Made by a program: the position numbers and the translations under genes. The notes beneath the pieces are model-generated. The model saw only the letters and a list, made by a program, of their open reading frames with translations, searched no databases and was not told the DNA's origin. A stretch of DNA of 64,000 nt from Clostridiaceae bacterium HFYG-1003 (GTDB lineage Bacteria > Bacillota > Clostridia > Clostridiales > Clostridiaceae). The stretch is taken from assembly GCA_024579835.1 (NCBI GenBank), contig CP102060.1, forward strand, positions 1,054,001 through 1,118,000, written 5' to 3'. Within the stretch, counting starts at the first letter, position 1. Each line of letters starts with the position of its first letter. This document shows positions 1 through 64,000 of this stretch, piece by piece.

Positions 1-600
1 GTAAACCCCGCGGTAAATATGCGTACCGGCCCATCCACTGCCTACAGCATCATCAGGAAGCTGCCCATCGGCACACTGGTCGAACTGGTCAGTAAGCCCA
101 GCACCACATGGTATCAGATACTGGCAGGCACAACCAAAGGCTTTGTCTCCGTCAGTTACCTGAAGCCAGTCGTCGATCAGCCGGCTCCAACGCCTCCGCC
201 TGAGCCCGCCGATACAACGATCTATCTGGTCAAAACGGCAGTGAATCTGCGCAGTGGTCCGTCCACGGCCAACACCATCATCCATAAGATGCCAGTGGGA
301 ACGTTGCTGCAACAGCTGCAGAAAGTCAATGATACCTGGTGGCAGGTGAAGTATGATCAATGGATTGGTTATGTTTCTGCGAAATACCTGGTGGGTATTG
401 TTACCCCGGTTCAACGCTACATCACGTTGGAACCCATCAACCTCAGAACCGGTCCGTCCACCAGTTACTCCGTCATCACGAAGCTCCCCCGCAGTTCCGT
501 TTTCATTATTATTAAAAAGACCTCTTCCACTTGGTGGCAGGTCTATGTGGACGGAAAGATTGGCTATGTTTACGCCAAAAATCTGCACTTCATGCCTTAA
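1..600 (+). CDS. SH3b-repeat protein, C-terminal part
   Basis: The reading frame is open at base 1, so the gene starts upstream of the window; the first internal ATG is at 19 but lies inside a repeat. The visible 199 residues hold three bacterial SH3 (SH3b) repeats, each with the VNxRxGPST motif followed by a WWQV/WYQI and GYVSAKYL-type ending. A proline-rich linker (residues about 58-70) separates repeats 1 and 2. SH3b repeats usually bind cell wall peptides in secreted hydrolases or surface proteins; any catalytic domain or signal peptide would be upstream and is not visible. The repeats resemble those of the secreted protein at 30239-32056. Confidence 0.85.
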   Translation, partial: VNPAVNMRTGPSTAYSIIRKLPIGTLVELVSKPSTTWYQILAGTTKGFVSVSYLKPVVDQPAPTPPPEPADTTIYLVKTAVNLRSGPSTANTIIHKMPVGTLLQQLQKVNDTWWQVKYDQWIGYVSAKYLVGIVTPVQRYITLEPINLRTGPSTSYSVITKLPRSSVFIIIKKTSSTWWQVYVDGKIGYVYAKNLHFMP

Positions 601-676
601 CCCTGGCGCAAACGAGTAATCGGACCGGCAGGTTCTGGTCATGGATTGACTCATACGAAAAATTATTCATTTCTTT

Positions 677-720
677 ACAGCCCGACTTCATTCAGCATCA
701 GCTTGATGAAGTCGGGCTGT
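677..720 (+). terminator. Rho-independent terminator after the SH3b gene
   Basis: A perfect 14-bp inverted repeat (arms 677-690 and 707-720) with a 16-nt loop, followed by a short T-containing stretch. It closes the SH3b transcription unit and separates it from the ietAS operon. The T tract is weak, so termination may be partial. Confidence 0.7.
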
Positions 721-801
721 TCCTTTGACACCGCATGTTTTCTCAACGTGGTCGAATTTTTGATGGATCTAAGTGTTAAAAATAGCATTTTGTCCCTAAT
801 A

Positions 802-829
802 TTGCAAAGTTGTCCCGAAGTGGTATCAT
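802..829 (+). promoter_or_regulatory. candidate promoter for the ietAS operon
   Basis: TTGCAA at 802-807 and TATCAT at 824-829 with a 16-bp spacer, 21 bp before the ATG of the ATPase gene. The match to sigma-A boxes is moderate. A GAGGGG ribosome binding site follows at 835-840. Confidence 0.35.
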
Positions 830-849
830 TAGGTGAGGGGTGAAGAGAA

Positions 850-1896
850 ATGAAAAAGAAGAACGTTTTAAATTTGATTAAATACCACGCAGAAAAAAAT
901 GATGCTGCATTTCGCAATGAAGCTTATGAAATAGCAAAACACTTTGATACCGTAAATGATTATCAGCTCTCCGAGTATATTATTGCATTATTATCGGATG
1001 TGAATACATTCGTTCCGCAAATGGATGAAACGACATCCGGATATTTCAAAAAAGTGAATGTAACCACCGATCCGCTTCCCTTGCCAGATTCCATTAAAGA
1101 CAATGTAGTAGGTATAATCAATGCGGCAGGCCATAATGTTGGCGTTAATAAGTTTCTGTTCGAAGGACCGCCAGGTACAGGCAAGACGGAAACAGCCAAG
1201 CAATTGGCTCGAATCTTGGACCGGGAATTGTTTGCTGTCAATTTCGATACCGTAATTGACAGCAAATTGGGTCAGACTTCCAAGAATATAGCGGCATTGT
1301 TTGATGAGATCAATCGTTTTCCGCACCCCGAGCGCATTCTGATATTACTTGATGAACTGGATGCCATTGCCATTGATCGTATCAATTCCAATGATTTAAG
1401 GGAGATGGGGCGGGCAACTTCGGCTGTTTTAAAAGGCCTGGACGGGCTCAGTGATCAGGTCATGTTAATTGCAACAACGAACTTGTTTCGTTCCTTTGAC
1501 AAAGCGTTAATCAGACGATTTGATTCCGTGATCGATTTCAGTCGATATACCAGGGAAGATTTGGTGGAGATAGGAGAAATTATTCTCAATGATCTATTGG
1601 TTAAGTTCAAAAAAGCCGGCAGGAATATGAGGTTATACCGCAAGATTTTAAATTGCATGGATCCGATCCCTTATCCAGGAGAATTGAAAAATTTGATAAA
1701 AACTAGTTTGGCATTCAGTGATCCAAATAACGAATACGATTATTTGAAGCGATTGTATGCATCGACATTAGGAAAGAACCGTAGTGCTGATTACAAAGAA
1801 ATGCAGAGTAAGGGTTTCACTGTTCGTGAGATCGAATTACTGACCGGAGTATCAAAAAGCCAGGTATCACGGGAGATAAAGGAGTCTAAGGAATGA
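850..1896 (+). CDS. ietA: AAA family ATPase, IetA-type phage defence protein
   Basis: 348-residue AAA+ ATPase. The Walker A motif GPPGTGKT lies at about residues 106-113 and Walker B ILLLDELDA around D168-E169, followed by a sensor-like ATTN. The C-terminus (about 315-348) reads as a small helix-turn-helix segment with SKSQVSREI. It overlaps the next gene, a subtilisin-like protease, by ATGA, so the two are translationally coupled. An AAA ATPase paired with an S8 protease is the architecture of the IetAS anti-phage system; the ATPase is thought to control or feed the protease. The assignment rests on gene order and motifs. Start chosen for its GAGGGG site. AT-rich compared with the genes after 17 kb. 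Confidence 0.85.
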   Translation: MKKKNVLNLIKYHAEKNDAAFRNEAYEIAKHFDTVNDYQLSEYIIALLSDVNTFVPQMDETTSGYFKKVNVTTDPLPLPDSIKDNVVGIINAAGHNVGVNKFLFEGPPGTGKTETAKQLARILDRELFAVNFDTVIDSKLGQTSKNIAALFDEINRFPHPERILILLDELDAIAIDRINSNDLREMGRATSAVLKGLDGLSDQVMLIATTNLFRSFDKALIRRFDSVIDFSRYTREDLVEIGEIILNDLLVKFKKAGRNMRLYRKILNCMDPIPYPGELKNLIKTSLAFSDPNNEYDYLKRLYASTLGKNRSADYKEMQSKGFTVREIELLTGVSKSQVSREIKESKE

Positions 1897-4127
1897 ATAA
1901 TCTCTTGCAGCTTAAAGGACGTTTTGAACAGGCGCCTAATTCATCCCGGCCTGGTTTGCCCAGCCTTCCAAAAAGTCAATCGGTTCAAGTTTCTGAGATG
2001 GAAAAATTAAGAAATGAACTGCAGCATCAGATCAAATTTTGGAGTCAGGAGCGATATATCGACGGAGCATTGGTCAGCGTTTATTACAATAAAGTCGCAG
2101 CTAAAAGCAACCGGATAAAAGGGCTTTTGTCAAAAGGTCAGAATACTGCAAATAGAACGATCGTTGGCGCGCGGTTTACCTTGGATCAGTCACCAAAACA
2201 TATTATTACTCATTATGTGTCACTGGATGTCATTGAAGAATCCATAAAACGGCTGGATGAATGTATTCAGATCGTCAATCAGATTTTTCAGGGATCAATA
2301 AGCCATGAAGATCTGGAAAAAATTAAGTCCGGAGAAATCAAACTGCCGGCTGAAGGAATCAGGAAAACAAATTTCACGTACGTCATTACAGATGTGCATT
2401 ATATTGAAAAATTTGATGTATTCGTTAATGACAATCCAGTTCAGAACAATTCAATCATCACAATTTTTCAGACGGATCATAACGTAAAAACGGTGTTGGA
2501 GAAGATTGGTCTTGATCTATCCTTTGAAAAGGTGATGGACGAAACAACGATCCAGCTCAGGCCGGATGAACTGGCTCTTTTACGGGAAAGAGCCCCTTAC
2601 CTGATATCTATGGCTGTGAGTGATATATCCAGGATGGTGAAGGATGACTTCGAATTCTTGAGGGATAGAAAATTAAGCATACCACCGCCGAATAACGAAC
2701 CAACCATCGGAGTAATTGACACGATGTTCGATGAATCGGTTTATTTCTCTGAGTGGGTATCCTTTGAGAGTTGTGTGGATCCAGCCATTCAAATCGCCAA
2801 CAATGACTTTACTCATGGAACCGCCGTAACTTCGATCATTGTGGATGGTCCGTCCTTTAACCGTGAGTTGGATGATGGCTGCGGCAGATTTCGAGTTCGC
2901 CATTTTGGAGTTGCCACCGGCGGACAATTCAGTTCCTTTTCAATTCTGAGAAATATCAGGGATATTGTCCGTTCAAATACAGATATTAAAGTATGGAATC
3001 TGTCACTAGGTTCCATGCTCGAAATCAATCCGAATTTCATCTCGCCTGAAGCAGCATTCCTTGATAAGCTCCAATTTGACCACAATATCATCTTTGTAAT
3101 TGCCGGAACCAATCAACCTCCCAACTCGGCAGGTCAAGGAATGGCCATTGGCGCACCGGCGGATTCCATAAATTCTCTGGTAGTTAATGCGGTATCCTTT
3201 GATCAACAACCGGCCAGTTACTCCCGAAGCGGACCAGTCCTGTCATTTTTCACGAAACCGGATATAAGCTATTATGGCGGGGATCGCAGGCAGGGAATCA
3301 GGGTTTGTACTCCTGTGGGCGAAGCACAGGTATGCGGTACTTCTTATGCAGCACCATGGATTTCTCGAAAAATGTCCTATCTTATCGATATTTTGGGATT
3401 TAACCGAGAGGTAGCGAAAGCGCTGCTGATCCATTCTGCAACCGGTTGGTCCAGCCAGGAATATGATCCGAATCTGATCGGACACGGAATTGTGCCGATC
3501 AGAATCGAGGAAGTTACTCAAAGTCAGGATGACGAGATTCAGTTCATTTTGGATGGTACCTCAGAAAAATATGATACCTACAATTTCAATATTCCAGTTC
3601 CCGTGAAAAATGAAAAACACCCGTTCATTGCAAAGGCAACCTTGTGTTATTTTCCCTGCTGCTCACGAAATCAGGGCGTAGATTATACGAATACGGAATT
3701 GGATCTGCAATTGGGTCGAATCACCCAGAAAAATTCAAAAACAATATTAAAGCCCATTAATAACAATTACCAGGGGATGGATACGAGTACTTATACCTGG
3801 GAAGAGGATGCGAGAAAACTATATCGTAAATGGGACAATGTGAAGCATATCCGGGAAGTCCAAACATCCAACAATCGTGACAAAAAACGCTATGACAGCG
3901 GTCTCTGGGGGATCAGTCTGAAGACAAAGGAGCGTTTGGAAGATAAATTCGGCGAAGGGATCAAGTTCGGGGTGGTGGTCTCTCTTAAATCAATCGATGG
4001 AGTCAATCGCATCAATGAATTCATAAAGAACTGCTATGCTCGGATGTGGCTGGTGAATTTCATCGAGGTTCAAAATCGAGTTGAGATTTATAATATTGCG
4101 GAACAGGATATTGAATTTCAGGAGTAA
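1893..4127 (+). CDS. ietS: S8 subtilisin-like serine protease, IetS-type
   Basis: 744 residues. A long N-terminal region (about 1-260) without recognised motifs precedes a subtilase domain with the full triad: Asp276 in GVIDT, His308 in THGTAV and Ser484 in CGTSYAAP. No signal peptide is visible, so the protease should be cytoplasmic, as expected for a defence effector rather than a secreted digestive enzyme. The C-terminal about 200 residues form an additional domain with no motif recognised. It starts inside the stop of the ATPase gene (ATGA). The pair matches IetAS; how phage infection triggers it is not visible in sequence. Confidence 0.85.
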   Translation: MNNLLQLKGRFEQAPNSSRPGLPSLPKSQSVQVSEMEKLRNELQHQIKFWSQERYIDGALVSVYYNKVAAKSNRIKGLLSKGQNTANRTIVGARFTLDQSPKHIITHYVSLDVIEESIKRLDECIQIVNQIFQGSISHEDLEKIKSGEIKLPAEGIRKTNFTYVITDVHYIEKFDVFVNDNPVQNNSIITIFQTDHNVKTVLEKIGLDLSFEKVMDETTIQLRPDELALLRERAPYLISMAVSDISRMVKDDFEFLRDRKLSIPPPNNEPTIGVIDTMFDESVYFSEWVSFESCVDPAIQIANNDFTHGTAVTSIIVDGPSFNRELDDGCGRFRVRHFGVATGGQFSSFSILRNIRDIVRSNTDIKVWNLSLGSMLEINPNFISPEAAFLDKLQFDHNIIFVIAGTNQPPNSAGQGMAIGAPADSINSLVVNAVSFDQQPASYSRSGPVLSFFTKPDISYYGGDRRQGIRVCTPVGEAQVCGTSYAAPWISRKMSYLIDILGFNREVAKALLIHSATGWSSQEYDPNLIGHGIVPIRIEEVTQSQDDEIQFILDGTSEKYDTYNFNIPVPVKNEKHPFIAKATLCYFPCCSRNQGVDYTNTELDLQLGRITQKNSKTILKPINNNYQGMDTSTYTWEEDARKLYRKWDNVKHIREVQTSNNRDKKRYDSGLWGISLKTKERLEDKFGEGIKFGVVVSLKSIDGVNRINEFIKNCYARMWLVNFIEVQNRVEIYNIAEQDIEFQE

Positions 4128-4182
4128 GGCCCTTGTTGAATACGAAGGATGACAGAATAGTCGAAAGGAGATGAAACAAAAA

Positions 4183-4407
4183 ATGGGAAAAAACCAGCAT
4201 GTTACGCCGCATCCGAAAGGCGGCTGGCAGGTGAAAGGAAGCGGTAACTCGAAAGCGACAGTAAGAACTCGAACTCAGGCTGAGGCTGTCAAATCAGCTC
4301 GGAAAATTGCAGCCAACCAAAAATCAGAGGTCGTGATTCATGGGCAGACAGGCAGAATCCGTGCAAAGGACTCCTATGGCAATGATCCCTGCCCACCCAA
4401 AGGGTAG
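4183..4407 (+). CDS. DUF2188 domain small protein
   Basis: 74 residues spanning a whole DUF2188 domain: HVTPHPKGGWQVKGSGNSKA, a TQAEAV helix, and the conserved end VVIHGQTGRIRAKDSYGNDP. ATG 4183 is preferred over 4171, because AAAGGAG at 4164-4170 directly abuts 4171 and would lie 12 nt from 4183. It begins 55 nt after the protease gene in the same direction with no terminator between, so it is probably in the same operon. DUF2188 has no established biochemical role that I can name; small proteins of this family occur widely beside variable genes. Confidence 0.8.
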   Translation: MGKNQHVTPHPKGGWQVKGSGNSKATVRTRTQAEAVKSARKIAANQKSEVVIHGQTGRIRAKDSYGNDPCPPKG

Positions 4408-4460
4408 GGGTACGGATCAAATAGAATGAAGTGATGCTGCAATAAAAGAGCAAGAATTCG

Positions 4461-4808
4461 ATGTTCGGGAAAACCTGCGCCAAGCCTTCAACTGCATTTA
4501 GTGCCGTACTGGAAGCGTTGGCAGATTTATCCATGATCAATCCACCGAGTCATCCAGTTTTGGCAATCGATCGAAAAGCACTGAAAATAGGCCAATTGGA
4601 ACCAATCACGAATCAGGATCTTATGAAAGATGAGGAACTGGTGGAGCTGGAACTTTGGGACTATAACTTCGGAATATTTACATATAAGCCCCAGGTGGAC
4701 TTGTTGTCTTTGTATGCGTCTTTAAGAGAAAATACTGATGAAAGGGTGGAGCAGGCATTAGAGGAAATCCTGAGAGGAGAGCCATGGTACTACGAATTGA
4801 AGTATTAA
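4461..4808 (+). CDS. hypothetical protein, possibly a remnant
   Basis: 115 residues, not recognised. The first about 25 residues look unlike the rest; from PPSHPVLAIDR on the sequence is acidic and helix-forming and ends DERVEQALEEIL..PWYY. No clear ribosome binding site precedes ATG 4461, and an in-frame stop at 4443-4445 blocks a longer start. It may be the C-terminal piece of a once longer gene, or may start at the internal ATG at 4536. It follows the DUF2188 gene by 53 bp in the same orientation, so it could be a fourth member of the ietAS operon. No function is proposed. Confidence 0.4.
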   Translation: MFGKTCAKPSTAFSAVLEALADLSMINPPSHPVLAIDRKALKIGQLEPITNQDLMKDEELVELELWDYNFGIFTYKPQVDLLSLYASLRENTDERVEQALEEILRGEPWYYELKY

Positions 4809-5209
4809 ATATCTTTCATTAGGGCCATCAGACCTCACGGAACTCAGTCATCACAAGGTCAGACATTGGTAAAAAATAACGAAAAGGATCAGTCAAAGAA
4901 TTCAGAGGGATGTGGCTATACCCTTGAACTAATGGAAGGTTAAAGCTGTGAGTCAGCAATTTAAGCTGATTCCAGCGGTATATATGTCAAGTAAAATATA
5001 AAAAAGCTTGACGTGTCCTTCGATTCTATGTATGGTGAAAGTAATACAATGCAATTCGATTTACTACTTGCTGTATTCGGGTCAGAAAAGCTGAGTAGAT
5101 CTGAAAGGGATGGAATGAAAGGGTTAACATAATGCATCGCATCCGTCAAATCATGCATCATTTCATGTTAATAGAAAGCGAGGTGAAGAGTGAGTTTCTC
5201 ACTTGAATC
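4809..5209. other. 400-bp intergenic region before the AbiE-like pair
   Basis: No convincing gene here. The only clear signal is a possible promoter at 5008-5036. Several short open frames lack ribosome binding sites. The region is AT-rich like its neighbours. Confidence 0.5.
5008..5036 (+). promoter_or_regulatory. candidate promoter upstream of the AbiE-like pair
   Basis: TTGACG (5008-5013) and TATGGT (5031-5036) with a 17-bp spacer. It would give a leader of about 170 nt before the antitoxin gene at 5210. Confidence 0.4.
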
Positions 5210-5917
5210 ATGTCAACAAAAAATATATTGGGAAGTAATATTGGAAAATATAAAGATCTAGAAGTCTTTAACTCAAGAAGAGTTTTCGATGAAGTTCACA
5301 AATGCGGAGTTACTCCGGCAGCGTTTCATAAAAATTTATCCAGGATGGCTGAAGCCGGGGTAGTATATAAGGTATCAAAAGGTCTCTATTGTAAACCAAA
5401 ACAGACACGTTTTGGTTCTCTCAATTCTGATGAAAATCAGATCATCGAGTATTTTCTTGGGAAGAAACAGACCAAAGGTGTTCTGTTAGGATATCGACTT
5501 TACAATCAACTTGGATTAACTACACAATTAGCCAAGTCCATATTGATTTATTCGAATAAGACAGATTATACGCAAAGTAAAGTTCAGCATATTTTAATCA
5601 GAAAGTCCAATCTAACATTTAGCGAACCGGTCAAATCACTGATCCAGCTGCTGGATGTTCTTGAACATCTAAAGGAAATACAGGATATTCAGACGAATCA
5701 GCTGCAGGAGTACATAAAAAGCACGATCGTAAAATACGAAGATAAATACCTCGAAAAAATACTGAAGGATATTTCATTCAAAAAAAGCACATTGGCTGCG
5801 CTGAAAGCCATCTTAGACAATGAGAAGGTCAATCATAATCTTGATCAGTATTTGAGTAAAAATTCCAAGTATAATCTGAAGATATTGGAGGACCTGAATG
5901 TTATTCCACGAAAGTAA
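5210..5917 (+). CDS. AbiEi-like antitoxin (DUF6088 type)
   Basis: 235 residues. The N-terminal half reads as a winged-helix DNA-binding region (FDEVHKCGVTPAAFHKNLSRM followed by GVVYKVSKGLYCKP), the typical start of AbiEi/DUF6088 antitoxins, and the rest is helical. It overlaps the nucleotidyltransferase gene at 5898 by 20 nt, the usual antitoxin-toxin layout of type IV AbiE systems. Such antitoxins repress their own operon and counteract the toxin. ATG 5210 is the first possible start because of an in-frame stop at 5204; the ribosome binding site is weak. Strongly AT-rich. Family call from gene pairing and the N-terminal pattern. Confidence 0.75.
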   Translation: MSTKNILGSNIGKYKDLEVFNSRRVFDEVHKCGVTPAAFHKNLSRMAEAGVVYKVSKGLYCKPKQTRFGSLNSDENQIIEYFLGKKQTKGVLLGYRLYNQLGLTTQLAKSILIYSNKTDYTQSKVQHILIRKSNLTFSEPVKSLIQLLDVLEHLKEIQDIQTNQLQEYIKSTIVKYEDKYLEKILKDISFKKSTLAALKAILDNEKVNHNLDQYLSKNSKYNLKILEDLNVIPRK

Positions 5918-6875
5918 AGAATTTGAAGATCTGATTGGTCTGACGAGTAAATGGCGAAAAATACCTTCTACAGCAATTAGAAAAGATTATTTTATTACTG
6001 AAATACTAAGCAATATTGCTACTTGCGAATACAGGGATTCCTTGGTTTTTAAAGGTGGAACATCTCTGAGTAAATGTTATCCAGGTTCCATTGAAAGATT
6101 TTCTGAAGATATCGACTTGACTTATATTCCTTCGGGAGAGATTAACATTAATGCAATTGAAAAGAATCTAAAAAAAATTGAACAATGTCTAATCGGATCT
6201 GCATTTTCTGAAAAGAATTTTACAGAACGAAACAAACGGAATAAAAGTTGTTATATCTGGTTTACGCTGGAACATAAAGCTATAGAGAGAGTTAAGTTGG
6301 AAATTGGTTCAGAAACCAAACCCCACCCTTTCCAGAAAAAAATCTTCAACTCCTACATTCAAGACTATTTGGAGTCTAATAATCACTCCAATGATGTTAT
6401 GGAGTTTGGTCTGAAAAGCGTGACAATTAATGTGTTGAACATAGAAAGAACCTTTTTAGACAAAGTGATGGCTGTAAAACGTCATGCTTAATCGGATTCC
6501 TTAAGCTTGAAAGCCAGGCATTTATATGATGTAGTAAGGTTGTACTCGATGAAGGAGATTCAAACTTTCTTGAATGATCCGGTCTCACTAAAAGAAATTG
6601 TAATGATTACGAAAGAAAATGATTCGTTTTATTTATTAAAGAGAACGTGTCCCGATGGATATGATCCATGTGGATCGTATGATTTTGAGTCATGGAAACA
6701 TAAATTGGATCGGGATGTGCGATTGAATTATGAAAGTCTCCATAAAAATCTTTTATATTCTGATGAACCACAGGATTGGTTAAAAGTAGAAGCTGTTTTG
6801 TTACTGCTATTGTTCCTTGTCCAGAAGTTGATGGTATTTCTTGTCCGGGAATTGCTGGAAAGAATGGCAAGTTGA
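5898..6875 (+). pseudogene. AbiEii/AbiGii-type nucleotidyltransferase toxin, broken by an in-frame stop and a truncated end
   Basis: The product starts with the nucleotidyltransferase core of AbiEii toxins: FKGGTSLSK at residues 51-59 and FSEDIDL at 68-74. After 197 residues an in-frame TAA (6489-6491) stops it. The same frame then continues with KARHLYDVVRLY, the helix that follows in this family, up to about 6790. The stop therefore splits one gene. The last about 30 residues (VLLLLLFLVQKL..) are unlike the family and coincide with the left end of the transposon at about 6797, so the natural C-terminus was also lost. An AGGAGG-like GGAGGAC site lies just before ATG 5898. The toxin is probably inactive. 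Confidence 0.75.
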
Positions 6876-6896
6876 GAGAAATTGCAACTTGCCATT
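6863..6896 (+). terminator. hairpin at the left end of transposon 1
   Basis: Perfect 12-bp inverted repeat (6863-6874 and 6885-6896) with a 10-nt loop, followed by TTGTTT on the plus strand. It lies just downstream of the ATPase gene stop on the minus strand and could stop transcription in either direction between the AbiE remnant and the transposon. Confidence 0.6.
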
Positions 6897-6900
6897 TTGT

Positions 6901-7701
6901 TTAGCTCAGTTCCCCATTGATGACCAGTTTGACCATGTGGTCGTCAATGATTCGCTTTCCACTTTGGTAACCAAAAATCAGGGTGCTAGTACACACTTGG
7001 TTGACTAGCCTGGCGGATCCACCGGAATATCGATAGATTGCCTCAGTAGCCTCATCTGAGAAGAGCTCATGGTCGATCCCGGCATATTCCAGGTGGCGTT
7101 TCATGTATCCCTTCACCTGTGAGTGGTCCATCAATTGCATTTTGCACTGGATGTCGATCCGTTGCCGGATCGCCGTATAGGACTGCATCTGGAGCTTCTC
7201 CCATAGCTCGACCTGGCCCACCAGTACCAGTGCCATGGGACTGACGGCATCCATCCGGAAGTTGAGGAGAAAACGTACCTCTTCAAGCATTTCTCGATCC
7301 AGCAGATGCGCCTCATCGACAACGACCACCGGACGCTTATTGTGGAGTCCTTTCATCAGCTCGATCTCTTTATGCAGCTGGCGTTTGGCATCCCCTCGAT
7401 AGAATCTTGATTCGGCCCCCAGCTGATCCAGCATCCCTTTGTAGAAATTTCTCGGCGTCATTTTCGAGTCTGCCAGATAGATCAGGGTATATCTGCTGTC
7501 ATCCAGTTGATCGCGGAATCGGCGAATGGTGGTCGTCTTACCAGTGCCGCACTCTCCGGTGAGTACACAGAAGAGTTGCCGTTCGGCGACATAGGATAAT
7601 CTGCTCAGAGACTCCTCCAGCGTATTGGAGGGGAATAGTTCCGTCGTCGGCAGATCCCGACAGAATGGAGTTTTCTTGAAGCCATAAAACTCTTCAAACA
7701 T
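6901..7701 (-). CDS. ExeA/TniB-like AAA ATPase of transposon 1
   Basis: 266 residues from ATG 7701. Walker A GECGTGKTTT near the N-terminus and Walker B VVVVDEAHLL mark the ExeA/TnsC/TniB type of transposition ATPase, which helps the integrase select and hold target DNA. The start MFEEFYGFKKTPF is the usual family beginning. ATG 7701 is chosen over an upstream in-frame GTG (7710) because AAGGGGGTGG lies at good distance. Its start overlaps the integrase stop by 8 nt, so the two are co-translated. It is intact, unlike its homologue in transposon 2. Confidence 0.85.
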   Translation of the reverse strand: MFEEFYGFKKTPFCRDLPTTELFPSNTLEESLSRLSYVAERQLFCVLTGECGTGKTTTIRRFRDQLDDSRYTLIYLADSKMTPRNFYKGMLDQLGAESRFYRGDAKRQLHKEIELMKGLHNKRPVVVVDEAHLLDREMLEEVRFLLNFRMDAVSPMALVLVGQVELWEKLQMQSYTAIRQRIDIQCKMQLMDHSQVKGYMKRHLEYAGIDHELFSDEATEAIYRYSGGSARLVNQVCTSTLIFGYQSGKRIIDDHMVKLVINGELS

Positions 7702-9049
7702 CACTGCCACCCCCTTTTCTTATGTCTTTGAAAGAGATGGCCGTAGACTGCTGTTTGTCTTTTCGCTTCTGATTCTGCTTTTGGGCACCATCGAGTAACC
7801 GGGAAGAGGTTGGCTTGACTGGAGTCAGGAACTCCGGCAGCTGAGGCTTGGGCGCCACCCGCTCCCCAATGACCAGCTTTCTCACCACAAAGGGTTTGTC
7901 ATCCTGATACTCAATGCTCAATTCCTCGGTGTTACTGGGGTCATAGACCACTTCCACGCTGCGAGCCACATAGGGTAGCCCAACTTCATACTTCGCGCCG
8001 CCAAAGCTGATGCAGCCACTCTTATCGACTTTTCTGGTCTCAGCGTGCAAAAAGGCGTTGGCGACCTTCTCCGCTGGCAGATATTTCAAGGGCCTGGGAT
8101 CCAGATTATACGCCTGATGCGGGGTCGTTCCATTGAGTGCGGTATGCGGTTTGTTCTGGTAGCATTCTTCCAACCAGATCCAGAACCGCTCATTCATAAC
8201 CTCGAGGGATCGTTCCGAGTTATCGAATTTATACTCATCGAGAAACCGATCGATATTCTGATTGAATTTTTCTATTTTTCCGGTGCCTTCCGGAGAGTAG
8301 GGCTTTGCGAAGATCAGCCGGATGCCAAGCTTTGCGCAGGCTCTGGACATCCACTTATTTTTAAACTGGCGGCCGTTATCGAAGTATGCCTGCTCTGGAA
8401 TTCCCCACTTGAGGATGGCTTTGCGGAAGCAATCCTCAACGATGCTCTGCTCCAGGTTCGAGTAGAACTGGGCATGGAGGATCATCCGGGTAGCGTCGTC
8501 CAAAAACGCCACCAGATAGACCTGCTGCGGCTTGTTTCCAGGACCGATCGGCAGGTAACAGCCATACTTGATATCCGAATGCCACAGTTTGTTGCGGGTG
8601 CGTTTTTGAAATCGGCGGGTAGCTACCCCGCCAGCGGCATAGATGGCCATATGCTTCCCGCTGTAGCCCTTCTCCTGCAATTTCTCCTGCAGGCTGCTTC
8701 GCTTGATCGAGCCAGCTTCGGTGAGGCCTTCCCATTCCATGATTCGAATGATCTCAGCCACACTTCTGGACGGGATCTCTTTGCGCAGCCGCACGGCTTC
8801 GTCCAACACCAGCGCCGGGATGGCTCTTGAATCCTGCGATACCCTCGCCTGCGGTATCAGTCCGGAAAATCCCTTCTGCTGATAACTATTCAGATATCGC
8901 CGTAAGGTCCGCTCGGAAATCCCAGCCTCGCGGCAGATCTGCTCCTTAAGCACCCGGATCTGCCCCTTGTCCAAGTCATGGGAAAGAAGGGGCGCCAGTA
9001 GAATCGCCCGTTGCGTCGCTATTTCCTGTGCTTTTTCCTTGTCCTTCAT
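7694..9049 (-). CDS. DDE integrase/transposase of transposon 1
   Basis: 451 residues. N-terminal helix-turn-helix region (GISERTLRRYLNSYQQKGFSG), then an rve/Mu-type catalytic core with LWHSDIKYG, AYFDNGRQF and GTGKIEKFN supplying the D, D and E residues, and a C-terminal beta-rich Mu-type domain. The frame is open to 9109, but ATG 9049 is chosen because GGAGG at 9056-9060 (minus strand) sits 6 nt before it and the homologue at 15983 begins at the same place. It cuts and joins the transposon ends together with the ATPase gene it overlaps. Confidence 0.88.
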   Translation of the reverse strand: MKDKEKAQEIATQRAILLAPLLSHDLDKGQIRVLKEQICREAGISERTLRRYLNSYQQKGFSGLIPQARVSQDSRAIPALVLDEAVRLRKEIPSRSVAEIIRIMEWEGLTEAGSIKRSSLQEKLQEKGYSGKHMAIYAAGGVATRRFQKRTRNKLWHSDIKYGCYLPIGPGNKPQQVYLVAFLDDATRMILHAQFYSNLEQSIVEDCFRKAILKWGIPEQAYFDNGRQFKNKWMSRACAKLGIRLIFAKPYSPEGTGKIEKFNQNIDRFLDEYKFDNSERSLEVMNERFWIWLEECYQNKPHTALNGTTPHQAYNLDPRPLKYLPAEKVANAFLHAETRKVDKSGCISFGGAKYEVGLPYVARSVEVVYDPSNTEELSIEYQDDKPFVVRKLVIGERVAPKPQLPEFLTPVKPTSSRLLDGAQKQNQKRKDKQQSTAISFKDIRKGGGSDV

Positions 9050-9109
9050 GTCATGCCTCCATTCAATTTCGAGTGATGACATGATTTTAGAGGACTCCTC
9101 GGTGGACAC

Positions 9110-9589
9110 CTATGCCAACTGGGTATGTGGCCATCGGTGATTGTTGACTAAAATCCGGACAACCTTTTTCAGCCAGCCCGCAGGCTCGCCTACAAAGAAG
9201 AAAATCCTCTCGAGTATGGACTGAGGCAGATCGGAAAAGTCGACCCCATAGTCCTGAGTGACTGTAGCATATGTACTGAGCAGAGCACCGACTAAAGCGT
9301 GGGCTCTGGAGTTGAACCAGGCTCGGACCCGCCGAATGGTCGAATTCTCAACGGGCACCGCTTCATGTTGACCGGTGATGATCTGCTCCAGGATCGTTGT
9401 GGTCTGCCGCTTATAGGGAGTTAAGAGATCCGGAAGTTCGTGATGGATCTTCCCGCAACCGGGGTTGGTACAGCGCAGGCGACGAAGCACCAGGATCATG
9501 ACATCCCCATTCTCGTTGATCACTAATCTCCTGCGGGAGCCAATGACCTTAAGCGACTGATGACAGATGGGACATATGCTTTTCTCCAT
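9110..9589 (-). CDS. DUF6431 zinc-finger protein of transposon 1 (5' end probably frameshifted)
   Basis: The frame gives about 159 residues from ATG 9589 with a CPIC...C..PGC zinc-ribbon pattern (CPICHQ and RCTNPGC) and the conserved HHELPDLLTPYKRQ stretch. DUF6431 proteins accompany this type of integrase and ATPase and are plausibly a DNA-binding partner. The homologue at 16015-16539 has a longer N-terminus beginning MVSITQF. A matching MISISKY start is present here at 9653 but in another frame; deleting one A from the AAAA run at about 9579-9582 would join them. So either a frameshift occurred or the internal start is used. Confidence 0.7.
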   Translation of the reverse strand: MEKSICPICHQSLKVIGSRRRLVINENGDVMILVLRRLRCTNPGCGKIHHELPDLLTPYKRQTTTILEQIITGQHEAVPVENSTIRRVRAWFNSRAHALVGALLSTYATVTQDYGVDFSDLPQSILERIFFFVGEPAGWLKKVVRILVNNHRWPHTQLA

Positions 9590-9670
9590 ACTCCGAACAA
9601 AAAACACGCTGATCGGGATTCCATTCTAAAACGTATTTTGATATACTGATCATGCTAATAACTTAGTAAG

Positions 9671-9716
9671 GATCCTCCCTGATGACTCGGCGCTAACCAT
9701 AGAGTCAGGGAGGATC
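9671..9716 (+). terminator. hairpin at the right end of transposon 1
   Basis: Perfect 12-bp inverted repeat (9671-9682 and 9705-9716) followed by TCTTTTT on the plus strand. On the minus strand it lies in the leader just before the DUF6431 start at 9653. Transposon 2 has a hairpin at the same place. Confidence 0.65.
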
Positions 9717-9892
9717 TCTTTTTGTCCTCCACAATATTATTAGGGACATTATATCCGTCTATTTACGGACAGACAAGGCTGGCTACTAGGGGGTGCGGAT
9801 AGTATGAGTCTGAATAGATTTGCCTGGAAATAAATGTCCTTTCGTATATGATTAGGCGATTGTGGGAGATAGGTGATCTTATTGACTTGCTA

Positions 9893-10996
9893 ATTAAACC
9901 TTGCGATTCTTGATGATTTTTGATATAATAATCGTATGAATAATGATTTAAAAACCCAAGCAGTACGGCTTAGTCCGGAAGAACAATATCAGATTCGCAA
10001 GAACATCATCCGACTATCAGAAAAAGGTAAAACGAATGAGGAAATAGCAGAAATCTTAGATGTAAGCTTGCGGCACGTCCAGAACACTAAGAAACAATAC
10101 AAGGAAGGCGGGATCGCAGGGATCAAGCCCCAAAAGCGTGGTCGCCGAGAGGGTGCGAAACGAACCCTTACTCCTGCCCAGGAAAAGGAAATACAGCAAA
10201 TCCTGGTTGATAAGACACCGGATCAATTGAAGTTCAAAGACTGCATGTGGAGCAGAAAAACCATTGCAGAGCTCATTTATGAAAAGTATAAAATCAGCCT
10301 GCCCGTATCTACTTTAGGGGTCTACTTGGCGCGGTGGGGATTCTCAGTCCAGCGGCCGATGAAACGCGCCTACAAGCAAGACACAGAGAAGGTGCAGCAT
10401 TGGGTCGAAACTGAGTTTCCTGGCATTACTGAACGAGCAGAGGCTGAGAATGCAGAGATTTTCTTTGGAGATGAAACCGGATTGCAAAATCAGTCAACTT
10501 GCTTGCGTGGGTATGCGCCAATCGGTCAAACGCCCGTGGTTCGAACCGAAGCAAAACATATCAAGATCAACATGCTTTCAGCAATTTCCAATCGAGGAAA
10601 ATTGCGCTTTGTCCTCTATAAAGACAACATGAATGCCGACAAACTGATTGATTTTATGCGGCGGTTGGTGCATGACAGCAAAAAGAAAGTGTTCCTGGTG
10701 CTCGATAATCTGCGGGTTCATCATGCTAAAAAAGTCATGGCGTGGGTAGAAAAGCATAAGGAAGAAATTGAGCTATTCTACCTGCCACCGTATGCCCCAG
10801 AATACAATCCCGATGAATTGCTCAACAGTGATCTCAAACGTGGCATAAGTAAAAAACCAAGTCCCAGGAGCGATGATGAGCTTGAACATAATGTTCGATC
10901 TCATTTAAAAACTGTGCAATTGCGTCCTAATAAAACCAGGGGGTTCTTCCATTCAAAAACTACAAAATATGCCTCTTAATATGCGCAAGGTTTAAT
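9893..10996 (+). mobile_element. IS630-family insertion sequence
   Basis: One transposase gene flanked by a 13-bp perfect inverted repeat, ATTAAACCTTGCG at 9893-9905 and its complement at 10984-10996. IS630 elements duplicate TA; TA precedes the left repeat but CA follows the right one, so one flank may have changed. It lies between transposon 1 and the helicase gene. Confidence 0.8.
9936..10979 (+). CDS. IS630-family transposase
   Basis: 347 residues, intact. N-terminal helix-turn-helix (TNEEIAEILDVSLRHVQNTKK) followed by a DDE core: FFGDETG, VLDNLRVHHA and the PYAPEYNPDE motif give the D, D and E residues typical of IS630/Tc1-mariner enzymes. Full length for the family and enclosed by matching inverted repeats, so the element may still be active. 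The ribosome binding site before ATG 9936 is weak, as is common for transposases. Confidence 0.9.
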   Translation: MNNDLKTQAVRLSPEEQYQIRKNIIRLSEKGKTNEEIAEILDVSLRHVQNTKKQYKEGGIAGIKPQKRGRREGAKRTLTPAQEKEIQQILVDKTPDQLKFKDCMWSRKTIAELIYEKYKISLPVSTLGVYLARWGFSVQRPMKRAYKQDTEKVQHWVETEFPGITERAEAENAEIFFGDETGLQNQSTCLRGYAPIGQTPVVRTEAKHIKINMLSAISNRGKLRFVLYKDNMNADKLIDFMRRLVHDSKKKVFLVLDNLRVHHAKKVMAWVEKHKEEIELFYLPPYAPEYNPDELLNSDLKRGISKKPSPRSDDELEHNVRSHLKTVQLRPNKTRGFFHSKTTKYAS

Positions 10997-11049
10997 CAGG
11001 GGAGCAATAACAAAGTACTAGGCAAAAAAATATAGGAGGGAAATATGAA

Positions 11050-13557
11050 ATGAACTTACTTAACAAATTAAGTAATACTACAAAAAAAAGTATTATTGAG
11101 CCACGTGAAATTTTCATGTCATTACCACAAAAAAATAAGGCTTATGAATATCCAAGAGATGTTCAAACAGAAGTATGGAAAAATTGGTTTGAGAGAAGAA
11201 ATCAAAAGAACAACATAATTAAGATGAATACAGGTAGTGGTAAAACATTAGTTGGATTACTAATTTTACAAAGTTGTCTAAATGAAGGCAAAGGTCCTGC
11301 GGTATATGTAGTTCCTGATACTTTTTTAGTAAATCAAGTGTGTGAAGAAGCTAGGAAAATAGGGATCTCAGTTACTTTGAATAGAGACGATTATTTATAT
11401 CAAGATAACCAAGCTATTTTAATCATGAACGTACATGCCTTGGTTAATGGAAAGAGTGTGTTCGGAATGAATCCCAATAGTAATTATCCACTTGGAAGCG
11501 TTTTGATAGATGATGTTCACGCTTGTATAGATACTATAAATTCTCAATTTTCATTAAAATTACCTTGTGGGCACGAAGTATACAATAGAATACTTCGTAT
11601 TTTTGAAGAGAATCTAAAAGCCTATGATAACAAGGCATATCATGATATTGTAAAAATGCGTGACCCTATTAAAAATACATTGGTACCATTTTGGTTTTGG
11701 CAACAAAATTTTGATAAAGTCTATGAAGTACTATCGGAATATAAGACATCAGACGAATTGAATAAACAGATATATTTCAATTTACCTCTTGTGGAGGATA
11801 GTTTAGAGACGTGCAACTGTATAATTACGGCTAACTACATAGAAATAGTACCAAGCGGGATTAATATATCGAAAATTAAAGAGTTTGAAAAGGCGGAAAG
11901 AAGAATCTTCATGAGCGCAACTCTTTCAGATGATAGTGTTTTTATTTCTACATTTGGATTTAATGAAAATGAGTTTGATCAAATAATTACTCCTGAAAAT
12001 GCAAATGATATTGGTGATCGTTTAATTTTATTTCCAAAGCATTTAAATAGTCGAATAAGTAATGATGATATCAAAGAAAAAATAATAGAACTTTCAAAAA
12101 AATATAATGTTGCTGTAATTGTTCCATCCAAAGAAAGAGCTAAGTATTGGGACATCTCGGGAGACCGTGTTGCAAAATCTGATAATATAGCTGAATTAAC
12201 TTTAAAACTTAAAACTCAAGAACATACAGGGTTAATAGTTTTTGTTAATAGATATGATGGTATAGATTTACCAGACGATGCTTGTAGAATTATCGTCATA
12301 GATTCACTTCCGCCGTTTCGGAGTGATTACGAGAAATACGTTTATAGTATTGATAACTCTAGCAAAAATCTCTTAAGAGAAAGAATCCAAAAAATTGAAC
12401 AAGGAATGGGACGTGGGGTTAGATCAAATAGTGATTCATGTTGTGTAGTATTAATGGGAGATGATTTGACTGATGCTTTGATAAGAAGCAAAGGCTATAA
12501 ATTATTTAGCAAAGCAACTCTTGAACAATATTGTCTTTCGAAAGAATTATGGGATTTGTTAAAAAATGAATATTCGAATCCATCAGTAAGTACTATTTTT
12601 GAATTGGCGGATTATTCACTTAATCGAGATGTGGAATGGATTAAGAAAAGTAGGGATCGCCTTTCTGATATTAAATACTCTTCTAAACCAAATTTTGACA
12701 AAGTAATATCTGGTCAGAGAAAAGCTTTTGAATTTGCAACATCAAAACAATGGTTAAAAGCATTAAATGTGATCGATGAAATAATAAACTCTGACATTGA
12801 AAATAGTACGAAAGGCTATCTATTTCAAGTCAAAGCTTCTTACATGAATTTCATTGACCGAAGTAAAGCACAAGAGATCTTGCTGGCTGGTCATCAATAT
12901 AATAATTCAATCCTCAATCCAATTGCAGGTATTCAGTATAATAAATCTATAAATCATCAAAACCAAGCTGTAAGTGTGAATTGTTATATATTAAAGAATG
13001 ATTTAAATCAAAATGATTATATAATTAAAACGGATTTCATTCTGATGAATTTGGTGTTTAATGCTAATACAGAATGTTTTGAAAGCTCTCTGCAAAGTCT
13101 AGGCGATTTATTAGGATTTTCATCGACAAGACCGGATAAAGAAACAAACGGTGCAGGGCCTGATAACCTCTGGGCTTTGGGTGAGAGTAATTACTTATTG
13201 ATAGAATGCAAAAGTGGAGCGGTCTCTACTACCATTAGTAAAGAATATTGCAATCAATTGGGTGGTTCCGTAAGATGGTTTAAAAAGGTATACGGAAAAG
13301 ATATGTTCAATACTCCAATTATGGTTCATAAATCAGCAGTAATTGAAAAGAAAGCAACTATGGTTAATACCATGAGAATTATAACAATTGAGCAACTTGA
13401 AAAGTTAAAAAATCAAGTAAGCATGTTTGTAAATGCTTTAATTCAAGCTGATAATTGGAAAAACACCGAGAAAATATCTATACTTCTTAAAATGTATAAA
13501 TTAAGGGGACAAGATATAATTCAAAATTATACGGAAAATCCAAAGCAACAACAGTAA
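11050..13557 (+). CDS. SF2 DEAD/DEAH helicase with C-terminal PD-(D/E)XK-like nuclease motif
   Basis: 835 residues. Helicase motifs: NTGSGKT (Walker A, about 60-66), IDDVH (153-157, a DExH variant), MSATL, and QGMGRGVR at about 451-458 (motif VI). The C-terminal helicase half resembles the Rad3/XPD/DinG kind (RYDGIDLPDDACR). Near the end GPD705, then IE719CK721, matches the D...ExK signature of restriction-type nucleases. It starts at ATG 11050, 9 nt after AGGAGGG. Very AT-rich compared with the rest of the window, flanked by an IS630 element and a transposon, and near IetAS and AbiE: probably a single-gene anti-phage helicase-nuclease, comparable in layout to Hna-type proteins. That role is inferred. 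Confidence 0.75.
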   Translation: MNLLNKLSNTTKKSIIEPREIFMSLPQKNKAYEYPRDVQTEVWKNWFERRNQKNNIIKMNTGSGKTLVGLLILQSCLNEGKGPAVYVVPDTFLVNQVCEEARKIGISVTLNRDDYLYQDNQAILIMNVHALVNGKSVFGMNPNSNYPLGSVLIDDVHACIDTINSQFSLKLPCGHEVYNRILRIFEENLKAYDNKAYHDIVKMRDPIKNTLVPFWFWQQNFDKVYEVLSEYKTSDELNKQIYFNLPLVEDSLETCNCIITANYIEIVPSGINISKIKEFEKAERRIFMSATLSDDSVFISTFGFNENEFDQIITPENANDIGDRLILFPKHLNSRISNDDIKEKIIELSKKYNVAVIVPSKERAKYWDISGDRVAKSDNIAELTLKLKTQEHTGLIVFVNRYDGIDLPDDACRIIVIDSLPPFRSDYEKYVYSIDNSSKNLLRERIQKIEQGMGRGVRSNSDSCCVVLMGDDLTDALIRSKGYKLFSKATLEQYCLSKELWDLLKNEYSNPSVSTIFELADYSLNRDVEWIKKSRDRLSDIKYSSKPNFDKVISGQRKAFEFATSKQWLKALNVIDEIINSDIENSTKGYLFQVKASYMNFIDRSKAQEILLAGHQYNNSILNPIAGIQYNKSINHQNQAVSVNCYILKNDLNQNDYIIKTDFILMNLVFNANTECFESSLQSLGDLLGFSSTRPDKETNGAGPDNLWALGESNYLLIECKSGAVSTTISKEYCNQLGGSVRWFKKVYGKDMFNTPIMVHKSAVIEKKATMVNTMRIITIEQLEKLKNQVSMFVNALIQADNWKNTEKISILLKMYKLRGQDIIQNYTENPKQQQ

Positions 13558-13754
13558 CATTATCGAAACTTTTGTATCATCAGGTTTGATTCTGTGTGTC
13601 ATATAAAAGTTTTACTAAGAATGGTCGAATTTAAAATTAATTAAGAAGCGGTTGCTTCTGCCGGCCCATTTTGTGATCCATTTGACTTACCATATTGTTC
13701 CAGAATTGCCGGTTAGGCTGTCCTGGTGTTCTCTCCATCAGGCCCACCGATTAT

Positions 13755-13827
13755 ATAGGGACCCCGCTTCGAGACGTCAAGATACCTCTTCATGGTATCT
13801 CTCTTGACGGCTCGGCGGGGTCCCTAT
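13755..13827. terminator. long bidirectional hairpin downstream of transposon 2 ATPase
   Basis: Outer arms 13755-13767 and 13815-13827 pair perfectly over 13 bp. Inner arms 75-82/802-809 and 81-86/794-799 (add 13700 and 13000 respectively) also pair, giving a long stem with one bulge. It lies between the helicase gene and the transposon 2 ATPase gene, which face each other, and could stop both transcripts. T tracts are short. Confidence 0.6.
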
Positions 13828-13850
13828 CTATAATGAGTAGCCCGATGAGA

Positions 13851-14649
13851 TCACATCTCCTCCTTGCCAATGAGCTCAATGCAGCGCTCATCCAGAATTT
13901 TCTTGTTTTGCTGGCTTCCGTAGATCAAGGCGTGAGTGCACAGCTTGTTGATTTCTCGGGGACTTCCGTGGGTGTATTTATGAATCTGGCTGATCGCCTC
14001 ATCCGAGAAGATATCTGACTTTGATTTTGCATAGCGCAGCTGGTGGAGGATATATTCTTTGGTCTGAGACGCATCCATATATCTGGTCTCACACTGGATA
14101 TTCACCCTTTGGCTGATGGCCAGAGAGCTTTGCTTTTTTTAAAGTAGTTTTCAGCTCGGGCTGACCGGCCAGGATCAGGCTCATCGGACTGTGCGAGTCT
14201 ACATTCGCATTCAGCATGAATCTTAGCTCCTGCAGCATTTCTCCCCCCAATAGATGGGCCTCATCTACGATGATCACTGGTGTGACATGCTGCAGGGCTG
14301 CCAGGACCTCCAGTTCGCGCTGCAAGATTCGTTTGCTGTCCCCACGGTAGAATTTCCCTTCTACCCCAAGCTGGCTTAGGATCCCATTGTAGAAGCGCCT
14401 TGGCGAGAGCGAGGAATCCGCAATGTACATGCACCGGTAGCCCCGTCCATCAAGGGTTTCCTTCAACGAGCGGATGATGGTGGATTTTCCGCTGCCACAC
14501 TCCCCGGTCAACACCGCAAACCAGCGCATCTTCGCAGCGTAGACCAGCCGGGAGAGCACCTCTTCCTGGCCCGCAACGCAGTACAAGTGTTCAACGGGGA
14601 TATCCCTCGAGAAGGGAGTCTGTTCGAACTCGTAGAACTGCTCAAACAT
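13851..14649 (-). pseudogene. ExeA/TniB-like ATPase of transposon 2, frameshifted
   Basis: Homologue of the ATPase at 6901-7701: same MFEQFYEFEQTPFSRD start, Walker A GECGSGKST and Walker B IIVDEAHLL. The first frame ends at 14089 after GQPELKTTLKK, and the rest of the protein (SQRVNIQCETRYMD onward) is in the next frame down to 13851. The break is at a run of seven T (14134-14140; A7 on the coding strand); six bases would restore one frame. Programmed slippage at the A run cannot be excluded, but the needed shift is +1, not the more usual -1. Overlaps the integrase stop. Confidence 0.8.
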
Positions 14650-15983
14650 CACACACCCTCATTCTTTTTCATCAGATCACGATAACTTGTCGCTCCTTCA
14701 CGGGGCAGCTCAACCTGGTTATTTTCCATCGCCTTCAGCATTCTGGAACGAGGTGCTTCCACCAGAGGATCTGGCTTGACCCGTACCTTGACAAATTCAC
14801 TGACTACCAATGGACGGATGACACGAGGCTCAATGCTGTCATGGTACATCACCAGTTCATCCGGATTCCCCACACGATAGGCCACTTGGACCTTAAAGCC
14901 GATGACATCAACTCCAGCTTCCCATTTTCTCGAGTGGTAAGAGATGCAGCCGGTCTTGTCGACCAGTCGAGTCTCGGTCAGCGTGAATGCCAGATTAAGC
15001 TCTTCCTGACTCACAAACCTTTGCCGCTTCAGGTCACCCTGATAGGCTTGCTTGGGACTCATCCCGATGCTGGAATGGATTTTCTCGTGGTAGTAGCTCT
15101 CCAGCCACAGATCTAACATATGCTGGACTTCTTCCACGGTCTGGGGGTGTTCCAGTTTCATCTCGAGGACAAATTTATCCAAAAGCTTATTAAAAGCCTC
15201 CACCTTGCCTTTGCTGGATGGACTGTAGGCCTTTGCTCGAACCAGCTTGACGCCAAGCTTTACGCTGGCCTGGTTGATCTGTCTGCCTACAAATTGTGAT
15301 CCGTTATCTGTATAGATTCCAGCTGGAACCCCAAACCGTTCAACCGCCCGGCGATAACAGCTCATCACACGATCCGCGGTTTGATCCTCATACACTCCGA
15401 TCCCTGTGACGTACCTTGTCGCATCATCGATGAACACCACCACATACAGTTGCGTGGCTTTGCGCGTGGCCGTCTTGGGCAGAACCAATAGGTACTTCAG
15501 ATCAGTTTGCCATAAATCATTGCGATGCTTTCGCTGAAACCTTCGCATAGCGCCTGCAGAGCCCTGTGCGCCCGTATTGAACGCCTTGAGCTGATGGGTG
15601 GCATAACCTCGGCGAGACAGGTGGTCCTGCAGGGTCGAGCGCTTGAGTGCACCTTTGGCAACCTTGCCCTCCAGTTCCAGGATGCGGATGATATCCTGAA
15701 CGCTCCGATTAGGCGCTTCCCGGCGAAGCATCACCGCTTCATCCAGGATCGACTCGGTCACTGATCCCGTCTTGTTGGAGGGTTTCGTGGCTGGGACTAA
15801 TCCATTAAAGCCTTGCTCTTCATAGGCTTTAAGCCATCGGCGGATCGTTCGTGGGGACAACCCCTCATCCTGGGCGATGGCTTCGATTTTCAGGGTGCGC
15901 AAAGCGGGGTCCATCGCTGGACCCATCAATGGGTTTAGGATTTGCGCCCGTTCATAGGCCGTTTCTTCTCTGGTTTTCTTCAT
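14649..15983 (-). CDS. DDE integrase/transposase of transposon 2
   Basis: 444 residues, intact and homologous to the integrase at 7694-9049. It has an N-terminal helix-turn-helix (GLSPRTIRRWLKAYEEQGFNG), catalytic motifs LWQTDLKYL, IYTDNGSQF and SSKGKVEAFN for D, D and E, and a C-terminal Mu-type domain. An AAGGAG site precedes ATG 15983. It overlaps the ATPase start in ATGA fashion. Transposition would need the ATPase, whose gene is frameshifted. Confidence 0.88.
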   Translation of the reverse strand: MKKTREETAYERAQILNPLMGPAMDPALRTLKIEAIAQDEGLSPRTIRRWLKAYEEQGFNGLVPATKPSNKTGSVTESILDEAVMLRREAPNRSVQDIIRILELEGKVAKGALKRSTLQDHLSRRGYATHQLKAFNTGAQGSAGAMRRFQRKHRNDLWQTDLKYLLVLPKTATRKATQLYVVVFIDDATRYVTGIGVYEDQTADRVMSCYRRAVERFGVPAGIYTDNGSQFVGRQINQASVKLGVKLVRAKAYSPSSKGKVEAFNKLLDKFVLEMKLEHPQTVEEVQHMLDLWLESYYHEKIHSSIGMSPKQAYQGDLKRQRFVSQEELNLAFTLTETRLVDKTGCISYHSRKWEAGVDVIGFKVQVAYRVGNPDELVMYHDSIEPRVIRPLVVSEFVKVRVKPDPLVEAPRSRMLKAMENNQVELPREGATSYRDLMKKNEGV

Positions 15984-16014
15984 AGTCAGATCACTTCTCC
16001 TTGAAAATTCAATG

Positions 16015-16539
16015 TCAAGGAGAGTGTAATCGAATCTGGCTACTTGGCCTATTCCATATCAGGTGGAACGGCCAAAGCCTGTGGTTGACGAGTGTGCTGA
16101 CCAAATCGAAGAGCGGTAGATCAAGGAGCCTGCTGTCGATCTGTTCGCGATGGACCAATGCGGAAAGAGCATTTTTCAGATATGTCTGCCAGATCCTCCA
16201 CCACCTTTTCCATCGATCGGGAGTCCGCGGATCCTTGACGATCGCAACGGGCTTCCCGCCAACAGCTCGCTCAATAACTGATCTAAAACACCGTTGTCTG
16301 GGGAGAAGGAAGTCTGGCAACTCCAGATGGATCTTGACGCAATCGATGCATCGAAGCCGACGAAGCAAGAAGTAATAGAACGATTCTTCATCGATTCGCA
16401 CAGAGCGTTTTCTGCTATCGTAGTGATAGAGCCGGCCGGCGCAGATCGGACAGGGGATCGTTTCGATTCCCAATATCACACAGTATCTGATACCATCTAT
16501 GGTCTTGAACTGTCTTAAAAATTGAGTTATACTAACCAT
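16015..16539 (-). CDS. DUF6431 zinc-finger protein of transposon 2
   Basis: 174 residues from ATG 16539 (a GTG at 16551 is also in frame). CPIC near residue 33 and a later RCIDC give a zinc-ribbon pattern; LRRLRC and HLELPDFLLPRQR match the homologue in transposon 1. Likely DNA-binding partner of the transposition proteins. The hairpin at 16557-16599 lies just upstream, in the leader of this gene. The N-terminal 30 residues, absent from the open frame of the transposon 1 homologue, suggest that copy is the damaged one. Confidence 0.75.
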   Translation of the reverse strand: MVSITQFLRQFKTIDGIRYCVILGIETIPCPICAGRLYHYDSRKRSVRIDEESFYYFLLRRLRCIDCVKIHLELPDFLLPRQRCFRSVIERAVGGKPVAIVKDPRTPDRWKRWWRIWQTYLKNALSALVHREQIDSRLLDLPLFDLVSTLVNHRLWPFHLIWNRPSSQIRLHSP

Positions 16540-16556
16540 GCTGAAAAGCACCCAAT

Positions 16557-16599
16557 GAGAATCCCGGGAGTGGTCGTCAAACTAGCACCCGGGGTTCTC
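16557..16599 (+). terminator. hairpin at the right end of transposon 2
   Basis: Arms 16557-16568 and 16588-16599 pair over 12 positions with one G-T pair, followed by seven T (16603-16609) on the plus strand. A typical Rho-independent terminator in the plus direction; on the minus strand it is a leader hairpin 18 nt before the DUF6431 start. Confidence 0.75.
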
Positions 16600-16645
16600 G
16601 CCTTTTTTTGATTTTATCTATGACAATTCTATCCGGCAAATGCGG

Positions 16646-16943
16646 TTGTGACAACCCGGTAGCTTTCCGACATTTTGATCCGGCCTATACAGCGGTGCTC
16701 GAATACGGCACCGTTTCTTTCAGTACGGCATATAGTTATCAAAATATTTTTAAGCATACTCTGTGTGCGGTATGTGAACGCGTGATAAATTATAACAATA
16801 CATAACTTTATCTTGTGAAAGGGAGTTATGCTTGTGGACAGTAGACGAAAGGATGGTTTTTCATCGGCATATCAGCAATAATGGTAAAAGAGAAACAGAA
16901 AATGACGGTATTTTATTAGTTTGAAAATGTTACCGCTTTCTTA
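16646..16943. other. intergenic region between transposon 2 and the nucleoside locus
   Basis: No gene supported. It carries further CCGGC/GACA-type boxes up to about 16690 that probably belong to the transposon end. A 65-codon open frame at 16608-16805 starts inside the terminator T run and is rejected. Confidence 0.5.
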
Positions 16944-16973
16944 TTGACAACGGGAAAGACGGTAAATTAATAT
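16944..16973 (+). promoter_or_regulatory. promoter of the LacI-type regulator and nucleoside operon
   Basis: TTGACA (16944-16949) with TAATAT at 16968-16973 (18-bp spacer). It precedes two palindromic operator candidates and the AAGGAGGTGG ribosome binding site at 17004-17013 of the regulator gene. Confidence 0.6.
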
Positions 16974-16977
16974 GATG

Positions 16978-17002
16978 GTAACGGTTTACTTAATCGATTA
17001 AG
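16978..17002 (+). promoter_or_regulatory. operator candidates for the LacI-family regulator
   Basis: Two adjoining palindromes just after the promoter: GTAACGGTTTAC (16978-16989, GTAA/TTAC half-sites) and the perfect 14-bp CTTAATCGATTAAG (16989-17002). The second has the central CG step common in LacI-family operators. Their position downstream of the -10 box fits repression by road-block and autoregulation. Confidence 0.55.
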
Positions 17003-17023
17003 GAAGGAGGTGGAGCGGACAGC

Positions 17024-18049
17024 ATGTCAGTCACATTGAAAGACATCGCACAGATCGCCGGCGTATCGACGGCAACGGTTTCCAAAGTGATCAGCGGAAA
17101 GCATCAGGACATCGGGGAAAAGACCATCGAAAAAATTCGCAAGATTGCCCGGGAACTGGACTATCGGCCCAATTCACTGGCCCGGAGCATGAAGACCAAG
17201 GTCACGCGGACCATTGGCCTCATCATTCCGGATGTACGAAACCCCTTCTTTACGGATCTGGCCCGGGGGGCAGAGGACAGTGCCCATGAACGGGGCTACA
17301 GTCTGCTGTTTTGCAACTCGGACGACGATCTCAAAAAAGAGATGGAATACATTGACACCCTGACCCAGAAACAGGTGGACGGCATCGCCTTGGCGGCCTC
17401 CGTCAAGCGCAACCGGAAGCTGGAAGAAGGCTTCCGAATCTCCGTGCCCATTGTCACGCTGGACCGTGATGTTTATTTCCCCGGCGTGCGGGGCCACATT
17501 CACTCGGACAACGAATCCGGTGCCTACGACGCGGTGAAGTACCTGATCAGCCTGGGCCACCGCCGCATCCTGTTCCTGTCGGGCGACCTCACCATCCGCG
17601 TCTCCAAAGAACGTCTGGAAGGCTATCGCCGGGCGCTGACCGAAGCCGGCATTGAATACGATGAGAACCTGCTCCTGGGCGGCCCCTTCAGCTTTGAATA
17701 CGGCTATGAAGCCATGCGCACCTGGGAGATGGATCCCGAAGTCACCGCCATCTTCTGCGGCAATGATCTCATTGCCCTGGGCGCCATCAAGGCGCTGAAG
17801 GAGCGCCGGATCAAAGTCCCGCAGGACATCAGCGTCATGGGCTTTGACGACATCTACCTGGCCAGCATCAATACCCCCGGCCTGACGACCATCCGCCAGC
17901 CCAGCTATGAACTGGGTTATGCCACCGTCCGCCGCCTCATCGATGTCATCGAAGGCGTGGACCACAGTGACTCCACCATGGTGATCAAACTCGAACTGAT
18001 CCCCAGGGAAAGCACCGCCAAGCCAAAGAAGAAAGCAGCCCTCGGCTGA
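17024..18049 (+). CDS. LacI-family transcriptional regulator of nucleoside use
   Basis: 341 residues. N-terminal LacI helix-turn-helix (TLKDIAQIAGVSTATVSKVI, residues 4-23) and hinge, then a periplasmic-binding-protein-like sensor domain with IGLIIPDVRNPFF and FDDIYLASINTPGLTTI. Full length. Preceded by AAGGAGGTGG. First gene of a run including two nucleoside hydrolases, a BMP-type ABC transporter and a sugar kinase, so its effector is probably ribose, a nucleoside or a related sugar. It likely represses the cluster and itself through the palindromes just upstream. Confidence 0.88.
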   Translation: MSVTLKDIAQIAGVSTATVSKVISGKHQDIGEKTIEKIRKIARELDYRPNSLARSMKTKVTRTIGLIIPDVRNPFFTDLARGAEDSAHERGYSLLFCNSDDDLKKEMEYIDTLTQKQVDGIALAASVKRNRKLEEGFRISVPIVTLDRDVYFPGVRGHIHSDNESGAYDAVKYLISLGHRRILFLSGDLTIRVSKERLEGYRRALTEAGIEYDENLLLGGPFSFEYGYEAMRTWEMDPEVTAIFCGNDLIALGAIKALKERRIKVPQDISVMGFDDIYLASINTPGLTTIRQPSYELGYATVRRLIDVIEGVDHSDSTMVIKLELIPRESTAKPKKKAALG

Positions 18050-18078
18050 TTCGATATTACAACTTGAAGGAGATAGGG

Positions 18079-19032
18079 ATGAACAGGATACCCGTAATCA
18101 TTGATACGGATCCGGGACACGATGATGCCATCGCTCTGATGATGGCCCTGGCCAGCAAGGAGCTGGATATCAGGGGAATCACCATCGTTGCCGGAAACAA
18201 CACCATTGAGAATAACACCAATAACGCACTGCGATTGCTCGAACACTTCGGACGTGACATCAAAGTCTACCGGGGAGCCGGCCGGCCGCTGGTTCAGATC
18301 CAGGAACTGCCCGAGGACATCCACGGCAAATCCGGTATGGACGGCACCAGTCTGCCAGACCTGTGCCAGGGCAAACCGGAAGCCATCAACGCCGTCCAGT
18401 TCATGGAAAATGAACTCAAGGCAACCACCGAGCGCATCAAGATCATTGCCATCGGCCCGCTGACCAATATCGCGACCCTCCTGGCCGCGGCCCCGGAAGT
18501 GCGCGACCGCATCGACGAGATCGTCATCATGGGCGGAGCGGCCCTGGGCGGAAACAAAACCCCGACCTCCGAGTTCAACATCTGGCAGGATCCCGAAGCC
18601 GCCCACATCGTCTTCTCCTCCGGCATACCGCTCACCATGTGCGGTCTGGACGTCACCTACAAGTCCAGCCTGACCGAAGCGGACGTCGCCCGGATCAAGG
18701 CCATCGGCAACAAAGCCTCCGCCCTGACCGGCGAGATCCTTGACTTCTACGGACATGCCATTGCCCTGCGCGGCAATCAGGGAATCGCCGTCCACGACGC
18801 CGTGGCCGTCGCCAAGATTCTGCGCCCCGAGCTGTTTACCTCCGCTCTCTACAACGTCGTCATCGACCTGGACGGACGATACACCAGAGGCTGCACCGTC
18901 ACCGATCTGGATGACGTCACCAAAGCCCATAAGAACGTGGAAGTGGTCCTCGATGTGGACCGGTCCGCCTTCGTTGACTATATGGTCGAAGCCTTGACCG
19001 CGCTGACCGAGGAGGTGAAGCCCCATGCCTAA
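18079..19032 (+). CDS. inosine-uridine-type nucleoside hydrolase
   Basis: 317 residues from ATG 18079; the frame extends to a TTG at 18064, but AAGGAG at 18067-18072 is the ribosome binding site for 18079. It starts VIIDTDPGHDDAI, the calcium-binding DTDPGxDD motif of nucleoside hydrolases, and has IIAIGPLTNIA and IVIMGGA blocks and EFNIWQDPEAA. The enzyme splits ribonucleosides into base and ribose in the cytoplasm. Start of the next gene overlaps its stop, so the two hydrolases are translationally coupled. Confidence 0.9.
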   Translation: MNRIPVIIDTDPGHDDAIALMMALASKELDIRGITIVAGNNTIENNTNNALRLLEHFGRDIKVYRGAGRPLVQIQELPEDIHGKSGMDGTSLPDLCQGKPEAINAVQFMENELKATTERIKIIAIGPLTNIATLLAAAPEVRDRIDEIVIMGGAALGGNKTPTSEFNIWQDPEAAHIVFSSGIPLTMCGLDVTYKSSLTEADVARIKAIGNKASALTGEILDFYGHAIALRGNQGIAVHDAVAVAKILRPELFTSALYNVVIDLDGRYTRGCTVTDLDDVTKAHKNVEVVLDVDRSAFVDYMVEALTALTEEVKPHA

Positions 19033-19960
19033 GATTCCAATCATCATTGACTGCGACCCCGGTGTGGACGACGCCTACGCGATCATGCTGGCTCACAGCT
19101 TCCCCGGCTTCGACATCCGGGCCATCACCCCGGTAGCCGGCAACGTCGAATACCAGCACACCACCCGCAACGCCCTGGACCTGGCCGACATGCTGGGCAT
19201 TGAAACCCGCGTCGCCAAAGGGGCAGACCGCCCGCTGATCATCGAACTGCAGACCGCAGGGGAGATCCATGGCGGCAACGGCATGGCCGGCTACACGCTG
19301 CCCATGGCCAAACGGGACTACGATCCCATGAAAGCCTGGGACGTCATGTACGAAGAAGCTAAGAAATTCCCCGGCGAACTCGAAATCATCGCCGTCGGAC
19401 CCCTGACCAACGTCGCCATCGCCATCATGAAATACTCCGATCTCAAAGACTACGTCAAGCGCATCGTCATCATGGGCGGCTCCGCCACCGTCGGCAACCA
19501 CTCCCAGTACGGCGAATTCAACATCTGGGTTGATCCCCACGCCGCCGAAATCGTCTTCCATTCCGGCATCCCCGTGACCATGTTCGGACTCAACGCAACC
19601 CGCCAGTCCGCTCTGACCTCCGAGGAAATGTATGAGATGGAACAGCCCGACACCTCCGTGCGCGGTCTCATCGCCGGCATCAACCACTACGTGTTCGGCC
19701 TGCGCGACGGCAAGGACTGGGGCGGCACCATCACCCTGCATGATGCCATCACCGTCGCCTACCTCATGGACGAATCCTTCGCCCAGACCAAACCGGCCTA
19801 CGTGACCTGCGAGTACACCGGCAAAAACACCTACGGCCAGACCGTCTGTGATTTCAAAGGCTTGTGCGGCAAAGCCCCCAACGTGGAGGTTGCCATGGTC
19901 ACCAACCGGGATCTGTTCAAGCAGATGCTGGCGTCCATGCTCGAGTTCTACAAGAACTGA
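19025..19960 (+). CDS. second nucleoside hydrolase
   Basis: 311 residues, paralogue of the previous gene: IIIDCDPGVDDAY at the N-terminus, then IIAVGPLTNVA, IVIMGGSA and EFNIWVDPHAA. ATG 19025 follows GAGGAGGTG and overlaps the stop of the upstream gene by 8 nt. Two hydrolases in a row suggest different base preferences (for example purine versus pyrimidine nucleosides), but the sequence does not show which. The following 450 bp contain tandem repeats rather than a gene. Confidence 0.9.
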   Translation: MPKIPIIIDCDPGVDDAYAIMLAHSFPGFDIRAITPVAGNVEYQHTTRNALDLADMLGIETRVAKGADRPLIIELQTAGEIHGGNGMAGYTLPMAKRDYDPMKAWDVMYEEAKKFPGELEIIAVGPLTNVAIAIMKYSDLKDYVKRIVIMGGSATVGNHSQYGEFNIWVDPHAAEIVFHSGIPVTMFGLNATRQSALTSEEMYEMEQPDTSVRGLIAGINHYVFGLRDGKDWGGTITLHDAITVAYLMDESFAQTKPAYVTCEYTGKNTYGQTVCDFKGLCGKAPNVEVAMVTNRDLFKQMLASMLEFYKN

Positions 19961-20340
19961 TCTGAAAATACCTGATCTGAAAATACCTGATCTGAAAATA
20001 CCTGATCTGTCATCCGTAAGCGGCAGCAGGAGGGAACTCCAGCACCCGAACATAAGATGAACTCCGGATCCATTGAAAGATGAGCTCCGGATCAGCCAAA
20101 GACGAAACCAAAGTTGAACCAAAGACGAAACCAAAGTTGAACCAAAGACGAAACCAAAGTTGAACCAAAGACCAAACCAAAGTTGAACCAAAGACGAAAC
20201 CAAAGTTGAACCAAAACCAAGCAAAGATGAACCTCAGGACAACTCAAACAACCAAAGATGAACCGCAGGCAACTCCAAGAACCCAAGATGAACCTGAGAC
20301 AACTCCAAGAACCCAAGATGACCCTTCAGGACAACCCAAA
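19961..20340. repeat. two tandem arrays between the hydrolase and the BMP lipoprotein
   Basis: Array A (19961-20008): nearly four copies of a 15-bp unit GATCTGAAAATACCT. Array B (20101-20215): five copies of a 23-bp unit starting GACGAAACCAAAGTTG, at 20101, 20124, 20147, 20170 and 20193, with one base change in the fourth. Decaying AAGATGAACC-type copies continue to about 20340. No coding role: the open frames across it are low-complexity shadows. Confidence 0.85.
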
Positions 20341-20411
20341 GACAAAATTCTTCAAAGCCAAAGACAAAAGATTCAATCAAAAAAATCTGTAGAAAACAGG
20401 GAGAGAACAAA

Positions 20412-21575
20412 ATGAAGAAGAAACTCATGTCCATCCTGACCACCTCCGTCCTGGCAATCGGCCTTGTTGCCGGATGCACCCCGACCACACCGACCACCAC
20501 AGCCGGCGGAACCACCCCCGGAACCACTGCTGCCGGAACCACCACAGCCGGAACTTCAGCTGAAACAACGCCTGCCACCACCACGGCATCCGGCGAAAAG
20601 CTTAAGGTAACCCTGATTGTCGGCGGTAACCTGGGCGACAAGTCCTTCAATGACTCTGCCTGGGCCGGACTGAAGAAAGCCGAAGCCGAGCTGGGCACCG
20701 AAGTGAAGGTCATCGAGCTGGGCGGCGACCCGTCCAAGCAGGAACCCACCGTTCGCGACGTCGCCGATGACGGTACCGACATCATCATGGTTGCTTCCGG
20801 CGGACTCATCGAAGCCGTTCAGCTGGTTGCTCCGGAATATCCCGATGTCAAATTCGTTTCCTTCGACGTCAGCCCGTCTTACGCTGTAGAAAACGACAAC
20901 CTGTACGGCATCATCTTCAAGCAGAATGAAGCCGACTTCCTGGCTGGCGCCATTGCCGGCAAAATGTCCAAATCCGGCGTCATCGGATTTGTCGGCGGAC
21001 AGGAAAACCCCATCATCAACGACTTCCTCGTAGGCTACATCGACGGAGCCAAGCAGGCGAACCCCGCCATCAAAGTGGCCGTTTCCTTCGTAGGAAACTG
21101 GACCGACTCCGCCAAGGGCAAGGAAATGTCCTTCGCGCAGGTTCTCCTGGGTGCGGATGTCCTCCACGGCGTAGCCGGCGGAGCCGGACTGGGCGTCATC
21201 GAAGCCGCTGCAGAAAAGAAACTGTGGGCCATCGGCGTTGACTCCGACCAGACCCTGATGTTTGAAGGCGATTCCGCCAAGGCCAATGCCATCGTGACTT
21301 CCGCGCTGAAGAACGTCGGCGACACCCTCTACCTCGTGATCAAGAAGCACCAGGAAGGCTCCCTGAACTGGGGCAAGCTGGAATCCTTCGGAATCAAGGA
21401 AGGCGCTGTCGGCCTGGCCAGAAATGACAACTACAAGAAGAATGTTCCGGCTGAGGTTCAGACCTGGGTCGATGAACTGGAAAACAAGGTTAAGAACGGC
21501 GAGTACACCGTACCGAGCGCCTTCACCATGACCAACGAACAATTTGTCGAACTGAAGAACAGCATCAAGCCATAA
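20412..21575 (+). CDS. BMP-family nucleoside-binding lipoprotein
   Basis: 387 residues. Lipoprotein signal with lipobox LVAGC (Cys22), then a Thr/Pro-rich linker to about residue 57 and a BMP/PnrA-like binding domain with LVGGNLGDKSFNDSAW (written LIVGGNLGDKSFND in the protein) and IGFVGGQENPIINDF. BMP-family lipoproteins bind nucleosides for ABC importers. It precedes the matching ATPase and two permeases, and follows nucleoside hydrolases, which supports a nucleoside ligand. A GGGAGAG site precedes the ATG. A hairpin after the gene could raise its mRNA level over that of the other transporter parts. Confidence 0.88.
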   Translation: MKKKLMSILTTSVLAIGLVAGCTPTTPTTTAGGTTPGTTAAGTTTAGTSAETTPATTTASGEKLKVTLIVGGNLGDKSFNDSAWAGLKKAEAELGTEVKVIELGGDPSKQEPTVRDVADDGTDIIMVASGGLIEAVQLVAPEYPDVKFVSFDVSPSYAVENDNLYGIIFKQNEADFLAGAIAGKMSKSGVIGFVGGQENPIINDFLVGYIDGAKQANPAIKVAVSFVGNWTDSAKGKEMSFAQVLLGADVLHGVAGGAGLGVIEAAAEKKLWAIGVDSDQTLMFEGDSAKANAIVTSALKNVGDTLYLVIKKHQEGSLNWGKLESFGIKEGAVGLARNDNYKKNVPAEVQTWVDELENKVKNGEYTVPSAFTMTNEQFVELKNSIKP

Positions 21576-21591
21576 TCTGGCTGCTTGGAAC

Positions 21592-21617
21592 TCAGGGAGC
21601 CGCTGATGGCTCCCTGA
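21592..21617 (+). terminator. intercistronic hairpin after the lipoprotein gene
   Basis: Perfect 10-bp stem (21592-21601 and 21608-21617) with a 6-nt loop and only a short T run. More likely a partial terminator or 3' mRNA protector, as is common after binding-protein genes, because the ABC ATPase starts 45 nt later. Confidence 0.55.
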
Positions 21618-21661
21618 ATCTTTGAAAAAACTTCGCCATACACTTAGCAGGAGGTGCTATT

Positions 21662-23227
21662 TTGCCACAGGAAATGATCCTCATGAAAAACATTACCAAA
21701 GTCTATCCCAATGGCTTTGTCGCCAACAAGGACATCACGCTGTCCGTTGAAAAGGGCGAGATCCATGGGCTGGTTGGTGAGAACGGTGCAGGGAAAACCA
21801 CCCTCATGAAGATCCTGTTTGGAATTGAAAATCAGGAAGAGGGCCAGATCTTCATCAAAGGCCAGGAAGTCAAGATCAAGGACCCGCTGCATGCCATCGC
21901 CCTGGGCGTCGGCATGGTCCACCAGCACTTCATGCTGGTTCCGTCACTGACCGTGGCCGAAAACATCGTACTGGGCATGGAGCCCAAAAAAGGCATTCGA
22001 TTTGACATGAAAAAATCCGTGGACATGACCCGCGAGGTCTCCACGAAATATAACCTGGGCGTGGATCCGATGGATCTGGTCGAGGACATCTCTGTCGGCC
22101 AGAAACAGAAGGTGGAGATCTTAAAGGCCCTGATCCGGGGCGCTGAAGTGCTCATTCTGGATGAGCCCACCGCCGTACTGACCCCCCAGGAGACCGAAGA
22201 GCTCTTCGTCGAGCTCAAGAAGCTGCGCGACGACGGCTACACCATCGTCTTCATCTCCCATAAGCTCAACGAAGTCAAGGAGATCTGCGACCGTGTCACC
22301 GTGCTGCGCAACGGCCGCATGATCGGCATGAAGCACATCGATGAAGTCTCCGAGCAGGACATTTCCCGCATGATGGTGGGCCGCGACGTCATCTTAAACA
22401 TCGAGAAGGACAAGGCTCAGCCCAAGAAAGTCGTGGCCAGCATTGAGCACCTCTACCTGAAGAGCTCTGACGGCAAGGACGTCATCAAGGACGTCAGCTT
22501 TACCATCCGTCAGGGCGAGATCGTCGGCATCGTCGGCGTCGAGGGCAACGGCCAGAATGAAGTGACCCAGGTCATGACCGGCCTTATGACCGGCTACGGC
22601 GGAGAAGTTATCATCGACGGCAAAAACATCCGGGGACTGTCCATCCGCCAGATCCGCGAAGCGGGCATCTCCCACATCTCCGAAGACCGCATGACCTTCG
22701 GCGCGGCCGCCAACGCCAGCGTCAAGGACAACCTGATCTCGGACCGCTACTACAAGAAAGAATTCAACCGGGGACTGCTCAACCACAAGAAAATCGAAGA
22801 GCTCTCCGCCGGCCTGATCAAGGACTACAAGATCAAGTGCGACAACCAGGATCAGCCGGTGCGCATGCTCTCCGGCGGCAACATCCAGAAGGTCATCGTG
22901 GCCCGGGAATTCACCGCCAACATGAAAGTCATCGTCGCCAACCAGCCGACCCGCGGCATCGACGTCGGCGCCACCGAGTTCATCCGGCGCAAGCTCATTG
23001 AGATCGCCCGGGAACAGAACGTCGGCGTGCTCCTGGTGTCCGCGGACCTCAACGAGGCCCTGGAAACCAGCGACAGCATCATCGTCATGCACAACGGCGA
23101 AATCGTCGCCTACTTTGAGGATGCCTCGCAGATTACCGAATTCACCCTGGGTGAATACATGCTGGGCATCAACAAACAGACTCCGGAAGAATTGAGGAGG
23201 GCAGTCTATGAACACCAAACAAATTGA
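21662..23227 (+). CDS. nucleoside ABC importer, ATP-binding protein with two domains
   Basis: 521 residues with two ABC domains. The first has Walker A GENGAGKTT, signature SVGQKQK and Walker B VLILDEPTAVL. The second has a degenerate Walker A (GVEGNGQNE) and signature LSGGNIQK, the pattern of YufO/RbsA-type ATPases in which one site is inactive. TTG 21662 is the start, with AGGAGGTG ahead of it; ATG 21674 is an alternative. It energises import with the permeases at 23208 and 24286, and its 3' end overlaps the first permease by 20 nt. Confidence 0.9.
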   Translation: MPQEMILMKNITKVYPNGFVANKDITLSVEKGEIHGLVGENGAGKTTLMKILFGIENQEEGQIFIKGQEVKIKDPLHAIALGVGMVHQHFMLVPSLTVAENIVLGMEPKKGIRFDMKKSVDMTREVSTKYNLGVDPMDLVEDISVGQKQKVEILKALIRGAEVLILDEPTAVLTPQETEELFVELKKLRDDGYTIVFISHKLNEVKEICDRVTVLRNGRMIGMKHIDEVSEQDISRMMVGRDVILNIEKDKAQPKKVVASIEHLYLKSSDGKDVIKDVSFTIRQGEIVGIVGVEGNGQNEVTQVMTGLMTGYGGEVIIDGKNIRGLSIRQIREAGISHISEDRMTFGAAANASVKDNLISDRYYKKEFNRGLLNHKKIEELSAGLIKDYKIKCDNQDQPVRMLSGGNIQKVIVAREFTANMKVIVANQPTRGIDVGATEFIRRKLIEIAREQNVGVLLVSADLNEALETSDSIIVMHNGEIVAYFEDASQITEFTLGEYMLGINKQTPEELRRAVYEHQTN

Positions 23228-24284
23228 GCGCAGATATGATCTGCTGCGGACCCTCATCGCCATCGGCATCGCCCTGGTGCTGGCCCTTCTGGTCATCGCT
23301 TCCATCAGTGATGCCCCCTTTGAGGCGATGAAGAACTTTCTGATCGGTCCGCTCTCATCCTTCCGGCGCTTTGCCAACGTCATCGAACTCATGATCCCCA
23401 TCACCTTTACGGCGCTGGGCATCTGCATCCTGTTCCAGGCCGCCCAGTTCAACCTGATCGGGGAAGGGGTCTTCTACTTCTCCGGCGCCTTTGCCGCCTG
23501 GCTGTCCCTGAACATTTCCATGCCCACCGGCCTGCATGCCGCTGTGGTCATCATCCTGTCCGCTCTGGTCGGCGGTGTCATCGCCCTGATCCCGGCCGTG
23601 CTCAAGGTCAAGTGGAAGGCCAGTGAAGTCGTCTCCTCCATCATGATGAACTATGTCCTGTATTTTGCCGGCATGTACGTCCTGATGTATCATATGAAAG
23701 ACATGGCTTCCGGCTTCAACGCCTCGTATCTCATCCCCAAGACGGCCAAGCTACCGGTTCTGATCTCCAAGACCCGGATCCATGCCGGTCTCCTCCTGGT
23801 CGTCGTTATGATCGTTCTGGTCTACCTGTTCCTCTACAAGAGCAAATGGGGCTATGAACTGCGCATGACCGGTGAAAACCAGAACTTCGCCAAATACTCC
23901 GGCATCAAGGTCAACCGCGTCATTCTCCTGGCGAGTCTGTTGGGCGGAATCCTGGCCGGCATGGGCGGCGCCACCGAGATCCTCGGCATGTACACCCGCT
24001 TTCAGTGGGAAAAGCAGCCCGGCTACGGCTGGGACGGCATGCTGGTCGCCATCCTGGCCAAAAAGAACCCGGCCCTGGTACCCTTTGCCGCGTTCTTCCT
24101 GGCGTACCTGCGCATCGGCGCCGACGTCATCTCCCGGACCTCGGACATTCCCGTGGAATTCGTCCAGGTCATCCAGGCCATCGTCATCATGTTCATCGCC
24201 GCCGAGATGTTCCTCTCCGGCATGAAGCACCGCGCCATCACCAAGGCATCCCGCAAAGAACTGGAACTGAAGGAGGGCAAATAG
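23208..24284 (+). CDS. nucleoside ABC importer permease 1 (YufP-like)
   Basis: 358-residue, multi-spanning membrane protein of the BPD_transp_2 type (LivH/RbsC-like). Features: an N-terminal hydrophobic helix at residues 15-35, LGICILFQAAQFNLIGEG and the conserved YSGIKVNRVILLASLLGGILAGMGGA region, split here as GIKVNRVILLASLLGG. It is coupled to the ATPase by a 20-nt overlap and to the second permease by a 1-nt gap, so the two form a heterodimeric channel. A GAGGAGG site lies before ATG 23208. Confidence 0.88.
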   Translation: MNTKQIERRYDLLRTLIAIGIALVLALLVIASISDAPFEAMKNFLIGPLSSFRRFANVIELMIPITFTALGICILFQAAQFNLIGEGVFYFSGAFAAWLSLNISMPTGLHAAVVIILSALVGGVIALIPAVLKVKWKASEVVSSIMMNYVLYFAGMYVLMYHMKDMASGFNASYLIPKTAKLPVLISKTRIHAGLLLVVVMIVLVYLFLYKSKWGYELRMTGENQNFAKYSGIKVNRVILLASLLGGILAGMGGATEILGMYTRFQWEKQPGYGWDGMLVAILAKKNPALVPFAAFFLAYLRIGADVISRTSDIPVEFVQVIQAIVIMFIAAEMFLSGMKHRAITKASRKELELKEGK

Positions 24285-24285
24285 C

Positions 24286-25212
24286 ATGGATCTGAATCTG
24301 ACTACCATCGCCAGCATCCTGTATTCCATCATCCGCGTCTCCACGCCCATCATCTTTGCCGCCATGGCCGCCCTGGTCTCGCGCAAAGCCGGCCTGACCA
24401 ACATGGCCGTGGAAGGTATCATGCTTATCTCCGCCCTTACCGGCGTTGTCGTATCCGCTGCCACCGGCAGCCTCGTGCTGGGCATTCTGATTGCCCTGTT
24501 AGCCGGTGTCCTGTTCGCGTTCTTCATCGCGTATCTGTCGCTGCGGCTCAAGGCCGACATGGTCCTGACCTGCATCGCGGCCAACCTCCTGGCATCGGGA
24601 CTCACCATCGTGGTCATGTTCCTCGCCTCCGGCGACAAGGGAACTTCTTCGAACCTGAAGAGCCTGGTGGTGCCCGAACTGCAAATCCCGCTGCTGTCCT
24701 CGATCCCGTTCCTCGGAGCGGTCTTCTCCAACCACAATGCCATGACTTACCTCGCGTTCCTGACCGTCTTCCTCGTCAATTTCTTCATTTTCAAGACGCC
24801 CCAGGGACTGCGCATCCGGTCCGTCGGAGAAAATCCCAATGCCTCCGAATCCGTCGGCATCGACGTGGAACGCATCCAGATCAGCTCCTTCGTCATCAGC
24901 GGCTTCATCGGCGCCCTGGGCGGCATCTACATGTCCATGGGCTATGTTTCCTGGTTTGCCCGCGACATGGTGGCCGGCCGCGGCTTCATCGGTCTGTCAG
25001 CCATGAACCTGGGCAACGGCTCCCCCCTGGGCAGCCTCCTGGCCTCCGTCATTTTCGGAAGCGCCGACGTGGCGGCCAACTCCCTCCAGGCCTTGAAGAT
25101 TCCCGCCGAGTTTGTTCAAATGATCCCCTACGTCTCCACCATCGTGGGACTGGTGATCTTCTCCATCATCCGGGAACGGAATGTCAAAAAGAAAAAGAAA
25201 GTGGAAGCATAA
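24286..25212 (+). CDS. nucleoside ABC importer permease 2 (YufQ-like)
   Basis: 308-residue membrane protein of the same permease superfamily. It has FAAMAALVSRKAGLTNMAVEG near the N-terminus and LRIRSVGENPNASESVGID in the middle, both usual in YufQ-type permeases, and a basic C-terminal tail (NVKKKKKVEA). It starts 1 nt after the stop of permease 1, with GGAGGG upstream. Together with the BMP lipoprotein, ATPase and permease 1 it makes a complete importer. Confidence 0.88.
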   Translation: MDLNLTTIASILYSIIRVSTPIIFAAMAALVSRKAGLTNMAVEGIMLISALTGVVVSAATGSLVLGILIALLAGVLFAFFIAYLSLRLKADMVLTCIAANLLASGLTIVVMFLASGDKGTSSNLKSLVVPELQIPLLSSIPFLGAVFSNHNAMTYLAFLTVFLVNFFIFKTPQGLRIRSVGENPNASESVGIDVERIQISSFVISGFIGALGGIYMSMGYVSWFARDMVAGRGFIGLSAMNLGNGSPLGSLLASVIFGSADVAANSLQALKIPAEFVQMIPYVSTIVGLVIFSIIRERNVKKKKKVEA

Positions 25213-25255
25213 TCCCGCGATCCGGTGAACCGCCGATCCGAAAGGAGGAGGGAAG

Positions 25256-25915
25256 ATGATCCGAAAAGAACCATCCGACGTAATCCTGAAGAAATCGATC
25301 CTGATCAGCTTCTCCACGGTGCTGATTGCCCTGGGCATTACCTTGTTTCTGCAAAGCCGCCTGGGCTCAGACCCCATCACCGTCTGGATTGACGGCCTGC
25401 GCCTGTCGCTGGCGCTCCCCATGGGTACCGCTTCGCTGTACAATAACCTGGTCATGTTGGCCCTGGCCATCCTGTTTGCCCGCAAGTACATCCACATCGG
25501 CACCGTCATCGGCGCCGTTGTGACCGGACCCCTGATGAATCTGTTCGATCCCGTCATCCTTAAGATCTTCGGTGCCGACCCCCGCCTGGGCACCCGCATC
25601 GGCATGATGCTCCTGGGGCAGGTGGTCCTGTGCTATGCCATTGCCCTGAACCTGTCGGTGAAGTTTGGCTTTGGCACCGTGGATTCCCTGCTGGTTCGGC
25701 TGTGCGAAAAATTCCGGCTCAAGTACAAGGTGATCAAGATGCTGTCCGACCTGATCTATACCATCGCCGGCATCCTGCTGGGCGGCGTGTTCGGGTTCGG
25801 CTCCGTCATCTCGGTACTCACCGGCGGACCGCTGATCGCCTGGTTTATGGAAAAGTTCACCGAACCCATGGCCCATCAACTGCATTTGAACGAAAACCCG
25901 ATACGCGAGGAGTGA
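25256..25915 (+). CDS. YczE/YitT-like membrane protein
   Basis: 219 residues with about five hydrophobic segments. It shows the YczE/DUF6198 pattern: LGITLFLQSRLGSDPITV in the first third, MGTASLYNN, and LGGVFGFGSVISVLTGGPLI near the end. GGAGGAGG precedes ATG 25256. The function of the family is not established; its place between a nucleoside transporter and a PfkB kinase suggests a part in nucleoside or sugar handling, but that is inference from position. Confidence 0.75.
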   Translation: MIRKEPSDVILKKSILISFSTVLIALGITLFLQSRLGSDPITVWIDGLRLSLALPMGTASLYNNLVMLALAILFARKYIHIGTVIGAVVTGPLMNLFDPVILKIFGADPRLGTRIGMMLLGQVVLCYAIALNLSVKFGFGTVDSLLVRLCEKFRLKYKVIKMLSDLIYTIAGILLGGVFGFGSVISVLTGGPLIAWFMEKFTEPMAHQLHLNENPIREE

Positions 25916-25919
25916 AAGA

Positions 25920-26810
25920 ATGAAAATCTGCTGCTTCGGTTCTTTGAATATCGATATGGTTTTCTCGGTTCACGAATTCGTGCAACCCAAGGAAACCATC
26001 CAGTCAAAGGGCCTTGCCCTGTACCCCGGCGGCAAAGGCCTGAATCAGGCTATGGCCATCAAGAAATCCGGGGCCACCGTACTCATGGCCGGATCCGTCG
26101 GACCAGACGGTGCCATGCTCCTGGAAGTCTGCGATGAGAACGGCCTGGACCGAAGCCTTGTCCGCACCCTGGACATCGGAACCGGCACCGCCGTCATTCA
26201 GGTCAACGACACCGGCGAAAACTGCATCATCCTCTACGATGGTGCCAACAAGCAAAACGACACCCCCTTCATCGATACGGTACTCGATCAGCTCCACCGC
26301 GGCGACTTCCTGGTCCTCCAGAACGAAGTCAACAACCTCGGCTACCTGATCACCCAGGCCCACGAGAAAGGCATCAAAATCTTCCTCAACCCGTCACCCA
26401 TCGATGAGACCCTTAAGAACCTGCCCCTGAACCTGTGCGATTATCTCATCGTCAATGAAGTGGAAGGACAGCTTCTCTCCGGCGAGACCGCACCCGATGC
26501 GATCCTCACCGCCATGAGCAGCCAGTATCCCAATTCCAACATCATCCTGACCCTGGGCGCGGACGGCGTGCACTACACGTCCCCTGTGGAAGGTTCCGGC
26601 CACCAGCGTGCCTTCCGGGTCAAAGCCGTGGATACCACCGGCGCCGGCGATGCCTTCACTGGCTACTTCATCGGCATGACCGCCAAATACAAAGGCATGC
26701 CCGAATCCATCGCCGTCGCCCAGAAAGCTGCCGCCATCTCCGTGACCCGCAAAGGCGCCGCCGTCTCCATCCCATACCTGGATGAAGTCATGGCAGCCTC
26801 CATGGACTAA
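25920..26810 (+). CDS. PfkB-family sugar kinase (ribokinase-like)
   Basis: 296 residues. Opening GSLNIDMVF, glycine-rich YPGGKGLNQAMAIKKSG and the C-terminal PfkB signature DTTGAGDAFTGYF, with catalytic Asp in GAGD. Full length for ribokinase. It begins 4 nt after the membrane-protein gene. In this operon it would phosphorylate ribose released by the two nucleoside hydrolases, feeding the pentose phosphate pathway. A nucleoside kinase role is possible, because PfkB proteins vary in substrate. Confidence 0.85.
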   Translation: MKICCFGSLNIDMVFSVHEFVQPKETIQSKGLALYPGGKGLNQAMAIKKSGATVLMAGSVGPDGAMLLEVCDENGLDRSLVRTLDIGTGTAVIQVNDTGENCIILYDGANKQNDTPFIDTVLDQLHRGDFLVLQNEVNNLGYLITQAHEKGIKIFLNPSPIDETLKNLPLNLCDYLIVNEVEGQLLSGETAPDAILTAMSSQYPNSNIILTLGADGVHYTSPVEGSGHQRAFRVKAVDTTGAGDAFTGYFIGMTAKYKGMPESIAVAQKAAAISVTRKGAAVSIPYLDEVMAASMD

Positions 26811-26972
26811 ACGGTCAATCCACAACGACAAACGGTCCATCACAGGAACAGATCCCGCAACAACCGACATCAACGGAACCGACATGAAAGATACTGACAG
26901 CAGGCCCTGGAAACAGACTGCTTGAACGGGCAGCGGGCATGAACCCCATGACCCGCCTCCCAACGGGACAAA

Positions 26973-27011
26973 GGGAACAGGCCGCTGCCGCAAGGACAGC
27001 GGCCTGTTCCC
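26973..27011 (+). terminator. strong hairpin after the kinase gene
   Basis: Perfect 15-bp GC-rich inverted repeat (26973-26987 and 26997-27011) with a 9-nt loop. No T run follows in either direction, so termination efficiency is uncertain; it may mark the end of the regulator-to-kinase operon. The remaining 26811-27227 holds no supported gene. Confidence 0.5.
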
Positions 27012-27227
27012 GTATAAGAACCACGAACGACCAGGAGTGATGACCCCAGTGACATAAGCCCCCGGCCTCATAAACTGGGAAGAGCGATGCATAACAGAAC
27101 AAGAACAAGCCATATGTTCCAACGAGCCAAGAGGCATCAGAACATCTGATCCACAAGGAAGCGAATGCCGCAATAGAGGAATCAGAGCAGTACATCAGGA
27201 ATAACCGGAAGGGGAGGAGGAAGAGCA

Positions 27228-28718
27228 TTGAAAGACAGACAAGATAGGGAAGACGTGAATGAAATGAAAGACAGACAAAATTTGAATGACATGAAAGACA
27301 GGAAAGACATCCAAAGCAGGGAAGAACTCAAAAGCGGAGAAAATAAAAAGAACCGGAAAGAGGAGATGGAAAAGATCATCGATTCGATCCGGGAGGAGCT
27401 TCTGGCGCTGGGGCGGGATCTGTTTGAACACCCGGAACTGGGGTTCAAAGAATTCCGAACGAGAGATCAGGCGGCATCGTTCCTGGAGCGTCACGGCATG
27501 TCCGTGGAAACCGGACTGTCCATGACCGGCTTTCGCTGTACGCTGGGGCAGGGGGAGGGGCCGCACATCGCGTTAATCGCGGAACTGGATGCCATTCCCA
27601 CTCCGGGGCATCGCTGCGCCAGTACGGATCAGGGGGCCGCTCATGCCTGTGCTCACTCCAATCAGCTGACGATCATGCTGGGGGTGATGAAAGCCATTCA
27701 TGACTCCGGCGTCCTGGCGGGAACGGGCTGCCGCGTCAGCCTCATCGGTACTCCGGCGGAGGAGTTCACCGACTTTGCCTTCCGCCGCAGCCTCATGGAA
27801 CAGGGCCTCATCCGCCACATGTCCGGCAAGCAGGATATGATCCGCTGCGGCGTGTTCGACGACATCGATCTGGCCATTTCCTGCCATACCATGGGCGGGG
27901 TGCCGGACCGGGCCGGAGACATCAATTCCTCCCTCAATGGCTTCCTGTCCAAGCAGATCACTTATACCGGCCAGGCCGCCCACGCCGGCGCCACCCCGCA
28001 TCTGGGGGTAAATGCCCTTCAGGCGGCCAACATCGGACTGATGGCCGTCAATGCCCAGCGCGAGACCTTCCGGGAAGACGACATGATCCGGGTGCACGGC
28101 ATCATCACCGAAGGCGGCCAGACCGTCAATTCCGTCCCCGAACGGGTTCGCCTGGATTACTACGTCCGGGGCCGCACCCTGGAAGCCATGGCCGATGCCA
28201 GCCGCAAGGTCAACCGCTCCTTTGAGGCCGGAGCCCATGCCATGGGCGCTCAGGTCCTCATCACAGACACCCCGGGATACCTGCCCCTGGCTCAGTGCCG
28301 TGATCTCTCCGCCGTGCTGCGCGGCAATCTGACTCGCTTCATCGGGGAAGATGCCATCATCGACGGCCAGCGCTCCTTTGCCTCCGGCGACATCGGCGAC
28401 CTGGGCGCACTGATGCCCGTCATCCAGTTCGGGTTCGGCGGCTTTTCCGGCAACGTCCATGGACCTAATTTTGAGATCGCCGATGAAGAAATGGCCTACC
28501 TCATTCCCGCCAAAGCCGTCACCGGCACCATTGTTGATCTGGTGATGAATCAGGGGGCTCTGGCCCGGACCATTCGGGAGAACAACCCGCCCCGCCTGAC
28601 CCGGGCGCAGTATCTGGCCGACTGGCTGGGCATTGCAGCGGACGCAGAGACCGCTTCAGCGGAAGCCGATCCCGCTTCAGCGGAAGCAACACAGGCATGC
28701 GAGGAGGCAGACGCATGA
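27228..28718 (+). CDS. M20-family amidohydrolase/peptidase
   Basis: Up to 496 residues. The M20 core starts MEKIIDSIREELLALGRDLF with HPELGFKE, AELDAIPTPGHRC, AHACAHSNQ (metal-binding His), TPAEE and SCHTMGG, and has a dimerisation domain. TTG 27228 has an ideal GGAGGAGG site, but the 46 residues it adds are repetitive and charged (MKDRQ.. copies) and look like a translated tandem array; ATG 27366 fits the family start. It resembles AbgB-like aminoacyl amidohydrolases. A tail of Ala/Glu/Ser repeats ends it, and its stop overlaps the next ATG (ATGA). Substrate unknown. Confidence 0.8.
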   Translation: MKDRQDREDVNEMKDRQNLNDMKDRKDIQSREELKSGENKKNRKEEMEKIIDSIREELLALGRDLFEHPELGFKEFRTRDQAASFLERHGMSVETGLSMTGFRCTLGQGEGPHIALIAELDAIPTPGHRCASTDQGAAHACAHSNQLTIMLGVMKAIHDSGVLAGTGCRVSLIGTPAEEFTDFAFRRSLMEQGLIRHMSGKQDMIRCGVFDDIDLAISCHTMGGVPDRAGDINSSLNGFLSKQITYTGQAAHAGATPHLGVNALQAANIGLMAVNAQRETFREDDMIRVHGIITEGGQTVNSVPERVRLDYYVRGRTLEAMADASRKVNRSFEAGAHAMGAQVLITDTPGYLPLAQCRDLSAVLRGNLTRFIGEDAIIDGQRSFASGDIGDLGALMPVIQFGFGGFSGNVHGPNFEIADEEMAYLIPAKAVTGTIVDLVMNQGALARTIRENNPPRLTRAQYLADWLGIAADAETASAEADPASAEATQACEEADA

Positions 28719-30049
28719 AGACCGGAATCAAAAACGGCTGGATCATCACCATGGATCCCCAACGGACTGTTTATGAGAACGGCTGGCTCCTCATCGAGGA
28801 GGGCCGCATTGCCGCCCTGGGGGCAGGGGAACCGTCGGAATGGGTGAGGGACGAGACCATCGACTGGATCGATGCCGGGGGCAGCCTGGTGCTGCCGGGG
28901 TTTGTCAACTGCCACACCCACATCTCCATGTCCCTGTTCCGCAGCCTGGGCGAGGACATGCCCGACCGGCTGCGCCGCTACATGTTCCCCCTGGAAGACG
29001 AACTGCTGGATCCGGAAATGGTCGCAGCCGGTGCGCGGCTCAGCCTGCTGGAGCTGATCCAGGGCGGCGTCACCACCTTCTGTGACATGTACTACTTTGA
29101 AGAAGAGGTCGCCAAAGCCGTCCAGGCGGCCGGAGTCCGCGCCGTCCTGGGGCAGACCATTCTGGGCAAGCCGGCGCCGGACGCCCCGCAGCCCTATGGC
29201 GGCATCGACCGGGCCTGTCAGTTTATCGAAGCCTGGCGCGGGCACTCCCTGATCACGCCGGCCTTTGCTCCCCATGCGCCCTATACCTGCGATGAGGAGC
29301 ACCTGCAGATCATCAATCAGCTGTCCGAATCCTATGGCGTTCCCGTAGTCATGCACCTGGCCGAAATGACCTTTGAGGTGGAGGAGTTTGCCCGGCGCTA
29401 TGGCAAAAGCCCGGTGCAGCAGATGGAAGCCGTTGGCCTTCTGACCGATCGGCTCATCGCCGCCCACCTGGTCTATGTGGACGAGGCCGATATCCGCGCC
29501 CTGGTCCGCCATGGCGTGGGCGGAGCCCATAACGTGGCCGCCAATGCCAAAAGCGGGCGCATCATTTCACCGGCGCCGGCCATGCATCAGGCCGGGCTCG
29601 CCCTGGGACTGGGCACCGACGGCCCCATGAGCGGAAACCACCAGGATATCCAAAGTCTTTTGAGCACCTATACCCGGACCCACAAGCAGAAGGCGCTGGA
29701 CAACCGCCTCTGTCCGGCCGCCGAAGCTCTTGAACTGGCCACCATCGGCGGAGCCAGAGCCCTGAAGCTGGATCACCTCATCGGCTCCCTCGAAGCGGGC
29801 AAACAGGCTGACCTGATCTTCCTGGACACCAAAGCGCCCAACATCCAGCCGATCTATGATCCATATTCCGCTATCGTCTATGCGGCTCACCCTCACAACA
29901 TTACGCTGACCATGGTCAGCGGCCGCATCCTGATGCAGGACCGGAAGATGAAAACGCTGGATCAGGAACAGATCCTGGAACAGGTCCGGCAGGAGACCCG
30001 GCGCATTGCCCGGTTTGCCCGGGAGCTGGATGCGCGGGCCCGGGTATAA
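28715..30049 (+). CDS. amidohydrolase, SsnA/TrzN/MtaD type deaminase
   Basis: 444 residues from ATG 28715 with GAGGAGG at 28701-28707; an upstream in-frame ATG at 28697 is passed over. Metal-dependent hydrolase of subtype I: VLPGFVNCHTHISMS supplies HxH, later HAPYTCDEE, MHLAE and LGTDGPMSGNHQD give the other metal and catalytic residues. Relatives deaminate adenosine-like compounds (5-methylthioadenosine, S-adenosylhomocysteine), guanine or triazines. Next to a nucleoside importer and hydrolases, a nucleobase or nucleoside deaminase role is plausible. Translationally coupled to the M20 gene. Confidence 0.85.
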   Translation: MKTGIKNGWIITMDPQRTVYENGWLLIEEGRIAALGAGEPSEWVRDETIDWIDAGGSLVLPGFVNCHTHISMSLFRSLGEDMPDRLRRYMFPLEDELLDPEMVAAGARLSLLELIQGGVTTFCDMYYFEEEVAKAVQAAGVRAVLGQTILGKPAPDAPQPYGGIDRACQFIEAWRGHSLITPAFAPHAPYTCDEEHLQIINQLSESYGVPVVMHLAEMTFEVEEFARRYGKSPVQQMEAVGLLTDRLIAAHLVYVDEADIRALVRHGVGGAHNVAANAKSGRIISPAPAMHQAGLALGLGTDGPMSGNHQDIQSLLSTYTRTHKQKALDNRLCPAAEALELATIGGARALKLDHLIGSLEAGKQADLIFLDTKAPNIQPIYDPYSAIVYAAHPHNITLTMVSGRILMQDRKMKTLDQEQILEQVRQETRRIARFARELDARARV

Positions 30050-30147
30050 TCCGGTTGGAAATGTGAAAAACTGTGCTGTATCATAGGAAAAATGCTCCTG
30101 AAGCATTGCGGCGCCTCATGAAATCCCATAAAATAAGGAAGAACCCC

Positions 30148-30195
30148 TGTCCAGGCGGCCTGGATCCCGATCGGATCCCACGGTACGCCTGGACA
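30148..30195 (+). terminator. hairpin after the deaminase gene
   Basis: A 10-bp inverted repeat (30148-30157 and 30186-30195) with inner pairing of GGATCC-type segments. No T run. Possible weak terminator before the SH3b/C26 gene at 30239. Confidence 0.4.
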
Positions 30196-30238
30196 TTGGC
30201 TTCGGACTGAACGAACTGATGTATCAAAGGAGATTTCC

Positions 30239-32056
30239 ATGAAGAAACGAACGCTGGCCCTTGCCCTGTTTTTCCTGATGATTTTCGCAGCCGCGCCGCC
30301 GGCATTTGCCGCCACCGTCTACACCGTTCACTCCCGGATCCCCGTCTATCTGGATTCCTATCAGGCAGCCCAGACGGCTGACCCGGCCGGAACCTATGAA
30401 GCCGGCACTTATTATCTCTACAAGACCTTCAACGGAATGGTCAATGTTTCCCGGGAGGAAGGTCAGCCCGGCGGCTGGATCAACCCGTCGGAGAATATCC
30501 GGACTTATGGATCCTATGTCACCACCGCTTCGGTGAATTTCCGGACCGGTCCGGGGACCGCCTATGCCGTGATCCAGAAGCTGGAACAGGGCGTGGAAGT
30601 GGAGCTGATTGCCAAAACCACCTCCACCTGGTACAAAGTCCGGTCTCAGGGCAAGATCGGATATCTCTCTGCCAAATACCTCAAGGCCATTGAGGTGGAA
30701 GTGCCTTCCCAGGACTATATCACCATTGCCAGCGTCAATTTCCGGACCGGACCGGGATCGGGCTATCCGCTGATCAGCTACCTGTCGGCAGGCACCCGGG
30801 TTCAGCTCCTGGGCTACGCCGGAGCAGACTGGCTCAAGATTTCTTATGGCGGACGTACCGGCTATGCCTTTGCCAGATATCTGGCCGAGGCGGGCAGTCC
30901 CGAAGATCCGGGGGATCCAACCCGGGAAGTTTCCATCGTGCCCTATGTGACCCGAACCTCGGTCAATCTGCGGACCGGCCCGGCCTCGACCTACCCGCTG
31001 ATTCGGAATCTGCCGGCGGGAACCACTCTGTCCTATATCGGTCTGGTCAAGGAAGGCTGGGCTCAGGTCCGAACCGCCGGCCGTACCGGCTATCTGACCC
31101 TGTCCTACATCACGCCGGTGATGCTGCAGCAGCCCGTTGCCCGCCGCGCCGTGTTTGAAGGCGCCAAGCCTTATGTTCTGAACGCTCAGGGCGATGTCCG
31201 CAGCGGTCCCGGGACCGGCTTCAGCCGAACAGCCCGCCTTAATCCCGGCACGGCAGTAGGCGTGGTCTCCCTGGTGGATTCCTGGGCAAAGATCGTCTAT
31301 GATACGACAGCCGGCCGGCAGACCGGGTACATGAATACAGCGTTTGTCTCGCCCCAGGCTCTCAGCGCTTCGGCCAAACCCCGCATCGGCATTGCCTGGT
31401 CAACCTATCCCCTGAAGTACTATGTGGATGCCGTGACCCGGGCCGGGGGCGAAGCCGTCCTCCTGCCGAAAGTGACGACCCGGGCCCAGGCCAGAGCAGC
31501 TCTGGATTCGGTATCCGGCATCATTTTCCCCGGCGGCGCAGCGGTGGATTCCCGCTACTATTACGGGGCGTATTATGGCGACGGACAGGTACCGGGCAGC
31601 GAGAACAACGTGTCCGATTACCACCTGATGCGCGAAGCCATGAACCGGGATCTTCCCACCCTGGGCGTATGCCGCGGATTCCAGCTCATGAACGCGCTCT
31701 CCGGCGGATCCCTGACCAATCTGGTCACCACCGATTATGAACGATCCCTGATCCACCGCGATCCCAGCAAGAATGCTTTCTACTACCATGACATCGACAT
31801 TGTGTCCGGTACCCGCCTTGCCAGTCTGGTAGGCGCCGGCCGCGACAACGTCAACTCCTACCACCGCTTCATCATCAAGACCCTGGGCCAGGACTTGAAA
31901 ATCAGCGCCCGAAGCACCGACGGCGGCATCGAAGGCATCGAAGCCACCGATAAAACCTTCTTCCTGGGCATCGCCGCCCATCCGGAACGCATGTACAGCG
32001 ACGGCAACACCATCTATCACAGCCTGTTCGTTGAACTGGTGGAACAGTCCCGTTAG
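30239..32056 (+). CDS. secreted SH3b-repeat protein with class I glutamine amidotransferase-like (C26) domain
   Basis: 605 residues. Signal peptide 1-24 ending PAFA. Four SH3b repeats start near residues 91, 160, 238 and 311 (VNFRTGPG, VNLRTGPA and DVRSGPG motifs). A peptidase C26/PuuD-like domain follows from about 381, with GVCRGFQ (Cys478), VNSYHRF and AAHPERM (His581, Glu583) as the triad. C26 enzymes such as PuuD hydrolyse gamma-glutamyl amides. Export plus SH3b domains suggests action on wall peptides or gamma-glutamyl compounds at the surface. The fusion is unusual, because C26 members are mostly cytoplasmic. AAAGGAG precedes the ATG. Confidence 0.85.
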   Translation: MKKRTLALALFFLMIFAAAPPAFAATVYTVHSRIPVYLDSYQAAQTADPAGTYEAGTYYLYKTFNGMVNVSREEGQPGGWINPSENIRTYGSYVTTASVNFRTGPGTAYAVIQKLEQGVEVELIAKTTSTWYKVRSQGKIGYLSAKYLKAIEVEVPSQDYITIASVNFRTGPGSGYPLISYLSAGTRVQLLGYAGADWLKISYGGRTGYAFARYLAEAGSPEDPGDPTREVSIVPYVTRTSVNLRTGPASTYPLIRNLPAGTTLSYIGLVKEGWAQVRTAGRTGYLTLSYITPVMLQQPVARRAVFEGAKPYVLNAQGDVRSGPGTGFSRTARLNPGTAVGVVSLVDSWAKIVYDTTAGRQTGYMNTAFVSPQALSASAKPRIGIAWSTYPLKYYVDAVTRAGGEAVLLPKVTTRAQARAALDSVSGIIFPGGAAVDSRYYYGAYYGDGQVPGSENNVSDYHLMREAMNRDLPTLGVCRGFQLMNALSGGSLTNLVTTDYERSLIHRDPSKNAFYYHDIDIVSGTRLASLVGAGRDNVNSYHRFIIKTLGQDLKISARSTDGGIEGIEATDKTFFLGIAAHPERMYSDGNTIYHSLFVELVEQSR

Positions 32057-32222
32057 CGGGATTCGGCTGCCGGAATGGTCTTATGACGGAGTCCACGGGT
32101 CAAAGAACAGACTGCCGGCAGAGCGGACGGATGACAATCGGAGGTTGAAAGCGAGAACTCTGAACAGGCGGTGTGCAGCCAGATCTCCGGCTTCAGGCAA
32201 ATCCGATGAAGCCAATCAGACA

Positions 32223-32340
32223 TTATGGCAGCAAGTTACCCTGGGGTGATGACAGCAAGCCACTCTGAATTTTAAAAAAGCAAGCCACCCTGAGAATTCG
32301 ACAGCAAGCCACCCTGCAGCCGCACCAGGGTGGCTTGCTC
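32223..32340. repeat. degenerate copies of a hairpin arm next to a perfect hairpin
   Basis: AGCAAGCCACCCTG (32303-32316) pairs perfectly with 32326-32339. Upstream of it are at least three partial copies of the same arm (near 32230, 32254 and 32281), spaced 24 to 27 nt. The hairpin could act as a terminator for the C26 gene, although no T run follows. Confidence 0.65.
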
Positions 32341-32353
32341 CTGCCATCCGGCC

Positions 32354-32542
32354 GATGAGCGAAGTGCATTCCATTGATGAAGTGAAGTGTACTCCGGGGG
32401 ATGAAGTGAAGTGCATTCCGGAGGATGCAGTGAAGTGTACTCAGACGGATGGAGTGACGTAGATTCCGGGTGTTGCAGTGAAGTTGATTCCGGGTAATGC
32501 AGGAAGAGGATTTCCGGGGATGCAGGAAGTACATTCCGAGTG
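32354..32542. repeat. 24-bp imperfect tandem array upstream of rarA
   Basis: About eight imperfect copies of a 24-bp unit (consensus near GATGAAGTGAAGTGCATTCC plus four bases) occupy almost the whole space before the rarA promoter. Copies differ by several substitutions, so the array is old. Open frames on the minus strand across it are repeat artefacts. Confidence 0.85.
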
Positions 32543-32565
32543 CTGCCAACGGAGCGGGATGGGTG

Positions 32566-32574
32566 TGGTATAAT
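32566..32574 (+). promoter_or_regulatory. extended -10 promoter of rarA
   Basis: TGGTATAAT gives a consensus -10 box (32569-32574) with the TG extension, 38 bp before ATG 32612. No good -35 box is present, which fits an extended -10 promoter. Confidence 0.5.
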
Positions 32575-32611
32575 TAGAACAACAGTTTGAAGCCAAGAAA
32601 AGAGGAATACC

Positions 32612-33913
32612 ATGGAACCTTTAGCGTCACGCCTGCGTCCGTCGAACATCGATGAGGTCATCGGGCAGAAACATATTGTGGGGGAGGGGAAGATCCTGTC
32701 CTCCATGATCGGGAATAAAAAATTGCTCAACATGCTGTTCTACGGACCGCCGGGGACCGGCAAGACCACGATTGCCAGGCTTCTGGCGGATCTGACGGAC
32801 CGCCAGTTCTTCATGCTCAACGCCTCCACGGATTCGCTCAAGGATGTGCGGGAAGTCCTGGATCAGCTCAATACCATGATGGGGTATCAGGGGATCATCC
32901 TGTACATCGATGAAATCCATATGTTCAACAAACGGAACCAGCAGGTACTGCTGGACTACATTGAGGACGGCCGCGTCATACTGATCGGATCCACGACGGA
33001 AAATCCGCATTTTGCGGTGTTCAAGGCGCTGGTGTCCCGCTGTCTGGTCATTGAGTTCAAGCCCCTGGATCCGGCGGACATCCTGAAAGGACTTGATCGC
33101 GGCATGGAGGTGCTGCGCCGGGAAAACAGCCTGAAGGAGTTCCGGGTGCCGAAAAAAGTCCTGGGCAACATCGCAGCGCAGAGCGATGGCGATATGAGAA
33201 AAGGCCTCAATGCCCTGGAGATGCTCTTTATCAGCCGCTACGGCGCGGGCTCCGAGGTGGTGGAAGTGACCGAAGCGGATGCCGAGGCGCTGCTGGGGCG
33301 CAAGATGCTCAACTATGACTCCGACGGGGACAGCCATTATGATCTGCTGTCTGCTTTCCATAAATCCGTGCGCGGATCCGATCCGGACGCAGCCATTGTC
33401 TACCTGGCCATGATGCTCAAGGGCGGGGACCTGCTGTCCGTGTCCCGCCGGCTGCTGTGCATTGCCAACGAAGACATTGGCCTGGCCTATCCCATGGCAA
33501 TCCCCATCGTCAAGGCCGCGGTGGACACCGCGCTCCAGCTGGGCATGCCCGAGGCGCTGCTGCCATTGTCCAATGCCACCGTACTGCTTTGCACCGCACC
33601 GAAATCCAACAGTGCTCCCATGGCTTACTGGACCGCCGCCAAGGCCATTGAGCAGCAGAACATCGGAGAAATCCCTGCGGATATCCGGGATGGCCATTAC
33701 AGCGGCGCTCAGGCCCTGGGACGGGCTCAGCACTATAAGTATCCTCACAGCTTTCCCGGTCACTGGGTCGCCCAGCAGTACATGCCGACGGGACTGACCG
33801 GCCAGACCTTCTACGAGTACGGGGACAACAAGATGGAGGACACCACCCGAAAATACTGGGAGGCGCTCAAGGCGGAAGTTCTGCGTCAGGAAAAAGACAG
33901 CAGGAAGAAATAG
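32612..33913 (+). CDS. rarA: replication-associated recombination protein A
   Basis: 433-residue AAA+ protein of the RarA/MgsA/WRNIP1 family. It opens with MEPLASRLRPSNIDEVIGQKHIVG, here split as LASRLRP and DEVIGQKH, followed by Walker A FYGPPGTGKTT, Walker B LYIDEIH, sensor I IGSTTENP and the C-terminal tetramerisation domain with YPHSFPGHWVAQQYMP. It acts at stalled replication forks with SSB and DNA polymerase. Single-gene unit with AGAGGAAT before the start and a strong terminator after it. Confidence 0.93.
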   Translation: MEPLASRLRPSNIDEVIGQKHIVGEGKILSSMIGNKKLLNMLFYGPPGTGKTTIARLLADLTDRQFFMLNASTDSLKDVREVLDQLNTMMGYQGIILYIDEIHMFNKRNQQVLLDYIEDGRVILIGSTTENPHFAVFKALVSRCLVIEFKPLDPADILKGLDRGMEVLRRENSLKEFRVPKKVLGNIAAQSDGDMRKGLNALEMLFISRYGAGSEVVEVTEADAEALLGRKMLNYDSDGDSHYDLLSAFHKSVRGSDPDAAIVYLAMMLKGGDLLSVSRRLLCIANEDIGLAYPMAIPIVKAAVDTALQLGMPEALLPLSNATVLLCTAPKSNSAPMAYWTAAKAIEQQNIGEIPADIRDGHYSGAQALGRAQHYKYPHSFPGHWVAQQYMPTGLTGQTFYEYGDNKMEDTTRKYWEALKAEVLRQEKDSRKK

Positions 33914-33980
33914 AACCCATCGATTGGGCAGCAGGGGTGGACCGATTGCCCTAAAGAACATAAAAAAATCAATTGAATCA

Positions 33981-34023
33981 AAAATACCCAGGGATCCGTT
34001 CGGACGGATTGCCTGGGTATTTT
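33981..34023 (+). terminator. rarA terminator
   Basis: Perfect 12-bp arms (33981-33992 and 34012-34023) with additional pairing of ATCCGT/ACGGAT inside the loop, A-rich before and T-rich after, so it can act on both strands. Confidence 0.85.
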
Positions 34024-34277
34024 TGATCAGGAAAAACAGGGTTTTGGCCAGTGCCTTAACTTAGGATGCAGATGATAAACAGATGATGTTTAGCATGGAT
34101 ACAGAAAAAAGACGAATAGGGCACTTTAACATGAAGATAGAAAAACCATTGGGATAACAAAATAACTTGATGTGGATCAACTTGTGATGAAAACTGAAAA
34201 ATCAAGTGTTATTTACAACTTCTCAATTATTGTGAATTATTTAATTGGAGGCGACATTTTTGGGAAGGAGTGACCTT

Positions 34278-34379
34278 ATGATGAAAAAAAATACAACTAA
34301 ATTCATAACTTATCAATTTTTGGGAAAACGATTGTATTCGGATTGTGGTCATTCTATAATAATACTTGTAAATACGTAA
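34278..34379 (+). CDS. possible 33-residue small protein or leader peptide
   Basis: ATG 34278 follows AAGGAG (34265-34270) at 7 nt. The frame gives 33 codons rich in Lys, Thr and Ile and ends TAA at 34377-34379, 43 nt before the DUF5058 gene. The promoter at 34332-34360 lies inside it. Either a real small protein or leader peptide from an earlier promoter, or chance. No homologue recognised. The rest of the interval 34024-34277 shows no gene. Confidence 0.35.
   Translation: MMKKNTTKFITYQFLGKRLYSDCGHSIIILVNT
34332..34360 (+). promoter_or_regulatory. promoter of the DUF5058 operon
   Basis: Consensus TATAAT at 34355-34360 with TTGTAT at 34332-34337 and a 17-bp spacer. The mRNA leader would be about 55 nt to ATG 34423. 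Confidence 0.6.
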
Positions 34380-34422
34380 ACGATTAAGTTTGCGGATAAC
34401 CTAATCATATGGGGGTATTGTT

Positions 34423-35136
34423 ATGGATTATTTAAGCAAAGCGAACAGCATGTACCTTTGGCTCGCTGTAAGCCCGGTCGTTTTGATCGTAGCCCTGCAG
34501 GCCATCATTTTCGTGCGCAAGGCTCTGGAAAGCGCCAAGTACGCGGACCTCTCCCACGATGAAGCCATGAAGGCGTTCCGGGTTGGCGCAACGTCAGCCA
34601 TCGGACCGGCTCTCGGCGTATTCGTCGTAATGCTCGGCCTCATGGCAGCCATCGGCGGACCGCTGGCCTGGCAGCGTCTGGCCATCATCGGTGCCGCTCC
34701 GACAGAACTGGCAGCCGCCAACATGGCAGCTCAGGCTCAGGGCGTATCACTGGGTGGAGAAGGCTACAAACTCCTCAACTTTGCCAATGCAACCTGGGTT
34801 ATGGCCCTGAACGGCAGCGCCTGGCTTTTGACCACCGCTCTGTTCTCAGACAAGCTGGAAAAGATCACTCATAAAGTATCCGGCGGCGATGCCAAGAAGA
34901 TCGGTATCCTCGGAACCGGAGCGATGCTCGGAGCCATGGGATTCCTCGTCTCCAATGAAATCAACAAGGGACTCAAACCCGGTGCCGGCGGAATCATTGT
35001 GGCCGCAGTTGCCGCTTTCGTGTCCATGCTCGTCCTTGAGCGGATCGCTAAGAAAATCCCGAAACTGGTCGAATTCAATCTGGGCATCGCCATGGTCATC
35101 GGTATGATCGCGGCAGTTGCTTACAACCACATGTAG
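34423..35136 (+). CDS. DUF5058 family membrane protein
   Basis: 237 residues with about six hydrophobic stretches. N-terminal SMYLWLAVSPVVLIVALQA, then the conserved DEAMKAFRVGATSAIGPAL, GGPLAWQRLAIIGAAPTEL and ANATWVMALNGSAWL, which match DUF5058. It begins a three-gene operon with another membrane protein (35149) and a cytoplasmic M20 amidohydrolase (35902). The two membrane proteins probably form a transporter for the hydrolase's substrate. That link is inferred from the arrangement. Confidence 0.8.
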   Translation: MDYLSKANSMYLWLAVSPVVLIVALQAIIFVRKALESAKYADLSHDEAMKAFRVGATSAIGPALGVFVVMLGLMAAIGGPLAWQRLAIIGAAPTELAAANMAAQAQGVSLGGEGYKLLNFANATWVMALNGSAWLLTTALFSDKLEKITHKVSGGDAKKIGILGTGAMLGAMGFLVSNEINKGLKPGAGGIIVAAVAAFVSMLVLERIAKKIPKLVEFNLGIAMVIGMIAAVAYNHM

Positions 35137-35148
35137 GAGGGGAAGAAC

Positions 35149-35823
35149 ATGGAAAACAAAGAAGCTTTATACGAGCAGCATTTTACAAAACAGATCATCA
35201 AGTGGGGTCGTCTGACGAACCTGATCGCCATCCCACTGTGCTTCATTCCTGCCGGCGTCATGGCTCTGGTGTTCGGAGCAATGCCTCCCGTCGCTGACAT
35301 CTTAAAGGGCTGGGTCCTGATCGCATCCATCTATGGCATCTACGCCATCGTTGAACCCATTTCCTACTTCCCGGTACTGGGTCTGCCCGGAACCTACATG
35401 TCCTTCCTCGCCGGAAACATCGGAAACATGCGTGTACCATGTTCTGCCGTGGCTCAGGAAGCTGTCGGCGTTGAGCCAGGCAGCAAGCGGGCAGAGCTCG
35501 TTTCCACCCTGGGTATCGCCGGATCCATCATCACCAACCTGATCGTTGTGACCATCGCAGCTGTGGGCGGAGCCGCCATCATGAGCGTCATGCCTCCCAT
35601 CGTGATCGAAGGCTTCAAGTATGTATCCACTGCCATCTTCGCCGCTGCCTTTGGCATGTATGCTGTCAAGAAACCGATTCTGGCCGTTTTTGCTCTGGCT
35701 CTTGGATTATTCCTGGTCGTCGTGGTCAAAGTTATTCCGGTCTACTTCATGATTCCGATCGTTGTCTTCAGTACGGTTGGTTTTGGATTCTTCCTCAACA
35801 GCCAGCAGGCGAAAAAAGCGTAA
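35149..35823 (+). CDS. membrane protein, partner of DUF5058
   Basis: 224 residues with six or so membrane segments and no recognised family motif. It has a glycine/proline-rich central loop (VLGLPGTYMSFLAGNIGNMR) and VEPGSKRAELVSTLGIAG before the next helix. GGAGGGG precedes ATG 35149, 12 nt after the upstream stop. Its constant neighbourhood with DUF5058 and an M20 hydrolase suggests a two-part permease. A GC hairpin at 35836-35862 separates it from the hydrolase gene. Confidence 0.7.
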   Translation: MENKEALYEQHFTKQIIKWGRLTNLIAIPLCFIPAGVMALVFGAMPPVADILKGWVLIASIYGIYAIVEPISYFPVLGLPGTYMSFLAGNIGNMRVPCSAVAQEAVGVEPGSKRAELVSTLGIAGSIITNLIVVTIAAVGGAAIMSVMPPIVIEGFKYVSTAIFAAAFGMYAVKKPILAVFALALGLFLVVVVKVIPVYFMIPIVVFSTVGFGFFLNSQQAKKA

Positions 35824-35835
35824 CCATTACAGGAT

Positions 35836-35862
35836 CTTCTCCCGGGTTACCCCCGGGAGAAG
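35836..35862 (+). terminator. intercistronic hairpin before the M20 gene
   Basis: Perfect 11-bp stem (35836-35846 and 35852-35862) with a 5-nt loop. A T run follows only after a gap (35875-35882). Probably attenuates or stabilises the transporter part of the mRNA. Confidence 0.5.
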
Positions 35863-35901
35863 GCACATCCTGATATTTTTTTTGACCATAAGGAGGTTTC
35901 A

Positions 35902-37089
35902 ATGGACATCACAAGATTAATGGATGAAGTCAAAGACGAACTGATTCGTTGGAGACGGGATCTGCATCAGATTCCGGAACAGGGAAACGAACTGCCCCAG
36001 ACGGTGGCATATGTTACTGGAGTCCTGGATTCACTGGGCATTGAGTACAAGACCAATGTCGGCGTGAATTCCTCAATCGTGGCCACCATCACCGGAACCG
36101 GAGCCGGCAACGGCAAAGTCATCGCCCTGCGCGCTGACATGGACGCTCTTCCGGTTGTGGAAGACACAGGTCTGCCCTTTGCTTCCACTAACGGCAGCAT
36201 GCATGCCTGCGGCCATGACGGTCACACCTCAATCCTGCTGGCAACGATCAAAGTCCTGAATTCCATGAAGGATCAGTTCGGCGGAACCATCAAGTTCCTG
36301 TTCCAGCCGGGTGAAGAAGTCTCAGCCGGAGCCCGTCCGATGGTTGAAGGCGGCGTGCTCAAGAACCCCGACGTTGACTGCATCCTGGGTCTGCATATCG
36401 GTCATCTCAGCGATGACAGCAAACCAGGCACGTTCTCCTTCCGGCAGGGCCCCATGATGGCATCTCTGGACCGCTTTACCCTGAAAGTCAAGGGCAAAGG
36501 TTCACACGGCGCTTATCCGCACCAGTCCAAGGACACCATTGTCATCGCCAGCTACATCGTAACCGCTCTGCAGGAGATCATCTCCCGTGAAATCGAGCCG
36601 GCTGAGCCAGGCGTTGTTACCATCGGCAAATTCCATGCCGGAACCACCTACAACGTCATCCCCGGTGAAGTTGAAATCGAAGGAACCGCCCGCGCAGTGA
36701 CCGCAGAAACCCGTGCTATGCTGGAAACCCGCATCGGTGAAATTGCAGAAAGCATTGCCAAAGCATTCCGCGGCAGCGTGGAATTCAAATACTTCCGCGG
36801 CGCTCCTCCGCTGATCAATGACAGCGAAATTACTGCCAAGGCCTATGAGTCCGCCAAGGAACTCTTCGGCGAAGACCGCGTACTCTACATGACCAAACCG
36901 GTCATGGGCGGAGAAGACTTTGCTGAATACCTGCAGGAAGTACCCGGAACCTTTATCTTCTTTGAAAACCCGATGGCCATTGACGGTGTCTGCTATCCCC
37001 ACCACAACGCGAAGTTCGCGATTGATGAGGATCTGCTCCCCTCCGGTGTCGGCCTGTTTGTCAAAGCGGCTCTGGATCTGCTGAAATAG
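35902..37089 (+). CDS. M20-family amidohydrolase (hippurate hydrolase/IAA-amino acid hydrolase type)
   Basis: 395 residues, full length. Metal motifs: ALRADMDALPV, MHACGHDGH, QPGEE and the late GGEDFAEY; the lid or dimerisation domain holds GSHGAYPHQSKD. This subfamily removes N-acyl groups from amino acids or cleaves aminoacyl amides in the cytoplasm. AAGGAGG precedes the ATG. It ends an operon with two membrane proteins, probably the uptake system for its substrate. A strong terminator follows at 37249-37291. Confidence 0.88.
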   Translation: MDITRLMDEVKDELIRWRRDLHQIPEQGNELPQTVAYVTGVLDSLGIEYKTNVGVNSSIVATITGTGAGNGKVIALRADMDALPVVEDTGLPFASTNGSMHACGHDGHTSILLATIKVLNSMKDQFGGTIKFLFQPGEEVSAGARPMVEGGVLKNPDVDCILGLHIGHLSDDSKPGTFSFRQGPMMASLDRFTLKVKGKGSHGAYPHQSKDTIVIASYIVTALQEIISREIEPAEPGVVTIGKFHAGTTYNVIPGEVEIEGTARAVTAETRAMLETRIGEIAESIAKAFRGSVEFKYFRGAPPLINDSEITAKAYESAKELFGEDRVLYMTKPVMGGEDFAEYLQEVPGTFIFFENPMAIDGVCYPHHNAKFAIDEDLLPSGVGLFVKAALDLLK

Positions 37090-37248
37090 TCCAAAGCAAG
37101 GGTTGATTCATTGGCATTTGTTGTAATCACTGGAAAGTGATGCAGCTGCTGTTTGCTGATAATTCAAAGAAAAAGTGCTCTGGAATATCAAAAGATAAAA
37201 ACAACCAACATTAACAAAAGACAGACTGCGGTCATCGCAGAATTCAAT

Positions 37249-37291
37249 GGAAGTCCCCGGGAAATCTGAACCAGGTTTCCCGGGGACTTCC
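37249..37291 (+). terminator. terminator of the DUF5058-M20 operon
   Basis: Perfect 16-bp stem (37249-37264 and 37276-37291), 11-nt loop, followed by a TTTTT run at 37297. The remaining sequence to 37506 is AT-rich and shows no gene. Confidence 0.85.
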
Positions 37292-37506
37292 ATCAGTTTT
37301 TGCTTTAAGAAATCATTAGACGACAGAAAAATTCAATTTGATAAACGGAGATGCTATTAATCGGGATGAATCATTTGAATTATTAAAGAAAGTGGGTGTT
37401 TGTAATGTAATTTATAAACATATTGATTTTATTAAAAGGATTACAAAAATAATCGATGAAATGATAACATATATTTAAATGTAAATACATATGACAGGGG
37501 TGTTCT

Positions 37507-40074
37507 ATGAGAAAAACTTTTCTGGTCCTTCTGGTCGGTCTGTTCCTGGTGACTGGCTGCAGCTCTTCCCTTGATTCCTCCACAGTTAACTCGGTAAATG
37601 TAGGCAGCAATCCGGACGGGTACCAGGGGGTGCCCAATCTGTCCATGAAAGTCCATGAATATACCTCCAAGTACAATGAGTTAATCCGAGCACAATTTCT
37701 CACAGAACAGAAAGTGGATCAGGTGGGGGACGACTACTATATCGGTTCGGCCAAAAAAGTACTGGAAGGGACTCTGCTAAACCCGTCGACAGCAGTCTAC
37801 AATGAATCCAGAGTCCTCGAGAAGGATCCATACGGGCGAGCAATCATTCACCTGGATGTATCCGGGCAGAATGCCTTTGGCGGTTACGCCAGGAATGATT
37901 TTTACGTTTGCATTACCAAAATGGACAAGAAAGGAAATTTCGAATACTCCTCGACGTTCAGTCAAGTGAAGGAATATTCGAGTATTCCTGTGCTGAAAAT
38001 CATGAATCAATTCGGACTCCATCCGATGGAATCCAAAATTGAGGGCGTGATGATACCGGATGGGACGATGATCGCGGATGAAACCATTCATCTGACAAAA
38101 ACGCAGGACTTACTGATGTCGAGCTTTGTGAATGAGGATGTTATCATCGGGATTTATTCTGACTCAGCCCTGGGAAATGTTTCCGCGGTTACCACCGGTG
38201 TTTCGAACTACAATCCAACCGGCGAGGAGTACCGGGAGACCAGCAATGGAGTGTTCCGTTCAGCGATCAGGACCCTGACTGGCATGACTGACAAGGAAGC
38301 TGGAAAGATCCTGGCCAGAATTCTGGAGAGCAAAGACCTGATTCCTTCTAACAATCCAGCCTTCTTCCAGGATCAGCTGCTGTACGAGATGAATAAAACA
38401 CAAAACGGCCTGGAGCTGACCATCACAGCCATCAGCAAATCAGATTATAAAGCGGGCTTCTATTGGACGCCGAATACCACAGGAACGTTCCAGACTCGGC
38501 TGATTGACCGCTATCTCCAGGAAAAAGACTATGAGGGCACCATACTGCTGATGGACCGTCTGCTGCTGGATGATGACCGCAAATCTCAGGCTTTCTATGG
38601 GAAAGCGGAACAGCTGCTGGCATCAAACCAGCTGTCCGAAGCGGCCGAATACTTTGATAAGGTTGGTTCCTACCGTGATGCCCCTCAGCGGAAACTGGAA
38701 GTTTACTATAAAGCAGCCTTAGGGAAGCTCGAAGAAAAGGACTACGCGTCTGCCATCGATTTCTTTGGAAAAGCCATGTCCTATCAGGACAGTGCGGAGA
38801 AATTGAAAGAATCCAACTATTTGCTTGCCGTGCAGTACAAAGAGCTTAAGGACTATGAGAAGGCAATTCCGCATTTCCAAAATGCCGGAAATTATTCGGA
38901 CGCAGCCGATCAGTTCCTGGAGTCAAATTATCTTTATGGCGAGCAGTTGCTGACTTCCGGCCTGGCTGATGAGGCAGCCGTTTATTTCAAAGCCGCAGCG
39001 GGTTATCAGGATGCTGCCGGAAAAATTCCGGAATATCATTACCTTCAAGGCAAGCAGAAGGCGGAAATTAAGGATTACCAGGGGGCCATTCTCCATTTTG
39101 AAACAGCGGGAGATTATCAGGATGCGAAGGATCACCTGATTCAGTGCAATTATCTTCTGGGGGTTGAACTGCTGGGGCAAGGCCAGGCCGATCAGGCAAG
39201 ACCATATTTTGATCAGGCCGCGGGATACAAGGACGCAGACACGATCATCCTGGCATGGCATTATGACCTGGCATCGAAATCCCTCGAACAGAAAGAATAT
39301 GAGTCAGCCCTGGAACAATTTTCGGAGGCAGGTGACTATTTGGACGCTCTCCAGAAAGTGCAGCAGTGTCAGTATGAAATCGGCAAACAGCAAATGGAAC
39401 AGGGCAGAGTAGAAGAGGGAATAGAGACCCTTCTGCAATGCAAAGACTATAAAGATGCCAATGAGATCATTTTGAACCATTACTACACCAGGGGGCTGGC
39501 AGAATTTGACGACTATCTCGAAGCCCTGAATGGCGATTATTACGAAGCGGAAGAATTCGGTAAGGCAGCAATGACATGGTTTGATCAATGCGAGGGCTAT
39601 AAGAATACCAACACGATCATACAGGCGATGGCCAGCCTGGAGCGATTCCGCATCGGATCCTTCGATATCGAAACAGGCGGGAGCAATACACTGACTCCCT
39701 TTGAGGCTGAACTCAAGGAGGGCAAAATTCATCTCTACATCGAACAATATTTCTACAGCAGCGCCACCACACCGCTGGAACTGACCTGTTCTCCGGATAT
39801 GAGTGAGTTCCAGATCAAAATCTCCAAAATCTTCTCCAATCACTTAAGAGACTATGAGGCATTGAATCGGATGACCTTCCTGGTTGGCTTGTTTACCGAA
39901 AAGTTTGACAACCAGGAACTGTACGCCTATCTGGAAGATCCGGATCACTGGACAGCAACCGATCAGGGCGAAAAGCTTGACATCAAGTTTGATGGTTTCA
40001 AGCTCAACTTTCAGCATAAGGCCGTGGACAGCATGCACATCGACGCTTATATTACTGGAAAAAAGCTTGATTAA
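37507..40074 (+). CDS. lipoprotein with TPR-like repeats
   Basis: 855 residues. Lipoprotein signal with lipobox LVTGC (Cys18), so anchored on the outer membrane face. The N-terminal third has no recognised motif. From about residue 340 to 680 it has around ten repeats of 30-40 residues with the FxxAGxYxDA pattern (for example HFQNAGNYSDAAD and HFETAGDYQDAKD), a TPR/Sel1-like solenoid. A C-terminal domain of about 150 residues follows. Such solenoids usually mediate protein binding. No operon partner; a perfect terminator follows. Function not known. Confidence 0.75.
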   Translation: MRKTFLVLLVGLFLVTGCSSSLDSSTVNSVNVGSNPDGYQGVPNLSMKVHEYTSKYNELIRAQFLTEQKVDQVGDDYYIGSAKKVLEGTLLNPSTAVYNESRVLEKDPYGRAIIHLDVSGQNAFGGYARNDFYVCITKMDKKGNFEYSSTFSQVKEYSSIPVLKIMNQFGLHPMESKIEGVMIPDGTMIADETIHLTKTQDLLMSSFVNEDVIIGIYSDSALGNVSAVTTGVSNYNPTGEEYRETSNGVFRSAIRTLTGMTDKEAGKILARILESKDLIPSNNPAFFQDQLLYEMNKTQNGLELTITAISKSDYKAGFYWTPNTTGTFQTRLIDRYLQEKDYEGTILLMDRLLLDDDRKSQAFYGKAEQLLASNQLSEAAEYFDKVGSYRDAPQRKLEVYYKAALGKLEEKDYASAIDFFGKAMSYQDSAEKLKESNYLLAVQYKELKDYEKAIPHFQNAGNYSDAADQFLESNYLYGEQLLTSGLADEAAVYFKAAAGYQDAAGKIPEYHYLQGKQKAEIKDYQGAILHFETAGDYQDAKDHLIQCNYLLGVELLGQGQADQARPYFDQAAGYKDADTIILAWHYDLASKSLEQKEYESALEQFSEAGDYLDALQKVQQCQYEIGKQQMEQGRVEEGIETLLQCKDYKDANEIILNHYYTRGLAEFDDYLEALNGDYYEAEEFGKAAMTWFDQCEGYKNTNTIIQAMASLERFRIGSFDIETGGSNTLTPFEAELKEGKIHLYIEQYFYSSATTPLELTCSPDMSEFQIKISKIFSNHLRDYEALNRMTFLVGLFTEKFDNQELYAYLEDPDHWTATDQGEKLDIKFDGFKLNFQHKAVDSMHIDAYITGKKLD

Positions 40075-40102
40075 TCTGCTTGCAGCATAAAACCAATGCC
40101 AC

Positions 40103-40138
40103 CGGGGACTGATTTCAATTCATTGAAATCAGTCCCCG
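40103..40138 (+). terminator. terminator of the repeat lipoprotein gene
   Basis: Perfect 16-bp stem (40103-40118 and 40123-40138) with a TTCA loop; the following T run is short. Confidence 0.8.
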
Positions 40139-40192
40139 ATTCGTTCGGTCAGGAAATATCTGCACCGTCGGACATCCCAGCTTAGACGAATC

Positions 40193-40262
40193 GAGTTTCC
40201 ATCCTCCGAGTTTCCATCCTCCGTGTTTCCAGCATCCGGGTTTCCAATTTCTGTGTTTCGCC
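40193..40262. repeat. 15-bp tandem array
   Basis: Four to five imperfect copies of a 15-bp unit near GAGTTTCCATCCTCC in the space before the dehydrogenase gene. The first two copies are nearly identical, later ones drift. Confidence 0.75.
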
Positions 40263-40336
40263 CCTCCCGGGTTCAATCACGGTTTGTTCAAAAATTAGCG
40301 GTAGAATAGAAGCATCAAAGAACAAGGAGGCCGGAC

Positions 40337-41338
40337 ATGGAACCCGTATATGTGGTCACCGGAGCGGCCGGTCATTTGGGCAATGTCGTGGTCAGAGAAC
40401 TTCTGGCGAAGAAGCGGCGGGTCTGGCAGTTTCTTCTGGAAGACGAGCAGAGCGTGGTCGAGGGTACCGAGCGGATCTTTTCCGGAGATGTCACAATCTG
40501 CTCCAGCCTGATTCCGCTGTTCGAAGCCCTGGCCCGGGAGCAGGCAGTAGTGATTCACTGCGCCGGCATTGTGTCGATCCGATCAGAGCACTCCGACAAA
40601 CTGAAGGAAGTCAATGTGGGCGGTACCAGAAACATCGTGGATCTGTGCGTGGAATTCGGGGTTTCGCAGCTTATTTATGTCAGCTCGGTTCATGCCATCC
40701 CGGACTCTGTGGGGGGAGCCATCATCCGGGAAATCACATCCTTTTCGCCCGATCAGGTGGTGGGCCAGTATGCCAAAACCAAGGCAGAAGCCTCCGCCTA
40801 TGTGCTGGCAGCAGCCTCCCGCGGACTGGCTGTCAAGGTCGTGCATCCTTCGGGAATCATCGGTCCCTATGATTATGGCCATGGCCACATGACCCAGATG
40901 GTTCTGGATTACTGTGCCCACCGCCTGATTGCCGGCATGAGCGGCGGCTATGATTTCGTGGATGTCCGCGATGTTGCCCGAGGCATCATCGCCTGTGCCG
41001 ACCGGGGCCGGCCCGGAGAATGCTACATTCTGTCCAATCGTTATTTCGAAATCAGGGAGATCCTGAATCTGCTCAGTGAAATCACAGGCAAACAGAAGAT
41101 CCGGTCCTATCTCCCCACCTGGTTTATCCGGCGAACCGCCCCGCTGGCGGAACTGTATTACCGGCTGCGCCATGAGTCCCCACTGTTCACCAGCTATTCA
41201 ATAGAGACACTCACGGCGGACAATCACTATTCCCATGACAAAGCCGCCATGGAACTCGGCTTCCAGACCAGAGACATGCGGCAGACGCTTTATGACACCT
41301 GGCAGTGGCTGGCAGCGCAGGGGCGAATCAAGCGCTAA
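40337..41338 (+). CDS. NAD-dependent epimerase/dehydratase family protein
   Basis: 333 residues, extended short-chain dehydrogenase. VVTGAAGHLGNVVV is the NAD(P)-binding glycine motif at the N-terminus, YVSSVHA follows strand 5, and the catalytic YAKTK (Tyr/Lys pair) sits mid-protein. The arrangement resembles dihydroflavonol-4-reductase-like or sugar nucleotide epimerase-like proteins, and the substrate is not shown. AAGGAGG precedes ATG 40337. Apparently a single-gene unit. Confidence 0.85.
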   Translation: MEPVYVVTGAAGHLGNVVVRELLAKKRRVWQFLLEDEQSVVEGTERIFSGDVTICSSLIPLFEALAREQAVVIHCAGIVSIRSEHSDKLKEVNVGGTRNIVDLCVEFGVSQLIYVSSVHAIPDSVGGAIIREITSFSPDQVVGQYAKTKAEASAYVLAAASRGLAVKVVHPSGIIGPYDYGHGHMTQMVLDYCAHRLIAGMSGGYDFVDVRDVARGIIACADRGRPGECYILSNRYFEIREILNLLSEITGKQKIRSYLPTWFIRRTAPLAELYYRLRHESPLFTSYSIETLTADNHYSHDKAAMELGFQTRDMRQTLYDTWQWLAAQGRIKR

Positions 41339-41396
41339 TCAGGTAGAGACTATAGGCGAAGCTGTCCGGCTCGTTTGGTATTATGAAAGCAGAAGT

Positions 41397-41446
41397 CCAG
41401 ATCAATCCAGATCAATCCAGATAAATCCAGATCAATCCAGATCAAT
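41397..41446. repeat. 10-bp tandem array
   Basis: Five copies of CCAGATCAAT (one with a C-to-A change) directly before the ribosome binding site region of the macro-domain gene. Confidence 0.9.
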
Positions 41447-41466
41447 AAGGAAAGGGAAGGGAAATC

Positions 41467-42555
41467 ATGCCGTTACAAATCAAATTTGGAGACATAACAA
41501 AACAGGATGTCGATGCCATCGTCAACGCGGCGAACAACTCCCTGCTGGGCGGCGGCGGAGTGGATGGAGCGATTCATCGGGCAGCCGGCCCGGAACTTCT
41601 CGAGGAATGCCGCACCCTGGGAGGCTGTCCGACTGGCGAAGCGAAAATCACCGGCGGATACCGGCTCAAAGCACGTCATGTCATCCATACCGTGGGGCCC
41701 GTCTGGCAGGGGGGCTGGAAAGGGGAGGAACTGCTCCTGCGCTCGGCTTACCGACGGTCACTGGAACTGGCCCGGGACAACGGACTGGAGTCCGTTGCCT
41801 TTCCCCTGATTTCCTCAGGTATTTACGGGTATCCCAAAGCCGAAGTCCTGAAAGTGGCGATATCGGAAATCACAAACTTCCTGGAAGAGACGGACCTGGC
41901 CGTAGATCTGATCATCTATGATCGGGAGAGCTTTCAACTGTCTCCGGATCTGGTGGAGGACATCAGCTCCTATCTGGAAGATCAGTTTGAGGACCAGCTG
42001 GCAGAAGCTGCCCAAATCGTGGAACATCCGGAGGATGCAGCCCGCAAGCTGCGCCGACGCTCCCTGCAGGAGAGAAATCTGGAGGACCCGGTTTCATTTC
42101 TTACCCTGGATCGGGTGGAGCAGAGCCGGCCGCTGGAAGGACCGAACGGCCAAAGGGAACACTATGAGGTTCCACGCCGCAAGGCGGAAACCCTGGAGGA
42201 CTACCTGAACCGTCCCTGGGAAAGCTTTTCCGAACGACTGCTGCGCCTGATCGATGACCGGGGAATCAGCGACGTACTGGCATACAAACGAGCCAACCTG
42301 GATCGCAAGCTGTTCTCCAAGATTCGCAGCAATCCAAACTATCAGCCCAGCAAAGCCACCGTGCTGGCCTTTGCCATTTCCCTGAAGCTGTCGCTGGAGG
42401 AAACCCGGGAACTGCTTCGGACCGCCGGATATGCCCTGTCACCAGCCAGCCGGTCGGATCTGATCGTGGAGTACTTTATTCGCAGCGGTATCTATGACAT
42501 TCATGAAATCAACCAGGCCCTGTTCTACTTTGGGCAGGCCCTGCTGGGCGCCTGA
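41467..42555 (+). CDS. macro-domain protein with C-terminal helical domain
   Basis: 362 residues. Residues 1-165 are a macro domain of the O-acetyl-ADP-ribose deacetylase type: [21 protein letters not shown] binds ADP-ribose, then HTVGP and [12 protein letters not shown]. Next is an acidic linker and, from about 225, a helical domain ([20 protein letters not shown] ... [16 protein letters not shown]) that looks like a helix-turn-helix or repressor-like fold. The enzyme probably removes ADP-ribose-based marks or acts on ADP-ribose signals. The C-terminal part may bind nucleic acid or protein. The start follows GGGAAGGGAAA. Confidence 0.82.
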
Positions 42556-42675
42556 TTCCAGGGTTAACATTGCAGAAGCTTTTAATTGATGCGATGTGGC
42601 TGGCATTCATTGGAGTCCGATCCAGCTGGCCATTTTGAACTCTTGTCAACTCCAATTCAGACCGGGAGGTGCTCC

Positions 42676-43686
42676 ATGACCTGCAGTGTGATCGTTCCCA
42701 TCCGAAACAGCGAATCGTTTCTGAACCGATGCCTCAACAGCGTTCTGCGACAGACCTGGACTGACTGGGAACTCCTGTTGATTGATGATGCCTCATCGGA
42801 CCGAAGCCTGGAGATCTGCTTCAAATATGCCGAATTTGACCCGCGGATCCGGGTGCTGACGCTGGATGGCCGGGGGCCAGGTGCTGCCCGCAACGCAGGC
42901 CTTGAGGCCATGCGCGGGGACACCGTGTGCTTTGTGGATTCGGATGACTGGATCGAACCCGACATGCTGGAAGTAATGTGGAACGCACTTCAGCGAACCG
43001 GGAGCAATGCCGCGCTGTGCGGCTACCAAAAGGAGTATCCGGATCATGTCAAAACCATGGAGATCCCCTGGCCCGAAGCGGAGCTGAATCAGGTCCAGAT
43101 CCAGAATGAGGTGATTCCGGCTCTCCTGGGTCCGGATCATCTGATGGGAACACCCACCGTCTTTATGGGCAGCGTCTGGCGGCTGATGATCCAAACCGAG
43201 GAGATCACCCGACGCAGCCTGCGGTTTCCGGAGGATCTGCACATCATGGAAGATCTGCTGTTTACCATGACCTTATTCCTTCCACTACCGAAGCTGGCAT
43301 TGGTTCATCAGCCGCTTTACCATTACCTGATCCATCCTCAATCACTGGTTCACCGCCATGAAAGCCATCTGTATGAAGTGCGCAAGGCAGTCCAGCACCG
43401 GCTGGAAAAAGTGCTGAAATCCTATTGGAACGACCAGCTGGCCACCCGGCTCAATATCCGGTATCTGCTGTTTACCAAGACAGCTTTGGAGCGCGAAGCG
43501 ACCTTCCCGGAACAGACCCCGGAAGAAAAGATGGATCGGATCAAGCAGATCCTGATGGATGACGAACTCAGCCAACGCCTCACGGCCGTTGATCTTGAGG
43601 ATCTTCCCCAATCGGAACAGGAACTCTATCAAGCCATGGCAAGGCAGGATGCCCCAGCCATCCTGATCCATTTTCTCAAGGACTGA
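42676..43686 (+). CDS. family 2 glycosyltransferase
   Basis: 336 residues from ATG 42676, which follows GGGAGGTG; an upstream in-frame ATG (42586) has no such site. GT-A fold: CSVIVPIRNSESFLNRCLNSV start, LLIDDASSD, and CFVDSDDWIEP with the metal-binding DxD. The C-terminal half is specific to the protein. It transfers a sugar from a nucleotide donor, probably to a surface polymer or lipid, but no polysaccharide genes adjoin. Confidence 0.85.
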   Translation: MTCSVIVPIRNSESFLNRCLNSVLRQTWTDWELLLIDDASSDRSLEICFKYAEFDPRIRVLTLDGRGPGAARNAGLEAMRGDTVCFVDSDDWIEPDMLEVMWNALQRTGSNAALCGYQKEYPDHVKTMEIPWPEAELNQVQIQNEVIPALLGPDHLMGTPTVFMGSVWRLMIQTEEITRRSLRFPEDLHIMEDLLFTMTLFLPLPKLALVHQPLYHYLIHPQSLVHRHESHLYEVRKAVQHRLEKVLKSYWNDQLATRLNIRYLLFTKTALEREATFPEQTPEEKMDRIKQILMDDELSQRLTAVDLEDLPQSEQELYQAMARQDAPAILIHFLKD

Positions 43687-43715
43687 CGTTCCGGAATGGA
43701 CTGTTCCTTACGGAT

Positions 43716-43868
43716 TCCTTATGACGGACTCTTCATGACGGACTCTTCATGACGGACCTTTCCTTTTGGACCGGCATTGGCTCAGGTCCTTGTTCTGGAA
43801 TTCAGGGAGAGCTCCAGATAGAATCAAGGGAGAGCTCCAGATAGAATCAAGGGAGTGTTTTAAATAGA
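43716..43868. repeat. two short tandem arrays after the glycosyltransferase gene
   Basis: Three copies of a 14-bp unit TCTTCATGACGGAC (first copy divergent) at about 43716-43758, then two and a half copies of a 23-bp unit GGGAGAGCTCCAGATAGAATCAA at about 43806-43868. The rest of 43687-44160 holds no gene. Confidence 0.8.
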
Positions 43869-43979
43869 ATCCCGAAAGTGTATCAGCTGGAATCCAGGCA
43901 TTAAGAGAGCTGGGACCCAGACAGTCTGCACAGGAAAGCCAGAAAAACAGCCCTGTTGAAAATGAATCATATACTATTT

Positions 43980-44033
43980 GCAGTGGATTCTGCGGATCTG
44001 GCCGATACGAGGCGGATCCGCAGGATTCACTGC
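43980..44033 (+). terminator. long hairpin before the VWA gene
   Basis: Arms 43980-43998 and 44015-44033 pair over 19 positions with two wobble pairs, followed by CTTTTC. Likely terminator of upstream transcription. Confidence 0.65.
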
Positions 44034-44160
44034 CTTTTCATTGATCCCTCCGTGCTTGGTTCTCAAATGTCGCCTGGCAGGCGACCTGATCCCTCCGGTT
44101 CTTTGCTACAGTGAATACAACGAACGACGAATTTTTGAAAGATCCAGGAGGAAAGAATCA

Positions 44161-44844
44161 ATGAAACAGCAAAATGAAGGGAAAAAGAAAAGGACTGAGG
44201 CAGCGGCTATGGGTAGTGAACAGACAGAAGTAGTTTTCATTCTGGATCGGAGCGGATCCATGAGCGGACTGGAAAGTGATACCATCGGCGGATACAACAG
44301 CATGCTGAAAAAACAGACGGAAGAACCGGGCACGGCCTGGATCACGACGGTTTTGTTCGATGACAGGGTGGAACTGCTCCATGATCGGATCCCCCTGGCT
44401 GAAATGCTGCCGATAACGGATAAAGAATACTATGTCCGAGGTTCCACCGCTTTGCTGGACGCCATCGGTTATTCCATCCAGAAGGTCAGTCTGAGCCAGA
44501 AACTGGCACCATCCAAGGCTCGAGCCAGCCGGATCCTGTTCGTCATTACCACGGATGGGTACGAGAATGCCAGCCGGGAGTATTCCTACGATAAGATCCG
44601 AAATCTCATTCTGGAGAAAAAGCAGAAGGACGGGTGGGAGTTCCTGTTTCTGGGCGCTAATATTGATGCGGTGGCAGAGGCTGCCAAGTTCGGCATTGAG
44701 CGGGATCGGGCCGTGAAATTCACCAACAGCTCCAGAGGTGTCAACCTGAATTACGCGGTGGTGAGTGATGTTGTCAGCAACTACCGCCAGGGAAACCTTA
44801 TTACCAAAGACTGGAAGGATTCCATCGAGACGGATGAAGAATAG
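44161..44844 (+). CDS. VWA domain protein
   Basis: 227 residues from ATG 44161 with AGGAGG just upstream; the frame is open further 5' but without a start signal. A von Willebrand factor A domain begins at about residue 22: VVFILDRSGSMSG holds the MIDAS DxSxS (Asp29, Ser31, Ser33), then RGSTALLDAI and FVITTDGYENASREYS. No signal peptide, so cytoplasmic, like TerY-type VWA proteins. Metal-dependent protein binding is the usual role. Its partner is unknown. It lies between a macro-domain region and an unknown gene. Confidence 0.8.
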   Translation: MKQQNEGKKKRTEAAAMGSEQTEVVFILDRSGSMSGLESDTIGGYNSMLKKQTEEPGTAWITTVLFDDRVELLHDRIPLAEMLPITDKEYYVRGSTALLDAIGYSIQKVSLSQKLAPSKARASRILFVITTDGYENASREYSYDKIRNLILEKKQKDGWEFLFLGANIDAVAEAAKFGIERDRAVKFTNSSRGVNLNYAVVSDVVSNYRQGNLITKDWKDSIETDEE

Positions 44845-45025
44845 ACGAGTCGAGCCGGAAATTAGTTTCAGGCAAAAGGAACGTCGAGATTTGCAGCAGC
44901 AGTGAATCGGGCAGCGATGAGGGAAAACAATCGTTAAAACCTGCTGTATAGAAAAAGGCAGGGAAGGCATAATCACCTGAAAGAAACAGAAACATCTCAA
45001 AGGAACACGATCACGGAGGTTATGC

Positions 45026-45733
45026 ATGGATCAAGAGGAACTGATCAAACAGATCGAAAAAGAAAAGCGGAAAAAAGCAGAGTTGGATAATGGGGTCAGA
45101 AAAAAGTTCGATGAGGAACGGGCCAGGCTCATCCTGGCTCAGATCTTTCCGGAGGAGCTGACGGATACCGTCTTGTCGGATCGGCCTGACATTCAGACCA
45201 AGGATGGGCGAATCGGCATCGAAGTGACGGATGCCACCCTTCGGCCGGTCAGGCAGAATCTGGCCATGGTCAGCCGCATCACGGGAAAGACGCGGGATCA
45301 ACTGAACCGCCATGAAACCGCCTATCTGGGACAGGATCATGTGAATGATTCAGACTGGCAGGGAATGACACTCCCTGGTTTTGCGCTCTGGGGGCCTACG
45401 GTGGATTATGCCGCAGCCTATCAGAAAAAAGTGGAGAGCATGCAAAAAGAAGGCTATGGCAGCTTTGAGAAAAATGGTCTGTTCATCTACTCCATGATCG
45501 GAGCGGAGGATTCAGAAGTCCAGGCGTTTATCCAGCAGGTCCAGTCCGATGAAGCGAATCCCTACGATCTCATCCTGCTCTGCTTTGAGCACAGCCTGAG
45601 AACAATCCAGTATAAGCCCGCAGAGGTCCGGGATTATCCCCTGACCGCCGAGCTCTGGCACAGTGTCAACCACGCTGCGTTTCTGACCGCAGTTGGAATT
45701 GAGTACGAGGAGTTTTATCCGAAAGAGAACTAA
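45026..45733 (+). CDS. hypothetical protein with weak PD-(D/E)XK-like motif
   Basis: 235 residues, family not recognised. The N-terminus is a charged coiled-coil-like helix (KEKRKKAELDNGVRKKFDEE). Residues about 51-68 read SDRPDIQTKDGRIGIEVT, which resembles the PD...ExT pattern of some restriction-endonuclease-like folds (no lysine after the Glu). The rest has no motif. ATG 45026 follows GGAGG at 7 nt. A terminator follows at 45746-45780. Alone in its unit, downstream of the VWA gene. Nuclease activity is only a possibility. Confidence 0.6.
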   Translation: MDQEELIKQIEKEKRKKAELDNGVRKKFDEERARLILAQIFPEELTDTVLSDRPDIQTKDGRIGIEVTDATLRPVRQNLAMVSRITGKTRDQLNRHETAYLGQDHVNDSDWQGMTLPGFALWGPTVDYAAAYQKKVESMQKEGYGSFEKNGLFIYSMIGAEDSEVQAFIQQVQSDEANPYDLILLCFEHSLRTIQYKPAEVRDYPLTAELWHSVNHAAFLTAVGIEYEEFYPKEN

Positions 45734-45745
45734 ACAGAGCAGGAG

Positions 45746-45780
45746 CACCGGCAGCCAGTCCATAAGACAGGCAGCCGGTG
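45746..45780 (+). terminator. terminator after the hypothetical gene
   Basis: Arms 45746-45756 and 45770-45780 pair with one mismatch, followed by TTTT. The rest to 46102 has no supported gene. Confidence 0.7.
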
Positions 45781-46102
45781 TTTTGCCTTATTCTTATCCC
45801 ATACTCTATTGCCTCGTTCGTCAGCCAAGCTCTTTCAGATATAGAGAATGGCCTGCTGATCCAAAATGCGGGATGAACTGAAGCAGGAATCCTGGGTATT
45901 CCTTGGCTTATGTCGCCATCTAGAACATCCACAAGTCCAAACAGTCAGGAAGTCCGCAGGGGAATCTCATGCAACTTCATGAGCGCCAAGGACATAAGTT
46001 CTGTATAATGATCAGTGAGTTACACAATCATTGATCAATTTGCAGATTTAGTGGACAAGCGCATGGTCAATGAGCAAGTCAGTGGAAGGAAAGGGAAAGG
46101 GC

Positions 46103-49100
46103 ATGAAGGAAACAGATCGAATCAGGATTGAACCGAATTTGACCCGGGCACAGGTCGGGGAGCTGCTGGAATGTTGTCTCCTGTTGGGATTTGAGGCGGA
46201 ACAGGCAGTGTTTCCGGTGACTGCGACTAAGGGGGACGGGAAGGCTGTGTCGCTGGCGGAGCTGGTAGCTGAGCGGAGTCACCGGACAGCGGATGTGCCG
46301 ACTGGTTTTCAGTCCGCCACCCGTCAGGCTCGACCGATTCCGGAGCTGGACTGGCGCAGGCGCAAGGGGCTTGAGACACTTTTCTCGATCGGGGAATTTC
46401 TGATCGATCAGAATCATGATCAGCTGGCGGACCAGCTGAACTTTAAAATCCGCCTGCCCCTGGAGTTCAGTTGGCATCAGGCCGCCGCTGCGGCCAACCT
46501 GGCTTATCGCTTCGGCATGGATACCACTGCCTATGAGGGTCCCATCCTGGCGGAGCCGGACTGGGAGGGGAATGTGATTGAATTCATCCCCGGGGAAGTC
46601 TGCCGCCTGACCTGGGAGGAGGGAACCGGCTGTCGGGTCCTCATCGAAGGGGACGGGGAAGACCTGGTGGAACTGATGGCCCAAATGTGTACCCGCTTCC
46701 CCGAGGCAAGGCCAGGGACTCCATGGATCCAGCTGCTGCATCAGATGACTGACAGCCTGGCGCTGCGGGATCTGGATGGTCAGCTGGCGAAAGTGCGGGC
46801 ACTGCAGAAACAGGGTCTGGATGATCTTCAGGTGTCGGCTTCCTCTGAGCTGCGAAGCCGAGTTCAGGAAACAGAACGGGATTTTCCCGGGGTAACGTTT
46901 GTCGATCATAAGGCGCCTCGTTCGCTGTGGGAACAATCCGTTGACCTGACCTGGGAAGTTCAGGATCTGCTGGATCTTCTGGAACGGGACGTGTATCCCA
47001 GGGTAACACCGGGAGATGAGGTGGTGCTGGAAGCCTGTCTCAGTGAGGACTATGCCGTCCGCGCCACAACCAGCCAGCTGATTCAAGATCACATCCATTC
47101 GCTGGGAGCCGGGTGTCGGATCCAGCTGCTGTGCGCCTACAAGCAGGGCTACTCCTGGCTGGAAGAAGCAGTGCTGCCCCAAGTCCGAAACCTGCCGATC
47201 CATGAGGTGCTGATTCGGTTTCGGCCATTACTGGCCCCCGGAATCAGTGACTGGGGCGATGTCGACGGGGCCGTTCCAAGCTACCAGCTAGGCGGCGGGA
47301 ATCCGGAGCGCTGGCTGGATTTGCCCATCCGCCATCTGCAGGAACTATATCCGGCCCATGATCTGGTGACCGATGCTCTGGGCCTGGCCCCGGGTTCGGT
47401 CCGGTTTGAGGCGATGGAAGATTCGACCGACTCAGACGGAGCGACCTATCAGTTTGTCGGCCGGAATGAAGCCGGTGACATGCTGTATGAAGCGGCCTAT
47501 ACCGCCAGCTGGAGTGAGCGCCCGTACCTGACCGGGTATCCGGGACTGGGCCTGGTTCATCCGCCCACCGGTCATCTGCGGGTTTGGATCAATGGCACCA
47601 GGACCGTGGATCAGCGAATCACGACCGATCTGGAGAAGGTCTGGGACAGTTACCAGAATGAGATCCTGCCGCGGGTCCGGGAAACGATACTGACTCGTTA
47701 TGGCACGGTAAGGGCCCAGGATCAGCCGTTTTTTACCCGGCTCGAGCTGGATGTGACCCTGAGTGAGCCCGATTTTGCTCTGCCCTGGCGGCAGGATATG
47801 ATCTCCTCGCTCAACGCCCTGCATGAGGACCTCTACTTTGTTGGCAGCGATTACTTCAGACAGCTGGGACTGGAGCATGGCGATGCGGGCATCGATGCGC
47901 CGGGACTGATCCTGCCGCTGATTCATCAGGGGCAGGGGAAGCCGCAGCTGACGGTTCGGCTGCTTCAGGCAGCGGATGCCGCTCCCTGCATCCGACAGGG
48001 CGGACAGATCCTTGCGGAGCCCCTGGAACGAAGAGACATCGGCCTCTGGCTGCAGGGACTCAGCCAGACCGATGGCCGGCTGACGGCCCATCTTCAGACG
48101 GATTATACGGATGGGGATTTTCTCCAGGCCTATCTGGAGCTGCTGGCACAGGGCAGCCTGTCAGTCAACCGAATCCTGGACGGCGTGAATGCCCTGAGCC
48201 TGACTGCGCCGGCGGGGGAGTGGAGCACCGTCCTGCCCGCCCGACCGGTTCGGGAGAAAACCGTAAAGATCACGGAGCTGGACCTCATGGAAGATCGGGT
48301 CATCGGAGTCGAAGACTTTGAAGCGTTGACGGAATCCCTTCGCCAGGTTGGCGGCCTGAGTGTTTACCCCATCGCCACCTCCTATGAAGGACGCCCGATC
48401 TATGCCTTTGAACTGACCACGGAGGAACCGGGCTATACCTCAAGGACCCGGCGGCTGACCCGCTATCCTTCGCTCTATATCAATGCCCGGCATCATGCCA
48501 ATGAGGTTTCCTCCACCAACGCAGCCCTGATGCTGCTGCGGGAACTCCTGACGGACGACCGGTGGCAGAGTCTGGCTCAGCGCCTGAATCTGGTGGTGGT
48601 CCCCCTGGAAAATCCCGACGGCACAGCCATCCACTATGAGCTGCAGAAGGAACATCCGACCTGGAAGCTCCATGTTGCCCGCTTCAATGCCATTGGCAAG
48701 GAATTCTACCGCGATCACTTCAATCCGGATACCATCCATACCGAAGCCATGGGCCTGACCCGCCTGTGGCACCGGATGCTGCCGGACCTGATGATCGACA
48801 ATCATGGCGTTCCCAGTCATGAATGGGAACAGCCCTTCTCAGGCTATACCTCACCCGCCTACAAGGGATTCTGGATTCCTCGCTCCCTGCTCTACGGCTA
48901 TTTCTGGACTGTGCGGGATGAGACCTGGCAGGAGAACGTCCGGCTCAACCGCTCGGTGGAAGACGTCATCGCCCAGGCCATCCAGGCTGAGCCGGAACTG
49001 ACCGCTCACAACGAAGCCTGGAAGGAGATCTTTGAAACCTATGCCCACCGCTGGATGCCGCGCCTGTTCCCGGCCGACTACTACAAGAACATGATCAATT

Positions 49101-49396
49101 ACTGGATCGCCTTTGACCATGATCCGGCTCACCGCTATCCCTCCGTCCGCTTCCCCTGGATCACCAGCGTGGCCTATACCAGCGAAGTAGCCGATGAAAC
49201 CGCCCAGGGAGAGTACCTGAGACTTTGCGCCAGAGCGCATCTCACCCATGACCTGGCCGTCATTGAGGAACTCAGCCATGCCGTCAGCCATTATGAAACA
49301 GAATGTTCCCTCCGGGACGGCGTCCTCCGGCTGAAGGACATCCGGCACCGGCCCCTCCGGTTTCGGACGGACCCCGACTCCCGCCCGGTCGAGTAA
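46103..49396 (+). CDS. large M14-family zinc carboxypeptidase-like protein
   Basis: 1097 residues from ATG 46103 (the frame is open to 46070, but the purine-rich site GGAAAGGGAAAGG fits 46103). No signal peptide. The C-terminal third is an M14 peptidase: INARHHANEVSSTNA has zinc ligands His798 and Glu801, VPLENPDGTA is the substrate loop, and MIDNHGVPSHEWEQ supplies a further His. The first about 700 residues have no recognised motif and contain two similar-looking halves with LE.DV. and GYPGLGLVHP-type segments. Usual M14 enzymes are 300-400 residues, so this is a very long form. Substrate and location are unknown. Confidence 0.75.
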   Translation: MKETDRIRIEPNLTRAQVGELLECCLLLGFEAEQAVFPVTATKGDGKAVSLAELVAERSHRTADVPTGFQSATRQARPIPELDWRRRKGLETLFSIGEFLIDQNHDQLADQLNFKIRLPLEFSWHQAAAAANLAYRFGMDTTAYEGPILAEPDWEGNVIEFIPGEVCRLTWEEGTGCRVLIEGDGEDLVELMAQMCTRFPEARPGTPWIQLLHQMTDSLALRDLDGQLAKVRALQKQGLDDLQVSASSELRSRVQETERDFPGVTFVDHKAPRSLWEQSVDLTWEVQDLLDLLERDVYPRVTPGDEVVLEACLSEDYAVRATTSQLIQDHIHSLGAGCRIQLLCAYKQGYSWLEEAVLPQVRNLPIHEVLIRFRPLLAPGISDWGDVDGAVPSYQLGGGNPERWLDLPIRHLQELYPAHDLVTDALGLAPGSVRFEAMEDSTDSDGATYQFVGRNEAGDMLYEAAYTASWSERPYLTGYPGLGLVHPPTGHLRVWINGTRTVDQRITTDLEKVWDSYQNEILPRVRETILTRYGTVRAQDQPFFTRLELDVTLSEPDFALPWRQDMISSLNALHEDLYFVGSDYFRQLGLEHGDAGIDAPGLILPLIHQGQGKPQLTVRLLQAADAAPCIRQGGQILAEPLERRDIGLWLQGLSQTDGRLTAHLQTDYTDGDFLQAYLELLAQGSLSVNRILDGVNALSLTAPAGEWSTVLPARPVREKTVKITELDLMEDRVIGVEDFEALTESLRQVGGLSVYPIATSYEGRPIYAFELTTEEPGYTSRTRRLTRYPSLYINARHHANEVSSTNAALMLLRELLTDDRWQSLAQRLNLVVVPLENPDGTAIHYELQKEHPTWKLHVARFNAIGKEFYRDHFNPDTIHTEAMGLTRLWHRMLPDLMIDNHGVPSHEWEQPFSGYTSPAYKGFWIPRSLLYGYFWTVRDETWQENVRLNRSVEDVIAQAIQAEPELTAHNEAWKEIFETYAHRWMPRLFPADYYKNMINYWIAFDHDPAHRYPSVRFPWITSVAYTSEVADETAQGEYLRLCARAHLTHDLAVIEELSHAVSHYETECSLRDGVLRLKDIRHRPLRFRTDPDSRPVE

Positions 49397-49474
49397 ACGG
49401 GGAGAAGATCGGCTTGGCGCAATTTGACGCCCCCGGATCAACCATGTTCAATCCATTCTTAAAAACTGCTTCTG

Positions 49475-49536
49475 CCGTCCGTTCCCACCGGTGATGGGGA
49501 CGGACGGTTCTTTTTGGTGATGGGGACGGACGGTTC
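49475..49536 (+). terminator. terminator with duplicated right arm
   Basis: Arms 49475-49487 and 49495-49507 pair with one wobble and are followed by TTCTTTTT, a good terminator for the M14 gene. The right arm and loop (49490-49510) are then repeated exactly at 49516-49536. Confidence 0.8.
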
Positions 49537-49587
49537 ATTTCGGCAAAAGGATCTCTCGGGCTCTCAGCGGTCGGACTATCTGGGGCT

Positions 49588-49662
49588 CGCAATGGCCGTA
49601 CCCAACCGGCTGGCCAGTGGCCATACCCAACCGGAGGGGCAGTGGCAGTACCCGACCGGAGG
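49588..49662. repeat. 25-bp tandem array
   Basis: Three imperfect copies of a 25-bp unit (AGTGGCCATACCCAACCGG core) before the DUF969 gene. The following sequence to 49851 has a TATAAT at 49809-49814 that may be a -10 box, without a clear -35 box. Confidence 0.75.
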
Positions 49663-49851
49663 CTTGATGTTAAGTTGTCAATCATGAGACCGTTTATGAG
49701 AATGTTAACTGAAACCGATTAGGAGGTAAGGGGGGTTGCGGATGTCTGAAATCTTGGAGGCAGCCCGTTTTTTATCGAAAATGGGCAATTTTCAACGGTT
49801 TATTGGGGTATAATGAATGTGAAATTTATATTTATATAAAGGAGTTATTTT

Positions 49852-50532
49852 ATGGAACTGATCAAATTACTTGGGATCCTGATCGTGATCGTCGGTTTCG
49901 CGTTGAAGTTGGATTCTATCCTCATCGTTCTGGCGGCCGCCGTTGTGACGGCACTGGTCGGGGGAATTGGCGTGAACGGGCTGCTCGAGACACTGGGCAA
50001 GTCCTTTGTCGCAAACCGCGCCATGGCCATCTTCATTCTGATTATGCTGGTAACCGGCACCCTCGAGCGCAATGGGCTCAAGGAAGCTGCCGCCAAACTC
50101 ATCGGCCGATTCAAAGGGGCTTCCCCTGGATTTGTCATTGGCCTTTACGGCATCATGCGCGGAATCTTCGGAGCCTTCAATGTCAGCTTTGGCGGCGTCG
50201 CCGGATTTGTTCGTCCGATCATCATGCCCATGGCAACCGGTGCCATTGAGTCCAAGGGAACGAAAGTTCACCCGGAACACCTGGAAGACATCAAGGGGAT
50301 GGCTTCCGGCATGGAAAACATCGCCTGGTTCTTCTGTCAGGTTCTGTTTGTCGGTGGTTCAGGCGGTCTGCTGGTTCAGTCGACCCTCAAATCATTGGGT
50401 TATGAAGTAAGCCTGCTGGATCTGGTCAAGGTGGAAATCCCGGTGGCTATCACCGCGGTCACCGTGGCTATCGTGTACTACTATCTGAAAGACCGTAAGC
50501 TCCGTAAGAAGTATTACGGAACGACTGTATAA
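49852..50532 (+). CDS. DUF969 family membrane protein
   Basis: 226-residue membrane protein. Hydrophobic helices at both ends and the DUF969 core with NRAMAIFILIMLVTGTLERNG, FKGASPGFVIGLYGIMRGI and the AFNVSFGGVAGFVRPIIMPMA region (shown here in parts). AAAGGAG precedes ATG 49852. It sits directly before a DUF979 gene and a pyroglutamyl peptidase. The DUF969/DUF979 pair is probably a two-part permease, and the peptidase suggests pyroglutamate or pyroglutamyl peptides as cargo (inference). Confidence 0.82.
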   Translation: MELIKLLGILIVIVGFALKLDSILIVLAAAVVTALVGGIGVNGLLETLGKSFVANRAMAIFILIMLVTGTLERNGLKEAAAKLIGRFKGASPGFVIGLYGIMRGIFGAFNVSFGGVAGFVRPIIMPMATGAIESKGTKVHPEHLEDIKGMASGMENIAWFFCQVLFVGGSGGLLVQSTLKSLGYEVSLLDLVKVEIPVAITAVTVAIVYYYLKDRKLRKKYYGTTV

Positions 50533-50546
50533 GGGGGATCGAAGCG

Positions 50547-51491
50547 ATGACATTTTTTACGGATCCGAACGTACTGATCGGAGCAAAACTGCTGGAAGTC
50601 CTCTTTATCGTCATGGGTCTGATCGCCGTCTATACCGGAGTCAAGAATCTGACCGACAAAACCAATCCTTCGCCGCTGGGCACGGGCGTCTTCTGGATCA
50701 CCATGGGCGTCGTTCTGGCCTTTGGCCGCTGGATTCCGAACCTGGTGAACGGAATTCTGATCATCATCATGACCCTGCCCGCCATTCTGCGCAAAGTCAG
50801 CAAAGGCCAGCAGAATGTTCCCACCGCGGAGCAGACCGGCGCGTCCTTTGAGCGCATCGGCATGAAAATCTTCCTGCCGGCGCTGGCTATCGGCTTCTTC
50901 GCCATTCTGTTCGCCATCTTCACCAAGCTCGGCGCACTGGTAGGAGTCGGGGCCGGCATCTTTGCTGCCATTCTGCTTCTGATGGTGTACTCCTCCAACA
51001 ACAAGCCGCTGACCTTCCTCAACGATTCCGAGCGTCTGCTGTCAACGGTTGGACCCCTCTCCATGCTGCCCATGCTGCTGGCTTCCCTGGGTGCTATTTT
51101 CACGGCAGCCGGTGTTGGCGATGTCATTGCCAAGCTGGTTGGAAACGTCATTCCCCAGGGCAATGTGAACGTCGGTATCATCGTCTATGCTCTTGGCATG
51201 ATGCTTTTCACCATGATCATGGGCAATGCCTTTGCCGCCATCACCGTCATGACCGTTGGAATCGGAGCTCCCTTCGTACTCGCCTACGGCGCCAACCCGG
51301 TACTCATCGGAATGCTGGCTCTGACCTGCGGCTACTGCGGCACTCTGATGACCCCCATGGCTGCGAACTTCAACATTGTTCCGGTGGCCATGCTGGATAT
51401 GAAGGACCGGATGGGCGTCATCAAGAACCAGGTCATCCCGGCTCTGATCATGGTTACCTTCCAGATCGGCTACATGATTCTGTTCAAGTAG
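50547..51491 (+). CDS. DUF979 family membrane protein
   Basis: 314 residues, about eight membrane segments. ISLAND-type motifs of DUF979: PLGTGVFWITMGVVLAFGRW near the N-terminus, FLNDSERLLSTVGPLSMLP in the middle and GANPVLIGMLALTCGYCGT near the end. It starts 14 nt after the DUF969 stop with GGGGGAT upstream. Together with DUF969 it probably forms a transporter coupled to the peptidase encoded next. Confidence 0.82.
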   Translation: MTFFTDPNVLIGAKLLEVLFIVMGLIAVYTGVKNLTDKTNPSPLGTGVFWITMGVVLAFGRWIPNLVNGILIIIMTLPAILRKVSKGQQNVPTAEQTGASFERIGMKIFLPALAIGFFAILFAIFTKLGALVGVGAGIFAAILLLMVYSSNNKPLTFLNDSERLLSTVGPLSMLPMLLASLGAIFTAAGVGDVIAKLVGNVIPQGNVNVGIIVYALGMMLFTMIMGNAFAAITVMTVGIGAPFVLAYGANPVLIGMLALTCGYCGTLMTPMAANFNIVPVAMLDMKDRMGVIKNQVIPALIMVTFQIGYMILFK

Positions 51492-51612
51492 AGTGAACAG
51501 AGACTGAAACTGTAACTGAACCTGCAATCCCTTCCCGGAAGAGTACTTTCGGAGAAAGGATCCCTAACAATGAAACAATGAAACTGAAATACGTTGAACA
51601 AAGGAGAACACG

Positions 51613-52257
51613 ATGAAAATACTGATTACAGGATTTGATCCGTTTGGCGGAGAAAGCGTGAACCCGGCATTTGAGGCGGTCAAGCTGGTACCGGAGGAAG
51701 TGAAGGGAGCACAGGTCATTAAGCTGGAAATCCCCACCGTCTTTACTCGCAGCACCAAGGTTGTCGAAGATGCGATTTTGCTCCATCAGCCGGATGTTGT
51801 GCTGAACATCGGCCAGGCCGGCGGCCGTTCCCACATTACCGTGGAAAAAGTCGCCATCAATTTAGCCGAAGCCAGAATTCCGGACAATGACGGCGAACAG
51901 CCGCTGGATGCCAAGCTGGTGGAAGAGGGCGAAACCGCCTATTTTGCGACCATTCCGGTAAAAGCCATCGTGGCTCATCTGAAGGACAATAAGATTCCGG
52001 CCAGCATTTCCTATACCGCCGGAACCTATGTCTGCAACAGCATTATGTACAATGTGCTGCATCTGACCAAAACGAAATACCCCAACATCCGCGCCGGTTT
52101 CATCCACGTTCCGTTTGCCACCGAGCAGGCGGTTGACAAGCCGGTGGGCACCCCATTCATGTCTCTGGCAGAAATTGCCAAAGCGCTGGAGCTTTCCATC
52201 GAAGCCATCATCGCCAACGAAGTCGATGCCAAAGTCCAGATGGGAACCATCATGTAA
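51613..52257 (+). CDS. pcp: pyroglutamyl-peptidase I
   Basis: 214 residues, C15 cysteine peptidase. Opening ILITGFDPFGGESVNPA is the family signature, with the catalytic Glu in ITVEKVAIN, Cys in GTYVCNSIMY and His in GFIHVPF. The enzyme removes N-terminal pyroglutamate from peptides in the cytoplasm. AAGGAG precedes ATG 51613. It closes an operon with two membrane proteins that may import its substrates; a Rho-independent terminator follows. Confidence 0.93.
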   Translation: MKILITGFDPFGGESVNPAFEAVKLVPEEVKGAQVIKLEIPTVFTRSTKVVEDAILLHQPDVVLNIGQAGGRSHITVEKVAINLAEARIPDNDGEQPLDAKLVEEGETAYFATIPVKAIVAHLKDNKIPASISYTAGTYVCNSIMYNVLHLTKTKYPNIRAGFIHVPFATEQAVDKPVGTPFMSLAEIAKALELSIEAIIANEVDAKVQMGTIM

Positions 52258-52290
52258 CCCAACCTTCAAAAACTAAAGCAAGAATTTGCG

Positions 52291-52315
52291 TCGAGCCCCA
52301 TTCACTGGGGCTCGA
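52291..52315 (+). terminator. terminator of the pcp operon
   Basis: Perfect 10-bp stem (52291-52300 and 52306-52315), 5-nt loop, followed by TTTTTGCTTG. The rest of 52321-52581 shows no supported gene. Confidence 0.88.
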
Positions 52316-52581
52316 TTTTTGCTTGTCGATAACAATGGGCGAAGCGGATCGATTTTTAAGTACCTGTAGAAATAAATGATAATAGTAATACAATTTACAT
52401 AAAAGGAGGATGCGGTATAAGAAATTGATCGCAATTGGATTGTGCAATAGGATTTTGATCAGGGATTCCGGTTAGACCAATTGCAATCCCATTCGATCGG
52501 TTCACTGCTTCAGATGTCGAGGGAAGGGACGATCCGGTAGAAACTGTGATCAGAGCTGAATTCCAGAAAGGGGAACTTCTG

Positions 52582-53215
52582 ATGAAATTCTTGATTGTTG
52601 TGTTATGTTTTTTAACGATGACGGGCTGCACGAAGTTTGGCTCCGCCAATAACCAGATGCCAAATGCCAGCAGCTCAGGAGGACAGGTGAACTCAAACGC
52701 GCAAACCCTGGCTGCGGGACAATCGTCTGCGGCTACGGCAGAGAGGATCAGTGCCATTCGAATCGGGGATCTTAAAATCGATGGAATCGTGAAGATTCGC
52801 GTGTGCGAAAGCCTGAATTATAATAATAAGGAGAATCAGCTGGTGGAACTTTCACTGGAGGAGTCCAATCGCGTTGTGGAAGAGATGAATCAGCTGGTTC
52901 CAGAACAGTTGAACGGCCTGGCCGGCGCCAGCAAAACTTACGAGAAGGGGCGATAGGCTGCTGGATCCTACAGCAGCCTATCGCTTTCTGGAAGTAACCA
53001 CCCAGTCCGGGGTATCGGTCATTAATTTGTTTGGACAGGATGAGATCATGAAGAATGCCTGGTTAACGGTTCTGAAGTCCGTGCCTTTTGCCAATGCCCC
53101 TCAGGCCGAATTGGATCGGGGGAATCTGGTGATGTATGACATTGACTATGAAGGATCGGTTGTTCTGAACAAGATGGTCATGGACTACGCTAAAAAAATA
53201 AAAAATAAAAAATAA
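52582..53215 (+). pseudogene. small lipoprotein gene, split by a frameshift
   Basis: ATG 52582 after AAAGGGG; the lipobox MTGC (Cys16) marks a lipoprotein. The first frame ends TAG at 52954-52956 after SKTYEKGR. The next frame reads on without a stop from RLLDPTAAYRFLEVTTQSG to a TAA at 53213-53215, giving a product of about 210 residues when joined. Removing one G of the GGGG run at 52947-52950 links the two (KG then DRLLDP). So a one-base frameshift, or a sequencing error, has split it. Function unknown. Confidence 0.7.
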
Positions 53216-53238
53216 AATGGCTTAACCCATTCAATTTC

Positions 53239-53281
53239 CGACGACTCAGGGACTCGCTGCCTGGGTCGTCGCTGCTTTTTT
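53239..53281 (+). terminator. terminator before the Rrf2 gene
   Basis: Arms 53239-53250 and 53260-53271 pair with one mismatch, followed by six T (53276-53281). Confidence 0.8.
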
Positions 53282-53345
53282 GTGCGTGAAGAAATCCGGA
53301 GTAAAAAAAGCTCAGCAAATGTTGGATTCGATGAAGAATCGAATG

Positions 53346-53374
53346 TTGACATGAATAGTCGGAATACCTATAAT
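53346..53374 (+). promoter_or_regulatory. perfect-consensus sigma-A promoter of the sulfur operon
   Basis: TTGACA (53346-53351), 17-bp spacer, TATAAT (53369-53374). A consensus promoter this strong is usually under repression; the Rrf2 regulator encoded just downstream is the natural candidate. Confidence 0.85.
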
Positions 53375-53399
53375 TGTATTGTTGAGGAGGTGGGTCGGA

Positions 53400-53852
53400 T
53401 TGAAACTGTCTACCAAAGGAAGATATGGGGTCAAAGCCATGGTGGATCTGGCGATTCATCAGGGAACCGAACCGGTATCCATTAAAAGTATCAGTCAGCG
53501 CCAGAATATCTCGGAATATTATCTGGAACAGCTGTTCGCACCGCTTCGTCGGGCAGAAATCATCAAGAGCATCCGGGGAGCCCAGGGCGGTTATGAACTG
53601 AATAAACCGGCCAGGGATATCACGGTGCTGGACATCATGAACATCCTGGAGGGTCCCATTGAGGTGTCCGACTGTCTGGACAGCGATGCCTGCAGCAACA
53701 TAGACTGCTGTGCCACGCGGACCGTCTGGAAGAAGCTGAAGGATTCCATCGACAGCGTCATGGGCGCCATTACGCTGCAGGATATTGTGAATGACTATCA
53801 TAAAAACAATGATTCCATCAATTTTATGACAACGGGGAAAGGGGATAACTAA
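53400..53852 (+). CDS. Rrf2-family regulator (IscR/CymR-like)
   Basis: 150 residues from TTG 53400, which has GAGGAGGTG at good distance; upstream codons in the frame have no site. It begins LKLSTKGRYGVKAMVDLA, the Rrf2 winged-helix start, with ISQRQNISEYYLEQLF as the recognition region. Cysteines in SDCLDSDACSNIDCC can hold an iron-sulfur cluster as in IscR. It heads the cluster with nifS, nifU and mnmA, and probably represses it in response to cluster or cysteine status. Confidence 0.88.
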   Translation: MKLSTKGRYGVKAMVDLAIHQGTEPVSIKSISQRQNISEYYLEQLFAPLRRAEIIKSIRGAQGGYELNKPARDITVLDIMNILEGPIEVSDCLDSDACSNIDCCATRTVWKKLKDSIDSVMGAITLQDIVNDYHKNNDSINFMTTGKGDN

Positions 53853-53855
53853 CCA

Positions 53856-55055
53856 ATGGAACAGCAGCCGATTATATATATGGACAATGCGGCGACGACC
53901 AAAGTCAAAGATGAGGTCATCGCGGAGCTTTTGCCTTGTTATAACGAAATATACTACAATCCCTCATCGATCTATTCCCAGTCACGCCGGGCCAAAGCGC
54001 TCATGGACGTGGCTCGGCAGCGGGTCGCCAAAGCTCTGAACTGTTCACCGGATGAAGTGTATTTCACGGGGGGCGGATCCGAAGCGGACAACTTTGCCAT
54101 AAAGGGCATCGCGTTCAAGAATCGGGAGAAGGGCAACCATATCATCACCACCACCATCGAGCATCATGCCGTCCTGCATACCTGCCAGTGGCTGGAAAAG
54201 CAGGGCTTTGAAGTAACGTATCTGCCAGTGGATAAAGACGGCTTTGTCACGGCTGCGCAGGTTGGCGAAGCCATCCGGGACAACACCATTCTGGTTTCCA
54301 TCATGGCAGCCAACAACGAAATCGGCACCATTGAGCCCATCGCGGAAATCGGCGCCCTCTGCCGGGAAAAGAAGATTGCCTTCCACACCGACGCGGTGCA
54401 GGCCATCGGCCAGATTGCCATTGATGTCAAGGCGATGAACATTGATCTGTTATCTCTGTCCGGGCATAAAATCCACGCCCCCAAGGGCATCGGTGTTCTC
54501 TATGTCCGCAAGGGACTGCGCATCGACAATCTGGTTCATGGCGGAGCTCAGGAGCGCGGCCGCCGGGCCGGCACCGAGAATGTCGCCGGAATCGTTGCCC
54601 TGGGAAAAGCCATTGAAATGGCCACGGAGCAGCTGGAAGACCATACCCGCCGCATGAGCGCCATGCGGGACCGCCTGATCGAGGGCATCCTCCAGATTCC
54701 ATATTCCCGTCTGAACGGACCGAGCGGCGACCGCCGTCTGTCCAACAACGTGAACATCATCTTTGAATTCATCGAAGGGGAAGGGATCCTGCTGAATCTC
54801 GATTTCGAAGGAATCTGCGCGTCCTCGGGGTCTGCCTGCACCTCCGGTTCTCTGGATCCGTCCCATGTCCTTCTGGCCATCGGACTGCCCCACGAACTGG
54901 CACACGGTTCCCTGCGCCTGTCTCTGGGAGATTTCAACACCGATGAGGAAGTAGAAAAAGTCATTTCTGTCCTGCCGGGCATCATAGAGACCCTGCGCAG
55001 CTACTCCCCGCTCTGGAACAACCACCTGAAGCAACTGAAGCAGCAGGGCCAGTAA
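53856..55055 (+). CDS. nifS: cysteine desulfurase
   Basis: 399 residues, NifS/IscS type PLP enzyme. YMDNAATTKV start, IEHHAVLH, PLP-binding Lys205 in LSGHKIHAPKG and the catalytic loop Cys328 in SSGSACTSG, the arrangement of group I desulfurases. It removes sulfur from cysteine and passes it to NifU for iron-sulfur clusters and to MnmA for tRNA thiolation. Begins 3 nt after the regulator gene. Confidence 0.9.
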   Translation: MEQQPIIYMDNAATTKVKDEVIAELLPCYNEIYYNPSSIYSQSRRAKALMDVARQRVAKALNCSPDEVYFTGGGSEADNFAIKGIAFKNREKGNHIITTTIEHHAVLHTCQWLEKQGFEVTYLPVDKDGFVTAAQVGEAIRDNTILVSIMAANNEIGTIEPIAEIGALCREKKIAFHTDAVQAIGQIAIDVKAMNIDLLSLSGHKIHAPKGIGVLYVRKGLRIDNLVHGGAQERGRRAGTENVAGIVALGKAIEMATEQLEDHTRRMSAMRDRLIEGILQIPYSRLNGPSGDRRLSNNVNIIFEFIEGEGILLNLDFEGICASSGSACTSGSLDPSHVLLAIGLPHELAHGSLRLSLGDFNTDEEVEKVISVLPGIIETLRSYSPLWNNHLKQLKQQGQ

Positions 55056-55189
55056 CCACCATTGGGACAGCTGCCGGCAGCCTCAGAAACTGCGCCGGAC
55101 CATGCACTGGGTCCGGGCAAACGCACCATGTTTATTTTAACTAAACTTTAAGATATCAGAAATTGAATCGATTCGGGGAGGAACTATAT

Positions 55190-55642
55190 ATGATGATCTA
55201 CAGCCCAAAGGTAATGGACCATTTTAAAAATCCAAGAAATGTCGGAGAGATGGAAGACCCATCCTCCATCGGTGAAGTCGGAAATGCCAAATGCGGCGAT
55301 ATCATGAGAATCTACCTGAAGGTGGAGAATGATGTTATCGTTGATGTGAAATTCATGACCTATGGCTGCGGCTCGGCCATCGCCTCGTCTTCCATGGCAA
55401 CAGAACTGATCAAGGGCAAGCCCTTGAGAGAAGCCTGGGAACTGACCAACAAAGCGGTAGCTGATGCGCTGGACGGCCTGCCGGCTGTAAAAATGCACTG
55501 CTCCGTTCTGGCGGAGGACGCGATCCATATCGCCATCAACAATTACCTCAAGTCGCAGGGGCGTGAACCATGGGATTATACCGAACATGATCATGATCAC
55601 CACGAGGCCGAAGAACCGACCACAGTGGATGACGAGGTTTAA
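55190..55642 (+). CDS. nifU: iron-sulfur cluster scaffold NifU/IscU-like
   Basis: 150 residues from ATG 55190 with GGGGAGG at 55175-55181 (a second ATG follows at once). It has the scaffold ligand cysteines in NAKCGDIM, YGCGSAIASSS and VKMHCSVLAEDA. The C-terminus is His/Glu-rich (EHDHDHHEAEEP), which may bind metal. It accepts sulfur from the desulfurase and assembles clusters. Followed by a 19-bp tandem array. Confidence 0.9.
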   Translation: MMIYSPKVMDHFKNPRNVGEMEDPSSIGEVGNAKCGDIMRIYLKVENDVIVDVKFMTYGCGSAIASSSMATELIKGKPLREAWELTNKAVADALDGLPAVKMHCSVLAEDAIHIAINNYLKSQGREPWDYTEHDHDHHEAEEPTTVDDEV

Positions 55643-55674
55643 TCGAAAGCCCGGATAAAGTGAAACAACAAAGT

Positions 55675-55750
55675 CAAGCCAAATTCAAACCATCAAGCCA
55701 AATTCAAACCATCAAACCGAATGCAAACCATCAAACCAAATACAAACCAT
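55675..55750. repeat. 19-bp tandem array between nifU and mnmA
   Basis: Four copies of a 19-bp unit, CAAGCCAAATTCAAACCAT, starting at 55675, 55694, 55713 and 55732, with small changes in the last two, then a partial copy. It fills the space up to the mnmA ribosome binding site. Confidence 0.9.
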
Positions 55751-55780
55751 AATCAAACCATATGAAAGAAGGAGAGCACA

Positions 55781-56857
55781 ATGGGAAACAGAGTAGTCCT
55801 CGGCATGTCCGGGGGAGTCGATTCCTCCGTTGCGGCTTATCTTCTGAAACAGCAGGGCTATGATGTCATCGGCATCACCATGCAGGTATGGCAGGAAAAT
55901 GAAGAATTTTCGGAGAGGGAAGGCGGCTGCTGTTCCCTTTCTTCCGTTAACGACGCACGCATGGTCGCCGACCGCATCGGGATCCCGTTCTACGTCATGA
56001 ACTTCAAGGAGATCTTCAAGGAGAAAGTCATTGATTACTTTGTCGAGGACTACCTCGAAGGCAAAACTCCGAACCCCTGCGTCGCCTGCAACCGGTACAT
56101 CAAGTTCGACGAGCTGCTTCGGAGAGCCGAAGGGCTGGGTGCCGACTATGTCGCCACCGGCCACTACGCGAGAATCTATGAAGAGAACAACCGCTATATT
56201 CTGGAAAAAGCGGCAGATGACCATAAGGATCAGACCTATGCGCTGTACAACCTGACCCAGGAGCAGCTGAAAAAGACCCTGATGCCCTGCGGCGACTACA
56301 CCAAAGAGGAAATCCGCGTCATTGCCCATGAGATCGGGCTGATTGTCGCTGACAAAAAGGATTCTCAGGATATCTGCTTTGTGGAAGACGGCAATCACGG
56401 AAATTTCGTCTATTCCATGGTTCCCGAAAAGAAGAATCCCGGGAATTTCGTGGACAAGAACGGCAAGGTGCTGGGCACTCACAAAGGCATTGCTTATTAC
56501 ACCATCGGTCAGCGCAAAGGCCTGGGACTGGCCCTGGGCGTACCAGTGTTCGTCATGGGCATCAACAAGGACCGAAATGAAGTCATCATCGGCTCGGATG
56601 AAGACCTGATGCATGATACCCTCATTATGGATGAGGTCAACCTGATTCTGACCGATGTTCTGACCGAGCCTGTCCGCCTGATGGGCAAGATTCGCTATGC
56701 TGCCAAACCGGCGGCCTGTACCCTCTACCCATTGCCTGACGGACGCCTCAAAGCCGTATTCGACGTCAAGCAGCGCGCCATCACCAAGGGACAGAGTGCC
56801 GTCTTCTATGACGGGCTGAAGGTCTTTGGCGGCGGAATCATTCGGGAGATCTATTAA
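55781..56857 (+). CDS. mnmA: tRNA-specific 2-thiouridylase
   Basis: 358 residues. P-loop GMSGGVDSS at residues 8-16, catalytic Cys in NPCVACN, second Cys in DICFVED and the [11 protein letters not shown] motif: all of MnmA. It thiolates U34 of Lys, Glu and Gln tRNAs using sulfur from the desulfurase encoded two genes upstream. GAAGGAGAG precedes ATG 55781. Terminator at 56903-56950. Confidence 0.95.
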
Positions 56858-56902
56858 GACCAGATGCAGCGAGTCTGGTTCATTGGACGAACCATAGCTT
56901 TG

Positions 56903-56950
56903 ACTGAAAGCCAACCTTTTTTCCCGTAGGATGAAAGGTCGGCTTTCAGT
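56903..56950 (+). terminator. terminator of the nifS-mnmA cluster
   Basis: Arms 56903-56919 and 56934-56950 pair over 17 positions with one mismatch, followed by TTT. The following 56951-57224 shows no supported gene. Confidence 0.75.
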
Positions 56951-57224
56951 TTTACTATCGCCTGCAATCCAAAGGATCATTCTTAAAATATTCTCGTTTT
57001 CTCAGTTTCAGTATTAGGACCAAAGGAATGCCAGGCATTTGATGCGACTGGACAGGACTCAGCTGTAGGCTCTTGTGGGGGAGTTTTACTAATTGTTCCA
57101 GGATCGGAACGATCATAGGACAGGACAACGAATTAATTCTAAAATAATAAACATTAAGGAGGGTTTCGCTTTCGTTCTTTTAAATGTATAAATATACAAT
57201 GATTTACGAGAAAGGTCAGAAAGT

Positions 57225-57917
57225 ATGGTTATTAGTAAAAAAGAATGTAAGTCAGCCCTGCGCTGGACCCTGCCGGTGATGACAGGATACCTGTTTTTAG
57301 GGGTAGCCTTCGGGCTGGTGCTGAACCAGGCCGGATTCTCCTGGATCTGGGCAATATTCATGAGTGCGTATCTTTATACAGGAGCGCTGCAGTTTCTTCT
57401 GATTCCGCTGCTGGGCAGCGGGATTACGCTCTGGGAAACGGCGGTGCTGGCGTTTATGGTCAATATCCGACACTTATTCTACGGCTTTTCCTTTCTGGAT
57501 GAATTTTCAGCCATGGGAGCCTGGAAGCCCTATGTGATCCATACCCTGACCGATGAAACCTATTCCTTGCTTACCGGACTGGAAACGGATCCGGAGACCG
57601 ACCGGCACGGCGTCATGCTGCTGGTCAGTGCCCTGGATCAGTTCTACTGGGTGGCCGGTTCGTTAGCCGGCACGCTGCTGGGGCAGGCCATTCCCTGGGA
57701 TCTGGCCGGCATCGAATTTTCCATGACGGCGCTGTTTACCGTGGTTTTTGTAGAGCAGTGGATCAAAGCGAAAAATCACCTACCCGCTCTGATGGGCATT
57801 GGGGCAGCCACGCTGCTGCTGGTGGTGCTTGGTCCGGAGCAGTTTCTGCCGCCGGCCCTTGTGGCAACGGTGGGGCTGCTCCTGATCGGCCGGAAACGGG
57901 GGTGGATTAATGAATAA
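57225..57917 (+). CDS. azlC: AzlC-like branched-chain amino acid exporter subunit
   Basis: 230-residue membrane protein. LPVMTGYLFLGVAFGLVLNQ, FMVNIRHLFYGFS and the TDETYSLLTG motif are those of AzlC. It pairs with the small AzlD protein encoded next (overlap of 8 nt) to export branched-chain amino acids or analogues. GAAAGG lies before ATG 57225. It lies between mnmA and alaS without a shared operon. Confidence 0.88.
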   Translation: MVISKKECKSALRWTLPVMTGYLFLGVAFGLVLNQAGFSWIWAIFMSAYLYTGALQFLLIPLLGSGITLWETAVLAFMVNIRHLFYGFSFLDEFSAMGAWKPYVIHTLTDETYSLLTGLETDPETDRHGVMLLVSALDQFYWVAGSLAGTLLGQAIPWDLAGIEFSMTALFTVVFVEQWIKAKNHLPALMGIGAATLLLVVLGPEQFLPPALVATVGLLLIGRKRGWINE

Positions 57918-58230
57918 GGCATTCTGGATCATTCTGGTGGCCGGTCTGGTGACCCTGGCCATCCGCTTTGCGCCCTTTGCGCTGTTTCACCGCGGACGCC
58001 GCATTCCCGAATCGGTTCGTTTCCTGGGCGGTGTGCTGCCTCCGGCTATCATGGGGATCCTCATCCTGATGACCCTGCGCCATGTGGATCTTCTGGCGGG
58101 CACTCATGGCCTGCCTGAATTCATCGGCATTGGCCTGACGGCGGCAGTTCATGCCTGGAAGCGCAATACGCTCTTATCCATCGCGCTGGGAACCGCGGCC
58201 TATATGATTCTGATTCGGGTCATGGCTTAG
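57910..58230 (+). CDS. azlD: AzlD-like exporter small subunit
   Basis: 106 residues with about four membrane segments: WIILVAGLVTLAIRFAPF, then FLGGVLPPAIMGILILMTL and a final pair. It matches the AzlD family, overlaps the azlC stop by 8 nt and acts with AzlC. Confidence 0.85.
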   Translation: MNKAFWIILVAGLVTLAIRFAPFALFHRGRRIPESVRFLGGVLPPAIMGILILMTLRHVDLLAGTHGLPEFIGIGLTAAVHAWKRNTLLSIALGTAAYMILIRVMA

Positions 58231-58376
58231 CGTTCGTCCACTCAGGGCTTTTCAGGCGGGATGGAGCGAGTCATCCGGTCCCGCCCGGGGAGGAGAAACC
58301 CGACGGTATCGGTTCAGCACCGGACGGGCCTGCGAAAAAATACCGGATTATTTAGAGGTTGTTCATCGAAATCTCA

Positions 58377-58406
58377 TTGACAAAGAAAGCCTTCGCTCCC
58401 TATAAT
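58377..58406 (+). promoter_or_regulatory. promoter of the alaS T-box leader
   Basis: TTGACA (58377-58382) and TATAAT (58401-58406) with an 18-bp spacer, just before the T-box leader. The T-box decides whether transcription reaches alaS. Confidence 0.8.
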
Positions 58407-58414
58407 ACTTGTAA

Positions 58415-58626
58415 TTACATATGGACGTTGAAGAAGAGAAGTAGCCTTGAGAGGTAGACTAAAGAGAGGAACCGCCGGTGTGAATGTTCCGTTGAGTCTG
58501 AAGGGGAAGCAGCTTTGGAGTCCTGGCTTTGTGAGTGACGGTATGATTGTACCGTAAGCAGGGTGGTACCGCGGAAGTTTTGTCCTTTCGTCCCTTATGA
58601 TCAGGGACAAAAGGACTTTTTGATTT
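58415..58626 (+). promoter_or_regulatory. alanine T-box riboswitch
   Basis: The T-box sequence AGGGTGGTACCGCGG lies at 58560-58574, and a terminator hairpin follows (GTCCTTT..GTCCCT / AGGGAC..AAAGGAC, about 58582-58622) with a T run. A stem I with an AGAAGTAG-type loop is seen upstream (58418-58520). A GCA or GCT alanine codon at 58509-58514 may be the specifier. Uncharged tRNA-Ala would stop the terminator and allow alaS transcription. Specifier position is inferred. Confidence 0.9.
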
Positions 58627-58639
58627 GGAGGAATAATCA

Positions 58640-61261
<2,622 letters not shown>

Positions 61262-61307
61262 TCAGCTAAGGGTAATATCCCTTGGTTTGACAATCCCATA
61301 AACCTTC

Positions 61308-61360
61308 GACCGCTGTGGACTGAACGGATTCAGACCGCAGCGGTCTTGCTTTGTTCTTTT
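61308..61360 (+). terminator. alaS terminator
   Basis: Arms 61308-61318 and 61335-61345 pair with one wobble and a further inner pairing of CTGAA/TTCAG, followed by a T-rich stretch to about 61360. Confidence 0.8.
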
Positions 61361-61446
61361 TCACTCCGAAAGCTGGATCGGCCCAGTACCTGACTGCTCG
61401 AACAGGTCTTTGAAACTAGTGGTGAGCACACAAAACATTCGAAAGT

Positions 61447-61609
61447 GAGATTGAACCCAACTTTCGAATCTGGGAGTGAATCTGAGATTGAACCCAACTT
61501 TCGAATATGAGGCGAATCTGAGATTGAACCCAACTTTCGAATCTGAGAGTGAATCTGAGAGCGAATCTGAGAGCGAATCTGAGAGCGAATCTGAGAGCGA
61601 ATCTGAGGC
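61447..61609. repeat. array of 23-bp and 12-bp repeats after alaS
   Basis: Three copies of a 23-bp unit beginning GAGATTGAACCCAAC at 61447, 61484 and 61520, at intervals of 37 and 36 bp. They are followed by about five copies of a 12-bp unit GAATCTGAGAGC to about 61609. The first copy forms a TTCGAAAGT/ACTTTCGAA hairpin. Confidence 0.85.
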
Positions 61610-61690
61610 TGATTTAATCCGAATAGGAAAGGATTTAAGTCAAATCTGAGGATGAATCATTTTTGGTGAGGTATCATTTTTTCTCCCGCC

Positions 61691-61718
61691 TTGCAGTTGG
61701 GGTGAAAAGTGGTAGAAT
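61691..61718 (+). promoter_or_regulatory. promoter of the MBOAT operon
   Basis: TTGCAG (61691-61696) and TAGAAT (61713-61718) with a 16-bp spacer, 33 bp before the ATG of the acyltransferase gene. Confidence 0.45.
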
Positions 61719-61751
61719 CAGAATGGTAATTTTTTGAAAGGGGGTGGCAGG

Positions 61752-63179
61752 ATGCTGTTCAACTCCATCGATTTTGCGGTGTTTTTGCCCATTGTGTTCC
61801 TGCTGTACTGGTTTGTACTGCCCCGGCGAACCTGGCAGAATGCGCTGCTTCTGGTGGCCAGCTATGTCTTTTATGGCTGGTGGGACTGGAAATTCCTGAT
61901 CCTGATTTTTTTGAGTACGGTGCTGGATTACGGGGTGGGGGTCGCTCTGTCACGGACTGAAGATAACGTTCGGCGAAAGCTTCTGCTGGGCGTAAGCCTG
62001 CTCTTTAATCTGGGATCACTGGGCTTTTTTAAGTATTATAATTTTTTCAGCGAGAATTTTGCCCGGGCTTTTTCCTTCCTGGGGCTGGCGTTCTCACCGG
62101 CTGTGCTCAACATTGTGCTGCCGGTGGGCATCAGTTTCTATACCTTCCAGACCCTGAGCTATTCCATTGATGTCTACAAAAGGGAGCTCGAGCCGACGGA
62201 GAGCTTTGTCGAATTTGCCGCTTTTGTTTCGTTTTTTCCGCAGCTGGTGGCGGGCCCCATTGAACGAGCCAGCAACCTGTTGCCTCAGTTCCAGAAGGAC
62301 CGTACCTTTGACCGGGAGAGGGCAGTGGACGGTCTGCGTCAGATCCTGTGGGGACTGTTCAAGAAGATCGTCATCGCTGACAACTGCGCCGAGTACGTCA
62401 ACAGCGTCTACGGCAATTACACCAATCAGCCGGGCAGTGCCCTGGCCATTGCCGCCATTCTCTTTGCCTTCCAGATTTACGGGGATTTTTCCGGCTACTC
62501 GGACATCGCCATCGGAACCTCCCGCCTGTTCGGCTTTGGCCTGATGCGCAACTTCGCCAATCCGTATTTTTCGCGAAGTATTCCGGAGTTCTGGCGCCGC
62601 TGGCATATCTCCCTGTCCACCTGGTTCCGGGACTATGTCTACATTCCGCTGGGCGGCAGCCGGCGCGGCCTGGCCCGCACGGCTGTCAACACCTTGATCC
62701 TGTTTCTGGTCAGCGGTTTCTGGCATGGCGCTAACTGGACCTTCATCGCCTGGGGAGCTCTCAATGCGTTTTATATGGTTCCATCCCTCATGGGCCGCCG
62801 GGTTCCTGTTAAGCGGAACGAGGCGGTTGTCGCGACGCTGCGCGATCTGCCGGCCATCCTGCGCACCTTTCTGCTGACGGTGTTGGGGTGGATCCTGTTC
62901 CGGTCTGATCACCTGTCCGATGCCTTCGCCTATATCGGCCGGATTTTCTCGCCCAGCCTGTTTACCATGCCGCTGCTGCCGGAACGCACGATCTATACCC
63001 TGGGACTGATCCTGCTGCTCGTCGTGATCGAGTGGCGGGGCCGGACGAAGGCCCATCCCCTGGAGGGAGCGGGATTCCACTGGCCCTGGCCGGCCCGCTG
63101 GTCGCTGTACTACTCGCTGGTGCTGGTGATTTACTTTTTCAGCGGCCGGTCGCAGCAGTTCATCTATTTTCAGTTTTAG
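61752..63179 (+). CDS. MBOAT-family O-acyltransferase
   Basis: 475 residues from ATG 61752, with AAGGGGGTGG upstream; the frame extends to a TTG at 61734 that overlaps that site. Multi-spanning membrane protein of the AlgI/DltB type: FVSFFPQLVAGPIERASNLL, WRRWHISLSTWFRDYVYIPLGG (shown in parts) and the catalytic His in SGFWHGANW. Relatives O-acetylate or O-acylate surface polysaccharide or D-alanylate teichoic acids. The following gene is probably its extracytoplasmic partner, with AlgJ/DltD-like features. Confidence 0.88.
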   Translation: MLFNSIDFAVFLPIVFLLYWFVLPRRTWQNALLLVASYVFYGWWDWKFLILIFLSTVLDYGVGVALSRTEDNVRRKLLLGVSLLFNLGSLGFFKYYNFFSENFARAFSFLGLAFSPAVLNIVLPVGISFYTFQTLSYSIDVYKRELEPTESFVEFAAFVSFFPQLVAGPIERASNLLPQFQKDRTFDRERAVDGLRQILWGLFKKIVIADNCAEYVNSVYGNYTNQPGSALAIAAILFAFQIYGDFSGYSDIAIGTSRLFGFGLMRNFANPYFSRSIPEFWRRWHISLSTWFRDYVYIPLGGSRRGLARTAVNTLILFLVSGFWHGANWTFIAWGALNAFYMVPSLMGRRVPVKRNEAVVATLRDLPAILRTFLLTVLGWILFRSDHLSDAFAYIGRIFSPSLFTMPLLPERTIYTLGLILLLVVIEWRGRTKAHPLEGAGFHWPWPARWSLYYSLVLVIYFFSGRSQQFIYFQF

Positions 63180-63194
63180 GGGGAGGAACAATTC

Positions 63195-64000
63195 ATGAAG
63201 CGATTTTTACTGCGATCCGGCTGCTTTATTCTGCTCCTGGCCGCCCTGTTTGGCGCGCTGGAGCTGGGCCTGCGAAGCATTCCCAATGACTACGCTTATA
63301 AAAACCATTACCTGGAAGAGCATGCCTCCTCCCTGGAAGTGCTGAGCCTGGGGTCCTCCCACAGCTACTACGGCATTGATCCGGCTTATTTTGACCGGCC
63401 CTCCTTCAACGCCAGCCATGTCTCCCAGTCGCTGTTCTATGACTTGGGTATTCTGGATAAATTCAAGGACGACATGACTCAGCTCAAATACATTCTGCTG
63501 CCCATCTCGTCCTTTACGCTGTCCCATCGGATTGAAGACGGGACCGAAGCCTGGCGGGTGCGCAGCTATCACCTGTACTATGATTTGGCGGTACCCCAGG
63601 GGATCACGCCGCTGTATGAAGTGACCGGCAACGACGGCTTTACCAATTTCAAGCGGGTGGCCGACTACCTCAGGACCGGGCAGGGCGTGAACTGCGACGA
63701 GAGGGGATTTCTTGCCCGCCCGCCCGAGGATCCGCAGGATCTGGAAGCAACCGGAATCCGAGCGGCCAAACGGCATAACGCTATGAATCCGGTGCATCAG
63801 ACCGAAAACCGGCACATTCTGGATGCGCTCTTGCAGGATGCGCGTTCCATCGGCGCCCGGGTGATTCTATACACGCCGCCGGGACACGACGAATATGTCG
63901 GGCGGCTCGATCCGGCCGCGGTCCGACAGATGAAGGAGCTAGCCGAAACCCTGGACCGGTCCAGCCAGGTGGTGATCTACCTCAATTTTCTGGAGGATCC
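63195..64000 (+). CDS. partner protein of MBOAT acyltransferase, N-terminal part
   Basis: ATG 63195 follows GGGGGAGG, 15 nt after the MBOAT stop. The frame is open to the end of the window (268 residues seen), so the 3' end is missing. An N-terminal signal anchor (residues 5-26) is followed by VLSLGSSHSYYGIDP, the GSSH block I of SGNH/GDSL-like AlgJ/DltD-type proteins. Gene order and motif suggest that it completes acyl transfer on the outside of the membrane. Confidence 0.8.
   Translation, partial: MKRFLLRSGCFILLLAALFGALELGLRSIPNDYAYKNHYLEEHASSLEVLSLGSSHSYYGIDPAYFDRPSFNASHVSQSLFYDLGILDKFKDDMTQLKYILLPISSFTLSHRIEDGTEAWRVRSYHLYYDLAVPQGITPLYEVTGNDGFTNFKRVADYLRTGQGVNCDERGFLARPPEDPQDLEATGIRAAKRHNAMNPVHQTENRHILDALLQDARSIGARVILYTPPGHDEYVGRLDPAAVRQMKELAETLDRSSQVVIYLNFLED

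Follow-up and report, generated by a model that had tools for sequence, protein, structure and literature searches.

The closest described system to the gene analyzed here is Hna of S. meliloti, whose gene is carried on pSymA and is equated with sma2245 in a passage of PMC12445080. S. meliloti Hna has been reported to degrade ssDNA as a 3'-5' exonuclease, with no unwinding detected, and to lack an Fe-S cluster (PMC13381803). The ATP-bound dimer keeps the nuclease off, a phage single-strand-binding protein (SSB) breaks the dimer and releases the nuclease, and the outcome is DNA loss and abortive infection (PMC13381803). The autoinhibition was mapped to a loop of HEL1 by the triple mutant T30A/D31A/P34A; a passage of the same paper terms this dimer loop highly conserved, and its authors expect diversity among Hna orthologues (PMC13381803). 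The residues mutated in the published work include Q39 and R36 of the ATP site and P712/D713/E727/K729 of the nuclease, and the deposit statement gives 10UJ as the Hna monomer and 9YKJ as the Hna dimer (PMC13381803). Hachiman (HamAB), Gabija and Nhi share the logic of a helicase plus a nuclease, and Hachiman and Nhi are likewise stimulated by phage SSB (PMC13381803). However, these three are separate families from that of the protein described below. The names Ham, Gabija and Nhi were absent from its 13 PADLOC matches at E values up to 0.05, and the HamA nuclease of Hachiman is a separate gene, whereas here the nuclease is part of the same chain.

The window is the whole stretch of 64,000 nucleotides that was analyzed, from Clostridiaceae bacterium HFYG-1003 (contig CP102060.1, positions 1,054,001 to 1,118,000). 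It contains an hna homologue at 11050-13557 on the forward strand, an intact ORF of 835 residues with an ATG start, which lies exactly where the initial annotation had placed it. A Shine-Dalgarno-like AGGAGG that resembles a ribosome-binding site (11034-11039, forward strand) stands 10 nt before the ATG. The product has two SF2 helicase domains of the XPD/DinG-like type followed by a C-terminal PD-(D/E)XK nuclease. The gene had been described as AT-rich, and its G+C content is 0.311 versus 0.548 for positions 17001-64000 of the window; six of its nearest relatives range from 0.322 to 0.374. We regard this gene as an intact member of the Hna family (for helicase-nuclease abortive infection) that most likely works like S. 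meliloti Hna, a reading to which we assign a probability of about 0.88.

The initial annotation had proposed a candidate single-gene helicase-nuclease defense protein with an Hna-like layout, and an assignment to the Hna type is now backed by profile, sequence and fold searches. First, the profile search against defense families that the annotation had recommended matched PDC-S28, a candidate label of PADLOC-DB, over the full length of the protein with no difference seen (967 bits, E 1.8e-291, residues 4-832). Hna of pSymA (locus L033) itself matches the PDC-S28 model PDLC04986 over its full length at 1019.7 bits. Thus, Hna falls under PDC-S28, and the S. meliloti protein and the PADLOC candidate belong under one model. 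The earlier statement that no standard family name could be given does not stand, as PDC-S28 matches at 1.8e-291 and the PDB contains Hna itself. A 2025 paper already counts PDC-S28 among the PADLOC candidates coinciding with a DefenseFinder system, in passages on PDC-S28 that do not name Hna (PMC11811056). Secondly, a phmmer search of the PDB returned a single strong match (E 7.9e-105, residues 5-775), to the sequence of 10uj, 9yhn and 9ykj. The N-terminus of the pSymA homologue is that of this PDB sequence when compared by eye, and 9yhn is named "Hna Monomer" in the Foldseek list. BLASTP aligned the window protein with S. meliloti Hna at 30% identity over 793 columns; an identity of only 30% to the tested protein is one of the points that count against the assignment.

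Third, the predicted fold agrees with Hna. An AlphaFold2 model built from 60 sequences had a mean pLDDT of 90.8 and a pTM of 0.74. A model built from the single sequence was discarded (pLDDT 31.1). The Hna monomer and dimer were the top solved matches of the model in Foldseek (E 2.2e-59, 1.6e-40 and 3.5e-25). VIA-align gave Z 30.1 against chain B of the Hna dimer (9ykj), with an rmsd of 2.7 over 511 residues, and Z 45.7 against the Hna monomer over 799 residues. In the latter alignment the rmsd over the whole chain was 14.6, which weighs against the Hna reading; a nuclease domain placed differently may explain this value. DinG came next after Hna at Z 18.3, with Hna (9yhn/9ykj) well ahead of DinG and XPD. 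Most rows of the VIA-align list span part of residues 14-565 alone, so the lack of other nuclease folds in that list is uninformative. The initial annotation had called for a structure prediction of the C-terminus and had named the lack of a PD-(D/E)XK fold as counter-evidence. The model places a PD-(D/E)XK-like core in this part, at residues 674-759 (13069-13326, forward strand), consisting of a helix at 674-687, strands at 691-693, 706-711 and 714-720, a helix at 731-748 and a strand at 753-759.

Lastly, the residues expected of the helicase and nuclease sites are retained. The alignment used for this comparison contained 107 relatives, a sample weighted towards the window gene because most of them came from the best 80 of at least 550 confirmed. 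It places Walker A (NTGSGKT) at residues 60-66 (11227-11247), motif II (DDVH) at residues 154-157 (11509-11520) and motif VI (QGMGRGVR) at residues 451-458 (12400-12423), all on the forward strand. K65, D154, D155, G404, D406, Q451, R458, D705, E719 and K721 are invariant in the 107 aligned relatives, and T66 (106/107), R455 (106/107), H157 (105/107) and P704 (104/107) are nearly so. The ATP-site residue Q39 occurs in all 107 and R36 in 96. The C-terminal GPD...IECK motif of the initial annotation corresponds to residues 703-721, GPDNLWALGESNYLLIECK, and contains D705/E719/K721, the residues aligned to D713/E727/K729 in S. meliloti Hna. The catalytic PD...E-C-K stretch at residues 704-721 (13159-13212, forward strand) thus presents P704, D705, E719 and K721 as the equivalents of P712/D713/E727/K729. 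The catalytic parts are strongly constrained throughout this sample. In XPD and DinG, the cysteines of the Fe-S cluster sit between Walker A and motif II. The window protein has only Cys76 and Cys98 in that interval, and therefore has no four-cysteine Fe-S motif there.

Taken with S. meliloti Hna, the homology is full-length, the predicted fold is the same and the catalytic residues are kept. The two proteins are alike in length (835 versus 845 aa), in HEL1-HEL2-NUC order, in the P-D-E-K nuclease residues, in Q39/R36 of the ATP site and in having no Fe-S cysteine cluster, and the gene in the window is likewise solitary. They differ in the 30% identity noted above, in the T30/D31/P34 loop, which is replaced and one residue longer in the window protein, and in clade.

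Domain databases alone give a less specific picture. Pfam found ResIII (4.8e-12) and DEAD (1.5e-11) in the N-part helicase and Helicase_C_2 (1.9e-07), which bears out the XPD/DinG-like helicase motifs described earlier, and at E values up to 0.05 it found no match past residue 476. NCBIfam returned only generic helicase and unrelated matches, all under its cut-offs. The generic Pfam domains, the position of DinG and XPD as the next folds behind Hna and the published likening of S. meliloti Hna to ExoDinG (PMC13381803) would all suit a housekeeping DinG/XPD-like repair helicase-exonuclease with no defense role. However, the protein scores 967 bits as Hna (PDC-S28) versus 58 for the best DinG model. 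DinG/ExoDinG, XPD and CasDinG share its SF2 helicase architecture, with VIA alignments covering about residues 11-546 of the model, but these alignments end ahead of the nuclease domain and the similarity is far lower. The four-cysteine Fe-S cluster of DinG and XPD is missing as well, and the best similarity is to Hna.

The distribution of the family also argues against a housekeeping role. With the PDC-S28 profile, matches below 1e-100 were confined to 5 of the 146 genomes searched from the same bacterial family, the present genome among them, and neither of the two sampled genus-mates had one. Matches at E 0.001 (134 of the 146 family genomes and 8 of 14 controls) were not accepted as Hna, since the best E value was 5e-11 or worse in every one of the 146 except 5; these weak matches look like short stretches resembling generic helicase parts. 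At 1e-60, S. meliloti Hna as the query matched 6 of the 398 phylum genomes searched, this one included, a frequency in line with the published figure of roughly 2% of genomes (PMC13381803). Among 72,556 plasmid records, tblastn found matches in 239, and in 187 of these a single place covered 80% or more of the query. In the phage collection (50,697 records) it matched one, a Salmonella contig of 501 kb. Two IMG/VR contigs classed as viral (L157 and L158) carry a full-length Hna that is 64% identical to S. meliloti Hna, so the family may also travel on prophages.

Neighboring genes were clustered for 73 of 80 loci (810 neighbor ORFs, plus 20 from the window), considering gene order only. No cluster extended to more than nine loci, and each cluster of seven to nine loci was confined to Legionella, in related loci. 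The widest clusters outside Legionella covered six loci (an apparent type I methyltransferase) and then five (an apparent recombinase), and the fact that no neighbor is common to more than six non-Legionella loci again weighs against housekeeping, which we consider very improbable. The initial annotation had described a gene standing alone and had named constant housekeeping contexts of its homologues as counter-evidence; judged by gene order, no neighbor appears to be constant across the 73 loci. The context of Hna is that of a mobile solitary defense gene and not of a housekeeping gene. PADLOC and Pfam searches of 140 neighbor ORFs identified type I restriction genes (N6_Mtase 5, Methylase_S 4) along with four phage integrases and three LmuB models, counts that weigh little because no control set stands alongside them.

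The surroundings of hna in the window are mobile as well. The initial annotation had the gene enclosed by mobile elements, and there are indeed two insertion elements on its left and a degraded transposon on its right; the nearest ORFs on either side match transposon families. Directly upstream lies an IS630-type element (9879-11010, forward strand) with 27-nt terminal inverted repeats that are 78% complementary; its right end lies 39 bp upstream of the start codon of hna, and five other long copies occur in this genome. Further left is a 2.9-kb IS (6880-9799, reverse strand) encoding a DUF6431 protein, an IS481-like transposase and an AAA ATPase of the TIGR03015 type; its left edge may precede 6880 and its right end is at about 9799. 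This genome holds eight other copies, and the 2.9-kb IS has been recently active, because seven of these are near full length at 99-100% identity. To the right of hna is a related transposon remnant (13851-16551, reverse strand) with DUF6431, transposase and frameshifted ATPase genes. It occurs in this genome as a single long copy and is a decayed cousin of the left-hand 2.9-kb IS. Hna as the cargo of a flanking transposon was considered; inverted repeats were scanned for in 6600-11200 and 13400-17100, each region within itself. The IS630 element, the 2.9-kb IS and the remnant are context and not part of the defense gene.

The adjoining defense genes mentioned in the initial annotation are also present. 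PADLOC identified a pair of an IetA-like AAA ATPase (9.1e-41) and an IetS-like subtilase (6.3e-62) at 850-4127, with a G+C content of 0.419. An AbiEi-like ORF, which is whole, and an AbiEii-like gene in split frame (5898-6491 and 6507-6875) occupy 5210-6875. The AbiE pair looks broken because an in-frame stop splits AbiEii. A bare gene within such a defense-rich area is not equal to a phage test, and this too limits the Hna reading.

The position of the IS630 element raises the question of expression. Its right end at 11010, complete with terminal repeats, could mean that the insertion severed the promoter of a once-functional Hna that is now silent, and a consensus scan for one promoter type found no sigma-70-like site on the forward strand from 10800 to the hna start codon. 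For these two reasons hna may be weakly expressed. However, the ORF is intact including its catalytic residues, the ribosome-binding stretch is still there, the IS630 transposase points towards hna and could supply transcription, and the scan was limited to that one promoter type, so we consider a silenced gene unlikely.

The main departure from S. meliloti Hna, and another point against a simple Hna reading, concerns the dimer loop. The HEL1 loop and Q-motif region of the window protein (residues 25-39; 11122-11166, forward strand) aligns by phmmer with that of S. meliloti Hna, with a loop one residue longer; R36 and Q39 are kept, whereas T30/D31/P34 are replaced by N29/K30/Y34. Among the 107 aligned sequences, P34 occurs in all 20 of the S. 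meliloti type and in none of the 87 others, where the residue is Y in 72, R in 9, F in 4, L in 1 and D in 1. The counts among these 87 are not population frequencies, because most entered the alignment for their closeness to the window protein, from the best 80 of at least 550. The tree groups the 20 sequences with a GPLR loop, S. meliloti Hna included, in a single clade (support 1.0) that contains nothing else; the window protein falls outside this clade. As the subgroup is named by its loop, the result lies in the mapping of loop to clade without exceptions. The GPLR loop is also seen in the Hna encoded by an IncX1 plasmid of E. coli (L156). The founding Hna study (Cell Host Microbe 2023) is said to include a protective E. 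coli homologue. The T30/D31/P34 dimer loop is a feature of the S. meliloti-type subgroup and not of the Hna family. A divergent relative (L007, genome G078; PDC-S28 9.4e-109) keeps the helicase and nuclease residues that were checked and lacks Y34/P35/R36, and is perhaps a third Hna branch.

These loop differences raise the possibility of an Hna-family exonuclease with a different switch, that is, with another dimer interface or none and possibly with a trigger other than SSB. Such a switch would refine the main reading and does not exclude it. The distribution of P34 (20/20 versus 0/87) and the well-supported clade that leaves out the window protein point in this direction, as does the published ascription of autoinhibition to these loop residues, with diversity expected among orthologues (PMC13381803). 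On the other hand, R36 (76/87) and Q39 (87/87) are largely kept outside the clade and the loop there is mostly conserved as YPRDVQ, in sequences drawn mostly from the best 80 of at least 550; the protein may thus still dimerize at this site through altered contacts. In addition, T30 and D31 are loose within the GPLR clade itself (T in 3/20 and S in 14/20; D in 8/20). We therefore regard a different switch as a serious possibility that falls somewhat short of even odds.

The genome also carries a member of the other branch. A second Hna on the same chromosome (G000:C1:199858-202374; L002:1462-3996) is of the GPLR type and is 32% identical to the first. It lies directly downstream of an LmuB-like gene of Lamassu (L002:54-1403; PDLC00254 8.7e-140, from model position 115), and about 1.8 kb beyond it the 2.9-kb IS occurs again. 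The two Hna branches thus coexist in one genome, and both genes lie close to a copy of that element. The Hna of the Lactococcus lactis plasmid pMRC01 (L039:6013-8547) is 65% identical to this second Hna. A 1997 paper, to judge from its title in a reference entry of PMC6458302, calls pMRC01 phage resistance-encoding, and the Hna may explain this phenotype of the plasmid. The literature searched contained no paper naming pMRC01 together with Hna.

Returning to the preferred reading, an intact Hna-family protein, its working can be proposed from the S. meliloti model. A phage product, the phage SSB in the known case, would release the nuclease; DNA would then be degraded, and the cell would die with no phage let out. 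The effector step, ssDNA degradation, very likely carries over, because the nuclease and ATP sites are kept. We are less sure that the regulatory switch carries over, because the dimer contacts differ. Since the dimer loop of S. meliloti Hna is replaced, restraint in this branch would probably involve different contacts at the same, mostly conserved YPRDVQ loop, or another interface. A more specific proposal is that the window protein represents a large Hna branch without the S. meliloti dimer contacts, in which both the check on the nuclease and the sensing of phage act through the interface marked by YPRDVQ; we put this forward tentatively, as more doubtful than probable. The literature searched contained no experimental work on members of this branch, and we infer its defense function by analogy with the S. 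meliloti protein.

In sum, the window protein belongs to a known family and is unremarkable within it, apart from one difference at the level of a sub-branch. A candidate without a name is now tied to a family that has a solved structure and worked-out enzymology. The published autoinhibition model may not hold family-wide, given that 87 of the 107 aligned sequences in this weighted sample lack its dimer loop. If the reading with a separate interface is true, the two Hna types in this genome may answer different phage products.
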